DNA of 47,975 nt, from NCBI GenBank assembly GCA_016882415.1, contig VGQL01000003.1:1-47975 (forward strand), written 5' to 3'. The first letter of the stretch is position 1; the number at the start of each line of letters is the position of its first letter. Below the pieces are notes generated by a model. It was not told the origin of the DNA and searched no databases. It saw nothing but the letters and a program-made list of their open reading frames with translations. This stretch comes from Cyanobacteria bacterium M_DeepCast_200m_mx_001 (lineage in GTDB: Bacteria > Cyanobacteriota > Cyanobacteriia > PCC-6307 > Cyanobiaceae). Positions 1 through 47,975 of the stretch are shown piece by piece. The translations under genes were made by a program, and so were the position numbers.

Positions 1-1438
1 CCTGGGCGGGGTTGACCCCCAGGGCCTGCACCAGGGCCTCCGCCACGCCACCGGCCTCCAGCAGCTGCAGATCCAGGCTCGCCGCCAGCCGCGACAGGCC
101 GCTGCCCCGGGGCACCACCGCCCGCCGGAACCCCAGCCGCGCCGACTCCTGCAGCCGTTGCTCCAGCTGGCTCACGGGCCGCAGCTGCCCCCCGAGCCCC
201 AGCTCGCCGATCAGCACCGTGCCGGGGGGGAGGGTGAGGTCGCGGTAGCTGGCCACCACCGCGGCGGCCACCCCGAGGTCGGCCGCCGGCTCCTCCACCT
301 CCAGGCCACCGGCCACCGCCAGGTAGCAATCGAAGCGGGAGAGGGGCAGACCGAGATGCTTCTCGAGCACCGCCAGGATCTGGTGCAGGCGATTGGTGCC
401 GATGCCCGTGGCGGTGCGCCGGGGGCTGGCGTAGCTGGTGGTGCTCACCAGGGCCTGCAGATCCACCACCAGGGGCCGGGTGCCCTCGCAGGCCACGATC
501 GTGGCGGTGCCGGCACTGGGTTCATCGCTGCCCAGGAACAGCTCGCTGGGGTTGAGCACCTCCGCCAGGCCCTGGCCGCGCATCTCGAACACCCCCAGTT
601 CATGGGTGGCGCCGAAGCGGTTCTTCACCGCCCGCAGCAGCCGGTGGCTGGCGAAGCGGTCCCCCTCAAAGGTGAGCACCGCATCCACCAGGTGCTCCAG
701 CACCTTCGGGCCCGCCAGCATGCCCTCCTTGGTCACATGGCCCACCAGCAGCAGCGCCGTGTCCTGCCGCTTGGCGATGCGGGCCAGGGCGGCGGCACAT
801 TCCCGCACCTGGGCCACGGAGCCTGGGGCACTGCCCAGCTCGCCGTCATGCAGGGCCTGGATGCTGTCGATCACCGCCACCGCCGGCCGCAGGGCCTCCA
901 GCTCCTGCAGCACCAGCTCCAGATCCGTTTCCGAGAGCAGCTGCATCCCGGGCCCGGGGCCGTCGGTGGGGGTGTCCTGAGCCCCTGCCGGCCCCTGCTC
1001 CACCAGGCGCCGCCAGCGCAGCTTCACCTGTTGGGCCGATTCCTCGGCGCTCACATAGAGCACCGAATGGCGCTGGGCCATGGCCTGGGCGCTCTGCAGC
1101 AGCAGGGTGCTCTTGCCGATGCCCGGGTCGCCCCCCAGCAACACCAGCGAACCGGGCACCAGGCCACCACCCAGCACGCGATCCAATTCGCCGTAGCCGC
1201 TCTGCAGACGCTCCAGCGGCCGCTCCCCCACCGCCTGAATCGGCTCGGAGCGGCGGGCCTGGGGGGCGATGGTGGCCTCGGCGGCGGCGGCCACGGGCCG
1301 GCGGCGGCGGTTGTCGGCGGCGGGGGCGGCCTGCTCCACCAGCGCATTCCAGCTGCCACAGCTGGGGCAACGGCCAAAGAACTGCCGGCTCTGGGCGCCG
1401 CAGCTCTGGCAGACGTAGGTGCTGGTGGCCCGGGGCAA
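1..1438 (-). CDS. radA: DNA repair protein RadA (3' end beyond window)
   Basis: RadA is a RecA-like ATPase that helps process recombination intermediates by branch migration. The reading frame starts at a TTG (1438-1436) and runs off the left edge, so the C-terminus is missing. A four-cysteine zinc finger sits near residues 8-25 (CQSC and CPSC pairs). A Walker A motif, GDPGIGKST, lies near residues 100-110 (about 1110-1135). The RadA-specific KNRFG motif is at about 611-630, followed by the start of the Lon-like C-terminal domain. No ATG fits upstream, so the TTG start is chosen because it is followed at once by the zinc finger. The gene is divergent from rpaB with about 97 nt between starts. 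The identification is secure; the exact start is not. Confidence 0.95.
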   Translation of the reverse strand, partial: MPRATSTYVCQSCGAQSRQFFGRCPSCGSWNALVEQAAPAADNRRRRPVAAAAEATIAPQARRSEPIQAVGERPLERLQSGYGELDRVLGGGLVPGSLVLLGGDPGIGKSTLLLQSAQAMAQRHSVLYVSAEESAQQVKLRWRRLVEQGPAGAQDTPTDGPGPGMQLLSETDLELVLQELEALRPAVAVIDSIQALHDGELGSAPGSVAQVRECAAALARIAKRQDTALLLVGHVTKEGMLAGPKVLEHLVDAVLTFEGDRFASHRLLRAVKNRFGATHELGVFEMRGQGLAEVLNPSELFLGSDEPSAGTATIVACEGTRPLVVDLQALVSTTSYASPRRTATGIGTNRLHQILAVLEKHLGLPLSRFDCYLAVAGGLEVEEPAADLGVAAAVVASYRDLTLPPGTVLIGELGLGGQLRPVSQLEQRLQESARLGFRRAVVPRGSGLSRLAASLDLQLLEAGGVAEALVQALGVNPAQ

Positions 1439-1494
1439 AACGATGTATGAAGAAAGGTGGCTGCCGTCGAATGCGGGGGCCTATCGACCTTTTC

Positions 1495-1510
1495 AGTAGG
1501 TCGAACTACT
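1495..1510. promoter_or_regulatory. Short inverted repeat in the rpaB leader
   Basis: AGTAG at 1495-1499 and CTACT at 1506-1510 form a 5-bp inverted repeat around a 6-nt centre, about 26 nt before the rpaB ATG and inside the radA/rpaB divergent region. It could be part of an operator or promoter. A repeat this short can arise by chance, and it does not match the direct-repeat HLR1 site bound by RpaB. Confidence 0.2.
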
Positions 1511-1535
1511 TAACCCGTCGATCCAGAGTGGCGCA

Positions 1536-2309
1536 ATGACGGCCTTCACCGCCACATCCACAGCCCCGGGCGCCTCGGCCAAGGAAACCATCCTGGTGGT
1601 GGATGACGAGGCCAGCATCCGCCGCATTCTCGAAACGCGGCTGTCGATGATCGGCTACCAGGTGGTCACCGCCAGCGACGGGGAGGAGGCCCTGGAGGCC
1701 TTCCGCCGCACCAGCCCCGACCTGGTGGTGCTCGACGTGATGATGCCGAAGCTCGATGGCTACGGCGTCTGCCAGGAGCTGCGCAAGGAATCGGATGTGC
1801 CGATCGTGATGCTCACGGCACTGGGGGATGTGGCCGACCGCATCACCGGCCTGGAGCTGGGTGCCGACGACTACGTGGTGAAGCCCTTCAGCCCCAAGGA
1901 ACTGGAGGCCCGCATCCGTTGCGTGCTGCGGCGCGTGGAGAAGGAAGGCGGCGGTGCCGGCATCCCCAACTCCGGCGTGATCCAGGTGAGCGATCTGCGC
2001 ATCGACACCAACAAGCGGCAGGTGTACCGCGGCGAGGAGCGCATCCGCCTCACCGGCATGGAATTCAGCCTGCTGGAGCTGCTGGTGGGCCGCAGCGGTG
2101 AACCCTTCAGCCGCGGCGAAATCCTCAAGGAGGTGTGGGGCTACACCCCCGAGCGTCACGTGGACACCCGGGTGGTGGATGTTCATATCTCCCGGTTGCG
2201 CTCCAAACTGGAAGACGATCCGGCCAACCCCGAGCTGATCCTCACGGCCCGGGGCACCGGTTATCTGTTCCAGCGCATCGTTGAAGCCGTTGCCCCCGAA
2301 GCCCTCTGA
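1536..2309 (+). CDS. rpaB: OmpR-type response regulator RpaB (Ycf27)
   Basis: RpaB is the essential cyanobacterial regulator of high-light and photosystem genes, normally phosphorylated by the NblS/Hik33 kinase. The 257-residue protein has a receiver domain (about residues 17-130) with acidic pocket VVDDE, phosphoacceptor D67 in LDVMMPKLDG, a conserved Thr in MLTA and Lys in KPFSP. A winged-helix DNA-binding domain follows (about 150-250, ending in RGTGYLF). Length and sequence fit RpaB better than RpaA. The start ATG is the first after a stop-rich leader. The 3' end overlaps the annotated start of plsX by 29 nt, which suggests co-transcription of a redox/light regulator with phospholipid genes. 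The partner kinase is not in this window. Confidence 0.93.
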   Translation: MTAFTATSTAPGASAKETILVVDDEASIRRILETRLSMIGYQVVTASDGEEALEAFRRTSPDLVVLDVMMPKLDGYGVCQELRKESDVPIVMLTALGDVADRITGLELGADDYVVKPFSPKELEARIRCVLRRVEKEGGGAGIPNSGVIQVSDLRIDTNKRQVYRGEERIRLTGMEFSLLELLVGRSGEPFSRGEILKEVWGYTPERHVDTRVVDVHISRLRSKLEDDPANPELILTARGTGYLFQRIVEAVAPEAL

Positions 2310-3723
2310 CGTTCCCGGCCAAGGCCCCAGCCAGCGCCGCACCCGTCCGCGGGCGATTCGCCGTCTGGTGATTTGGTACCGCCGCAACGCGGCGGTCACC
2401 ACCCTGGTGGACACGGCCACCAGCGCCGGCTCCGCCGCCGGCTCGATGGCGGGTTCCATGGCCGGCTCCATGGCCGACGCGGTGGTGAACACGGCCGGCA
2501 GCGCCCTGAGCACCGCCGGATCGGTGGCCGGGGCCGCCGGGAGCGTGGCCGGGGCCGCCGCCAACACGGTGCTGCAGCCCCTGGTGTTCGATCCGCTGCG
2601 GCGCCTGCAGCAGGGCGTGGGGGGCAGTGAGGGCACCCCCATCAACGATGCCGAGCGGCTGTGGGTGGCGGTGGATGGCATGGGGGGTGACGTCGCCCCC
2701 GGACCGATCCTGGAGGGCTGCCTCAAGGCGGTGCAGCTGCTGCCCCTGCGGGTGAAATTCGTGGCGGAGGCCAGCGCCGTGGCGGCGGCGGTGGCGGAAC
2801 TGGATCTGGGGGATGCCCTGGCGGAGGCCCGGGAGCAGGGCCTGCTGGAGCTGGTGCCCAGTGGCGAATCGGTGGGCATGAACGAGGAAGCCACCGTGGT
2901 GCGCAAGAAGCGCGACGCCAGCATCAACCTGGCCATGGACCTGGTGAAGGAGGGGGCCGCCACGGCGGTGTACTCCGCCGGCAACTCCGGCGCCGTGATG
3001 GCCTCAGCGATCTTCCGCCTGGGGCGGCTAAAGGGGATCGATCGGCCCGCCATCGGCGCCCTGTTCCCCACCAAGGATCCCGAGCAGCAAGTGCTGGTGC
3101 TGGATGTGGGCGCCAACATGGACAGCAAACCCGCCTACCTGCACCAGTGGGCCCTGCTGGGCAACATCTACAGCCGCGATGTGCTGCAGGTGGCCCAGCC
3201 GCGCATCGGCCTGCTCAACATCGGCGAGGAGGAGTGCAAGGGCAATGAACTGGCCCTCAAGACCTACCCGCTGATGGCGGAGGAGCGGCGCTTCCACTTC
3301 GCCGGCAACTGCGAAGGCCGCGATGTGCTCTCCGGGGAATTCGATGTGGTGGTGTGCGATGGCTTCACGGGCAACGTGCTGCTGAAGTTTCTGGAGAGCG
3401 TTGGCAGCGTGCTGCTGGATGTGCTCAAGGCGGAGCTGCCCCGGGGGCGCCGCGGCAAGGTGGGTTCGGCCTTCCTGATCAGCAACCTGCGCCGCATCAA
3501 GAAACGGCTCGACCACGCCGAACACGGCGGCGCGCTGCTGTTGGGGGTGAATGGGGTGTGTGTGATCGGCCACGGCAGCAGCAAGGCCCTGTCGGTGGTG
3601 AGCGCCCTGCGGCTGGCCCATTCGGCCGCCAACCACGGGGTGATGGAGGATCTGCAACGGCTCAGTGCCGAGGCGGGCCATGGGGCGGGAGATGCCGCGG
3701 AATCGGCGGTTGCCTGTGGTTGA
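2281..3723 (+). CDS. plsX: Phosphate acyltransferase PlsX with long N-terminal extension
   Basis: PlsX converts acyl-ACP to acyl-phosphate, the first committed step of phospholipid synthesis in most bacteria. The catalytic domain begins near residue 125 (WVAVDGMGGDVAPG) and continues through conserved blocks such as SAGNSGAVMA, LDVGANMDSKP and CDGFTGNVLLKF. That domain has the usual length of about 330-350 residues. In front lies an extension of about 120 residues: a basic stretch (RRTRPRAIRRLVIWYRR) followed by Ala/Gly/Ser-rich repeats (see 2440-2559). The frame opens at TTG 2281, with TTG 2290 and GTG 2368 as alternatives, and no strong ribosome site is visible. The basic and amphipathic extension could be a membrane tether, which is inference. 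The gene leads plsX-fabH-fabD-plsC. Confidence 0.93.
   Translation: MKPLPPKPSDVPGQGPSQRRTRPRAIRRLVIWYRRNAAVTTLVDTATSAGSAAGSMAGSMAGSMADAVVNTAGSALSTAGSVAGAAGSVAGAAANTVLQPLVFDPLRRLQQGVGGSEGTPINDAERLWVAVDGMGGDVAPGPILEGCLKAVQLLPLRVKFVAEASAVAAAVAELDLGDALAEAREQGLLELVPSGESVGMNEEATVVRKKRDASINLAMDLVKEGAATAVYSAGNSGAVMASAIFRLGRLKGIDRPAIGALFPTKDPEQQVLVLDVGANMDSKPAYLHQWALLGNIYSRDVLQVAQPRIGLLNIGEEECKGNELALKTYPLMAEERRFHFAGNCEGRDVLSGEFDVVVCDGFTGNVLLKFLESVGSVLLDVLKAELPRGRRGKVGSAFLISNLRRIKKRLDHAEHGGALLLGVNGVCVIGHGSSKALSVVSALRLAHSAANHGVMEDLQRLSAEAGHGAGDAAESAVACG
2440..2559 (+). repeat. In-frame tandem repeats in the PlsX N-terminus
   Basis: Two sets of coding repeats lie in the plsX extension. At 2440-2475 a 12-nt unit encoding GSMA occurs three times. 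At 2518-2559 a 21-nt unit encoding GSVAGAA occurs twice. Both keep the frame. Such Ala/Gly/Ser repeats are prone to copy-number change by slippage. Confidence 0.8.
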
Positions 3724-3763
3724 CTGAGCCGTCGGTTGGACTGAACCGGTGGCGCTGGGCCCG

Positions 3764-4780
3764 ATGAGCACCTACGGCATGGCTCTGGTGGGCAGCGGCA
3801 GCGCGGTTCCCGCCGCCCGCGTCAGCAACACCCGCCTGAGCGAGCGGGTAGACACCAACGACGACTGGATCCGCAGCCGCACCGGCATCGCCGAGCGGCG
3901 CATCTGCAGCCCGGATGAACCGCTCACCCCCCTGGCCACCCGGGCCGCCGAGGCGGCCCTGGCCCATGCGGGCTGGGCGGCAGAGGATCTGGATCTGATC
4001 CTGATGGCCACCTCCAGCCCCGACGATCTGTTCGGCACGGCGCCGCGGGTGCAGGGGGCCCTGGGGGCCAAGAACGCCGTGGCCTTTGATCTCACCGCCG
4101 CCTGCAGCGGCTTTCTGTTTGCCCTGATCACCGCGGGCCAATACCTGCGCAGCGGCGCCATGCGACGGGCCCTGGTGATCGGCGCCGATCAACTCAGCCG
4201 CTGGGTGGACTGGGACGACCGCACCACCTGCGTGCTGTTCGGGGATGGGGCCGCCGCCGTGGCGGTGGAAGCCTGCCCCGCCGACGCGGACGGGCTGCTG
4301 GGGTTCCGCATGCGCTCCGACGGCAGCCGCAACGGCTGCCTCACCCTGGCCCAGACCGAAACCCACCACAGCGTGCTCAGCGGCGTGGATGCCCAGATCG
4401 GGGGGTTCGCACCGCTGCGCATGAACGGCCAGGAGGTGTACAAGTTCGCCGTGCGGGAGGTGCCGGCGGTGCTCAAGGAGCTGCTGGAGAGCACCGGCAC
4501 CGAAGCCAGCGCCCTCAACTGGTTACTGCTTCACCAGGCCAACCAGCGCATCCTCGATGCGGTGGCCGACCGCTTCGCCATCCCCCACGAACGGGTGCTG
4601 AGCAACCTGGCCAGCTACGGCAACACCTCGGCCGCCACCATCCCCCTGATGCTCGATGAGGCGGTGAAGGATGGCCGCATCCAGCCCGGGGATCTGATCG
4701 CCAGCAGCGGCTTCGGGGCAGGCCTCAGCTGGGGCGGAGCCCTGCTGCGCTGGAGCGGTCCCCAGGGGGCAGCGACCTAA
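3764..4780 (+). CDS. fabH: Beta-ketoacyl-ACP synthase III (FabH)
   Basis: FabH starts type II fatty-acid synthesis by condensing acetyl-CoA with malonyl-ACP. With the ATG at 3764 the protein has 338 residues, the usual family length; a GTG 15 nt upstream is a less likely start. The catalytic triad is visible: C114 in DLTAACSGF, His in LLLHQANQRI and Asn in SYGNTSAATIP. The C-terminal glycine loop GFGAGLSWG is present. It lies 40 nt after plsX and just before fabD, so the operon supplies both the initiation step and the acyl-phosphate branch. Confidence 0.97.
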   Translation: MSTYGMALVGSGSAVPAARVSNTRLSERVDTNDDWIRSRTGIAERRICSPDEPLTPLATRAAEAALAHAGWAAEDLDLILMATSSPDDLFGTAPRVQGALGAKNAVAFDLTAACSGFLFALITAGQYLRSGAMRRALVIGADQLSRWVDWDDRTTCVLFGDGAAAVAVEACPADADGLLGFRMRSDGSRNGCLTLAQTETHHSVLSGVDAQIGGFAPLRMNGQEVYKFAVREVPAVLKELLESTGTEASALNWLLLHQANQRILDAVADRFAIPHERVLSNLASYGNTSAATIPLMLDEAVKDGRIQPGDLIASSGFGAGLSWGGALLRWSGPQGAAT

Positions 4781-4783
4781 TCT
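4778..4783 (+). promoter_or_regulatory. Possible -10 box (TAATCT) before fabD
   Basis: TAATCT overlaps the fabH stop codon and ends 25 nt before the fabD ATG. The spacing matches the TAnnnT boxes in front of many other genes here. It could give fabD an internal promoter, although the stop codon itself supplies the TAA. Confidence 0.3.
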
Positions 4784-4808
4784 CCCCCCGACGTTGCAGC
4801 GCGCCGGC

Positions 4809-5699
4809 ATGGGTATCGCCTGGGTCTTCCCCGGACAGGGGTCGCAGAAGGTCGGCATGGCGGAGCCCGTGCTGGAGCTGCCCGGTGCCCGCGAACGCTT
4901 CAGCGCCGCCTCGGAGCTGCTCGGCCGTGACCTGCTGGCCATCTGTGCCGGCACGGCGGAAGGGCCCCTCAGCGACCTCAACGACACCCGCAACACCCAG
5001 CCGGCGCTGTTCGTGATCGAAACCCTGCTGGTGGATGGGCTCAAGGCCCAGGGCCGCAGCGCCCATGTGGTGGCGGGCCACAGCCTGGGGGAATTGGTGG
5101 CCCTCTATGCCGCCGGGGTGTTCGATGCCCAGACGGGCCTGCAGCTGATGAAGACCCGCAGTGAATTGATGGCTGCCGCCGGCGGTGGCGCCATGACCGC
5201 CGTGATGGGCTTCGACCGCGGCCAGCTGGAGGAGCTGGTGGGCGCCACCGACGGGGTGGTGATCGCCAACGACAACAGCAGCGCCCAGGTGGTGCTGTCC
5301 GGCAGCCCCGAAGCGGTGGCGGCGGTGAGTGCGGCACTCACCTGCAAGCGGGCCATTCCCCTGGCGGTGAGCGGCGCCTTCCACTCGCCGTTCATGCAGG
5401 GGGCCGCCGATGCCTTCGCCCAGGCGATCGAAGCGGTGCCCTTCGCCGACGCCACCATCCCGGTGCTCAGCAACACCGACCCCACGCCGGAGACCCGGGG
5501 CTCCGCCCTCAAGCAGCGGCTGCGCAGCCAGATGACCACCGGCGTGCGCTGGCGCGAAACCATGGACCGTTTCGGTGCCGACGGCATCGCCACCGCCGTG
5601 GAGATCGGCCCGGGCAACGTGCTCAGCGGCCTGATCAAGCGCAGCTGTGAGGGCATCAGCACCGCCCAGATCGCCGGCGCCGCCGACCTGGGGCTGTGA
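4809..5699 (+). CDS. fabD: Malonyl-CoA:ACP transacylase (FabD)
   Basis: FabD loads malonyl groups onto acyl carrier protein for fatty-acid elongation. The N-terminal motif FPGQGSQ (about residues 7-13), the nucleophile S92 in AGHSLGE, an Arg in MKTRSELM and the catalytic His in GAFHSPFM are all present. The length of 296 residues is typical. The ATG at 4809 is preferred over a TTG at 4794 because it begins directly with the conserved GIAWVFPGQG strand. The stop overlaps the GTG start of plsC by 4 nt, indicating translational coupling. Confidence 0.97.
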   Translation: MGIAWVFPGQGSQKVGMAEPVLELPGARERFSAASELLGRDLLAICAGTAEGPLSDLNDTRNTQPALFVIETLLVDGLKAQGRSAHVVAGHSLGELVALYAAGVFDAQTGLQLMKTRSELMAAAGGGAMTAVMGFDRGQLEELVGATDGVVIANDNSSAQVVLSGSPEAVAAVSAALTCKRAIPLAVSGAFHSPFMQGAADAFAQAIEAVPFADATIPVLSNTDPTPETRGSALKQRLRSQMTTGVRWRETMDRFGADGIATAVEIGPGNVLSGLIKRSCEGISTAQIAGAADLGL

Positions 5700-6451
5700 A
5701 CCGTCCCGTTCAGGCGGTGAAGCGGGTGCTGCGGCGCCGCCGCAAACCCGCGGAGCCGCCGGCCCTGCTGCGCACCCCCAAACCCAGCCTCACCTACCGG
5801 CTGGTGAGCTACTTGCTGGTGTTCCCGATCTACCGGCTGCTGTTCCGCGGCCGCACCACCGGCAACACCAACGTGCCCCTGGAGGGGGCCCTGGTGGTGG
5901 TGGCCAACCATGGCTCCCACCTCGACCCGCCGCTGCTGGGCCACGCCCTGGGGCGCCCCGTGGCCTTCATGGCCAAGGCGGAGCTGTTCAAGGTGCCCCT
6001 GTTGGGGCCCATCATCCGGGCCTGCGGGGCCTACCCGGTGGCCCGCGGCGCCAGCGACCGCGAGGCGATCCGCACCGCCACAGACCGCCTGGATCAGGGC
6101 TGGGCCACCGGGGTGTTCATCGACGGCACCCGCCAGGCCGATGGCCGCGTCAACAACCCCCAACCAGGGGCCGCGCTGCTGGCGGCCCGGGCCGGGGTGC
6201 CCCTGCTGCCGGTGGCGATCATCAACAGCCATCGGGCCCTGGGCACCGGCTCACGGCGGGCACGCCTGCTGCCGATCCACATCCGCATCGGCACCCCGAT
6301 CCCACCGCCGGCCTCCCGCCGCCGCGCCGACCTGGATGCCGCCACCGCCGCCTGTCAGGCCCAGATCAACGCCCTGCTGGACCAAGGCCTGATCAACGCG
6401 GTTGCAGCTCTTCCAGCAGCGGACCAAAACGCGCTGCCGCCCAGCCCCTAA
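5696..6451 (+). CDS. plsC: 1-acyl-sn-glycerol-3-phosphate acyltransferase (PlsC family)
   Basis: PlsC adds the second acyl chain to lysophosphatidic acid to make phosphatidic acid at the membrane. The acyltransferase motif H72-x4-D77 (NHGSHLDPP) is clear. Further family blocks are FMAKAELF, a conserved Gly-Ala-Tyr-Pro segment and FIDGTRQADG, the cyanobacterial form of the usual FPEGTRS block. The N-terminus is basic and followed by a hydrophobic stretch (about residues 34-50). It starts with GTG in a 4-nt overlap with fabD. The last 59 nt overlap the convergent ydcF-like gene in antisense. Confidence 0.92.
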   Translation: MNRPVQAVKRVLRRRRKPAEPPALLRTPKPSLTYRLVSYLLVFPIYRLLFRGRTTGNTNVPLEGALVVVANHGSHLDPPLLGHALGRPVAFMAKAELFKVPLLGPIIRACGAYPVARGASDREAIRTATDRLDQGWATGVFIDGTRQADGRVNNPQPGAALLAARAGVPLLPVAIINSHRALGTGSRRARLLPIHIRIGTPIPPPASRRRADLDAATAACQAQINALLDQGLINAVAALPAADQNALPPSP

Positions 6452-7025
6452 GGTCACGGCCGGTCAGCACCCACAAGGCTGCCCGGGCCCCGTCACCCCA
6501 CACCTTGCTGCGGCCCTCCGGCAGGCAGCGCTGGCCACAGGGCACCGGCACCGGGGTGAGGCTGATGCCACGGCTCCCCGCCACCACGCGGCCCACCAGC
6601 AGGGCCCGGTCCATGTGGTCACTGCTGGTGACCAGCAGCACGTGGCGCACCTGGGCGCGCTTGAGCTCATCCACCACCGAGGTGAAATTGCTGAGGGTGT
6701 CGGTGGCGCGGTAATCGAGCTGCACGCGGCCGGCATCGAGGCCCTGGCGCCCGAACAACCAGTGGGCGTACTCGGGGTTGCTGCCGCCGCTCACCAGCAC
6801 CGGCAGGCCATCCCGCCGGGCCAGGTCCGCCGCCACCCGTTCCCGTTCCACATCCCCCCCCAGCACCAGGATCATCTGGGGGGGCGGCACCGGCGGCAGC
6901 CACAGGCCCCGGGTGAGCCAGAGCAGGCCCGCGGCCCCCAGCAGCCACCAGAGCCGGCGCCCGCGGCGGGCCCGACGGCGACGGGGGCGTTGGGGCTGCC
7001 GCGGCGGCACGGGGCGTGCGGCCAT
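6393..7025 (-). CDS. YdcF/ElyC-family (DUF218) membrane-anchored protein
   Basis: This 210-residue protein belongs to the DUF218 / YdcF-ElyC-SanA family, some members of which affect envelope integrity; their chemistry is not established. It has an Arg-rich N-terminus (about 1-25), one hydrophobic anchor (WWLLGAAGLLWL, about 26-42), then the DUF218 fold with ILVLGGDVERER, the conserved T-x-x-N segment (TDTLSNF) and LLVTSSDHMDRA. It is the third gene of a minus-strand run ycf34-tsaB-ydcF and shares one base with the tsaB stop. Its 3' end overlaps plsC. Confidence 0.82.
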   Translation of the reverse strand: MAARPVPPRQPQRPRRRRARRGRRLWWLLGAAGLLWLTRGLWLPPVPPPQMILVLGGDVERERVAADLARRDGLPVLVSGGSNPEYAHWLFGRQGLDAGRVQLDYRATDTLSNFTSVVDELKRAQVRHVLLVTSSDHMDRALLVGRVVAGSRGISLTPVPVPCGQRCLPEGRSKVWGDGARAALWVLTGRDLRGWAAARFGPLLEELQPR

Positions 7026-7675
7026 CAGAGCCCCTCCACCGGGCTGGTGGGGTAGAGGGGCAGCACCGGCCCCCAGGGGCCCGGCAGATCCGCCGCCGCC
7101 GCCAATTGCCCCAGGGCCAGCAGCTCGGCAGCATCCGCCTCGGGCTCCACCAGCGCCGGCCGGCAGGGTTCGGCGCCGTGCGGGGGCCGCCAGGGCTGGG
7201 GTTCCCGATGCAGCTGCGGCGACTCCAACTCCGCCAGCCCCCCCAGGGCCTCCGGCCGCGGCCCATAGGCACCCGCCACCGTGCCGCGCCGCGGCAGCTC
7301 CTGGGTGAGCCAGAAGCGCGGCACCCCCGCCAGGGGGCCGCCCGGTCGGGCCAAACGCCGCGCGATCAAGAGGGTGCTGCTGAAGCCGTGCAGGGGAATC
7401 ACCAGCTGCTGAGCCAGGGTGCGGGCCAGCACCACCGTGAGCCGGGTGCCCGTGAAGCCGCCCGGGCCGGTGGCCACCACCAGCCGCCCCAGCTCCCCCC
7501 AGCGCTCCGCCGGCAGCAGCTCCTCCAGGCAGGGCAGGAGTTCATTGGACAGGCGGCGGCCCAGGGGGAAGCTGGCCAGCTGGGGCGCCGTTGCGGCGTT
7601 CCCGAGGGGCTGGAGCCCCACCGCCAGGGTTTCGCTGGAACTGTGCAGGGCCAGCAGCAGGGGCGCCGCACTCAT
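7025..7675 (-). CDS. tsaB: tRNA threonylcarbamoyladenosine biosynthesis protein TsaB
   Basis: TsaB (YeaZ) is the partner of TsaD in making the t6A modification next to the anticodon of ANN-reading tRNAs. The 216-residue sequence opens with an ASKHA-type strand (LLLALHSSSETLAVGL), where other members have DTS. It continues with the characteristic VVATGPGGFTGTRLTVVLARTLAQQL block at about residues 65-92. It overlaps ycf34 by 4 nt and ydcF by 1 nt, so the three are probably one transcript. TsaD, TsaE and TsaC are not in the window. Confidence 0.92.
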   Translation of the reverse strand: MSAAPLLLALHSSSETLAVGLQPLGNAATAPQLASFPLGRRLSNELLPCLEELLPAERWGELGRLVVATGPGGFTGTRLTVVLARTLAQQLVIPLHGFSSTLLIARRLARPGGPLAGVPRFWLTQELPRRGTVAGAYGPRPEALGGLAELESPQLHREPQPWRPPHGAEPCRPALVEPEADAAELLALGQLAAAADLPGPWGPVLPLYPTSPVEGL

Positions 7676-7923
7676 GTGGGCAGGGCCTGATCGGGGCAGA
7701 GCCGCCGCCAGCGGCCGGGATCAGCGCTGAAGCTGGCGCAGGCGCGCACATCCCACTCCACCCCCACCTGACCCTCCGGCAGATCGAGCACCTGCACGTG
7801 AATCTGGGGCTGGTGGGGCACGAACGCAGGCTCACCGCTGAGATGGGGGACGCCATGCTGCCGTTCCACCGCGTGGTAGGCCTGGCACTGGTCCACCCAG
7901 CGGCAGTCCACGCAGATGCACAT
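7672..7923 (-). CDS. ycf34: Ycf34 family protein
   Basis: Ycf34 is a small protein conserved in cyanobacteria and some algal plastids and linked to photosynthetic electron transport and Fe-S binding. The 83-residue protein starts with the family signature MCICVDCRWVDQCQAYHAVE, including four closely spaced cysteines. The longer open frame upstream (to 8256) is antisense to cca and is not part of the gene. The ATG at 7923 is fixed by the signature. The 5' end overlaps the ATG frame of the divergent cca gene by 8 nt, so its promoter must lie within cca coding sequence. Confidence 0.93.
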   Translation of the reverse strand: MCICVDCRWVDQCQAYHAVERQHGVPHLSGEPAFVPHQPQIHVQVLDLPEGQVGVEWDVRACASFSADPGRWRRLCPDQALPT

Positions 7924-9232
7924 GCCAGGCGCCGCAGCCGCTGGAGCCATTGTGACCCCTGCGGCCATCCCCGCCGGGGCCACGGCATCCCAGCTGGCGG
8001 CACTGGCCTGGCGGCGGCTGAACCCCGAGCGCTGGCCCCTGCCGCCGCAAGCCTTCCCCACGGGCGCGGCCCTGGTGGGGGGCGCGGTGCGCGATGCCCT
8101 GCTGGATCGCCTGCCCCCCCAACCGGATCTGGATCTGGTGGTGCCGGAGGACGCCATTGCCCTCTGCCGGCAACTGGGGCGGCGCCATGGCGGCAGCGTG
8201 GTGGTGCTGGATGCGGAGCGCTCCATCGCCCGACTCGTGATCCAGGGCTGGAGCATCGACCTGGCCCGCCGGGAGGGGGACTGCCTCGAGCAGGACCTGG
8301 GCCGGCGGGACTACCGCCTCAACGCCATGGCCCTGCCCCTGGGGGCGGAGCCGCAGCTGCTGGACCCGCTGCAGGGGCTGACGGACCTGCGGCAAGGGCA
8401 GCTGATGGCGGTGGCGGAGGCCAACCTGCTGGATGACCCCCTGCGGCTGCTGCGCGGGGTGCGCCTGGCCTGCGAACTGGGGTTCGCCCTGGAACCGCAG
8501 ACCCAGCGGTGGCTGCAGGTCCACCACGCCCGCCTGGCGGATGTGGCGGGCGAACGGGTGCTGGCGGAGCTGGAGAAACTGGCCGCCAGCCCCACGGGCA
8601 GCGTTGGGCTCGCGCAAGGCCTGGCCTGGGGGCTGCTGCAGCCCTGGCAAGCGGCGCCTGCCGCCCCGGAAGCCGCAGCGCTGCTGGAGCAACTGGGGCC
8701 GGAGCAGCCCCAACGGCTGGGGCTCAACGGCACCGAAGCGCAGCAGGCCCTGCCGCTGGCACGGCTGGCGGCGGTGCTCGATGGGGCGGGCCTGCAACGG
8801 CTGCGCAGCAGCCGGCGCCTGCAGCAACGGGTGGAGCAGCTGCGCCGCTGGCGCCAGCGGCTGGGGGCGGAAAGCCCCGACGCCCGGGCCGAACGGCTCT
8901 CCGAGGCGGAGCGGCTGCGGCTGCAGCGCGACCTGGAGGAGGACCTGCCCGCCCTGCTGCTGACCTGGCCCACAGAGGCCGCCCAGGCCTGGCTGCGGCG
9001 CTGGCGCGACCCCAACGATCCGTTGTTCCACCCGCGGGCCGCCATCGACGGCCTCACCCTGCAGCGGGAGCTGGGGCTGAAGGCGTCACCACGGCTGGGG
9101 TCCCTGCTGCAACACCTGATGCTGCAGCGGGCCTTCGGCCGGGTGCAGGGGCGTCTGGAGGCCCTGGAGGCCGCCCAGCGCTGGCTGGAGCGCCACCCGG
9201 CCGATGTTCAGCCGGCACCGCGCCGTGATTAA
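7916..9232 (+). CDS. cca: CCA tRNA nucleotidyltransferase / poly(A) polymerase family
   Basis: This class II nucleotidyltransferase adds or repairs the 3' CCA of tRNAs. Head-domain motifs are in order: GGAVRDALL, the metal-binding DLDLV, RRDYRLNAMALPL, LLDPLQGLTDL and LLDDPLRLLRGVRLA. The Leu/Arg-rich C-terminal half fits the helical body and tail, and no HD phosphohydrolase motif is seen. The first ATG (7916) overlaps the ycf34 start. A second ATG (7922) or a GTG (about 7952) would also precede the conserved domain, so the N-terminal few residues are uncertain. Substrate choice (C, A or both) cannot be read from motifs alone. Confidence 0.92.
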   Translation: MHMPGAAAAGAIVTPAAIPAGATASQLAALAWRRLNPERWPLPPQAFPTGAALVGGAVRDALLDRLPPQPDLDLVVPEDAIALCRQLGRRHGGSVVVLDAERSIARLVIQGWSIDLARREGDCLEQDLGRRDYRLNAMALPLGAEPQLLDPLQGLTDLRQGQLMAVAEANLLDDPLRLLRGVRLACELGFALEPQTQRWLQVHHARLADVAGERVLAELEKLAASPTGSVGLAQGLAWGLLQPWQAAPAAPEAAALLEQLGPEQPQRLGLNGTEAQQALPLARLAAVLDGAGLQRLRSSRRLQQRVEQLRRWRQRLGAESPDARAERLSEAERLRLQRDLEEDLPALLLTWPTEAAQAWLRRWRDPNDPLFHPRAAIDGLTLQRELGLKASPRLGSLLQHLMLQRAFGRVQGRLEALEAAQRWLERHPADVQPAPRRD

Positions 9233-9326
9233 CTTTCCCTGCAAAGGCGTTTATCAACGACCTCAAACACGCCAGGCCTGCCACGGGTCTTCTGCCTCTC
9301 GATCCGCGCGACAGAACCCCTGAGCA

Positions 9327-9365
9327 CGCATCGAAACGCATCGATTCGCAGTTCATTTGCGTTTC
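9327..9365 (+). promoter_or_regulatory. Possible 5' leader structure before the RNA-binding protein gene
   Basis: The 229-nt gap between cca and the RRM gene is the largest clear leader on this side of the window. It holds a direct repeat of CGCATCGA (9327-9334 and 9337-9344, 10 nt apart). It also holds an inverted repeat GAAACGCA (9333-9340) / TGCGTTTC (9358-9365) with a 17-nt loop. The surroundings are less GC-rich than the coding DNA. A TAACTT at 9230-9235 could be the -10 box, giving a leader of roughly 220 nt. Cyanobacterial RRM genes are often cold-regulated, so an RNA switch is plausible but unproven. Confidence 0.4.
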
Positions 9366-9461
9366 AAGCGGCGACTTCAGCCCGGTTGGCCGCAGCGGTT
9401 GACCGTCGATGGCGGAGCCGGCAGTTCTGGCCAACACCCCTGTTTCCCCTCTCCTGATCCC

Positions 9462-9884
9462 ATGAGCGTTCGCCTCTACGTCGGCAACCTGCCGCAGAGC
9501 TTTGACAACCAAGAGCTCGATGCCCTGTTTGCCAGCGTGGGGGAAGGAATCCGCTTCAAGGCCGTTCAGGACCGTGAGACCGGCGCCGGCCGCGGCTTCG
9601 GCTTCGCCAACGTGGATGACGAGAAGGTCGCCGATGCCGTGATCGAGCAGCTCAACGGCCGCGAGTTCGGCGGCAACGCCCTGCGGGTGGAGCGCTCCGA
9701 GCGCCGCGATGAGCGCCGCGGCCCCAACGACCGCCGCCCCGCCGCCGGCAACGCCGTGGCCCGCAAGGCCGTGAACAAGGTGGTGCACCGCGATGACGTG
9801 GAGGCCGGCGCCCCCGACCCCCGCTGGGCCGGCGAACTGGCCAAGCTCAAGGGCCTGCTGGACGGCCAGAAGGCGGCCGTTTGA
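9462..9884 (+). CDS. RRM-type RNA-binding protein
   Basis: The protein has 140 residues. One RNA recognition motif fills residues 1-82, with RNP2 (LYVGNL) near the start and RNP1 (RGFGFANV) at about 44-51. A basic, Arg-rich linker follows (RRDERRGPNDRR), then a short tail that lacks the Gly-rich region of many cyanobacterial Rbp proteins. Family members bind single-stranded RNA and several are cold-induced. The ATG is directly before the RRM. An open frame extends 35 codons upstream but lies in the leader and shows no conserved sequence. The alpha/beta hydrolase gene follows after 47 nt. Confidence 0.9.
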   Translation: MSVRLYVGNLPQSFDNQELDALFASVGEGIRFKAVQDRETGAGRGFGFANVDDEKVADAVIEQLNGREFGGNALRVERSERRDERRGPNDRRPAAGNAVARKAVNKVVHRDDVEAGAPDPRWAGELAKLKGLLDGQKAAV

Positions 9885-9931
9885 GGCCCCAACCCGCCGC
9901 GCCACTGCACCGCTGAACAGGCAGCTCTGAC

Positions 9932-10888
9932 ATGCAGGAAGCCAGCTGGTCCTGGGGCACCCATCGGATCAGCTACCTGCGCGTGGCAGGCCCCCGCGAC
10001 GGCTCTCCCCCCGGGAGGGCCGTTTTGTGTGTGCACGGCTTCGGCGCCTCCAAAGGCCATTGGCGCCACAACGTGCAGGCCCTGGCCGCAGGGGCCGATG
10101 TGTACGCCATCGACCTGCTGGGGTTCGGAGCGAGCGCCAAACCCCCCTCCCAACTGGTCGGCGAAGCGGCCAGCAGCGGCAGCGTGCGGTACTGCTTCGA
10201 CCTCTGGGCTGAGCAGCTGAGGGCCTTCACGGAGCAGGTGATCAACCGCGACCAGGGCCAGCCCTGCGCCCTGCAGCTGATCGGCAACTCCATCGGCGGC
10301 GTGGTGGCCCTCAACGCCGCACGGCTGCTGGAACACCAGGGCAACCCCGCCCGGCAGGTGATCCTGATCGACTGTGCCCAGCGGGAACTCGACCTCAAAC
10401 GCCTGGCGGAGCGACCCTGGGGCGCCCAGCTGGGGCGGCCACTGCTGATGGCCCTGGTGCGGCAGCGCTGGCTGATTGGCAGCCTGTTTCAGCTGCTGGC
10501 CCGGCCGGCGGTGGTGCGCCAGGTGCTGCGCCAGGCCTACCCGAGCGGTGCCCATGTGGACGACGAGCTGGTGGAGCTGCTGGTGCAGCCCAGCCGGGAC
10601 CCTGGGGCCCGGGAGAGTTTTCGCGGCTTCGTGAATCTGTTCGACGACTGGCTGGCACCCCAACTGCTGGAGCAGCTGCGGACGCCGGTGCGGATGCTCT
10701 GGGGAGGGGCCGATCCCTGGGAGCCCGTGGCGGAAGCCGAGCGCTGGCGGAATGCGTTCGCCTGCATTCAGGAGCTCCAGGTGCTGCCGGGATTGGGGCA
10801 CTGCCCCCACGATGAGGGCCCTGAGCAGGTGAATCCGATCCTGCGGCGCTGGCTGGAGCTGGGCTGGGGCGCGCGAAGCGGGCCCTAG
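9932..10888 (+). CDS. Alpha/beta-fold hydrolase
   Basis: A 318-residue alpha/beta hydrolase with an HGFGAS oxyanion block (about 35-40), nucleophile S120 in IGNSIGG, a probable acid in the GGADPWEP segment and a catalytic His in GLGHCPHDEG. No signal peptide is visible. The nucleophile elbow with a second small residue (GNSIGG) is usual in cyanobacterial and plastid members of this family, some of which act on chlorophyll derivatives or lipids; the substrate here cannot be told. It ends 4 nt inside the convergent crtB gene, next to the carotenoid pair. Confidence 0.85.
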   Translation: MQEASWSWGTHRISYLRVAGPRDGSPPGRAVLCVHGFGASKGHWRHNVQALAAGADVYAIDLLGFGASAKPPSQLVGEAASSGSVRYCFDLWAEQLRAFTEQVINRDQGQPCALQLIGNSIGGVVALNAARLLEHQGNPARQVILIDCAQRELDLKRLAERPWGAQLGRPLLMALVRQRWLIGSLFQLLARPAVVRQVLRQAYPSGAHVDDELVELLVQPSRDPGARESFRGFVNLFDDWLAPQLLEQLRTPVRMLWGGADPWEPVAEAERWRNAFACIQELQVLPGLGHCPHDEGPEQVNPILRRWLELGWGARSGP

Positions 10889-11811
10889 CGGGCCTGGGCG
10901 ATCACAAACGAGCGCGGCAGATCCAGGAGCTTTCCGGCGGTGGGCACATAGGCCCGGTGGTTGAAGACGTCGTAATTGAGCTCCTCGATCACATCGAGGA
11001 TGCCGCGGTAGAGCCGCAGCGACGCCCACACGGGCCAGCGGGCATCCGGTGCCAGCCAGCGCACCCCCGCCTCGGAGCGGGCAAACCAATCGCGGGCACG
11101 GGCCACCTGAAACCGCATCAGCTCGCGCCAGGCGTCATTCACGGTGCCGGCCAGCAGCTCCGCTTCGCTGTAGCCGAAACGCGCCAGGTCTTCCTGGGGG
11201 AGATAGATGCGGCCGCGGCCCCGGTCCTCGCCCACGTCCCGCAGGATGTTGGTGAGCTGGTTGGCGATGCCCAGGGCCACCGCCGCCTCGCTGGTGTCCG
11301 GGGCCTCGCTCCAGGGGGCGGAGGTATAGGCGGGATCGATGCCCATCACCTCCTGGGTCATCAACCCCACGGTGCCCGCCACCCGGTAGCAATAGAGATG
11401 CAGCTGCTCAAAGCTGGCGTAACGGGTGGTGGTGAGGTCCATCCGCATGCCCTCGATCATGTCGAGGTAGGGCTGCAGGGGCTGGGGGTAGTGCTCCAGG
11501 GTGTCCACCATCACGCGATCCAGGCCGTCGGCCACTTCACCGCGGAACAGGCCGCGGGTGCGCTGCTCCCAGGCATCAAGGCGTTCCGCCAGCTCGGCCT
11601 CAGGCCTGGCCTGGGCCTCCGGGCTGTCCATCAGCTCGTCGGTGCGGCGGCACCACACGTAGATGGCCCAGATGGCGCGGCGCTTGGCCGGCGGCATCAG
11701 CAGGGTGCCCAGGTAGAAGGTTTTGGCCCACTCAGCCGTTTCCCGCCGGCAGGCCTCATAGGCCTGCTCCAGTGACGGGATCGCGGTGCCGGGGGCGGGG
11801 GCGATGACCAC
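10885..11811 (-). CDS. crtB: Phytoene synthase (CrtB)
   Basis: CrtB joins two geranylgeranyl diphosphates head to head to make 15-cis-phytoene, the entry to carotenoid synthesis. Both metal-binding Asp-rich motifs are visible: the first in CRRTDELMD (about residues 53-61), the second in NILRDVGEDRGRGRIYLP. The 308-residue length is typical of cyanobacterial enzymes. The start is a GTG that begins 6 nt after the crtP stop, so crtP and crtB form one operon, the usual cyanobacterial order. Confidence 0.97.
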   Translation of the reverse strand: MVIAPAPGTAIPSLEQAYEACRRETAEWAKTFYLGTLLMPPAKRRAIWAIYVWCRRTDELMDSPEAQARPEAELAERLDAWEQRTRGLFRGEVADGLDRVMVDTLEHYPQPLQPYLDMIEGMRMDLTTTRYASFEQLHLYCYRVAGTVGLMTQEVMGIDPAYTSAPWSEAPDTSEAAVALGIANQLTNILRDVGEDRGRGRIYLPQEDLARFGYSEAELLAGTVNDAWRELMRFQVARARDWFARSEAGVRWLAPDARWPVWASLRLYRGILDVIEELNYDVFNHRAYVPTAGKLLDLPRSFVIAQAR

Positions 11812-11817
11812 CGCCGT

Positions 11818-14375
<2,558 letters not shown>

Positions 14376-14378
14376 GCC

Positions 14379-15371
14379 TCAGGGCTGGGGCTGGGGTTCC
14401 GGTGTGGCTGCGGGCTGGTTCTGCAGCAGGGGCCGGCGCAGGGGGCTGTCGGGGCTGGCGAACACCGGCAGGATCTCCTTGCGGAAGGCATCGGCCGCCC
14501 GGGAGCAGTAGCGGGAGGGGTGGCTGATCAGCTTCAGCTGGCGGCGCACCGAGAGATCCGCCAGGGCCGGACGGTGCAGGCTGCCGGCGGCCAGCTCGCG
14601 CTCGATCGACACCACCGGCAGGAAAGCGGCCCCCAGGCCGCTCTGCACGGCGTTCTTGATGGCCTCAAAGGAGTTGAGCTCCATCTCGATCTTGAGGCGG
14701 GCCACATCCAGGCCCGAGCGGGCCAGCAGCTGGTCCACCATCTTGCGGGTGGTGGATTGGGCATCCAGGCACACGAAGCCCAGGCGGTAGAGGTCGTCCT
14801 TGCTGAGCTCGGGCAGACGGGCCAGGGGATGCTTGGTGGGCAACACCAGGGCCAGCTCATCACTGGCGTAGGGCACCACCTGCAGCAGCTCATTCAGTTC
14901 GCTGGGCAGCTCCCCGCCGATGATCGCCAGGTCGATCTGGCCATTGGCCACGCTCCAACCGGTGCGCCGGGTGCTGTGCACCTGCAGCTGCACGGCCACG
15001 TCGGGGTATTTCTGGCGGAACAGCCCGATCATCCGGGGCATCAGGTAGGTGCCCGTGGTCTGGCTGGCCCCCACAATCAGCGAGCCGCCCTTGAGGTTGT
15101 GCAGGTCGTCGAGGGCGCGGCAGGCCTCCTGGCACTGGCTGAGGATGCGATCGCAATAGCTGAGCAGCAGGTGCCCCGCCTCCGTGAGCTGGGCCTTGCG
15201 GCCGCCCCGGTCGAACAGGGAGACATCCAGCTGCTTCTCCAGGTTCTGGATCTGCAGGCTCACCGCCGGCTGGGTGACGTAGAGGCTGTCGGCGGCCTTC
15301 TTGAAACTGCCTTCGCTGGCGATGGCCCGCAGGATGCGCAGCTGATCAAGGGTGAAGGGCAGATCAGCCAT
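14379..15371 (-). CDS. rbcR: LysR-family regulator, RbcR/Ycf30 type
   Basis: The 330-residue protein has an N-terminal winged helix (about residues 6-65: [20 protein letters not shown], then [13 protein letters not shown]) and a LysR substrate-binding domain. The sequence closely resembles the cyanobacterial and plastid RbcR/Ycf30/CmpR group, which controls Rubisco, CO2-uptake or NDH genes in response to carbon metabolites. Among these, RbcR is the most likely because picocyanobacteria usually keep one such gene beside ndhF. It is divergent from the NnrU-like gene. A TAGAGT box lies 32 nt before the start (15409-15404). The last residues (PEPQPQP) are low complexity. Confidence 0.85.
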
Positions 15372-15470
15372 GCAGGGGCGCTGCGCTTCCGCGAAGGTGA
15401 TGAACTCTAGGGGGGATCACCGGCCGCTCAGGCGGGTGGCGAGAATCGCGGTCCCTTCCGCCCGAGCCGC

Positions 15471-16223
15471 GTGCAGCTCCCCCTGTCGGCCCCCAGCGAT
15501 CTGCACCACAGCAGCTGGGTGATGCTGGCTCTGCTCCTGGCGTTCGCGGTGGTTCACAGCGGCGGCGCCTCCCTGCGGGCCTGGGGTGCGGAGCGCATCG
15601 GCGAGCGGGCCTGGCGGTTGCTGTTCGCCGCGGTGAGCATTCCCTCCGCCGTGGTGGTGATCGGCTATTTCCTGGCCCACCGCTACGACGGCGTGCGGCT
15701 CTGGAACCTGCAGGACCAGCCCTGGATCGTGCCAGTGGTGTGGAGCGGCACCGCCATCAGCTTTCTCTTTCTCTACCCGGCCACCTACAACCTGCTGGAG
15801 ATCCCGGCGGTGCTCAAACCCCAGGTGCGCCTTTACGCCACCGGGATCATCCGCATCAGCCGCCATCCCCAGGCGGTGGGGCAGATCCTCTGGTGCGCCA
15901 CCCACCTGCTCTGGATCGGCAGCAGTTTCATGGTGGCCGCCTGCGTAGGCCTGATCGCCCACCATCTGTTTGCGGTGTGGAACGGGGATCGCCGCCTGGC
16001 CAACCGCTTCGGGCCCGCCTTCGAGGAGCTGCGGGCCAGCACCTCGGTGCTGCCCTTCCGGGCGGTACTGGATGGGCGGCAGCCGCTGGTGCTGGCGGAA
16101 TTTCTGCGGCCGGCCCAACTGGGGATCGCCATCGCCGTGGGGGTGTTCTGGTGGGCCCACCGCTTCATCGGCGCCGGCGCCACCGCCTTCTCCCGCACGG
16201 CCCTGGCCCACTGGCTGGGCTGA
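15471..16223 (+). CDS. NnrU-family membrane protein, possible 15-cis-zeta-carotene isomerase
   Basis: A 250-residue integral membrane protein with about six hydrophobic segments and NnrU-family blocks: AFAVVHSGGASLRAW near residue 24 and GIIRISRHPQAVGQILW near 124-140. Plant Z-ISO, a heme-dependent isomerase acting between PDS and ZDS, belongs to this family, and oxygenic phototrophs carry close relatives. The conserved His residues in VHSG and SRHPQ are candidates for heme ligands. The location 2.2 kb from crtP agrees with a carotenoid role but does not prove it. The start is GTG 15471; a GTG/ATG near residue 17 would remove only a non-conserved leader. Confidence 0.75.
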   Translation: MQLPLSAPSDLHHSSWVMLALLLAFAVVHSGGASLRAWGAERIGERAWRLLFAAVSIPSAVVVIGYFLAHRYDGVRLWNLQDQPWIVPVVWSGTAISFLFLYPATYNLLEIPAVLKPQVRLYATGIIRISRHPQAVGQILWCATHLLWIGSSFMVAACVGLIAHHLFAVWNGDRRLANRFGPAFEELRASTSVLPFRAVLDGRQPLVLAEFLRPAQLGIAIAVGVFWWAHRFIGAGATAFSRTALAHWLG

Positions 16224-16268
16224 TCCGCAGCCCCCCACACAGCGGCGGAAACCCAGCAAAGGCCTGCC

Positions 16269-16274
16269 TACACT
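16269..16274 (+). promoter_or_regulatory. Possible -10 box for ndhF1
   Basis: TACACT ends 23 nt before the ndhF1 ATG. The same hexamer occurs at nearly the same distance before ndhD1. No convincing -35 is seen. Confidence 0.4.
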
Positions 16275-16297
16275 CGAGCCGATTGCCCCAGCGCCGG

Positions 16298-18310
16298 ATG
16301 CCCTCGCCCGCCGAACTCGCCTGGCTGATCCCGGTGTTGCCCCTGGCGGGGGCCTGCCTAGTGGGCCTGGGGCTGATCAGTTTCAACCGCACCATCAACC
16401 GGCTGCGCAAGCCCGTGGCGCTGCTGCTGATCAGCTGCGTGGGGGCGGCGGCGGTGCTGAGCTACGCCGTGCTGGCCCAGCAGCTGGCGGGGGCCGGCGC
16501 CACCGAGGTGCTGTTCAACTGGGCCAGCGCCGGCACCTTCACCCTGGAGATGGGCTTCCGGGTGGATGCCCTCGGGGCCGTGATGCTGGCCCTGGTCACC
16601 ACCATCGCCCTGCTGGTGATGGTGTACTCCGACGGCTACATGGCCCACGACAAGGGCTATGTGCGCTTCTTCACCTATCTGGCCCTGTTCAGCAGCTCGA
16701 TGCTGGGCCTGGTGATCAGCCCCAACCTGCTGGAGATCTATGTGTTCTGGGAGCTGGTGGGCATGTGCTCCTACCTGCTCGTGGGCTTCTGGTACGACCG
16801 CGATGGCGCGGCTAATGCCGCCCAGAAAGCCTTTGTGGTGAACCGGGTGGGCGACTTCGGCCTGCTGCTGGGGATCCTGGGGCTGTTCTGGGCCACGGGC
16901 AGCTTCGGCTTCGAGGAGATCGGCAGCCGCCTGCAGGAGGCCATCGCCAGCGGCAGCGTCAGCACCGCCGTGGCCGTGCTGCTCTGCCTGCTGGTGTTCA
17001 TGGGGCCGATGGCGAAATCCGCCCAGTTCCCCCTGCACGTGTGGCTGCCCGACGCCATGGAGGGCCCCACCCCGATCTCCGCCCTGATCCACGCCGCCAC
17101 CATGGTGGCGGCGGGTGTGTTCCTGGTGGCCCGGCTGCAGCCGGTGTATGTGCCCTTCCCCCAGGTGCAGCTGTTCATCGCCGTGATCGGCACGATCACC
17201 CTGGTTTTGGGGGCGTCGATCGCCCTCACCCAGATGGACCTCAAAAAGGGCCTGGCCTACAGCACCGTGAGCCAGCTCGGCTACATGATGCTGGCCATGG
17301 GCTGCGGGGCCCCGGTGGCGGGCATGTTCCACCTGGTGACCCACGCCTTCTTCAAGGCGATGCTGTTCCTGGGCTCCGGCTCGGTGATCCACGCCATGGA
17401 GGACGTGGTGGGGCACGAACCGGTGCTGGCCCAGGACATGCGCCTGATGGGGGGCCTGCGGCGCTGGATGCCCGTCACCAGCACCACCTTCTTCATCGGC
17501 TGCCTGGCCATCAGCGGCATCCCGCCCCTGGCGGGCTTCTGGAGCAAGGACGAAATCCTGGGCCAGGCCTTCGGCAGCTTCCCGTTGCTGTGGGCCGCCG
17601 GCTTCCTCACCGCCGGCATGACCGCCTTCTACATGTTCCGGCTCTACTTCCTCACCTTTGAGGGATCGTTCCGCGGCAACGACACGGCTCTGCAGGCCCA
17701 GCTGCTGGCGGCCGCCGGCAAGGGTGGTGAGGAGCACGGTGAGGGCCATGGCCACAGCCACGCCGAGCACCCCCATGAATCGGGCTGGCAGATGGCCATG
17801 CCCCTGGCGGTGCTGGCGGTGCCCTCGGTGCTGGTGGGTCTGCTGGGGGTGCCCTGGAACAGCCGCTTCGGCTTCCTGCTGGATCCCCACGAAGCCGCCG
17901 AGGTGGCAGAGCACTTCAGCTGGGGCGAGTTCCTGCCCCTGGCCGGCGCTTCGGTCACCATCTCGCTGGTGGGCATCACCGTGGCGGTGCTGGCCTACGC
18001 CCTGCGGCGCCTGGATCTGGGGGCCGCCGTGGCCGGCCGTTTCCCGGCGGTGAATGCCTTCCTGGCCAACAAGTGGTACCTCGACGACATCAACGACAAG
18101 TTGTTCGTGCAGGGCAGCCGCAAGCTGGCCCGCTCCGTGCTGGAGGTGGACTCCAAGGTGGTGGACGGCGTCGTGAACCTCACCGGCCTGGTGACCCTCG
18201 GCAGCGGCGAAGGCCTCAAATACTTCGAAACCGGCCGGGCGCAGTTCTATGCCCTGATCGTGTTCGGCGGCGTCATCGCCCTGGTGGTGCTCTTCGGCGC
18301 CCTCGGCTAA
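16298..18310 (+). CDS. ndhF: NAD(P)H-quinone oxidoreductase subunit 5 (NdhF1)
   Basis: NdhF1 is the distal proton-pumping subunit of the NDH-1L complex used in respiration and cyclic electron flow. The 670-residue protein shows the antiporter-like core (about residues 60-420), including FWELVGMCSYLLVGFWYDR, FPLHVWLPDAMEGPTPISALIHAATMV and LKKGLAYSTVSQLGYMMLA. A His-rich loop (six His within residues 478-495) precedes the C-terminal helices. The C-terminal part (NKWYLDDINDKLFVQGSR) fits the NdhF1/L-form rather than the CO2-uptake NdhF3 or F4. The ATG at 16298 is chosen because MPSPAELAWLIP starts the first helix. ndhD1 follows after a 204-nt gap. Confidence 0.96.
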   Translation: MPSPAELAWLIPVLPLAGACLVGLGLISFNRTINRLRKPVALLLISCVGAAAVLSYAVLAQQLAGAGATEVLFNWASAGTFTLEMGFRVDALGAVMLALVTTIALLVMVYSDGYMAHDKGYVRFFTYLALFSSSMLGLVISPNLLEIYVFWELVGMCSYLLVGFWYDRDGAANAAQKAFVVNRVGDFGLLLGILGLFWATGSFGFEEIGSRLQEAIASGSVSTAVAVLLCLLVFMGPMAKSAQFPLHVWLPDAMEGPTPISALIHAATMVAAGVFLVARLQPVYVPFPQVQLFIAVIGTITLVLGASIALTQMDLKKGLAYSTVSQLGYMMLAMGCGAPVAGMFHLVTHAFFKAMLFLGSGSVIHAMEDVVGHEPVLAQDMRLMGGLRRWMPVTSTTFFIGCLAISGIPPLAGFWSKDEILGQAFGSFPLLWAAGFLTAGMTAFYMFRLYFLTFEGSFRGNDTALQAQLLAAAGKGGEEHGEGHGHSHAEHPHESGWQMAMPLAVLAVPSVLVGLLGVPWNSRFGFLLDPHEAAEVAEHFSWGEFLPLAGASVTISLVGITVAVLAYALRRLDLGAAVAGRFPAVNAFLANKWYLDDINDKLFVQGSRKLARSVLEVDSKVVDGVVNLTGLVTLGSGEGLKYFETGRAQFYALIVFGGVIALVVLFGALG

Positions 18311-18362
18311 GCCCCAGCGTCAAACAGGCCCCTAGCCGTCAGATGCCCGCCTCCCTCCAAAT

Positions 18363-18428
18363 GGTTGGGGTGTTGCGCCGAGGCGATGTCCGCCCACGCG
18401 GTGAGCGCCTCGGCGCAACACCCCAACC
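18363..18428. repeat. Long perfect inverted repeat between ndhF1 and ndhD1
   Basis: The arms 18363-18385 and 18406-18428 are perfectly complementary over 23 bp. The 20-nt centre contains a further 4-bp stem (CCGC 18390-18393 / GCGG 18398-18401, loop CCAC). The structure begins 53 nt after the ndhF1 stop and ends 86 nt before the ndhD1 start. No U-run follows on either strand, so it is not a standard Rho-independent terminator. It could be an mRNA-stabilising or processing hairpin, a cruciform, or a small palindromic repeat element. I did not notice another copy in this window. Confidence 0.9.
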
Positions 18429-18484
18429 CACAACGCTCTGTGTGACATCCGGCACGGCAACCGGGCAGACCTGAGCAGGATTTC

Positions 18485-18490
18485 TACACT
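18485..18490 (+). promoter_or_regulatory. Possible -10 box for ndhD1
   Basis: TACACT ends 24 nt before the ndhD1 GTG start and lies 57 nt downstream of the inverted repeat. It suggests that ndhD1 has its own promoter, with the hairpin separating it from ndhF1. Confidence 0.4.
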
Positions 18491-18514
18491 CCGGCCAGCA
18501 CCCAGCGCCGATCA

Positions 18515-20146
18515 GTGCCCCTGGATTTCGCCGTCAGCCTGGCCACCGCCACAGCCCAGGCCAGCGGCACGGCCTTCCCCTGGCTCAGCGCCTCGATTCT
18601 GTTCCCGATCGCGGCCGCCCTCTGCATTCCCTTCGTGCCGGACAAGGGCGAGGGCAAGCAGGTGCGCTGGTTTGCCCTGGGGGTGGCGCTGACCACCTTC
18701 CTGCTCACCGTGGGCGGCTACCTAAACGGCTACGACCCCAGCAACCCCAACCTGCAGCTGGTGGAGAAGGTGAGCTGGCTGCCCGACCTGGGGCTGGCCT
18801 GGTCGGTGGGGGCCGACGGCATCTCGATGCCGCTGATCCTGCTCACCAGCTTCATCACCGCCCTGGCGGTGCTGGCGGCTTGGCCGGTGAGCTTTAAGCC
18901 GCGCTTGTTTTATTTCCTGCTGCTGGCCATGGATGGCGGCCAGATCGCCGTATTCGCCGTGCAGGACATGCTGCTGTTCTTCCTGGCCTGGGAACTGGAG
19001 CTGCTGCCGGTGTATCTGCTGCTGGCGATCTGGGGGGGCAAGAAACGTCAGTACGCCGCCACCAAATTCATCCTCTACACCGCTGGCAGCTCCCTGTTCA
19101 TCCTGCTGGCGGGCCTGGCGATGGCCTTCTACGGCGGCCACACCAGCTTCGATTACACCGATCTGATGGCCAAGGGCTTCTCGGTGAAGTTCCAGCTGCT
19201 GGCCTATGCGGGCCTGCTCATCGCCTTCGGCGTGAAGCTGCCGATCGTGCCGCTCCACACCTGGCTGCCGGATGCCCACGGGGAGGCCACGGCGCCGGTG
19301 CACATGCTGCTGGCCGGGATCCTGCTGAAGATGGGCGGCTACGCACTGCTGCGCTTCAACTGCCAGATCCTCCCGGACGCCCATGCGGTGTTCGCACCGC
19401 TGCTGGTGGTGCTGGGGGTGGTGAACATCATCTACGCCGCCCTCACCTCCTTCGCCCAGCGCAACCTCAAACGCAAGATCGCCTACAGCTCCATCAGCCA
19501 CATGGGCTTCGTGCTGATCGGCATCGGCAGCTTCAGCGCCCTGGGCTCCAGCGGAGCCATGTTGCAGATGATCAGCCACGGCCTGATCGGCGCCTCCCTG
19601 TTCTTCCTGGTGGGGGCCACCTACGACCGCACCCACACCCTGCAGCTCGATGAGATGGGCGGCGTGGGCCAAAAGATGCGCAAGATGTTTGCCCTCTGGA
19701 CCGTCTGCTCCCTGGCCTCCCTGGCCCTGCCGGGCATGAGCGGCTTCGTGAGTGAGCTGATGGTGTTCGTGGGCTTCGCCACCGATGAGGCCTACACGCT
19801 GCCGTTCCGCGTGGTGATCACCGGCCTGGCGGCCATCGGCGTGATCCTCACACCGATCTACCTGCTCTCGATGCTGCGGGAGATTTTCTACGGCAAGGAG
19901 AAGGCGGAACTGGTGGCCCACACCCACCTGGTGGATGCCGAACCGCGCGAGATCTACATCATCGGCTGCCTGCTGGTGCCGATCATCGGCATCGGGCTGT
20001 ACCCACGGCTGATGACCGACACCTACCGCGCCTCGATGGAGCAGCTGGTGGGGCTCGACAGCCGGGCGGTGCAGGCCCTCAATGCCCCCACCGGCTCCGC
20101 CGCCCTGATTCGGCAGGCGCCGCTGCGGGCTCCGGGGCTCGGGTAA
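18515..20146 (+). CDS. ndhD: NAD(P)H-quinone oxidoreductase subunit 4 (NdhD1)
   Basis: NdhD1 is a second antiporter-like proton-pumping subunit of NDH-1L, next to NdhF1 in the membrane arm. The 543-residue sequence contains the chain 4 blocks [38 protein letters not shown] (residue about 250) and [20 protein letters not shown]. It has about 14 hydrophobic segments. Pairing with ndhF1 supports the D1 form. The start is GTG, placed before a polar leader of about 22 residues and the first helix. Confidence 0.95.
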
Positions 20147-20196
20147 CGAAGCTCTGCTGAGGGCCGAAACGGCGTGCAGGATCGGGGCGATCTGCG

Positions 20197-20202
20197 TAGC
20201 CT
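20197..20202 (+). promoter_or_regulatory. Possible -10 box before the LapA-like gene
   Basis: TAGCCT ends 30 nt before the ATG at 20233. No clear -35 is seen. Confidence 0.25.
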
Positions 20203-20232
20203 CGGGCACCGAAACCTGCCGCTCCCCATCCG

Positions 20233-20592
20233 ATGAAGCAGCTGAATTTCCTGCTGATCTTCAGTTTCGGCCTGGCGATGGTGATGTTCACCCTGGAGAA
20301 CACCGCCACCACCACGGTGCGTTTTCTGCCCGGCCTGAGCACCACCATGCCCCTGGCGGCGCTGCTGCTGTTGGTGGGGGGCATCGGTGCCACCGCGGCC
20401 TGGGTGTTTGCGGTGTGGACCGGCGTGGTGAGGCGGGTGGAAAACCAGATCAACCCCGGCGATCTGGAGGCCCAGCAGGTGCGCATCCGCGAGCTGGAGC
20501 AGGACGTGGAGCGCTACCGCGCCACTGTGGATGCCCAGCTGTCGCTGCTGCCGGCCGCCGGGCAGAGCTCCGCCCAGAGCGAAGCGGCCTAA
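20233..20592 (+). CDS. LapA-domain (DUF1049) small membrane protein
   Basis: A 119-residue protein with two transmembrane helices (about residues 4-20 and 37-62) flanking a short loop with the LapA-like pattern ENTATTTVRFLPG. It ends in a charged coiled-coil tail (LEAQQVRIRELEQDVERYRATVDAQL, about 77-104). LapA/YciS proteins assist lipopolysaccharide assembly control in enterobacteria; in cyanobacteria the role is unknown. It lies 34 nt before scpA with no obvious functional link. Confidence 0.75.
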   Translation: MKQLNFLLIFSFGLAMVMFTLENTATTTVRFLPGLSTTMPLAALLLLVGGIGATAAWVFAVWTGVVRRVENQINPGDLEAQQVRIRELEQDVERYRATVDAQLSLLPAAGQSSAQSEAA

Positions 20593-20599
20593 AAGCCGG

Positions 20600-20605
20600 T
20601 ACCTT
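20600..20605 (+). promoter_or_regulatory. Possible -10 box for scpA
   Basis: TACCTT ends 21 nt before the TTG start of scpA. Confidence 0.25.
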
Positions 20606-20626
20606 GGGGGCAGTCCAGGCTGATCC

Positions 20627-21508
20627 TTGGCCACAGCTGGCGCCAGACTGGCCATCCGGCTGCTGCAGGATGCGGCCGAACGGGGTGAGCTCGACCCCTG
20701 GGACGTGGATGTGATTGCCGTCGTGGACGGCTTCCTCGACCAGCTGCGGCAGCGCATCGAAGTGCCACGCCTGGTGGCGGCCATGGGCCATGGCGGCAGC
20801 TACGAACAGGACCTGGCGGAAACCAGTGAGGCCTTTCTGGCCGCCTCGATGCTGGTGAGCCTCAAGGCCGAGGTGCTGGAGGCCCAGACCTTCCCGCCCG
20901 AGCCGGCCCTGGAGGAGGACTTCAGCTACGACTTCGACGCCGAGGGCCAGGGCTGGTTGATCAGCCCCGGGGTGGAGCTGCCGCGGCGCCCGGAGCGGCA
21001 CCTGCTGCGGCGGCCGGTGGCGCCGCCGCCGCTGCAGCGGCCGGTGACCCTGGGGGAGCTGATCCGGCAGCTGGAGGAGATCGCCGAACGGCTGGAGCAG
21101 GAGGAGGGCAAGGTTCGCCAGCGGCAGCGCAGCAAACGCTTCAGCGATCGGGCGGTGATCGAGCAGGTGGCGGCCCTGGCCCACCGCGAAAAGCTCCCCG
21201 AAACCACCGCCGCCCTGAGCCAGTTCCTGCTGCAGCGGCCGGAAGCCCTCGAGTGGATGCCCTTCGATGGCCTGGTGGAGACCTGGGCGGCCACCGCCCC
21301 GGCCGACCTCGACTGCGACCGGGTGGGAGTGTTCTGGGCGCTGCTGTTCCTGTGCTCCCAGGGCAAGGTGGAGCTGGAGCAGCAGGGGGGCCTGTTCGGC
21401 CCGCTGCAACTCAAGCGGCTGCTGATCGAACAGGAGAGCGTGCAACTGCCGCTGCCCGCTGAGCTGGGGTCAGCTCGGGGGCCGTCTCGGGAGCCGGTTG
21501 CCGCCTGA
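20627..21508 (+). CDS. scpA: Segregation and condensation protein A (ScpA)
   Basis: ScpA is the kleisin that closes the Smc ring for chromosome organisation. The 293-residue protein has the N-terminal kleisin block GARLAIRLLQDAAERGELDPWDVDVIAVVDGFL, the middle segment around EAFLAASMLVSLKAEVL, a Pro/Arg-rich linker (about 125-145) and a C-terminal winged helix with FWALLFLCSQGKVELEQQGGLFGPLQL. The start is a TTG only five codons before the conserved block; no ATG or GTG is available in frame nearby. ScpB and Smc are elsewhere. Confidence 0.9.
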   Translation: MATAGARLAIRLLQDAAERGELDPWDVDVIAVVDGFLDQLRQRIEVPRLVAAMGHGGSYEQDLAETSEAFLAASMLVSLKAEVLEAQTFPPEPALEEDFSYDFDAEGQGWLISPGVELPRRPERHLLRRPVAPPPLQRPVTLGELIRQLEEIAERLEQEEGKVRQRQRSKRFSDRAVIEQVAALAHREKLPETTAALSQFLLQRPEALEWMPFDGLVETWAATAPADLDCDRVGVFWALLFLCSQGKVELEQQGGLFGPLQLKRLLIEQESVQLPLPAELGSARGPSREPVAA

Positions 21509-21518
21509 GGCCATTGCC

Positions 21519-21524
21519 TAGGGT
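21519..21524 (+). promoter_or_regulatory. Possible -10 box before the nucleotidyltransferase gene
   Basis: TAGGGT ends 30 nt before the ATG at 21555. Confidence 0.25.
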
Positions 21525-21554
21525 GGCGCCACTCACCGAAAGCAGACAGCGCCG

Positions 21555-22736
21555 ATGAAGGCGATGATCCTGGCGGCCGGGAAGGGGACGCGGGTGCGAC
21601 CGATCACCCACACCATCCCCAAACCGATGATCCCCATCCTGCAGAAACCCGTGATGGAGTTTCTGCTGGAGTTGCTGAGGGAACACGGATTCACCGAAAT
21701 CATGGTGAATGTGTCCCACCTGGCTGAGGAGATCGAGAACTACTTCCGCGATGGCCAGCGCTTCGGTGTCGAGATCGCGTACAGCTTTGAAGGCCGCATC
21801 GAAGATGGCGAACTGATCGGCGACGCCATGGGTTCCGCCGGCGGCCTCAAGAAAATCCAGACCTTCCAGCGCTTCTTCGACGACACCTTCGTGGTGCTCT
21901 GCGGCGATGCCCTGATCGATCTCGACCTCAGCGAAGCGGTGCGGCGCCACAAGGCCAAGGGGGCCATGGCCAGCATGATCACCAAGCGGGTGCCCCGCGA
22001 GCAGGTGAGCAGTTACGGCGTGGTGGTGACCGACGACGACGGCCGGGTGCGCTCCTTCCAGGAGAAGCCGGCGGTGGATGAGGCCGCCAGCGACATGATC
22101 AACACCGGCATCTACATCTTCGAGCCCGCGGTGCTCGATTACGTGCCCGCCGGCGTGCCCTTTGACATCGGCTCCGACCTGTTCCCGCGGCTGGTGGAGG
22201 ACGGCGCCGCCTTCTACGCCCTGCCGATGGAATTCGAATGGGTGGACATCGGCAAGGTGCCTGATTACTGGCAGGCGATCCGCAGCGTGCTGCAGGGCCA
22301 GGTGCGCCAGGTGCAGATCCCCGGCAAGGAGGTGCGGCCCGGCATCTTCGCCGGCCTGAACGTGGCCGCCAACTGGGACAAGGTGAACGTGGAGGGCCCC
22401 ATCTACGTGGGGGGCATGACCCGCATCGAAGACGGCGCCACGATCATTGGCCCGGCGATGATCGGCCCCAGCTGCCACATCTGCGAAGGGGCCACGATCG
22501 ACAACTCGATCATCTTCGACTACTCGCGCATCGGCCCCGGCGTGCGGCTGGTGGAGAAGCTGGTGTTCGGCCGCTACTGCGTTGACCGCAACGGCGACCA
22601 CTTCGACCTCCAGGAAGCGGCCCTCGACTGGCTGATCACCGACGTGCGCCGGCAGGACCACATCGCCCCCTCCCCCCAGCAGAAGGCCCTGGCCGAATTG
22701 CTGGGCACCGACCTGGCGATCAGCAACGCGAGCTGA
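21555..22736 (+). CDS. NDP-sugar pyrophosphorylase (mannose-1-phosphate guanylyltransferase-like)
   Basis: A 393-residue nucleotidyltransferase with the signature MILAAGKGTRVRPITHTIPKPM at the N-terminus, LCGDALIDLDL (metal-binding Asp) and an FQEKP block near residue 170. A C-terminal left-handed beta-helix region follows (residues about 255-335, hexapeptide-like repeats such as IGPAMIGPSCHICEGATI). Such proteins activate glucose-1-P or mannose-1-P for glycan, exopolysaccharide or LPS synthesis. The cyanobacterial relatives are usually called mannose-1-phosphate guanylyltransferases, but the sugar cannot be decided by eye. The 3' end overlaps metF by 17 nt in antisense. Confidence 0.85.
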   Translation: MKAMILAAGKGTRVRPITHTIPKPMIPILQKPVMEFLLELLREHGFTEIMVNVSHLAEEIENYFRDGQRFGVEIAYSFEGRIEDGELIGDAMGSAGGLKKIQTFQRFFDDTFVVLCGDALIDLDLSEAVRRHKAKGAMASMITKRVPREQVSSYGVVVTDDDGRVRSFQEKPAVDEAASDMINTGIYIFEPAVLDYVPAGVPFDIGSDLFPRLVEDGAAFYALPMEFEWVDIGKVPDYWQAIRSVLQGQVRQVQIPGKEVRPGIFAGLNVAANWDKVNVEGPIYVGGMTRIEDGATIIGPAMIGPSCHICEGATIDNSIIFDYSRIGPGVRLVEKLVFGRYCVDRNGDHFDLQEAALDWLITDVRRQDHIAPSPQQKALAELLGTDLAISNAS

Positions 22737-23631
22737 TCCCAGAGCGCTCCAGGATCAGGGGGATCCGCTCCTCGGCTTTCACCGCCATCAGGTGCACCCC
22801 CTGGGCTACAGCGGCATAACGGGCCACCTGCTCGGCGGCGATGGTGATGCCCTCATCGGCGGGATCGCTGGCGGCCGCCAGCCGATCGATCACCGCCTGG
22901 GGGATGTTGGCGCCGGGCACCGCCCGGTTGATGAAGGCGGCGTTCTTGGCCGACTTCAACAGAAACACCCCCGCCAGCACCGGCAACTGCAGGGGAGCCG
23001 CAATCTCCTCCACGAAACGCTGGAGGCAGTCGGCATCCATCACCATCTGGGTCTGCAGAAAGCGGGCACCGGCCTCGCGCTTGCGGGCGATGCGGCTCTT
23101 GAGGCCGCTCCAGCTGGGCGACTGGGGATCAGCGGCGGCGCCGGCGAAGAGTGCCGTGGGGCCATCGGCCAGCGGGCCGTTCACCGGATCCTCACCGCGG
23201 TTGAAGGCACTCACCTGCTGCAGCAGGCGCACGGCTTCCAGCTCATTCACCGGCCGCACCTCCGGCTGATCACCGGCCCGCACGGGATCACCGGTGAGGC
23301 AGAGCAGGTTGCGGATGCCCAGGGCATGGGCCCCCAGCAGCTCCGCCTGCAGACCGATGCGGTTGCGGTCGCGGCAGGCCAGCTGCCACACCGGTTCGAG
23401 GCCCGCCTCCAACAGCAGCTTGCACACCGCCAAGCTGCTCATGCGCATCACGGCGCGGCTGCCGTCGGTGACGTTCACCGCATGCACCAGCCCCTTGAGC
23501 AGGCGGGCATGGTCCAGGGTGCGGCTGGCATCGCCACCCCGGGGCGGCATCACCTCGGCGGTGATGGCGAAGGATCCCGCCTCCAGTGCCTGCTGCAGCC
23601 GCAAATCGCCCGACTCGGATCGGCCCATCAT
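22720..23631 (-). CDS. metF: Methylenetetrahydrofolate reductase (MetF family)
   Basis: MetF reduces 5,10-methylene-THF to 5-methyl-THF for methionine synthesis. The 303-residue protein follows the TIM-barrel family: ITAEVMPPRGGD near residue 24 (catalytic Glu), VNVTDGSRAVMRMSS, WQLACRDRNRIGLQ, NLLCLTGDPV, GARFLQTQMVMD and VLAGVFLLKS. Two adjacent ATGs (23631 and 23628) and a TTG (23634) compete as start. It is divergent from the PedR-like gene with about 80 nt between starts. Confidence 0.92.
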   Translation of the reverse strand: MMGRSESGDLRLQQALEAGSFAITAEVMPPRGGDASRTLDHARLLKGLVHAVNVTDGSRAVMRMSSLAVCKLLLEAGLEPVWQLACRDRNRIGLQAELLGAHALGIRNLLCLTGDPVRAGDQPEVRPVNELEAVRLLQQVSAFNRGEDPVNGPLADGPTALFAGAAADPQSPSWSGLKSRIARKREAGARFLQTQMVMDADCLQRFVEEIAAPLQLPVLAGVFLLKSAKNAAFINRAVPGANIPQAVIDRLAAASDPADEGITIAAEQVARYAAVAQGVHLMAVKAEERIPLILERSGISSRC

Positions 23632-23683
23632 CAACCAGGGGGCAACGGCGAGGCGGCGGCAAGCCCCGAGGCGGCGGGCTGCC

Positions 23684-23689
23684 TACAGT
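23684..23689 (+). promoter_or_regulatory. Possible -10 box for the LuxR/PedR-like gene
   Basis: TACAGT ends 24 nt before the ATG at 23714 in the metF divergent region. Confidence 0.4.
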
Positions 23690-23713
23690 GCGCAACAAGG
23701 CCTAGAGGCAGTG

Positions 23714-23989
23714 ATGTCCGACCTGGGAGACCTCAGCCATCAGCGCATGGAGCTCTCGGAGCGGGAACTGGAAATCATCGAACTGGTGGCCCAGGGGCTC
23801 ACCAACCAGGAGATCGGTGAGCGCCTGATGATCAGCAAGCGCACGGTGGACAACCACGTGAGCAACGTGTTCACCAAAACCGGCGCCAAGAACCGCGTGG
23901 CGTTGCTCAACTGGGCCATGGACCACGGCAAGATCTGCCGCGACGGCTTCAACTGCTGCAGCCTGCCCCAGGAGGAGACCCAGCGCTGA
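23714..23989 (+). CDS. Small LuxR-type regulator, PedR-like
   Basis: The 91-residue protein is almost only a LuxR/NarL helix-turn-helix: LSERELEIIELVAQGLTNQEIGERL, then SKRTVDNHVSNVFTKTG (recognition helix about residues 42-56). It has no receiver domain. The C-terminal tail carries three cysteines (C75, C81, C82). Size and tail match PedR of cyanobacteria, a redox-responsive regulator that senses photosynthetic electron transport through a cysteine near this place. A similar thiol switch is therefore likely here, though unproven. The last 41 nt, including the cysteine codons, overlap the convergent CYTH gene. Confidence 0.82.
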   Translation: MSDLGDLSHQRMELSERELEIIELVAQGLTNQEIGERLMISKRTVDNHVSNVFTKTGAKNRVALLNWAMDHGKICRDGFNCCSLPQEETQR

Positions 23990-24494
23990 GCTGCAGCGCC
24001 TCCAGCCAGGGCCTCTGCTCCGCGGCGGTCCAGGCGGAGAAGGGCCTCTGGGCTAGGGCGGCATTGCTGAATTCACCGTTGGCGGTGATCTCCAGGCTGC
24101 ACCAACGGGGCAACTCCAGCGGCTGCTCAGCCCGCTCCAGCTCCACTTCGGCGATCACCAGGGGGGCGTTCGCGTCGCTGAACACATCCAGCACCCACTC
24201 GCCCCCCGGCAGGGCGAGGCCGTGGCGCCGCTTGCACACGCGGGTGGCACTCCGCTCCAGCAACGCCTGGGCATCGGCGGGTGGGATGGGGTACTCAAAC
24301 TCCTGGCGGGCGATGCCACCGGCCGGATATTTGAGGGTCAACCAGGCGCCAGCGCCGCCATCGCTGCGCACCCGCAGGGTGAGCCCATCGGCGGAGCCCG
24401 CCAGGTAGCCCTGCTGCAGGGTCTGGCTCCAGCGCACCAGGGGCCGCCAGGCCTCGCCACACACCAGAAACCGGCGTTCGATCTCCAGGGCCAT
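23949..24494 (-). CDS. CYTH-domain protein (triphosphate-tunnel enzyme)
   Basis: The 181-residue protein begins MALEIERRFLV, the ExExK-like CYTH signature (here E-I-E-R-R). It carries the alternating charged strands of a triphosphate tunnel: LRVRSDGG, LTLKYP, QEFEYPIP, CKRRH and IAEVELERAEQPL. Family members hydrolyse inorganic triphosphate or thiamine triphosphate, or act as class IV adenylate cyclases; most bacterial stand-alone ones are tripolyphosphatases. The open frame continues upstream to 24719 antisense-like, but the signature fixes the ATG at 24494. It follows nadK by 11 nt. Confidence 0.85.
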   Translation of the reverse strand: MALEIERRFLVCGEAWRPLVRWSQTLQQGYLAGSADGLTLRVRSDGGAGAWLTLKYPAGGIARQEFEYPIPPADAQALLERSATRVCKRRHGLALPGGEWVLDVFSDANAPLVIAEVELERAEQPLELPRWCSLEITANGEFSNAALAQRPFSAWTAAEQRPWLEALQLSAGSPPGAGCSS

Positions 24495-24505
24495 GGCAGG
24501 TGGGG

Positions 24506-25423
24506 TCAGTTGGGGGAGGGTTCGGCGGCGGTGAGGCTGCCGGCCCAGTGCAGTTTGCGACTGAGGCTGCGGTAGTAGGAGGGGCTCTGCTCCAGCAGCA
24601 CCATCACGGCGGCGTGGGGGGAGCGCCCCACGCGGCAGCGGTCGCCAGGCTCCAGCACGCAGGCGTGGGCGCCATCCTTCCAGAGGCGCACCTTGCGGTT
24701 GGATTCCCCCAGGGGCCACACCGCCAGCTGGGCCCGGGGCGGCACCACCAGGGGCCGGCTGGAGAGGCTCATGGCGCAGATCGGATTCACCACGATCGCC
24801 TCCACCCCAGGGTGCAGGATCGGGCCGCCGGCCGCCATGGAGTAGCCGGTGGAGCCGGTGGCGGTGGCGATGATCAGGCCATCGCCGCGGTACTGGTCCA
24901 CCACCTCGCCGTCGATCTCCAGCTCGAGCACACAGGTGGGGGCCTCATCCTCCAGGCCGGGCCGGAAGTAGAAGTCGTTGAGGGCCGTGTGCACAGCCTC
25001 GGCATCATCGATGCGGGCCTCGAGCATCATGCGCCGCTGCAGGGCGAAGCGGTCATCCCGCAGGCGCTGCCAGAGATCCGCCAGGGGGTCGGCGTCGCTG
25101 GCGGCCCCCTGGGTGAGCAGCTTGCGCTCCTGGGCCAGGAAGCCGAAATGCCCCCCCACGTTGAAGCTCAACAGGGGCACCCCCAGGGGCGCCAGGTGCC
25201 GGGCCGCCCCCAGCACCGTGCCGTCACCCCCCAACACCACCGCCAGATCGGGGGCTTGGCCCTCATCCGCCAGCAGCCCTGGAAACGGGTTGGCGCTGGG
25301 GCCGCTCATGGCCACCGCCACGGAAACGCCCTGCTGCCGCAGGCTCTCGGCGCAGCGGCGAGCCTGGCGCAGGGCCGCCTGGCTGGCGGCACGGTGAATC
25401 AACCAGACGGTATCGAGCCGCAT
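24506..25423 (-). CDS. nadK: NAD kinase
   Basis: NadK phosphorylates NAD to NADP. The 305-residue protein has the catalytic GGDGTVL motif (about residues 64-72), the [11 protein letters not shown] block (usually NxGxLGFL), [25 protein letters not shown] and [12 protein letters not shown]. Cyanobacteria commonly hold two NAD kinases; which of the two this is cannot be decided. It follows ndhE by 27 nt on the same strand, so it may be co-transcribed with the ndhA-I-G-E genes, a sensible link between pyridine nucleotide supply and NDH-1. Confidence 0.95.
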
Positions 25424-25450
25424 GGGGACAGGAAGCTGCCCCCAGGGTGC

Positions 25451-25780
25451 CTACCAGCGCAACAGGTTGAAACGCTCCATGTCCACCGTTTCACGGTTCC
25501 GATACAGGGAGAGCAGGATCGCCAGGCCCACCGCCGCCTCGGCGGCCGCCACGGTGATCACGAAGATGGCGAACACCTGGCCGCGGATCAGCTGGCCATC
25601 GATGTAGCTGGAGAAGGCCATCAGGTTGATGTTCACGGCGTTGAGCATCAGCTCAATGCTCATCAGCACCCGCACGGCGTTGCGGCTGTTGATCAGCCCC
25701 CAGACGCCGGTGCAAAACAGGATCGCCGCCAGGGCCAGGTAGGCCTGCAGGGGCACGGTGGTGGGCAGCTCAAAGCTCAT
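25451..25780 (-). CDS. ndhE: NAD(P)H-quinone oxidoreductase subunit 4L (NdhE)
   Basis: NdhE is the NuoK-type small membrane subunit of NDH-1. The 109-residue protein has three transmembrane helices and the conserved acidic residue in [18 protein letters not shown], plus a second Glu in [13 protein letters not shown]. It overlaps ndhG by 4 nt in the order ndhA-ndhI-ndhG-ndhE. Confidence 0.97.
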
Positions 25781-26379
25781 GGGTTGGTCTTCTCCAGCAG
25801 CAGGGGGGTGCGGGACTTTTCAATCAGGCCCTGATCCACCGGTTCACCGGTGGCGACGTCGGCGCTGAACACATCGCGGCGAGCCAGCACGATGGCGCCG
25901 ATCATGGCCATCAACAGCAGCACCGAGGCCAGCTCAAACGGCAGCAGGTAGTCGCTGAACAGGTGCTCGCCGATGCGAAGGGTGGCTTCCTCCCCCACGG
26001 GTGTGGGGCCCGGGGTGGCCCAGGGGGTGGTGAAGGCCACCCGCAGCAGCAGGGTGAACAGGCCGGCACAAACGGCGCCGGAGAGCACACGGCGCAACCC
26101 CAGGCCTGGGATGGCCGCCAGGTTTTCCTGCTTGTTCACGAGCATGATCGCGAACAGGATCAACACGTTCACGGCGCCCACGTAGACCAGGATTTGGGCG
26201 GCCGCCACAAAGCTGGCGTTGAGCAGCAGGTAGAGGCCCGCCACCGACAGAAAAACACCGCCCAGCAGGAAGGCGGAGTAGACGATGTTGGGCAGCAGCA
26301 CCACACCCAGGGCGCCGATGGCCACCGCGGCCGAGAGGGCCACGAAGCAGATCAGCTGGGTGGAGGAGGCGATGGTCAT
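25777..26379 (-). CDS. ndhG: NAD(P)H-quinone oxidoreductase subunit 6 (NdhG)
   Basis: NdhG is the NuoJ-type membrane subunit with five transmembrane helices. The 200-residue sequence shows the pi-bulge helix pattern [25 protein letters not shown] around residues 53-77, then two further helices and a polar tail. The ATG shares one base with the ndhI stop (TGATG), so translation is likely coupled. Confidence 0.96.
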
Positions 26380-27008
26380 CAGGGGGTCTCCTCGCCGGTG
26401 GCGGACTCAGCGGCTGCGGGTTGGGATTTTGGCAGGGTTTCCAGCACCTGGGCCGGCAGCTGGCCAGCGCGGGGGCGGCTGGGGTCAACACCGTGGGGAT
26501 CCATCTCCCCCTTGGGCAGATAGGCCAGCTCCCGCAGGGGCAGCACCGCCGGATCGCTGGTGACACTCGTGGGCAGGCGCCCGAGGGCCACGTTGTCGTA
26601 ATTAAGGCTGTGGCGATCGAAGGCCGCCAACTCGTATTCCTCGGTCATCGAGAGGCAATTGGTGGGGCAGTACTCCACGCAGTTGCCGCAGAAAATGCAC
26701 ACCCCGAAATCGATGGAGTAATTGCGCAGCTCCTTCTTCTTGGTGGCCTTGTTCATCACCCAATCCACCACCGGCAGATTGATGGGGCACACCCGCACGC
26801 ACACCTCGCAGGCGATGCACTTGTCGAACTCGTAGTGGATGCGCCCGCGGTAGCGCTCCGAGGGGATCAGCTTCTCGTAGGGGTACTGCACCGTGATCGG
26901 CCGGCGGCGCAGGTGGTCGAAGGTGACCGACAGACCCTGGGTGAGGTAATTGGCGGCACCCACCGCATCGCGGGTGTAATCGCCGACTTTCTTGAGGAAC
27001 CCGAACAT
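26379..27008 (-). CDS. ndhI: NAD(P)H-quinone oxidoreductase subunit I (NdhI), 2x[4Fe-4S]
   Basis: NdhI carries two [4Fe-4S] clusters that pass electrons toward the plastoquinone site. Both motifs are complete: [12 protein letters not shown] (about residues 64-75) and [12 protein letters not shown] (about 103-114). The N-terminus ([23 protein letters not shown]) is amphipathic and peripheral. The last 30 residues after the conserved core are Pro/Ala/Glu-rich and variable. It lies 24 nt after ndhA. Confidence 0.97.
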
Positions 27009-27032
27009 GGAGGGGGAGGCGATGGGTGACGG

Positions 27033-28187
27033 TCAGCCGCCGAAGATGGCGGGGAAGGCCAGCTTGAGGCCGGCGGTCACCAGCAGGTTGACCAGGGCCA
27101 CGGGAAGCAGAAACTTCCAGCCCAGGTCGAGCAGCTGGTCGATGCGCACCCGGGGCACGGTCCAGCGCAGCAGGATCGCGAAGAACACCAGCAAGTAGGC
27201 CTTCAGCACCGTCATCACGATGCCGGTGGTGGCGGTGATCACCTGCACCAGGGGGGCATCGATGGGCTGGCCGGTGAGCCCCACGATCCACTCCACCGGC
27301 AGGGGGAAGCCCCAGCCGCCCAGGTACAGCACCGATACCAACAGGGCCGAGAGCACCAGGTTGATGTAGCTGCCCAGATAGAAGAGGGCGAACTTCATGC
27401 CGGCGTATTCGGTCTGGTAGCCGGCCACCAGCTCCTCCTCCGCCTCCGGGAGGTCGAAGGGCAGGCGCTCACATTCCGCCAGGGCGCAGATCCAGAAGAT
27501 CACGAAGCCCACCGGCTGACGCCAGATGTTCCAGCTGAGGATGCCCGCCCCGGTCTGCTGGTCGACGATGTCGACGGTGCTGAGCGAGTTGCTCATCATC
27601 ACCACCGCCAGCACCGCCAGGGCGAGGGGAATCTCATAGGAGATCGACTGGGCCGCCGCCCGCAGCCCCCCCAACAGCGAGTACTTGTTGTTGGAGGCGT
27701 AGCCGGCCATCAACAGGCCGATGGGCTGGATGCTGCTGAGGGAGATCCACAGAAAGATCCCCACCCCCACATTGCTGATCAACAGGTTCTGGCCAAACGG
27801 CACCACCAGCCAGCTGAGGATCACCGGCACCAGCACCAGCACCGGCCCCAGGGTGAACAGCAGGCCATCGGCCCGGGCCGGAATGATGTCCTCCTTGAAC
27901 AGCAGCTTGAGGCCATCGGCCATGGGCTGCAGGATGCCGAGGGCACCGGCGTATTCGGGGCCGATGCGCTGCTGCACGGCGGCGGAGATCTTGCGCTCCA
28001 GCCACACGTTCACCAGCACGCCCACCACCGCGGCCACCAGCACCAGCAGCATGGGCAGGGGCAGCCACAGCAGGTGGGCCGCCCCGGGGGACATCCCCAG
28101 GCCCTCCAGCACCGTGGTGAAGCTGGCCTCAAGGTCGAGACCTGAACTCAGCCCCGGGCTCACAACAGCAGGAGTGGCGCTCACCAT
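27033..28187 (-). CDS. ndhA: NAD(P)H-quinone oxidoreductase subunit 1 (NdhA)
   Basis: NdhA is the NuoH-type membrane subunit that forms the quinone chamber with NdhI, NdhK and NdhH. The 384-residue protein has eight or more hydrophobic helices. Typical blocks are [38 protein letters not shown] and [38 protein letters not shown], with conserved Glu and Arg residues in the loop. It starts ndhA-I-G-E and follows gltA by 41 nt. A TAAGTT box (28214-28209) ends 21 nt before its ATG. Confidence 0.97.
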
Positions 28188-28208
28188 GGCTGGCCGTTGG
28201 ATGGGGGC

Positions 28209-28214
28209 AACTTA
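28209..28214 (-). promoter_or_regulatory. Possible -10 box for ndhA-I-G-E
   Basis: TAAGTT on the minus strand in the 41-nt gltA/ndhA gap ends 21 nt before the ndhA ATG. It suggests that the ndh genes can be transcribed separately from gltA. Confidence 0.35.
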
Positions 28215-28228
28215 GGAGGCCGCAGCGC

Positions 28229-29386
28229 TTATCGGGCCTGCAGCGGTTGCCAATGCCGCCCTTGTGAGCCGGTGTAGATCTGCGTGGGCCGGTAGATGCG
28301 GTTGGCGCCGAGTTGCTCCTTCCAATGGGCCAGCCAGCCGGCGGTGCGGGCGATGGCGAAGATCGGCGTGAACAGATCCTCGGGAATGCCGAGCTTGCGG
28401 TACACGAGGCCGGAATAGAAGTCGACGTTGGGGTAGATGCCCTTGGGGCCCAAGCGCTCCGCCGCCACCGCCTCCAACTTGCGGGCCAGGTCGTAGAGGG
28501 GGTCTTGGCCGAACTGGTCGAACAGCTGCTCCGCCAGCTTCTGGAGGATCACCGCCCGGGGATCCTTCACCTTGTATTCGCGGTGGCCGAAGCCCATGAT
28601 CTTCTGCTTCTCAGCGATGGCCCGCTCCAGCCAGGGCTCCACCTGGTCGGCGCTGCCGATGGCCTCGAGCATGGCCAGCACGTCCTCGTTGGCGCCGCCA
28701 TGCAGGGGTCCGGCGAGGGTGCCCACGGCGGAGGCCACCACGGCGTAGGGGTCGGTGAGGGTGCTGGCGGTGACGCGGGCACTGAAGGTGCTGGCGTTGA
28801 GGCTGTGCTCGGCGTGGAGGATCAGGCAGGCATCAAAGATGCGGGCCGCCAGGGGGTCCGGCTCCCGCTCCGTGAGCATGTAGAGGAAATTGGCGGAGTA
28901 GGGCAGATCGTCGCGGGGCTGGATCGGGTCCTGGCCTTTGCGGATCAGCTGGAACGCCGCCACCATCGTGGGGATCTTGGCGATCAGCCGCACCACCGCC
29001 GAGATGATGTATTCGGGGTTATCGAGGGCGCGGCGGGAATAGAACAGCCCCAGGGAGGCGGCGCTGCTCTGCAGCGCATCCATCGGGTGCCCCTGGGAGG
29101 GGAAGCACTTCATCATGTCCCGGATGCGGAAGCTCACCCGGCGGTGCATCTGCACCTCGTGCTCAAACTCCCGCAGCTGATCCGCGGTGGGCAGCTCCCC
29201 CCAGATCAGCAGGTAGGCGGTCTCCAGGAAGGTGCTGTGGGCCGCCAGCTCCTCCACGCTGTAGCCGCGGTAGGTGAGCAGGCCCCGCTGGCCGTCGATG
29301 TCGCACACGGAGGACTGGGTGGCGGGCACCCCCTCCAACCCCGGGCGGTACGCCGGAGCGGCCGGTTGCACTGTTGCCTCCCCCAC
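28229..29386 (-). CDS. gltA: Citrate synthase
   Basis: Citrate synthase condenses oxaloacetate and acetyl-CoA at the entry to the (branched or cyclic) cyanobacterial TCA route. The 385-residue protein shows AEHSLNAST (substrate-binding His), GPLHGGANEDVLAML, the catalytic His in MGFGHREYK and the catalytic Asp in PNVDFYSGLVY. Length and motifs fit the short bacterial type II enzyme. It starts with GTG; a second GTG lies five codons later. It precedes ndhA on the same strand. Confidence 0.97.
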   Translation of the reverse strand: MGEATVQPAAPAYRPGLEGVPATQSSVCDIDGQRGLLTYRGYSVEELAAHSTFLETAYLLIWGELPTADQLREFEHEVQMHRRVSFRIRDMMKCFPSQGHPMDALQSSAASLGLFYSRRALDNPEYIISAVVRLIAKIPTMVAAFQLIRKGQDPIQPRDDLPYSANFLYMLTEREPDPLAARIFDACLILHAEHSLNASTFSARVTASTLTDPYAVVASAVGTLAGPLHGGANEDVLAMLEAIGSADQVEPWLERAIAEKQKIMGFGHREYKVKDPRAVILQKLAEQLFDQFGQDPLYDLARKLEAVAAERLGPKGIYPNVDFYSGLVYRKLGIPEDLFTPIFAIARTAGWLAHWKEQLGANRIYRPTQIYTGSQGRHWQPLQAR

Positions 29387-29413
29387 GGTGCTGCTGTCCT
29401 TTCGCGTGTTGGC

Positions 29414-29419
29414 AACCTA
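29414..29419 (-). promoter_or_regulatory. Possible -10 box for gltA
   Basis: TAGGTT on the minus strand ends 27 nt before the gltA GTG start. Confidence 0.35.
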
Positions 29420-29440
29420 AGGCCAGCCCATCGGCGCTTT

Positions 29441-29456
29441 GGTGGCGCTAGCCACC
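29441..29456 (-). terminator. Short hairpin between sixA and gltA
   Basis: GGTGGC (29441-29446) and GCCACC (29451-29456) form a perfect 6-bp stem with a 4-nt loop, 15 nt after the SixA-like stop codon on the minus strand. No U-run follows, so it is a weak terminator candidate. It lies upstream of the putative gltA promoter. Confidence 0.3.
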
Positions 29457-29471
29457 GGATGGGGCGTCGGA

Positions 29472-30029
29472 TCAGGCCTCGGATGCGGAATCGGGGCTGC
29501 GGCGGCCCAGCAGCAGCCGCGGCGGCAGCAGCAGCGCCAGGCGGGCGGAGCCCGGCAGGGGGCCCTGGGGGGTCTGGCTCCACTGCAGCAGGGCCACGCC
29601 GGCCTTCTTGAGCTGCAGGGCCCCGGGGGCCTGGCCCATGGGCACCCCGATCAACAGGGCCGCCAGGGTGCTGAGGTCGGGCTCGTGGCCCACCAGGGCC
29701 AGCCGGCGCCAGCCGGAGCGGGGCGAGAGGGGACCCAGCCAGCGCTCCAGCAGCGGCAGCGGATCCGCCAGCGGGGCCAGGGAGGCGGCCAGCTCCAGCT
29801 CGGAGGCCAGGCCAGCCGCCACCGCCAGCTCGGCGGTTTGGCGGGCGCGCACCAGGGGGCTGCTGAGCACCAGATCACAGCCCAGATCAAGCTCCACCAG
29901 GCGCTGCAGCAGCAGCAGACTGCGCTCGCGCCCCTCGGCGGTGAGGCTGCGCTGGCCGTCATCGAGGTCGGGGCTGCGCTCCTCAGCGATGCCGTGGCGC
30001 AGCAGCAGCAATTCGCGCTTGCGGGTCAT
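29472..30029 (-). CDS. SixA-type phosphohistidine phosphatase
   Basis: A 185-residue histidine phosphatase. The N-terminal RHG signature (LLLLRHGIAEE, residues 7-17) gives the catalytic His and Arg. A second Arg-containing block (SSPLVRARQTAEL) and VGHEPDL (second catalytic His) follow, the arrangement of SixA, which removes phosphate from phosphohistidine proteins. Two features stand out: a longer C-terminus than E. coli SixA, and tight coupling to the DUF3352 gene 9 nt upstream. The true substrate is unknown. Confidence 0.85.
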   Translation of the reverse strand: MTRKRELLLLRHGIAEERSPDLDDGQRSLTAEGRERSLLLLQRLVELDLGCDLVLSSPLVRARQTAELAVAAGLASELELAASLAPLADPLPLLERWLGPLSPRSGWRRLALVGHEPDLSTLAALLIGVPMGQAPGALQLKKAGVALLQWSQTPQGPLPGSARLALLLPPRLLLGRRSPDSASEA

Positions 30030-30038
30030 GGCCGGCCC

Positions 30039-31625
30039 TCAGCTGCGCAGCTGCAGGGCCGCCCGCAGCCGCAGGGCCCGGCGGTCAGCCCCGTCCGGCT
30101 CCAGACTCAGGGCCGCCCCCTCGACGCTGGGGGTGAGCGGCGTGCTGGCCAGGGTGTTGAGCAGGCGCCAGGGCTGCCAGCGGCGCAGCAGCCCCTGGGC
30201 CGTGGCCCCATCCATGGCCCACTGCAACGGCGCGGCGGGGGCCCCCAGCGCCTGCAGCTGATCCAGCCGCGCCTCGGGCAGATGGCGCCCCTCATGCTGC
30301 TGGGTGAGCACCGCCAGCCCCTGGCCCCACCAGGCCCAACCGCGCTCCTGGCTGCGGGCGCCGGCCAGCTGGGCCTGGAGTTGATCGGGGTTGCCCTTCA
30401 CCGGGCGGGATTGCAGGCGGGTCCAGGCCTGCACGGTGAGGCCCTTGCTCTCCAGGGGCGAGAGGCTGAAGCCCTGCTGCTCCAGGTCGGCCTGCAATGG
30501 CTCCAGGGGGGGCTGATCGGGCCGGGTGGCCAGCAACCAGCCCTCCGGCTGGTCAGCCCAGAGCAGGGGGCCCCCATCGGCGGCGGCCACCAGCTGGGGC
30601 AGGGGGCCGGCGGCACTGGCCAGGGCGCGCTGCAGCAGCGGGGCCAGCAGCCGCGCCCAGGGGCTGGCGCCGTCGCCATCCAGCAGCTGGGCGGGCTGGC
30701 TCAGCAGGGCCAGGCTGGTGGCCGGGGTCTGCAGCTGCTGGGGCAGATCGGCGGGAAGCGCCGCCAGGGGCGGCAGGGGATCGTGCAGTTGGGTGAGGGC
30801 ATCCACGCTCACCCCAGCGCCGGCGGGGCTGAGGGCCGCCACCAGTTCAATGGCACCGTTGTCGGTGGCCGGCAACCCCAGCCATTGCTCCATGGCCTGG
30901 GGGCGGGCGGTGAGCAGGGCCACCCCCTGGCCCAGACGGGCCACCGCCCGCTGCAGGGGTTGGCTGGCGGCCTGGTTGAGCTCATCGATCTGGGACACAT
31001 CCAGCGCCTGCTCCAGCACGCCGCGGCCCGAGGCGATCAACACCAGGTCGTCGTTGATCAGGGCGGTGGCCAGGGGCTGGGGTGTCTGCCCCAGCAGGGC
31101 GCCGCGGCCGCTGATCAGGCCCATGCCCCGATAACTGCTGATCTGCAGGTCGGTGCCGGCGAGGCTGCGGGTCTGCCAGAAGCGCTGCAGGAAGCGGCGG
31201 GCGCCGGCGCTGTCACGGCTGCGCAGGGCCAGCACCCAGCCCGGAGGTTGCTTGGCCTCCGGCGGGGTGAGCAGGGCGAAGCTGCTCTGGCTCCCCAGCC
31301 AGGGGGCCAACTCCGAGCGGTAGTCCAGGCCGGCGGCGGCGAAGGCCCCATCCCGCAGGCGGTCGGCGGCGGCGGCGGCTTCACGGCGCTGGCGGGGGCG
31401 CGCCACGGCCCGGGCATAGGCGGCGGGCTGGTCCGGGGCCACCAGCCAATGCAGGCTCAGGGGGGCGGTGCGGGGCACGAAGCGGGCCGCCAGGGGTAGC
31501 TCCAGCCGCTGGGTCTGCAGGGCCAGGGGGCTGTGGTGCCACAGCAGCCACCATCCCGCCGCCGCGGCCGTCAGCAACGCCACGGCCACCGCCAGCACAG
31601 CCGCCAGGAAGGGGCGCGCCCTCAT
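30039..31625 (-). CDS. DUF3352 family protein, membrane-anchored
   Basis: A 528-residue protein of the cyanobacterial DUF3352 family, function unknown. One N-terminal transmembrane helix or uncleaved signal (FLAAVLAVAVALLTAAAAGWWLLW) is followed by a large extracytoplasmic part. This part has repeated family patterns such as PLSLHWLVAPDQPAAYARAV, SSFALLTPP, PGWVLALRSRD and GDLVLIASGR-like segments, repeated in weak form in the second half. The ATG at 31625 is taken; a GTG three codons upstream is possible. It is probably co-transcribed with the SixA-like gene. Confidence 0.8.
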   Translation of the reverse strand: MRARPFLAAVLAVAVALLTAAAAGWWLLWHHSPLALQTQRLELPLAARFVPRTAPLSLHWLVAPDQPAAYARAVARPRQRREAAAAADRLRDGAFAAAGLDYRSELAPWLGSQSSFALLTPPEAKQPPGWVLALRSRDSAGARRFLQRFWQTRSLAGTDLQISSYRGMGLISGRGALLGQTPQPLATALINDDLVLIASGRGVLEQALDVSQIDELNQAASQPLQRAVARLGQGVALLTARPQAMEQWLGLPATDNGAIELVAALSPAGAGVSVDALTQLHDPLPPLAALPADLPQQLQTPATSLALLSQPAQLLDGDGASPWARLLAPLLQRALASAAGPLPQLVAAADGGPLLWADQPEGWLLATRPDQPPLEPLQADLEQQGFSLSPLESKGLTVQAWTRLQSRPVKGNPDQLQAQLAGARSQERGWAWWGQGLAVLTQQHEGRHLPEARLDQLQALGAPAAPLQWAMDGATAQGLLRRWQPWRLLNTLASTPLTPSVEGAALSLEPDGADRRALRLRAALQLRS

Positions 31626-31687
31626 GCCTCGCACACAGGTGTGGCCTCATCTTTATGCATGGCCGGGCCCCTGGCTACGGTGCCGCG

Positions 31688-32032
31688 ATGGCCAGCCCAT
31701 CCCCGCTCAGCGCCCGAGAGCTGAAAGCCCGCCTCGAGGCCGGCGAGCCGCTGCAGCTGGTGGATGTGCGCGAACCGATGGAGCTGGAGCTGGCACGACT
31801 GGCGGAGCCGGTGGTGCATCTGCCCCTGGGCAGCTCCCAGGGCTGGATCGAACGGCTGCCGGCCCTGCTGGATCCAGAGCGGCCCGTGGTGGTGCTCTGC
31901 CACGCGGGGGTGCGCAGCTGGCAATTCGGCTGTTGGCTGATGGAGGCCCAGGGCTACGAACAGGTGTGGAACCTGCAGGGGGGCATCGACGCCTGGAGCG
32001 TGGAGGTGGACCCCGGGGTGCCGCGGTACTGA
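31688..32032 (+). CDS. Single-domain rhodanese
   Basis: A 114-residue rhodanese-like sulfurtransferase. It has the CH2A-like block VDVREPMELELA (about residues 26-36), the active-site loop with C71 in LCHAGVRS and the C-terminal WNLQGGIDAWSVEVDP. The six-residue loop CHAGVRS fits the GlpE-sized rhodaneses. The ATG at 31688 starts just before the domain; an ATG at 31655 would add a basic, non-conserved leader. The promoter is not clear: a TACGGT box at 31676-31681 is only 6 nt from the ATG. Confidence 0.9.
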   Translation: MASPSPLSARELKARLEAGEPLQLVDVREPMELELARLAEPVVHLPLGSSQGWIERLPALLDPERPVVVLCHAGVRSWQFGCWLMEAQGYEQVWNLQGGIDAWSVEVDPGVPRY

Positions 32033-32064
32033 GCGGCCCTGGCCTGCGCGCCGGCCGCCGCCCC

Positions 32065-32070
32065 TACGAT
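32065..32070 (+). promoter_or_regulatory. Possible -10 box for hrcA
   Basis: TACGAT ends 25 nt before the hrcA GTG start. No CIRCE inverted repeat (TTAGCACTC-type) is present here. Confidence 0.35.
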
Positions 32071-32095
32071 CGCTGCACGATTCGCACCGCACCCT

Positions 32096-33088
32096 GTGCA
32101 GCTGCTGCCGCGCCGGCAACGGGAAGTGCTGCAGGCCACGGTGCGCCACTACGTGGACACCACCGAACCGGTGGGCAGCAAAACCCTGGTGCAGCGCTTC
32201 GGGCTGGATGCCAGCCCCGCCACGGTGCGCTCCGCCATGGGGGCCCTGGAACAGCGGGGCCTGCTGACCCAACCCCACACCTCCGCCGGGCGCGTCCCCA
32301 GCCAGCGGGGCTACCGCCATTACGTGGACTGCCTGCTGCCGGCACCGGGGGTGGCGGTGGGGCAGTTGGAACGGGAACTGATGGGGCTGAGCCTGCAGTG
32401 GGCGGCCCTCGATGATCTGCTGCTGCAGCTGGCCCGGCGCCTGGCGGATCTCACCGGGCTGCTGAGCCTGATCACCCGCCCGCAACGGCGCAACCCGCGG
32501 CTGCAGGCCCTGCGGCTGGTGCCCAGCGGCGAGCGGCTGCTGGTGTTTCTGGTGGAGGAGGGGGCCTGCGCCAGCAACCTCAACCTGCGGCTGCCGGCGG
32601 CCGCCCATGGCGAACTGCCGGCCCTGGAGCGCTGGGCCTGTGACCAACTCAGCCGCGGGGACCTGCGCTGGCCATCCCTGCCCAGCCAGCTGAAGCTCAG
32701 CGGTGAAGTGTTGCGCCAGGGGCTACGCAGCCACCGGCAGAGCCTGCCCAGCGCCCCCCAGGTCGCCCTCACCATGGGGCTGGGGGGTCTGCTGCTGCAG
32801 CCGGAGTTTCAGCGCAGTGACAGCCTGCGGCCGCTGCTGCAGCTGGTGGAGGAGCAGCCCGGCCAGGTGCTGCTGAGCGAGCAGGCCGGTGGGCTGGGGG
32901 GCGTGTGGATCGGCTCGGAACACCCCCATCCCGCCCTGGGGCCCTGCGCCGTGGTGCAGGCCAGCTACGGGGCAGGGCCCGATGGCCAGGGGCAGGTGGC
33001 CCTGATCGGCCCGATGCGGATGGCCTATGCCACCGCCCGCTCCGCCGTGCAGGCGGTGGCGCGCACCCTGGAGCGGCTCCTGGGCTGA
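32096..33088 (+). CDS. hrcA: Heat-inducible transcription repressor HrcA
   Basis: HrcA represses groESL-type chaperone operons by binding the CIRCE operator. The 330-residue protein has the N-terminal winged helix with the family signature VGSKTLVQRFGLDASPATVRSAMGALEQRGLLTQPHTSAGRVPSQRGYRHYVD (about residues 26-80). It also has the C-terminal segment ALIGPMRMAYATARSAV. The start is GTG, directly before the first helix. No groE operon is in the window, so it acts in trans. Confidence 0.95.
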   Translation: MQLLPRRQREVLQATVRHYVDTTEPVGSKTLVQRFGLDASPATVRSAMGALEQRGLLTQPHTSAGRVPSQRGYRHYVDCLLPAPGVAVGQLERELMGLSLQWAALDDLLLQLARRLADLTGLLSLITRPQRRNPRLQALRLVPSGERLLVFLVEEGACASNLNLRLPAAAHGELPALERWACDQLSRGDLRWPSLPSQLKLSGEVLRQGLRSHRQSLPSAPQVALTMGLGGLLLQPEFQRSDSLRPLLQLVEEQPGQVLLSEQAGGLGGVWIGSEHPHPALGPCAVVQASYGAGPDGQGQVALIGPMRMAYATARSAVQAVARTLERLLG

Positions 33089-33107
33089 CGCCACCGTTGC
33101 GCGGTGC

Positions 33108-34361
33108 TCAGCCGCCGAGCCCATCCCCCAGGCGCTCGGCCACGGTGTTGACATCCTTGTCGCCGCGGCCGGAGAGGTTCACCACCACTTCCGTGCCGGG
33201 GGCGAGGGTGGGGCAAAGCTTGTCGAGCCAGGCGAAGGCATGGGCCGTCTCCAGGGCGGGGATGATCCCCTCCAGGCGGCAGAGCAGCTGCAGGGCGTCG
33301 AGGGCTTCCGCATCGGTGACGGCGCCGTATTCGGCCCGGCCGATGGTCTTGAGGTAGCTGTGCTCGGGCCCCACACCGGGGTAATCAAGGCCGGCGCTGA
33401 TGGAGTGGGCCTCCTGCACCTGGCCCTCGCTGTCCTGCAGCAGCAGGCTCATGGCGCCGTGGAGCACCCCCACGCGGCCCTCGGTGATGGTGGCGGCATG
33501 GCGGCCGGTGGCCACGCCATCGCCGGCGGCCTCCACCCCCACCAGCCGCACGGCGGTGTCGGGCACAAAGGGATGGAACAGGCCCATCGCGTTGGACCCC
33601 CCGCCCACACAGGCCACCAGCACATCGGGGTTGCGGCCGAAGGCCTCCTGGCACTGGCGCTTGGTTTCCTCGCCGATCACGGCATGGAAATCGCGCACCA
33701 GCATCGGGAAGGGATGGGGGCCCGCCACCGACCCAAGGATGTAGTGGGTGGTCTCCACGTTGGTCACCCAATCGCGGATGGCTTCGCTGGTGGCGTCCTT
33801 GAGGGTGGCGGTGCCGGCGGTCACCGGCTGCACCGTGGCCCCGAGCAGCCGCATGCGGAACACATTGAGGGCCTGGCGGCGCATGTCCTCGGCGCCCATG
33901 TACACCACACACTCCAGGCCGAAGCGGGCGCACACGGTGGCCGTGGCCACGCCGTGCTGGCCGGCGCCGGTTTCAGCAATGATCCGCTTCTTGCCCATGC
34001 GCAGGGCCAGCAGCGCCTGACCGAGGGCGTTGTTGATCTTGTGGGCGCCGGTGTGGTTGAGGTCTTCGCGCTTCAGCCAGATGCGCGGCCCCCCATCGGC
34101 GCGGCGGTAGTGCTCCGTGAGCCGCTCCGCCTCATAGAGCGGATTGGGGCGCCCCACATAGGTGCGCAGCAGGTGGTTGAGCCGGTCGGTGAAGGCGGGA
34201 TCCCTCCAGGCCTCTGCAGCGGCCTGCTCCAGCTCCGCCAGGGCGGGGATCAGGGTTTCCGGCACGTACTGGCCGCCGAACTGGCCGTAGCGGCCCAGAC
34301 CATTCGGGCGGGCGCCAAGCTCCAGGGCGGCCGGGTCAACCTGGGGGAGCGTGCTGGTCAC
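33108..34361 (-). CDS. trpB: Tryptophan synthase beta chain
   Basis: TrpB joins indole and serine to make tryptophan with PLP. The 417-residue protein includes [15 protein letters not shown], the PLP lysine in [27 protein letters not shown] and the phosphate-binding [12 protein letters not shown]. These make it the standard TrpB1 type. The GTG at 34361 is the best start; a TTG just upstream is possible, and the longer frame to 35051 is antisense to SUI1. A TACGCT box (34390-34385) ends 23 nt before the GTG. trpA is not adjacent, as is normal in cyanobacteria. Confidence 0.97.
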
Positions 34362-34384
34362 CAAACCCGAAGCGGAATCGACCC

Positions 34385-34390
34385 AGCGTA
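34385..34390 (-). promoter_or_regulatory. Possible -10 box for trpB
   Basis: TACGCT on the minus strand ends 23 nt before the trpB GTG start, between trpB and the possible small ORF at 34426-34611. Confidence 0.35.
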
Positions 34391-34425
34391 GGAAGGCGGC
34401 CAGCGGGCCAGCGCCCGGGCCTCGC

Positions 34426-34611
34426 TCAGGGGGGCGGAGGGGGCAAGGGGGGCCAGCCGGGGGGCTCATCGATGCGGATGCCACGGGCCTCGCGGCGGCA
34501 GGGGGTGCTGCCGCTGAAGGAGGCATCCAGGCCCAGGGGCGCGCCGGGCGGCTGGGGGCGGCAGAGCTCGCGGGCCGGTTCCCCCCGCAGCCCCAGCCGC
34601 ACCATTTCCAT
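34426..34611 (-). CDS. Possible small dicysteine protein, unrecognised
   Basis: The 318-nt gap between trpB and the SUI1 gene contains one minus-strand frame of 61 codons that does not look like a simple shadow, because no gene lies opposite it. It starts [17 protein letters not shown], contains two Cys (near residues 17 and 38), and ends with a Trp-containing, Pro-rich tail of consecutive prolines. The frame is open upstream of the ATG as well, without another usual start. Mixed residue use ([13 protein letters not shown]) looks protein-like. The function is unknown and expression unproven; in GC-rich DNA short frames can be open by chance. Confidence 0.4.
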
Positions 34612-34679
34612 CTGCAGGGGGGGCAGGTCGATGGCGGATCCGCGGCTGCGCTCAACTGGGTGTAGCGACAGAAGCGGCC

Positions 34680-35006
34680 ATGGCCAAGGGGGGCTGGCAG
34701 GAATTCAGCAGGCCGGAGAGCCTGGCCCGCAACCCAGGGCCAGCAGCGGAGCCCACCGCCAAGGCCCAGCAACGGGTGCGGGTGCAGCGCACCAAGGCCG
34801 GCAAGGGGGGAAAGCTGGTGACCGCCATCAGCGGCCTGGAGGCCCCGGAGGCGGAACTCAAGGCCCTGCTGAAAACCCTGAAGGCCCGCGCCGGCACCGG
34901 CGGCACCCTCAAGGACGGCCTGATCGAACTGCAGGGCGACCAGGTGGCCGCGGCCCTGGAGGCCCTGGAGCAGGCCGGCTACAAGCCCAAGCAGGCGGGG
35001 GGCTGA
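34680..35006 (+). CDS. SUI1/YciH-family translation factor
   Basis: A 108-residue member of the SUI1/eIF1-like YciH family, thought to affect start-site fidelity or translation in stress. An N-terminal polar stretch of about 30 residues precedes the SUI1 fold: [50 protein letters not shown] and a final helix ending in GYKPKQAGG. The [13 protein letters not shown] pattern is characteristic. It is divergent from the small ORF and trpB, and precedes cysC by 50 nt on the same strand. Confidence 0.92.
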
Positions 35007-35056
35007 GGGCCGCGGGCCGCGGGAGATACTTGGCCCATCAGCCCGCAGCACCCACG

Positions 35057-35707
35057 ATGGCCGCCCCCAGCGCCCCCTACGGCGACGTCACGACCCAAGG
35101 GGCCTCCACCAACATCGCCTGGCACCACGCCTCGGTGGATCGCGCCGCCCGGGCCCAGCGGCGGGGCCACCGCAGCGCCATCCTCTGGTTCACCGGCCTC
35201 AGCGGCTCCGGCAAGAGCACCCTGGCCAACGCCGTGAATGCGGCCCTGTTTGAGCAAGGCCTGGCCTGCTACGTGCTCGACGGCGACAACATCCGCCATG
35301 GCCTCTGCAAGGACCTGGGCTTCTCCGATGCCGACCGCGAGGAGAACATCCGCCGCATCGGTGAGGTGAGCAAGCTGTTCCTCGACGCCGGCGTGGTGGT
35401 GCTCACCGCCTTCGTGTCACCGTTCAAGGCCGACCGCGACCGGGCCCGGGCCCTGGTGGCCGCCGGCGACTTCATCGAAATCCACTGCGCCGCCGACCTG
35501 GACGTGTGCGAACAGCGCGACACCAAGGGGCTCTACGCCAAGGCCCGCGCTGGCGAGATCAAGGACTTCACCGGCATCTCCAGCCCCTACGAAGCGCCGG
35601 AGGCCCCCGAACTGCGGGTGGATACCGGCAGCCAGACCCTCGAGCAGAGCGTGGAGCTGGTGCTCGAGCACCTGCGCAGCGCCGGCATCATTCCGCAGGC
35701 TGGCTGA
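35057..35707 (+). CDS. cysC: Adenylylsulfate kinase (APS kinase, CysC)
   Basis: CysC phosphorylates APS to PAPS in sulfate assimilation and sulfation. The 216-residue protein has the P-loop GLSGSGKST (residues 47-55), the DGDN motif ([10 protein letters not shown]) and the substrate-binding [13 protein letters not shown] segment. [32 protein letters not shown] follows at about 155-185. A leader of about 35 residues precedes the core. A GATACT sequence (35025-35030) 26 nt before the ATG could be its -10 box. The 3' end overlaps the permease gene by 20 nt in antisense. Confidence 0.96.
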
Positions 35708-36758
35708 GCCCCCGCTGCTGGGCCCAGGCGTCGAAAAAGGTTTTGAGGCAGCTGGCCACCGGCACCGCCAGCAAGAGCCCCAGCAGATCCCCGAAGCCCA
35801 TCAAGCTGCCCACACGGCTGCCGATGGGCAGGCTCACCAACAACCAGGCGGGCTGCAGCCCCACGATGCTGCCCATCAGGCGGGGCTGAATGCCCTGATC
35901 CACCACCTGACCCACGCTGATGGCCGCCGCCAGCACCTCCAGGCCGGTGCGCGGATCCTCCAGGGCCAGCAGCAGGCTCACCAGCACGATGGTGAGGGCA
36001 CTGGCGTAGGGCACCAGGGTGGTGAAGCCGATGGCCACGGCGAACAGCACGCCGTAGGGAATGCCCAGCAGCGTGAACACCAGGATCTGCAAGCCGCTGA
36101 GGATCAGGGCCAGCAGCACCTGGCCGGCGAAGTAGCCCCGGAAGGTGCGCCCCAGGGTGCCCACCACCAGCTCGCGCACCCCCTCGGGCAGCCAGCGGGC
36201 CAGGCCGGCCACGATGCCCTCACCGCCCAGCAGCAGGAACACCGCCAGCACAGCCACGATCACGGTGTTCACGGTGATCCCCACCGTGGCCCCGAGGATC
36301 CCGAGCAGCCGCTGGCTGAGCTGGCTGGCCAGCTGGCTGGCCCGGGCGAACAGGGTGCTGCTGAGGTCGGTGAATTCCGTGGGCAGGCGGCGGTCGGCGG
36401 CCCAGGTTTCGAGCCGATCCAGCCACTGCTCCCCCTCCGCCAGCCAGCCCGGCAAGGCGGTGATCAGCTCCCCCAGCTGCTCCACCAACCGCGGCAGCAG
36501 CCACAGGGCCGCGAGCACCAGCAGCGCCAGCCCCAGCCCCACCACCCCCAACACCGCCAGCTGCCGCGGCAACCCCCGCCGCACCAGCCAGCGGGTGGGC
36601 AGGTCCAGCAGAAAGGCGATCAGGGCCGCCGCCACAAACAGGGCCGGGAAGGGCGCCAGGGGCAGCAGCAGCTGGCGCAGCACCCAGAGGTTGAGGGTGA
36701 GCAGCGGCAACGCCAGGCTCAGCCGCAGCCACAGGGGCAAGACCAGGCGCTCAAGCAT
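35688..36758 (-). CDS. AI-2E/PerM-family membrane permease
   Basis: A 356-residue membrane protein of the AI-2E transporter / PerM family. Hydrophobic segments occur near residues 7-60 (three helices) and 65-90. A soluble amphipathic region follows (about 95-170, with LVEQLGELITALPGWL), then several C-terminal helices with the family pattern RTFRGYFAGQVLLALILSGLQ and GFTTLVPYASA. Substrates vary in this family (some members move Na+/H+ or small solutes), so none is named. The ATG at 36758 is right before the first helix; the longer frame into purE is antisense-free but not conserved. Confidence 0.86.
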   Translation of the reverse strand: MLERLVLPLWLRLSLALPLLTLNLWVLRQLLLPLAPFPALFVAAALIAFLLDLPTRWLVRRGLPRQLAVLGVVGLGLALLVLAALWLLPRLVEQLGELITALPGWLAEGEQWLDRLETWAADRRLPTEFTDLSSTLFARASQLASQLSQRLLGILGATVGITVNTVIVAVLAVFLLLGGEGIVAGLARWLPEGVRELVVGTLGRTFRGYFAGQVLLALILSGLQILVFTLLGIPYGVLFAVAIGFTTLVPYASALTIVLVSLLLALEDPRTGLEVLAAAISVGQVVDQGIQPRLMGSIVGLQPAWLLVSLPIGSRVGSLMGFGDLLGLLLAVPVASCLKTFFDAWAQQRGLSQPAE

Positions 36759-36780
36759 CGGGATCCCTGCTGAGCAGTGC

Positions 36781-37344
36781 CTACATCTGGGCCAGATAAG
36801 CGGCGCTGCCCAGCTCCAGCAAGCGCCCGTCCTTCGCCACCACCTGATCGTGGAGCTCGCGGCGATAAGCCACCAACCGCTCAGCCAACGCGGCGTCGGC
36901 GGTGGCGAGGATCTGGGCCGCCAGCAGGCCCGCATTGGCTCCATTGCCGATGGCCACCGTGGCCACCGGGATGCCAGCGGGCATCTGCACGATCGAATGC
37001 AGCGAATCCACCCCGGAGAGGGCGCGGGTCTGCACCGGCACCCCAATCACCGGCAGGGTGGTGAGGGAGGCCACCATCCCCGGCAGGTGGGCGGCGCCGC
37101 CGGCGCCGGCAATGATCACCTTGAAGCCACGGCCGGCGGCGGCCTCGGCGAAGGCCACCATCTCCCGGGGGGTGCGGTGGGCGGAGAGCACCCGCACCTC
37201 CGTGGCCACCCCGAAGCGCTGCAGCAGTTCCACCGCCGGCTGCATGGTGGGCAGATCGGAATCGCTGCCCATCACCACCGCCACCCGCGGGGTTTGATCA
37301 GCGGGGGAGGCGTCCAACGGGGCCCAGCGCGGCAAGACTGTCAT
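36781..37344 (-). CDS. purE: N5-carboxyaminoimidazole ribonucleotide mutase (PurE)
   Basis: PurE interconverts N5-CAIR and CAIR in purine synthesis. The 187-residue protein shows [21 protein letters not shown] (about residues 22-42), [11 protein letters not shown] with the catalytic His and [59 protein letters not shown] follows, all typical of class I PurE. The ATG at 37344 is set by the conserved strand; the frame upstream is antisense to nagA. It precedes the permease gene by 22 nt on the same strand. purK is not nearby. Confidence 0.97.
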
Positions 37345-37384
37345 TGTCTCCCGTTCTGGCCCCGGGGCCAGCCACTCCGCTCCG

Positions 37385-38518
37385 ATGCGCTGGCTCACCA
37401 ACGTTCGACTGCCCGCCTGCCCCGGGCTGTGGCGGATCACGCTGGATGGCGACAACCAAATCGCAGGCCTGGAGCCCCTGAGCGCCGGCACGGCCGCCGC
37501 CGGCGACGACTGGGGCGGCGACTGGCTCAGCCCGGGGGGCGTGGATCTGCAGATCAACGGCGGGCTGGGGCTGGCCTTCCCCGAATTGCAGGAGGGTGAT
37601 CTGCCCCGGCTGCTGGAGCTGCTGGAGCTGCTCTGGCGCGATGGGGTGGAGGCCATCGCCCCCACCCTGGTGACCTGCGGCATTCCGGAGCTGCGCCAGG
37701 CCCTGGCGGTGCTGCGGCAGGCCCGCGCGGCGCACCGCCCGGGGCGCTCCCAGCTGCTGGGGGCCCACCTGGAGGGGCCCTTCCTGGCGCCCGCCCGGCG
37801 GGGGGCGCACCCGAGCCTGCACCTGGCCACCCCAAGCCTGGAGGCGCTGCAGCAGCGCATCGGCGGCTTCGAGGGGGAGATCGCGCTGGTGACCCTGGCC
37901 CCGGAGTTGCCGGGCGCCGACGCGGTGATCGCCGAACTGCGCCGCCTGGGGATCCTGGTGAGCCTGGGCCACAGCGAAGCCAATGAAGCGCAGGCCAGCG
38001 CCGCCTTCAGCCAGGGGGTGGGGATGCTCACCCACGCCTTCAATGCGATGCCGGGGCTGCACCACCGCAACCCGGGGCCCATCGCCGCCGCAGCCCTGGG
38101 GGGGCATGTGGCCCTGGGGTTGATCGCCGATGGGGTGCACGTGGCCCCATCGATGGCTGTGTTGTTGCAACGGCTGGCGCCCGATCAGGTGGTGCTGGTG
38201 AGCGATGCCCTGGCCCCCTACGGCCTGGCGGATGGGGTGCACCGCTGGGATCAGCGGGCCCTGATCGTGGAGAACGGCAGCTGCCGGCTGGAGGACGGCA
38301 CCCTGGCGGGGGTGACCCTGCCGCTGCTGGAGGGGGTGCGCCGGCTGGCCCGTTGGGGCGGCGACGTCGACCGGGCCATCGCCGCCGCCACGGTGCTGCC
38401 GCGCCAGCTGGTGGGCGCCGCGGCGGACTGCCGCAGCCAGTTGCTGGGGCTGCCCCTGGTGGAGGCCCTGCGCTGGAGCGGCCCCAGCGACGACCTGCGC
38501 TGGCGCCGGGCGGCCTGA
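37385..38518 (+). CDS. nagA: N-acetylglucosamine-6-phosphate deacetylase (NagA)
   Basis: NagA removes the acetyl group from GlcNAc-6-P, a step in amino-sugar and cell-wall recycling. The 377-residue amidohydrolase contains [14 protein letters not shown] near the N-terminus, [27 protein letters not shown] and [16 protein letters not shown]. The substrate segment [11 protein letters not shown] and the catalytic Asp in [10 protein letters not shown] follow. It is divergent from purE with 40 nt between starts. No nagB or PTS gene is near, so a recycling role rather than uptake is likely. Confidence 0.95.
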
Positions 38519-38519
38519 A

Positions 38520-38525
38520 TAGGAT
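38520..38525 (+). promoter_or_regulatory. Possible -10 box for chlM
   Basis: TAGGAT directly after the nagA stop ends 34 nt before the chlM ATG. Confidence 0.35.
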
Positions 38526-38559
38526 CCGCGCCACACCGTTCAACGCCCGGCCCGCCTCA

Positions 38560-39285
38560 ATGCCCACCGAGCAGCTGCTGCCCACCTCCCAGGCCGACAA
38601 ACAGGCGGAAAAGCAGGAGGTGAAGGGCTACTTCGAAACCACCGGCTTCGACCGCTGGAACCGCATCTACAGCGACAGCACCGAGGTGAACCGGGTGCAG
38701 CGCAACATCCGCATCGGCCACCAGAAAACGGTGGACAACGTGCTGGCCTGGCTGCAGGAGCAGGGCAACCTGGCGGGCCGCAGCTTCTGCGATGCGGGCT
38801 GTGGCGTGGGCAGCCTCACCCTGCCCCTGGCCGAGGCCGGCGCCGGCTCCATCGCCGCCTCCGACCTCTCCGAGGCGATGGTGCAGGAGGCCGCCCGGCG
38901 GGCCGCTGAAGCGGGCATCCCCCCAGGGACAATCCAGTTCCAGGCCTCTGATCTGGAGGGGCTCAAGGGCCGCTACGACACGGTGGTGTGCCTGGATGTG
39001 TTCATCCACTACCCGCAGCAGCCCGCCGAAGAGATGGTGCGCCATCTGGCCGGCCTGGCGGAGCAGCACCTGATCGTGAGCTTCGCCCCCTACACCCCGG
39101 TGCTGGCGGTGCTCAAAAAGATCGGCCAGCTGTTCCCGGGGCCGAGCAAAACCACCCGCGCCTACACCCTGCGGGAGAAGGGGATCGTGCAGGCCGCTGA
39201 AGCCGAGGGGTTTGTGCTCAAGCGCCGCAGCCTCAACAAGGCCCCCTTCTATTTCTCGCGGCTGCTGGCCTTCGAGCGCGGCTGA
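38560..39285 (+). CDS. chlM: Magnesium-protoporphyrin IX O-methyltransferase (ChlM)
   Basis: ChlM methylates Mg-protoporphyrin IX with S-adenosylmethionine in chlorophyll synthesis. The 241-residue protein has the family N-terminus EVKGYFETTGFDRWNRIYS and the SAM-binding motif CDAGCGVGSLTLPLA (about residues 77-91). ASDLSEAMVQEA and the C-terminal segment LKKIGQLFPGPSKTTRAYTL...NKAPFYFSRLL follow. Start and length are typical. It ends 37 nt inside the convergent RluA-like gene. Confidence 0.97.
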   Translation: MPTEQLLPTSQADKQAEKQEVKGYFETTGFDRWNRIYSDSTEVNRVQRNIRIGHQKTVDNVLAWLQEQGNLAGRSFCDAGCGVGSLTLPLAEAGAGSIAASDLSEAMVQEAARRAAEAGIPPGTIQFQASDLEGLKGRYDTVVCLDVFIHYPQQPAEEMVRHLAGLAEQHLIVSFAPYTPVLAVLKKIGQLFPGPSKTTRAYTLREKGIVQAAEAEGFVLKRRSLNKAPFYFSRLLAFERG

Positions 39286-40286
39286 TCCAACGGCTGCTGC
39301 AGCTCCCGAGGCGGCGGCGCCTCCAGCTCGAAGCGGCAGCCATCGGGCCGCAACAGCTCCAGCCGGTGGGCATGCAGCCAATAGCCCCCCGCGCCGGGCA
39401 GGGCATCGGGCCGGGCTTCCCCACCGGACCCGTAGAGGGGGTCCCCCAGCAACGGTGCCCCCAGGCAGGCCGCGTGGATGCGGATCTGGTGGGGCCGGCC
39501 CGTGGCGATCGCCACCTCCACCAGGCAAGACTCCGGCCGGCGCTGCAGCAGGGTGAAGCGGCTGTGGGCCGGCAGGCCATCGCCCTGCCCAGGGCTCAGC
39601 CCACACCAGATCTCCCCCAGCAACGGATGGGGCCGGCGGCCGATGGGCCAGGCCACCGTCTCCGTCGATCCCGGCGTCCAGGGGTCGGGCAAGGGGGTGG
39701 TGAGGGCCCTGTACAGCTTTCGGCAGGGGGCCGAGCCGGCGGATGCCGCGGCATCCGCCCGGGTGCTGTCGCGCAGCTGGGCACTCAGCCAGGCGCGGGT
39801 GGCGGGCCGGCGGGCACACACCAGCAACCCGGTGGTGAACCGGCCCAGGCGGTGCACCGGCCGCGGGGCGCCCGCCACCAGCGCCTCCAGCTGGGCCAGC
39901 AGCGTGTGCCGCAGGAACCCCCCAGCCGGCAGCACCGGCAGGCCACTGGGCTTATCCAGCACCAGCAGGTCGCCGTCGTCGAACACGATCGCGCCCTGGT
40001 GCAGCGCCGGCACGGCGGCCTCCCACCAGGGGGGCCGATGCCACACCAGCTGATCACCGGCTGCGAGGGGCCCATCGGCCCGGAGCCGTTGGCCGTTGCA
40101 CTGGATCTCTCCGGCGGCGAGCCGTTGCCGCCAGATCGACGCCGCGGAATGGCCGTAGTGCGCGGCGTAGTAGCCCACCACGCTGGGCCAGGCACGGTCG
40201 ACCCCATCGCGGTAGGCATGGCCGCCGTTGAGGGCGGCCGGCAACCAACCTGAGGGGGAGCTGGGGGCCAGCCCGGGTTCAGTCAA
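39249..40286 (-). CDS. RluA-family pseudouridine synthase-like protein, catalytic Asp replaced by Gly
   Basis: The 345-residue protein follows the RluA family. It has an S4-like N-terminal region (IWRQRLAAGEIQCNGQRL), a core with LLVLDKPSGLPVLPAG, the HRL motif region (about residues 145-155) and the C-terminal GRPHQIRIHAACLGAPLLGDPLYG. In active RluA enzymes the motif reads HRLDxxTSG and its Asp is the catalytic residue. Here it reads HRLGRFTTG, with Gly at residue 148 (codon 39843-39845). Either the subgroup uses another residue, or it has lost activity but kept RNA binding. It overlaps the response-regulator gene by 8 nt. Confidence 0.85.
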   Translation of the reverse strand: MTEPGLAPSSPSGWLPAALNGGHAYRDGVDRAWPSVVGYYAAHYGHSAASIWRQRLAAGEIQCNGQRLRADGPLAAGDQLVWHRPPWWEAAVPALHQGAIVFDDGDLLVLDKPSGLPVLPAGGFLRHTLLAQLEALVAGAPRPVHRLGRFTTGLLVCARRPATRAWLSAQLRDSTRADAAASAGSAPCRKLYRALTTPLPDPWTPGSTETVAWPIGRRPHPLLGEIWCGLSPGQGDGLPAHSRFTLLQRRPESCLVEVAIATGRPHQIRIHAACLGAPLLGDPLYGSGGEARPDALPGAGGYWLHAHRLELLRPDGCRFELEAPPPRELQQPLDQPRSKASSREK

Positions 40287-41040
40287 CCAGGCCGTGCTCG
40301 AGGGCGTAGCGCACCAGCTCGGTGCGGCTGGCGGTGCCGGTTTTGGTGAACAGGCGGCTCACGTACTTCTCGACGTTGCGAATCGAGGTTTCCAGCCGCC
40401 GGGCGATCTCTTTGTTCATCATCCCTTCAGCCACCAGCTGCAGCACGGAGGCCTCGCGGGGGGTGAAGTCGTGCTGGACGGCCGTCACCGGCTTCTTGCC
40501 GCCACCGCCGGTGGCCAGCAGGGAGCGGATCTCGGTGATCTGCTTGGCCATCTGGCCGATGTCGGCATCGGCGAACCGTGCGGCCTCCTGCAGCAGCCGT
40601 TCCTGGCGGCGCACCACGTTGTGCACGCGGGCCACCAGCTCGTCGGGGTCAAACGGCTTGGGGATGTAGTCGTCGCAGCCGGCCTGGAAGCCCTCGATGC
40701 GGTCGGCGGTCATGCCCTTGGCGGTGAGGAAGATCACCGGGGTGCCGCCGAGGCGCTCATCGGCCCGCAGCTTGCGCAGCAGGCCATAGCCATCCAGCCG
40801 CGGCATCATCACGTCGCTGATCACCAGGTCGGGCAACAGCTCCTGGGCCTTGGCCCAGCCGTCTTCACCATCCACGGCGGTGGTCACCTGGAAGCCTTCG
40901 TCCTCCAGGTAGGCCTGCACCGCGGTGCGCAGGCCCGGTTCGTCATCCACCAGCAGCAGCCTTGCGGGGGCCGCCGGCGGCTGGGCGTCGTCCGGGCCGT
41001 GATCAGGGGCGGCGGGCTGGGATTCGGGTTCGAGGCTCAT
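40279..41040 (-). CDS. NarL/LuxR-type response regulator, Ycf29-like
   Basis: A 253-residue two-component regulator. A Pro/Ala-rich leader of about 25 residues precedes a receiver domain with LLLVDDEPGLRTA, phosphoacceptor D76 in VISDVMMPRLDG, Thr in FLTAKG and Lys in PKPFDPDEL. A linker follows, then a LuxR helix-turn-helix (about residues 190-250: FTPREASVLQLVAEGMMNKEIARRL, VEKYVSRLFTKTG). This arrangement matches Ycf29, a regulator kept in cyanobacteria and some plastids; its targets are not known. A TAGATT box (41076-41071), overlapping the stop codon of the gene upstream, ends 30 nt before the ATG. Confidence 0.85.
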   Translation of the reverse strand: MSLEPESQPAAPDHGPDDAQPPAAPARLLLVDDEPGLRTAVQAYLEDEGFQVTTAVDGEDGWAKAQELLPDLVISDVMMPRLDGYGLLRKLRADERLGGTPVIFLTAKGMTADRIEGFQAGCDDYIPKPFDPDELVARVHNVVRRQERLLQEAARFADADIGQMAKQITEIRSLLATGGGGKKPVTAVQHDFTPREASVLQLVAEGMMNKEIARRLETSIRNVEKYVSRLFTKTGTASRTELVRYALEHGLVD

Positions 41041-41073
41041 GGCCCGCAGGCGCAGGGCGGTGATGGCCGCAAT

Positions 41074-41595
41074 CTATCGAGGGCGTCTCGGCACGACTTG
41101 CTGCTGCTCCCGCAGGTTGCCCGGATAGCCCAGCTGGCGGGCCACGGCGCCGAGCTGGGCCGGATCCTTGCCGGCCTGGGCGGGATGGCAGGCCACCCAC
41201 CAGATCTGATGGTCGAGCCGGTTGGCCGCGGTGATCGGGCCGCCGGGGTTGAGGTCGCGGATCTCCAGGTTGTCGCCCTTAAGGGTGAGGCGCATGGGGG
41301 CCTCAGGGCTGCAGCGCAGGGTGTCCACCGCCAACTTCACCCCCGTGGGCGACTCCAGCCACAGCACGATCGTGCGGGCCGAGGGGTCGCGGGGATCGGG
41401 CTTGGCATCGTGCACCCCGATCAGAAACTCGCCGGCCAGGGTGCTCCAGCGGCGCAGCACCACCAGATCGGCGGGCCGCTGCTCCGCCGAGGTGCGGAAG
41501 CTGGCATCGGGGCCGGCCTGGGCCCAGCCGGCCACGGGCCCCAGGGCCATGGCACCGAGGGCGAGCACACGGAGACCGGGTCTGAGCCAACCCAT
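41074..41595 (-). CDS. Secreted hypothetical protein
   Basis: A 173-residue protein not assigned to a known function. From the ATG at 41595 it begins with a signal-peptide-like segment (GLRVLALGAMALGPVAGWAQAG; cleavage likely after AQA near residue 22). The mature part has about 150 residues, with two Cys far apart (RCSPEAP and VACHPAQ), which could pair in the periplasm, and a strand-rich pattern (IVLWLESPTGVKLAVDTL). It ends in a basic tail. An ATG 11 codons upstream is possible. It is divergent from the cysteine desulfurase, with 40 nt between starts. Confidence 0.7.
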   Translation of the reverse strand: MGWLRPGLRVLALGAMALGPVAGWAQAGPDASFRTSAEQRPADLVVLRRWSTLAGEFLIGVHDAKPDPRDPSARTIVLWLESPTGVKLAVDTLRCSPEAPMRLTLKGDNLEIRDLNPGGPITAANRLDHQIWWVACHPAQAGKDPAQLGAVARQLGYPGNLREQQQVVPRRPR

Positions 41596-41635
41596 GGCGA
41601 ACGGCGAGTGCAATGCGCTTGCCAGCATGGGGCAT

Positions 41636-42799
41636 ATGGCCGCCTCCCCGATCCAGCTCGACCATCAGGCCACCACCCCCTGTGATGCGGCGGTGGTGGA
41701 GGCGATGGCGCCCTGGTGGAGCGAGCAGTTCGCCAACCCCTCCAGCCGCAGCCATCGCCCGGGTCTGCTGGCGGCCGCCGCCGTGGAGGCGGCCCGCGAC
41801 GGGATCGCCGCCGCCCTGGGGGTGGAGCCGGAGGCGGTGGTGTTCACCAGCGGCGCCACCGAGGCCAACAACCTGGCCCTCAAGGGGCTGGCGGAGGCGG
41901 AACTGGAGCGGGGTGGATCGCGCCGCCACCTGGTGACCCTGGCCACGGAGCACCGGGCGGTGCTGGATCCGCTGCGGTACCTGGCCCGCCATGGCTTTGA
42001 ACTCACCGAGCTGGCGGTGGGGCGCGACGGCCTGGTGGACCTGGAGCAACTGGAGGCGGCCCTGCGCCCCGACACGCTGCTGGTGAGCGTGATGGCGGCC
42101 CACAACGAAATCGGCGTGCTGCAGCCCCTGGAGGCGATCGCCCGCCTCTGCCGGCCGCGGGGCATCAGCCTGCACAGCGACGGGGCCCAGGCCATCGGCC
42201 ACATTCCGCTGCGACCCGGGGAGCTGGGGATCGACCTGCTCAGCGGCAGTGGCCACAAGCTCTATGGCCCCAAGGGCATCGGGCTGCTGCTGGTGCGGCC
42301 GGGGCTACGGATCGCCCCCCAGCTGCACGGCGGCGGCCAGGAGCAGGGGGTGCGGGGGGGCACCTTACCGGTGCCCCTGATCGTGGGGCTGGCGAAGGCC
42401 CTGGAGCTGGCCGTGGCGGATCAACGGCAGCGGGCCGAGCGGCTGGGGGGGCTGCGGGATCAGCTCTGGCAGCAACTCGAGGCCCTGGGGGGGGTGCACC
42501 GCAACGGCGCCGTCGCACCACGGCTGGCCCACAACCTCAACGTGAGCATCGACGGGGTGGAGGGCAGCGCCCTGCTGCGGCAGCTGCGGGGGGAGCTGGC
42601 GGTGAGCAGCGGCTCGGCCTGCAGCGCTGGCGAACCCTCCCACGTGCTGCGGGCCCTGGGGCTCAGCCGCCAGCGGGCGGCCGCCTCCCTGCGCTTCGGC
42701 CTCGGGCGCCACACCACCGCGGCGGAGATTGCGGCGGCGGGCCAGGCGGTGGCCGCCGCCGTGACCGCCCTGCGCCGGGGCGGCCAGGGCGGCGGCTGA
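41636..42799 (+). CDS. Cysteine desulfurase (NifS/IscS family)
   Basis: A 387-residue PLP enzyme that mobilises sulfur from cysteine for Fe-S clusters or other thio-compounds. It shows LDHQATTPC, FTSGATEANNLALKG, ATEHRAVLDPL, NEIGVLQPL, SDGAQAIGHIPL, the PLP lysine in SGSGHKLYGPKG and the active cysteine in SSGSACSAGEPSHVL. The loop after the cysteine is two residues shorter than in IscS and NifS. IscU/IscA genes are not adjacent. The start at ATG 41636 removes three codons from the longest frame. Confidence 0.93.
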   Translation: MAASPIQLDHQATTPCDAAVVEAMAPWWSEQFANPSSRSHRPGLLAAAAVEAARDGIAAALGVEPEAVVFTSGATEANNLALKGLAEAELERGGSRRHLVTLATEHRAVLDPLRYLARHGFELTELAVGRDGLVDLEQLEAALRPDTLLVSVMAAHNEIGVLQPLEAIARLCRPRGISLHSDGAQAIGHIPLRPGELGIDLLSGSGHKLYGPKGIGLLLVRPGLRIAPQLHGGGQEQGVRGGTLPVPLIVGLAKALELAVADQRQRAERLGGLRDQLWQQLEALGGVHRNGAVAPRLAHNLNVSIDGVEGSALLRQLRGELAVSSGSACSAGEPSHVLRALGLSRQRAAASLRFGLGRHTTAAEIAAAGQAVAAAVTALRRGGQGGG

Positions 42800-42871
42800 T
42801 TGTCACAAGCACAACAATTCCTGGGCAGCACCGCAGGCCATCGCTAGCTTCCGGGCAATTGCTGTTTGACC

Positions 42872-43639
42872 ATGGGACTCCCAACCCCAGGCACCAACAA
42901 ACTGCAGGTGCTGCGGGCCATCGAGGAGGGCTGGCAAGCCTTCTGCCGCGCCCCCTGGCCCTTCCTGCTGTTTGAGGTGCTGGTGCTGGTGGTGAGCGCC
43001 CCCTTCGCCGCCCTGCTGGCGGGTGGGGTGGTGCGGCTCAACAGCCCGGAGCCCGCCTTCGTGCACCCGGTTGCCGCCGGCATCGGCCTGGTGGTGGGCC
43101 TGGTGGGGTACGTGATCGTGGCCCTCTGGGGGGCCGTGGGCCTCACCCGCGCCGCCTGGATCAGCCTCGACGGCCAGAAACCCTCCTTCGCCCAGTTCAC
43201 CCGCTGGGATCGGGCGGCATCCGGCCGCCTGCTGGGCTCGGTGATCCTGCTGGCGATCCTGATCGGCGCGGTGGGCGTGGTGGCGAGCCTGATCGGCAAC
43301 GCCCTGGGGCAGGTGAACGCCGCCCTCGCCGCCCTGCCGGCGGTGGTGTTCGGCGTGTTCTACATCTGGCTGCTGGTGAGCCAGAAGTTCCTGCTGCAGC
43401 TCTCCCTCTTCGGCGTGAAGCGGCCCCTGGAAACCATCCAGGCGGGCGTGAGCGGCGTGAACCCCAGCTGGTGGGTGGTGCTGTGGCTGGCCATCGTGGA
43501 GGGGGTGGTGCACGCGGTGGCGGCCCTGTTCAGCTACGGCGGCCTGATCGTGGTGCTGCCGGTGGTGATCTGCACCAGCACGGCGGCCTACCGCCAGCTG
43601 TTCGGCAGCCAGGACCACACCGGCATCCTCAAGGCCTGA
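42872..43639 (+). CDS. Multi-pass membrane protein, unknown function
   Basis: A 255-residue integral membrane protein with about six long hydrophobic segments (around residues 28-52, 70-96, 115-140, 150-175, 198-222 and 222-240). It has small polar loops and a conserved-looking N-terminal helix (NKLQVLRAIEEGWQAFCRAPWPFLLFE). Its layout resembles the glycerophosphodiesterase-like or DUF975-type membrane families, but no motif fixes a function. A TTG at 42866 could be an alternative start two codons earlier. It is convergent with rsmH with a 7-nt gap. Confidence 0.7.
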   Translation: MGLPTPGTNKLQVLRAIEEGWQAFCRAPWPFLLFEVLVLVVSAPFAALLAGGVVRLNSPEPAFVHPVAAGIGLVVGLVGYVIVALWGAVGLTRAAWISLDGQKPSFAQFTRWDRAASGRLLGSVILLAILIGAVGVVASLIGNALGQVNAALAALPAVVFGVFYIWLLVSQKFLLQLSLFGVKRPLETIQAGVSGVNPSWWVVLWLAIVEGVVHAVAALFSYGGLIVVLPVVICTSTAAYRQLFGSQDHTGILKA

Positions 43640-43646
43640 GCCGGCC

Positions 43647-44606
43647 CTAGCGCCGGCGCGCCAGGCGCCACTTCGCGGAACGGCTGCGGGGGTTGGAGAT
43701 TTGCTCCGCCTCCGTGGCCGTTTCCGGTTTGCGGGTGACCCGCTGCAGGCGGTCGTCGCTGACGAAGGCAGTTTTGACGCGCCGATCCTCCAGGGAGTGG
43801 AAGCTGATCACCCCGAACAGGCCGCCGCTGAGCAGCCAATCGGGGGCGGCGGCCAACAGCCGATCCAGCACCCCCAGCTCATCGTTCACCGCGATGCGCA
43901 GGGCCTGGAAGCTGCGGGTGGCGGGATGAATGCGCCCATGGCGCACCTTGGGGGGGTAGCAGCCGGCGATGGCATAGGCCAGCTCGGCGGTGCCGCGGAA
44001 CGGGCCCTGCTCGTGCAAGTGCTGCTTGATGCGCCGGGCGATGCGGCGCGACAGCCGCTCCTCGCCATAGGCGTAGATCAGATCCGCCAGTTCCCCCTCC
44101 TCCAGCCGCTCCAGCAGCTCGGCCGCCGTGGCCCCCGCCTGGGGGTTCATGCGCATGTCCAGGGGGCCGTCATGGCGGAAGCTGAAGCCCCGCTCGGCCA
44201 CATCCAGCTGGGGGCTGCTCACCCCCAGGTCCGCCAGCACCGCCACCGCCGGCTCGGCGGGGGTGAAGTCGGCGAAGTTGGTGGCCACAATCGACACCCG
44301 ATCGCCGAAGCGGGCCAGCCGCTCGGCGGCGGCGGCGCGGGCAGTGGGGTCCTGGTCGAGGCCGATCAACCGCAGGGCCGGGTGGGCCTCCAGCAGCAGG
44401 GCGCTGTGGCCGCCGCCGCCGAGGGTGCAATCGATCAGCACCCCCCCGCCGTGCTGGGCCAGAAGGGGGCTGAGCTCCGCAAAACCCGCCAGCACCGGCT
44501 CGGCCAACACCGGCAGGTGGGCAAAGGCATCGGGGGAAGCGGGCAAGCGCAGCGCCAGAAACGGCCGTGCTTCCTTCCTAAGATCCCGCCAGCGAGCCCA
44601 CCCCAC
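43647..44606 (-). CDS. rsmH: 16S rRNA m4C1402 methyltransferase RsmH (MraW)
   Basis: RsmH methylates N4 of C1402 in the decoding centre of 16S rRNA. The 319-residue protein includes [10 protein letters not shown], the SAM-binding [37 protein letters not shown] with [25 protein letters not shown] and [13 protein letters not shown]. The GTG at 44606 gives a leader of about 25 residues. A TTG at 44546 would begin closer to the usual family start and lies downstream of an AGGAAGGA sequence, so the true start may be there. It is divergent from ndhH with only 11 nt between annotated starts. Confidence 0.95.
44579..44584 (+). promoter_or_regulatory. Possible -10 box for ndhH
   Basis: TAAGAT ends 33 nt before the ndhH ATG. 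It lies inside the annotated rsmH leader, which adds weight to a shorter RsmH. Confidence 0.35.
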
Positions 44607-44617
44607 CCCTCGGCCCC

Positions 44618-45802
44618 ATGACGCAGCTGGAGACGCGCACGGAGCCGATGGTGGTCAACTTCGGGCCCCATCACCCCTCGATGCACGGGGTGCTGCGGCT
44701 GGTGGTGACCCTCGACGGTGAAGACGTGGTGGATTGCGAGCCGGTGATCGGCTATCTCCACCGCGGCATGGAGAAGATCGCCGAGAACCGCACGAACGTG
44801 ATGTTCGTGCCCTACGTGAGCCGCATGGATTACGCGGCCGGCATGTTCTACGAGGCGATCGTGGTGAACGCCCCGGAGCGGCTGGCGGATGTGCCGGTGC
44901 CCAAGCGCGCCAGCTACATCCGGGTGCTGATGCTGGAGCTCAACCGCATCGCCAACCACCTGCTGTGGCTGGGCCCCTTCCTGGCTGACGTGGGCGCCCA
45001 GACGCCGTTCTTCTACATCTTCCGCGAGCGGGAGATGATCTACGACCTGTGGGAAGCCGCCACAGGCCAACGGCTGATCAACAACAACTACTTCCGCATC
45101 GGTGGCGTGGCCGCCGATCTGCCCTACGGCTGGCTGGAGAAGTGCCTCGACTTCTGCGACTGGTTCGGCCCCAAGATCGATGAATACGAAAAGCTGATCA
45201 CCAACAACCCGATCTTCCGCAAGCGGATCGAAGGGCTGGGCACCATCGGCCGTGAGCAGGCGATCAACTGGAGCCTCTCCGGCCCGATGCTGCGGGCCTC
45301 CGGCGTGCCGTGGGACCTCCGCAAAGTGGATCACTACGAGTGCTACGACGACTTCGACTGGGATGTGGCCTGGGAGAAGGAAGGCGACTGCTATGCCCGC
45401 TATCGCGTGCGCATTCAGGAGATGCGGGAATCCCTCAAGATCCTGCGCCAGGCCTGCCAGATGATCCCCGGCGGCCCCACCGAAAACCTGGAGGCCCGCC
45501 GCATGGCCGAGGGCAAGGGCAGCCCCTTCGCCGGCTTCGATTACCAGATCGTGGCCAAGAAGGTGGCCCCCACCTTCAAGATCCCCTCCGGCGAGCTCTA
45601 CACCCGCCTGGAATCCGGCAAGGGCGAGATCGGCGTGTTCATCCAGGGCAATGACGACGTCACCCCCTGGCGTTTCAAGATCCGCGCCGCCGACTTCACC
45701 AACCTGCAGATCCTGCCCCACATCCTCAAGGGGGCCAAGGTGGCCGACATCATGGCGATCCTCGGCTCGATCGACGTGATCATGGGGTCGGTGGACCGCT
45801 GA
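44618..45802 (+). CDS. ndhH: NAD(P)H-quinone oxidoreductase subunit H (NdhH)
   Basis: NdhH is the 49-kDa-type subunit that lines the quinone site in the NDH-1 hydrophilic arm. The 394-residue protein has the typical blocks [67 protein letters not shown] and the C-terminal [35 protein letters not shown]. As in other cyanobacteria it lacks the Cys ligands of [NiFe] hydrogenase large subunits. The stop codon is in the same frame as the thioesterase that follows. Confidence 0.97.
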
Positions 45803-45811
45803 GCAAGCCCC

Positions 45812-46267
45812 CTGGCTGATCCCAACACCTGGCTGCTGCTCTGCCGCACGGTGCGCTTCGGCGACACCGATGCCGCCGGCGTGGTGCACTTTGCACGGCT
45901 GCTGAGCTGGTGCCATGAGGCCTACGAGGAGAGCCTCGAGCGCTACGGCATCGCCGCAGCGGCCCTCTTCCCCACCGGCACGGAGGAGCCCCCCGCCGTC
46001 GCCCTGCCGATCGTGCACTGCAGCGCCGATTTCCGCCGGCCGCTGGTGTGCGGGGACCCGCTGGCCATTGCCCTCGAACCCCTGCGCATCGATCCGGGCT
46101 GCTTCGAGCTGCGGTATCGCTTCCGCAGCGCCGGCGAACCGGTGGCTGAGGGGCTCACCCGCCACCTGGCCATCGACAGCCGCAGCCGCCGGCGCTGCAG
46201 CCTGCCGGAGCCGATTCAGCGCTGGCTCGAGGCCTCCGCCCTGCAGGGGGGCATCCAGCCCCTCTAG
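45812..46267 (+). CDS. 4-hydroxybenzoyl-CoA/DHNA-CoA-type thioesterase (hotdog fold), CTG start likely
   Basis: The protein is a small hotdog thioesterase with the signature RFGDTDAAGVVHFARLLSWCHEAYEESL, the catalytic Asp being the one in DTDAAG. It lies beside menE and menC and matches the cyanobacterial 1,4-dihydroxy-2-naphthoyl-CoA thioesterase of phylloquinone synthesis. The only usual start in frame, GTG 45851, would cut off the first beta-strand (NTWLLLCRTVRF). The frame is open back to the ndhH stop, and the best candidate is CTG 45812 (LADPNTWLLL), which gives 151 residues. It overlaps menE by 4 nt. Confidence 0.85.
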   Translation: MADPNTWLLLCRTVRFGDTDAAGVVHFARLLSWCHEAYEESLERYGIAAAALFPTGTEEPPAVALPIVHCSADFRRPLVCGDPLAIALEPLRIDPGCFELRYRFRSAGEPVAEGLTRHLAIDSRSRRRCSLPEPIQRWLEASALQGGIQPL

Positions 46268-47478
46268 GGCTGCAGCCAGGCCCGCCAGCGCTGGCGCTCC
46301 CATTTGCCGGCGGCTGTGCGCTCCAGCGGAGGGCAAGGGTGCCAATGCAGGGGCCGCTGGCTGGCCGGGAGCGCTTGGGCTAACGCCGATAACGCCGTGA
46401 TCAGGGCCGTGGCGTCCGCGCCGGCCCTGGGCCGCACCAGGGCTACCAGCCGCGCCCCCCAGAGGGCATCGGCCTGGGGCAAGAGCAGCAGCTCCGCCAG
46501 CGGCAATTGCGCCGCCGCCGCCAGGGCTAGCAGCCGCTGCTCCACCTGCTCGGGGAACACGGTTTCACCGCCGCTCTGCATGGCCCCATCCAGCCGCCCC
46601 AGCAGGGTGAGACCGCCCGGGCCAAGGGCGGCCCGGTCGCCGCTGCACCACCAACCCGCCTGCAGGGGCAGCGGCACCAGGCGCCCCGCCTCCAGGGTGC
46701 CCAGGGCCAGACTGGGGGCCTGGATCTCCAGTGCATCGCTGCCGGGCTGCAGCCGCAGCCGGGCATGGGGCAGGGGCTCACCGCAGCCCGCTTCCCCCGC
46801 CAGGAAACGATCCGGCGGCAAGGCCGCCACCAGGGCCGCCGTTTCGGTGCTGCCGTAGCAGGGGGCCAGCCGAATCCCCTCACGGCGGCAGCGCTCCGCC
46901 ACGGCCTCCGGCAGGGCGGAGCCCCCCACCCAGATCAGGGCAAACCCCCGCAGCCAGGCCACCCCCTCGGACTGCTCCAACAGGCGCTGCAGCTGGGTGG
47001 GCACCAGGGAGAGCAACGGCTGGGTGCCCGGGCGGGGCGGGGCCTGCTGCTGCAACTGGGCGGGGTCGCGCATCAGCTGGGGCGAGAGCCAGTGCAGGGG
47101 TACCCCCCAGGCCTGGGCGCGCACCAGGGGCATCAGGCCGCTCACATGCTGCAGCGGCAGGGGGTTGAACAGTTCGCTGGCCGCCGGATCCAGGCCCTGC
47201 TGCCACAGCCAAGCGGCCGTGGCCGCCGCCGCCGCCTGCAGATGGGCCAGGGGCTGCAGGCACCAATGGCGGGCCCCGAGGCTGCCGCCGCTGCCCAGCA
47301 CCACCGCCGGCCCCCAATCCGGATCCACCCGCGCAGGCAACGCCGCCCGCAGCGCCCCCTGCTCCTCCGGCACCGCGATGGCGGCGGTGCCCCCCTGCCC
47401 CCAGAGCTGCAGCAGCTGGGCCGCCACCGCTTCGCGGTCGCCCGCCGCCAGCAGCACCTGGGGCCGGGTGGTGCTCAT
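46264..47478 (-). CDS. menE: O-succinylbenzoate-CoA ligase (MenE)
   Basis: MenE activates o-succinylbenzoate with CoA and ATP for the naphthoquinone ring of phylloquinone. The 404-residue acyl-CoA-synthetase family protein has an atypical phosphate loop (LGSGGSLGARHW, where others have SSGTTG), PLQHVSGLMPLVRAQ, APCYGSTETAALVA, CSGDRAALGPGGLTLLGRLDG with MQSGGETVFPEQVEQ and the C-terminal Lys in RTAAGKWERQ. These are sufficient for the ANL fold. It overlaps menC by 4 nt (ATGA). Confidence 0.92.
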   Translation of the reverse strand: MSTTRPQVLLAAGDREAVAAQLLQLWGQGGTAAIAVPEEQGALRAALPARVDPDWGPAVVLGSGGSLGARHWCLQPLAHLQAAAAATAAWLWQQGLDPAASELFNPLPLQHVSGLMPLVRAQAWGVPLHWLSPQLMRDPAQLQQQAPPRPGTQPLLSLVPTQLQRLLEQSEGVAWLRGFALIWVGGSALPEAVAERCRREGIRLAPCYGSTETAALVAALPPDRFLAGEAGCGEPLPHARLRLQPGSDALEIQAPSLALGTLEAGRLVPLPLQAGWWCSGDRAALGPGGLTLLGRLDGAMQSGGETVFPEQVEQRLLALAAAAQLPLAELLLLPQADALWGARLVALVRPRAGADATALITALSALAQALPASQRPLHWHPCPPLERTAAGKWERQRWRAWLQP

Positions 47479-47975
47479 GCGGCAGCCCCCCACACCCGCC
47501 AAGGATCCAATGCAAACAGGGGCCCGGGGGGCCGCCAACCGGGGGCCAGCCCCGGGGCGGTGGGGGTGGGGCCTGCGGCCTGGAGGGCCGCCAGGTGCTC
47601 CACCAACCGCCGGCCGATGCCGGTCTCGAAGGCGGTGCTCAGCATCAACCGCGGGGTGCCCGTCGCCAGGGCCGCCAGCAGCGGCCGCGGGTCGCCCTCC
47701 AGCAGGGGGCGCCGCACCTGCCAACCGCCCCAGCGCTGCAGCGGCGGCGGCGGGCTGTGGCGCAGGGACTCATCCAGGGCCACCGGCACCCGTGCCGCCA
47801 GGGCCTCCAACCCCGCCCAATCGCTCGGGGGCAACGGCTGCTCCAGCCATGCCAAGCGGGGCTCAGCCCGCAGCCGATCGGCCCAGGCGCCGGCGGTGGC
47901 GCGATCCCAGCCGCCGTTGGCATCCAGGCGCAGGCGGGCATCGGCGGGCAACAGGGCCAACAGCTGCTCCAGCAG
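47475..47975 (-). CDS. menC: o-Succinylbenzoate synthase (MenC), 5' end beyond window
   Basis: MenC dehydrates SHCHC to o-succinylbenzoate. Only the C-terminal part (about 165 residues) is present. It shows enolase-superfamily metal and base sites: LRLDANGGWDRATA, WLEQPLPPSDW, PVALDESLR and a C-terminal STAFETGIGR block. The frame stays open to the right edge. It is followed directly by menE in the usual men gene order. Confidence 0.93.
   Translation of the reverse strand: MLEQLLALLPADARLRLDANGGWDRATAGAWADRLRAEPRLAWLEQPLPPSDWAGLEALAARVPVALDESLRHSPPPPLQRWGGWQVRRPLLEGDPRPLLAALATGTPRLMLSTAFETGIGRRLVEHLAALQAAGPTPTAPGLAPGWRPPGPLFALDPWRVWGAAA

Follow-up and report, generated by a model that had tools for sequence, protein, structure and literature searches.

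A compensated hairpin without a U-tract at the ndhF1-ndhD1 junction of picocyanobacteria: a possible transcript boundary

The window, i.e., the whole stretch of 47,975 nucleotides of cyanobacterial DNA analyzed here, carries a long palindrome between two NDH-1 genes, ndhF1 (NF005626, subunit 5) and ndhD1 (NF002713, subunit 4), both of which were above the NCBIfam cut-off. The question raised by this locus is whether the palindrome marks the end of one transcript, belongs to the promoter of the next gene, is a mobile repeat, or has no function. It is located 52 nt 3' of the ndhF1 stop codon (18308..18310, + strand) and upstream of the putative GTG start of ndhD1 (18515..18517, +), where both the open frame and the alignments analyzed here begin. 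The 5' arm (18363..18385, +) and the 3' arm (18406..18428, +), both recovered by direct reading, in the inverted-repeat listing and in the fold, are exact reverse complements over 23 bp. The apical part (18386..18405, +), as given by the fold and the alignment, consists of ATGT, a CCGC stem (18390-18393), a CCAC loop, a GCGG stem (18398-18401) and TGAG, so that the 20-nt centre has a 4-nt loop and four unpaired bases on each side of the inner stem. This agrees in full with the sequence-only reading of 18363-18428, which had reported 23-bp perfect arms, an inner 4-bp stem and a 20-nt centre. The same reading had regarded it as the longest perfect palindrome noticed in the window, and among the 25 longest of 55 inverted repeats it stood at the top as the longest of high identity; the sole full-length pair with 100% complementarity among those 25 had 15-bp arms. 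The minimum free energy of 18343-18448 was -63.6 kcal/mol, as compared with -36.0 +/- 3.5 in 200 dinucleotide shuffles (z = -7.93), none of which (0/200) was equally stable. The hairpin is real and beyond chance. Its flanks, read directly, are CAAAT on the 5' side and CACAACG on the 3' side, and the sequence that follows it, CACAACGCT, contains no U-run.

A conserved 17-bp box, CACAACGCTCTGTGTGA (18429..18445, +), begins at the foot of the hairpin and is likely the site of an ndhD regulator. At a near-fixed distance it is followed by TTTCTACACT (18481..18490, +), a putative -10-like element of ndhD; the TACACT box previously proposed for ndhD is present here, at 18485-18490. Of the 25 genomes of the genus, 24 carried the 17-bp box between ndhF and ndhD with no more than one mismatch, irrespective of the hairpin, and its distance to TTTCTACACT (38-50 nt accepted) was 43 nt in most junctions and 42-45 nt where both were found. 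The strict joint pattern occurred in 30/201 family genomes, its location at ndhD being confirmed only within the genus. The first element resembles the site of an activator and the second a -10 element, and both may serve ndhD as such. TGTGTG-type remnants are visible in the ndhF-ndhD junctions of Synechococcus and Prochlorococcus. A LysR-family regulator gene is located on the opposite strand (14379-15371, -), approximately 0.9 kb before the ndhF1 start, and its product is a candidate for binding the ndhD box; no model reached its cut-off for this gene among the 25 of 55 models listed.

The hairpin locus, a feature of small freshwater cyanobacteria, corresponds to the ndhF1-ndhD1 junction of the GTDB genus that includes Vulcanococcus limneticus, and this junction was located in 24 of the 25 genus genomes. 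It had been suggested that close relatives lacking the repeat would speak against a function connected with ndh, and the outcome was divided: a strongly covarying hairpin was carried by 13/24 congeneric junctions (L005, missed by the core pattern of the script, was counted by eye), and 11/24 had none. Nine of these 11 had spacers of at most 118 nt, the others 166 and 281 nt. Different long hairpins occurred at the ndhF-ndhD junction of other Cyanobium-type lineages. In the wider set with named relatives (104 loci, 84 different junctions of which were counted), 28 junctions had a perfect core of 8 bp or more no further than 40 nt from the box, and 56 had none. The spacer was at least 191 nt long in all 28 hairpin junctions and at most 182 nt in 47 of the 56 others, although these lengths vary slightly with the start of the NdhD match and some 66 nt of them are due to the hairpin where it is present. 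On a FastTree protein tree at least 12 changes of state were required for hairpin presence, which indicates that gains or losses are frequent and, together with the 56 junctions devoid of a hairpin, that many lineages manage without it. Three loci (L067, L076 and L119) had ndhF-ndhD spacers of 2626, 2227 and 1280 nt, respectively, far above the usual length. An NdhD of picocyanobacterial type (87% identity) is encoded on one contig (L099) recorded as a Bifidobacterium breve MAG; the record is mislabelled or contaminated.

Where present in the genus, the hairpin has been conserved in place and pairing. The 13 congeneric hairpins stand at the same position and have a related apical core, in which GCGGTGA was invariant in 13/13, with different but compensated arms. 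By eye, the lineages may share one apical internal-loop motif, a resemblance that we do not put forward as a claim. In their alignment 92.5% of 373 cells were paired, and this fraction dropped to 41.5-46.6% when one side was slid by 1-3 columns. Both sides had changed in 18 of 30 pairs; doubly changed cells amounted to 58 vs. 17.1 +/- 3.2 in shuffles and the covariation score to 0.413 vs. 0.112, the shuffles in both cases ignoring relatedness. Between the window and its closest genome (G007, which shares its exact junction sequence with Cyanobium sp. LBMAG epi.bin1, L045), the hairpin was 97.0% identical, the preceding spacer 64.8% and the genes 93%, and the two differences within the hairpin formed one compensated pair. 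In all nine pairs compared, the hairpin was more conserved than the spacer 5' of it; in six of the nine it fell behind the flanking genes, down to 67% through turnover of the arms. It is thus a locus-specific hairpin whose letters change rapidly under conserved position and pairing, and a stable hairpin 3' of a stop codon with compensatory change is what a boundary hairpin should present.

The placement of the palindromes within the spacer was restricted to its two edges. The 84 junctions contained 36 perfect inverted repeats (arms at least 12 bp, spacer up to 55), 12 at the ndhF stop and 24 on the box side, and none between. The 24 box-side repeats ended 6-15 nt 5' of the TGTGTG box upstream of ndhD and began at distances of 34-445 nt from the ndhF stop. 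The 12 stop-side repeats had their first base at -20 to +11 from the end of the stop codon, the repeat at +11 (L005) being counted here although classed as 'other' by the script. In some genomes (L009/L058, L066, L078, L082 and L095), a second long hairpin at this edge draws its 5' arm from the final codons of ndhF together with the complete or partial stop codon, and its 3' arm consequently mirrors coding sequence. No U-tract was present 3' of any of the 36 repeats, whether on the box side (24) or at the stop (12).

The reading we prefer, with roughly even confidence, is that this is a conserved transcript-boundary hairpin without a U-tract, which would end or protect the ndhF mRNA and shield the ndhD promoter. 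Among the roles proposed earlier, separation of two transcripts or a function at the ndhF 3' end still gives the best reading, and a small palindromic element of dispersed kind found no support. RNA polymerase that has passed ndhF1 would transcribe the palindrome, and the nascent RNA would fold into a very stable rod. The rod may mark the 3' end of the ndhF mRNA by hairpin-induced pausing and release in spite of the missing U-tract or, alternatively, longer transcripts may be trimmed back to it. In either case, transcription from ndhF would be kept off the ndhD promoter, which begins at the hairpin foot. More tentatively, and in our estimate doubtful, the long palindromes located at the ndhF stop and next to the ndhD box could together form a dedicated, U-tract-independent boundary of picocyanobacteria without Rho, renewed by template switching, in which the arm sequence is free and the geometry is kept. 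If true, this would give a natural and testable example of the as yet undescribed way in which cyanobacteria are presumed to terminate transcription. In any event, an extreme hairpin without a U-tract, repeatedly kept at one locus, offers a clean test of whether structure alone can end or protect a transcript, and the relatives with and without it represent a ready-made natural experiment. Isolates bearing a hairpin include Cyanobium usitatum Tous (L088) and Synechococcus sp. 8F6 (L082); Vulcanococcus limneticus LL (L084) is a relative without one.

The lock to the promoter side, on the other hand, suits a DNA element equally well. A cruciform or a protein-bound palindrome beside the ndhD box could set promoter output, e.g., as a supercoiling sensor, and in 28/28 junctions whose core came no further than 40 nt from this box, the hairpin had its 3' end 6-16 nt before it, with the distance to ndhF free. 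Moreover, G.U departures (11) were as common as A.C departures (10) among the 24 long hairpins of the box side, i.e., pairing was kept alike on both strands, which counts against selection on the sense RNA alone, expected to favour G.U. The stems also exceed the length that RNA function seems to need. However, junctions without a hairpin had an intact box at the usual distance from the -10-like element, and the two arms differed in make-up (5'/3' T-A 104 vs. A-T 23; G-C 236 vs. C-G 157 in the same 24 hairpins), the 5' arm being rich in T and G. Since the arm sequences turn over, only the apical core would be left for sequence-specific binding, and we consider an element acting at the DNA level unlikely.

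The way in which the arms change bears on the next alternative, a functionless palindrome made and kept near-perfect by template switching during replication and persisting through mutation alone. The outer stem, taken over all 13 hairpins, comprised 305 Watson-Crick cells, two G.U, six A.C and 12 of other kinds. Among 60 changes inferred on the tree, double transversions (28-31) outnumbered double transitions (8-10), and the other 20-24 were single or non-Watson-Crick, the ranges depending on tie-breaking; this excess of double transversions suggests that many paired changes bypassed G-U. Paired changes free of a G-U intermediate are expected of template switching, but strong selection against any mismatch could give the same pattern and may be the explanation instead. 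The few G-U steps, together with the lack of a strand preference in wobble pairs, fit a copying of one arm onto the other, and judged from the kinds of change the near-perfect arms are probably upheld by template switching. That this process can create and mend such stems is described in passages of PMC8794818, where Monttinen and Loytynoja also discuss such an asymmetry, in which G-C and U-A predominate on the 5' side. The hairpins treated in those passages are similar in their near-perfect stems, concerted changes of both arms and 5'-side excess of G-C and U-A; they differ in belonging to RNA genes (microRNAs, rRNA), whereas an intergenic palindrome of bacteria is concerned here (PMC8794818). 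The present locus thus provides a bacterial case of palindrome arms changing in concert, mostly without G-U steps.

Such a functionless origin would also account for the patchy presence of the hairpin, but the mismatches of the apical part are conserved and have not been mended, which argues that the apical core is under selection, and mutation alone would hardly confine palindromes to the two edges of the spacer. Long palindromes were, furthermore, rare in the other stretches scanned. In 20 stretches (400 kb) of the window genome beyond the window, no perfect inverted repeat of at least 16 bp was found and only one of at least 13 bp, the shuffle also giving one. A complete congener (G002; 2.4 of 2.79 Mb scanned) had 12 perfect inverted repeats with arms of at least 16 bp, some of them in IS-like elements or beside psbA by our own reading of the translations, and two of at least 20 bp (24 and 20 bp). 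In 2.4 Mb of Markov-1 control sequence (spacer 3-45), no perfect arm exceeded 14 bp. The ndhF-ndhD hairpin of this congener, with 26-bp perfect arms, lies outside the scanned 2.4 Mb. Across 80 named loci (520 kb), 12 repeats with arms of at least 20 bp fell within the 19.5 kb of ndhF-ndhD spacer, as against three in the other 500 kb, and these three (L056, L058 and L082) overlap the last codons of ndhF. Taken together, we regard a palindrome without function as rather improbable. The idea that long palindromes are a general terminator style of these genomes was likewise unsupported by the scans of 400 kb of the window genome and 2.4 Mb of G002.

The preferred boundary hairpin has to be distinguished from a canonical intrinsic terminator of ndhF. 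The likeness lies in a GC-rich hairpin between genes, 3' of a stop codon; the differences are a stem longer than 20 bp and the missing U-tract. The consensus scan found no U-tract terminator here, and at least four T in the next 9 nt were seen in 0/24 box-side hairpins, which bears out the earlier opinion that no simple intrinsic terminator is involved. A canonical terminator is already contradicted by the sequence and must be considered very unlikely. Over the first 40 kb of the window, the number of consensus U-tract terminators did not clearly exceed the chance level (9 vs. 6.7 +/- 3.1 and 8 vs. 5.7 +/- 2.2).

Transcript ends that lack a U-tract are known from other systems. According to parts of PMC13289151, cyanobacteria are without Rho, most transcription units of S. 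elongatus end elsewhere than at canonical terminators, and 75 of 163 defined ends without a U-tract in Synechococcus elongatus PCC 7942 are structured; most U-less ends of S. elongatus are nevertheless described there as unexplained by local structure, and REP-protected transcript ends are mentioned for E. coli. The hairpin studied here is like those structured 3' ends in lying 3' of a stop codon in a Rho-less host with no U-tract, and differs from them in being one locus with perfect arms of up to 28 bp at the next promoter (PMC13289151). No prior description of this hairpin was recognised in a literature search of open-licence PMC papers; in the part of PMC11316352 that combines Vulcanococcus with 'hairpin', the term is used for probe design only.

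The small mobile repeats of cyanobacteria are another class of intergenic palindrome with which the hairpin was compared. As far as searched, the hairpin is neither a canonical terminator nor a REP-type repeat. The REP families, GTAG- or CGTC-tagged in the portions of PMC3733652 that describe them, are also intergenic palindromes, but the present one was unrepeated as far as searched, is untagged, and has arms that are not conserved between species. The arm, with up to three mismatches allowed, occurred only at this hairpin in the window genome (1.18 Mb, 62.9% complete), and beyond the junction in the 25 genus genomes at one place only (G020:C36, three mismatches). Similarly, a covariance model built from the 13 hairpins, with 150 candidates scored per genome, matched the junction in 13 genomes and a single other place (G001:C4). 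The small palindromic element proposed earlier is therefore unsupported as a dispersed repeat. A REP, small mobile repeat or MITE is the least probable of the readings, for although the hairpin is palindromic, intergenic and patchy between relatives, both searches point to one locus per genome and its flanks, read directly, show neither GTAG nor CGTC at the stem foot. A known RNA family was also rejected, as no Rfam family reached the gathering cut-off in 17800-19000 and the best matches were to microRNA models and scored below half of the respective cut-offs. No phage relative of the junction was found by blastn against a phage collection. The one similar hairpin elsewhere in G001, which could be counted in favour of a mobile repeat, is an ndh-like hairpin (L039, G001:C4:20251-20320) between convergent gene ends, the flanking genes being what we take to be glmS and a mannose-1-phosphate guanylyltransferase gene.
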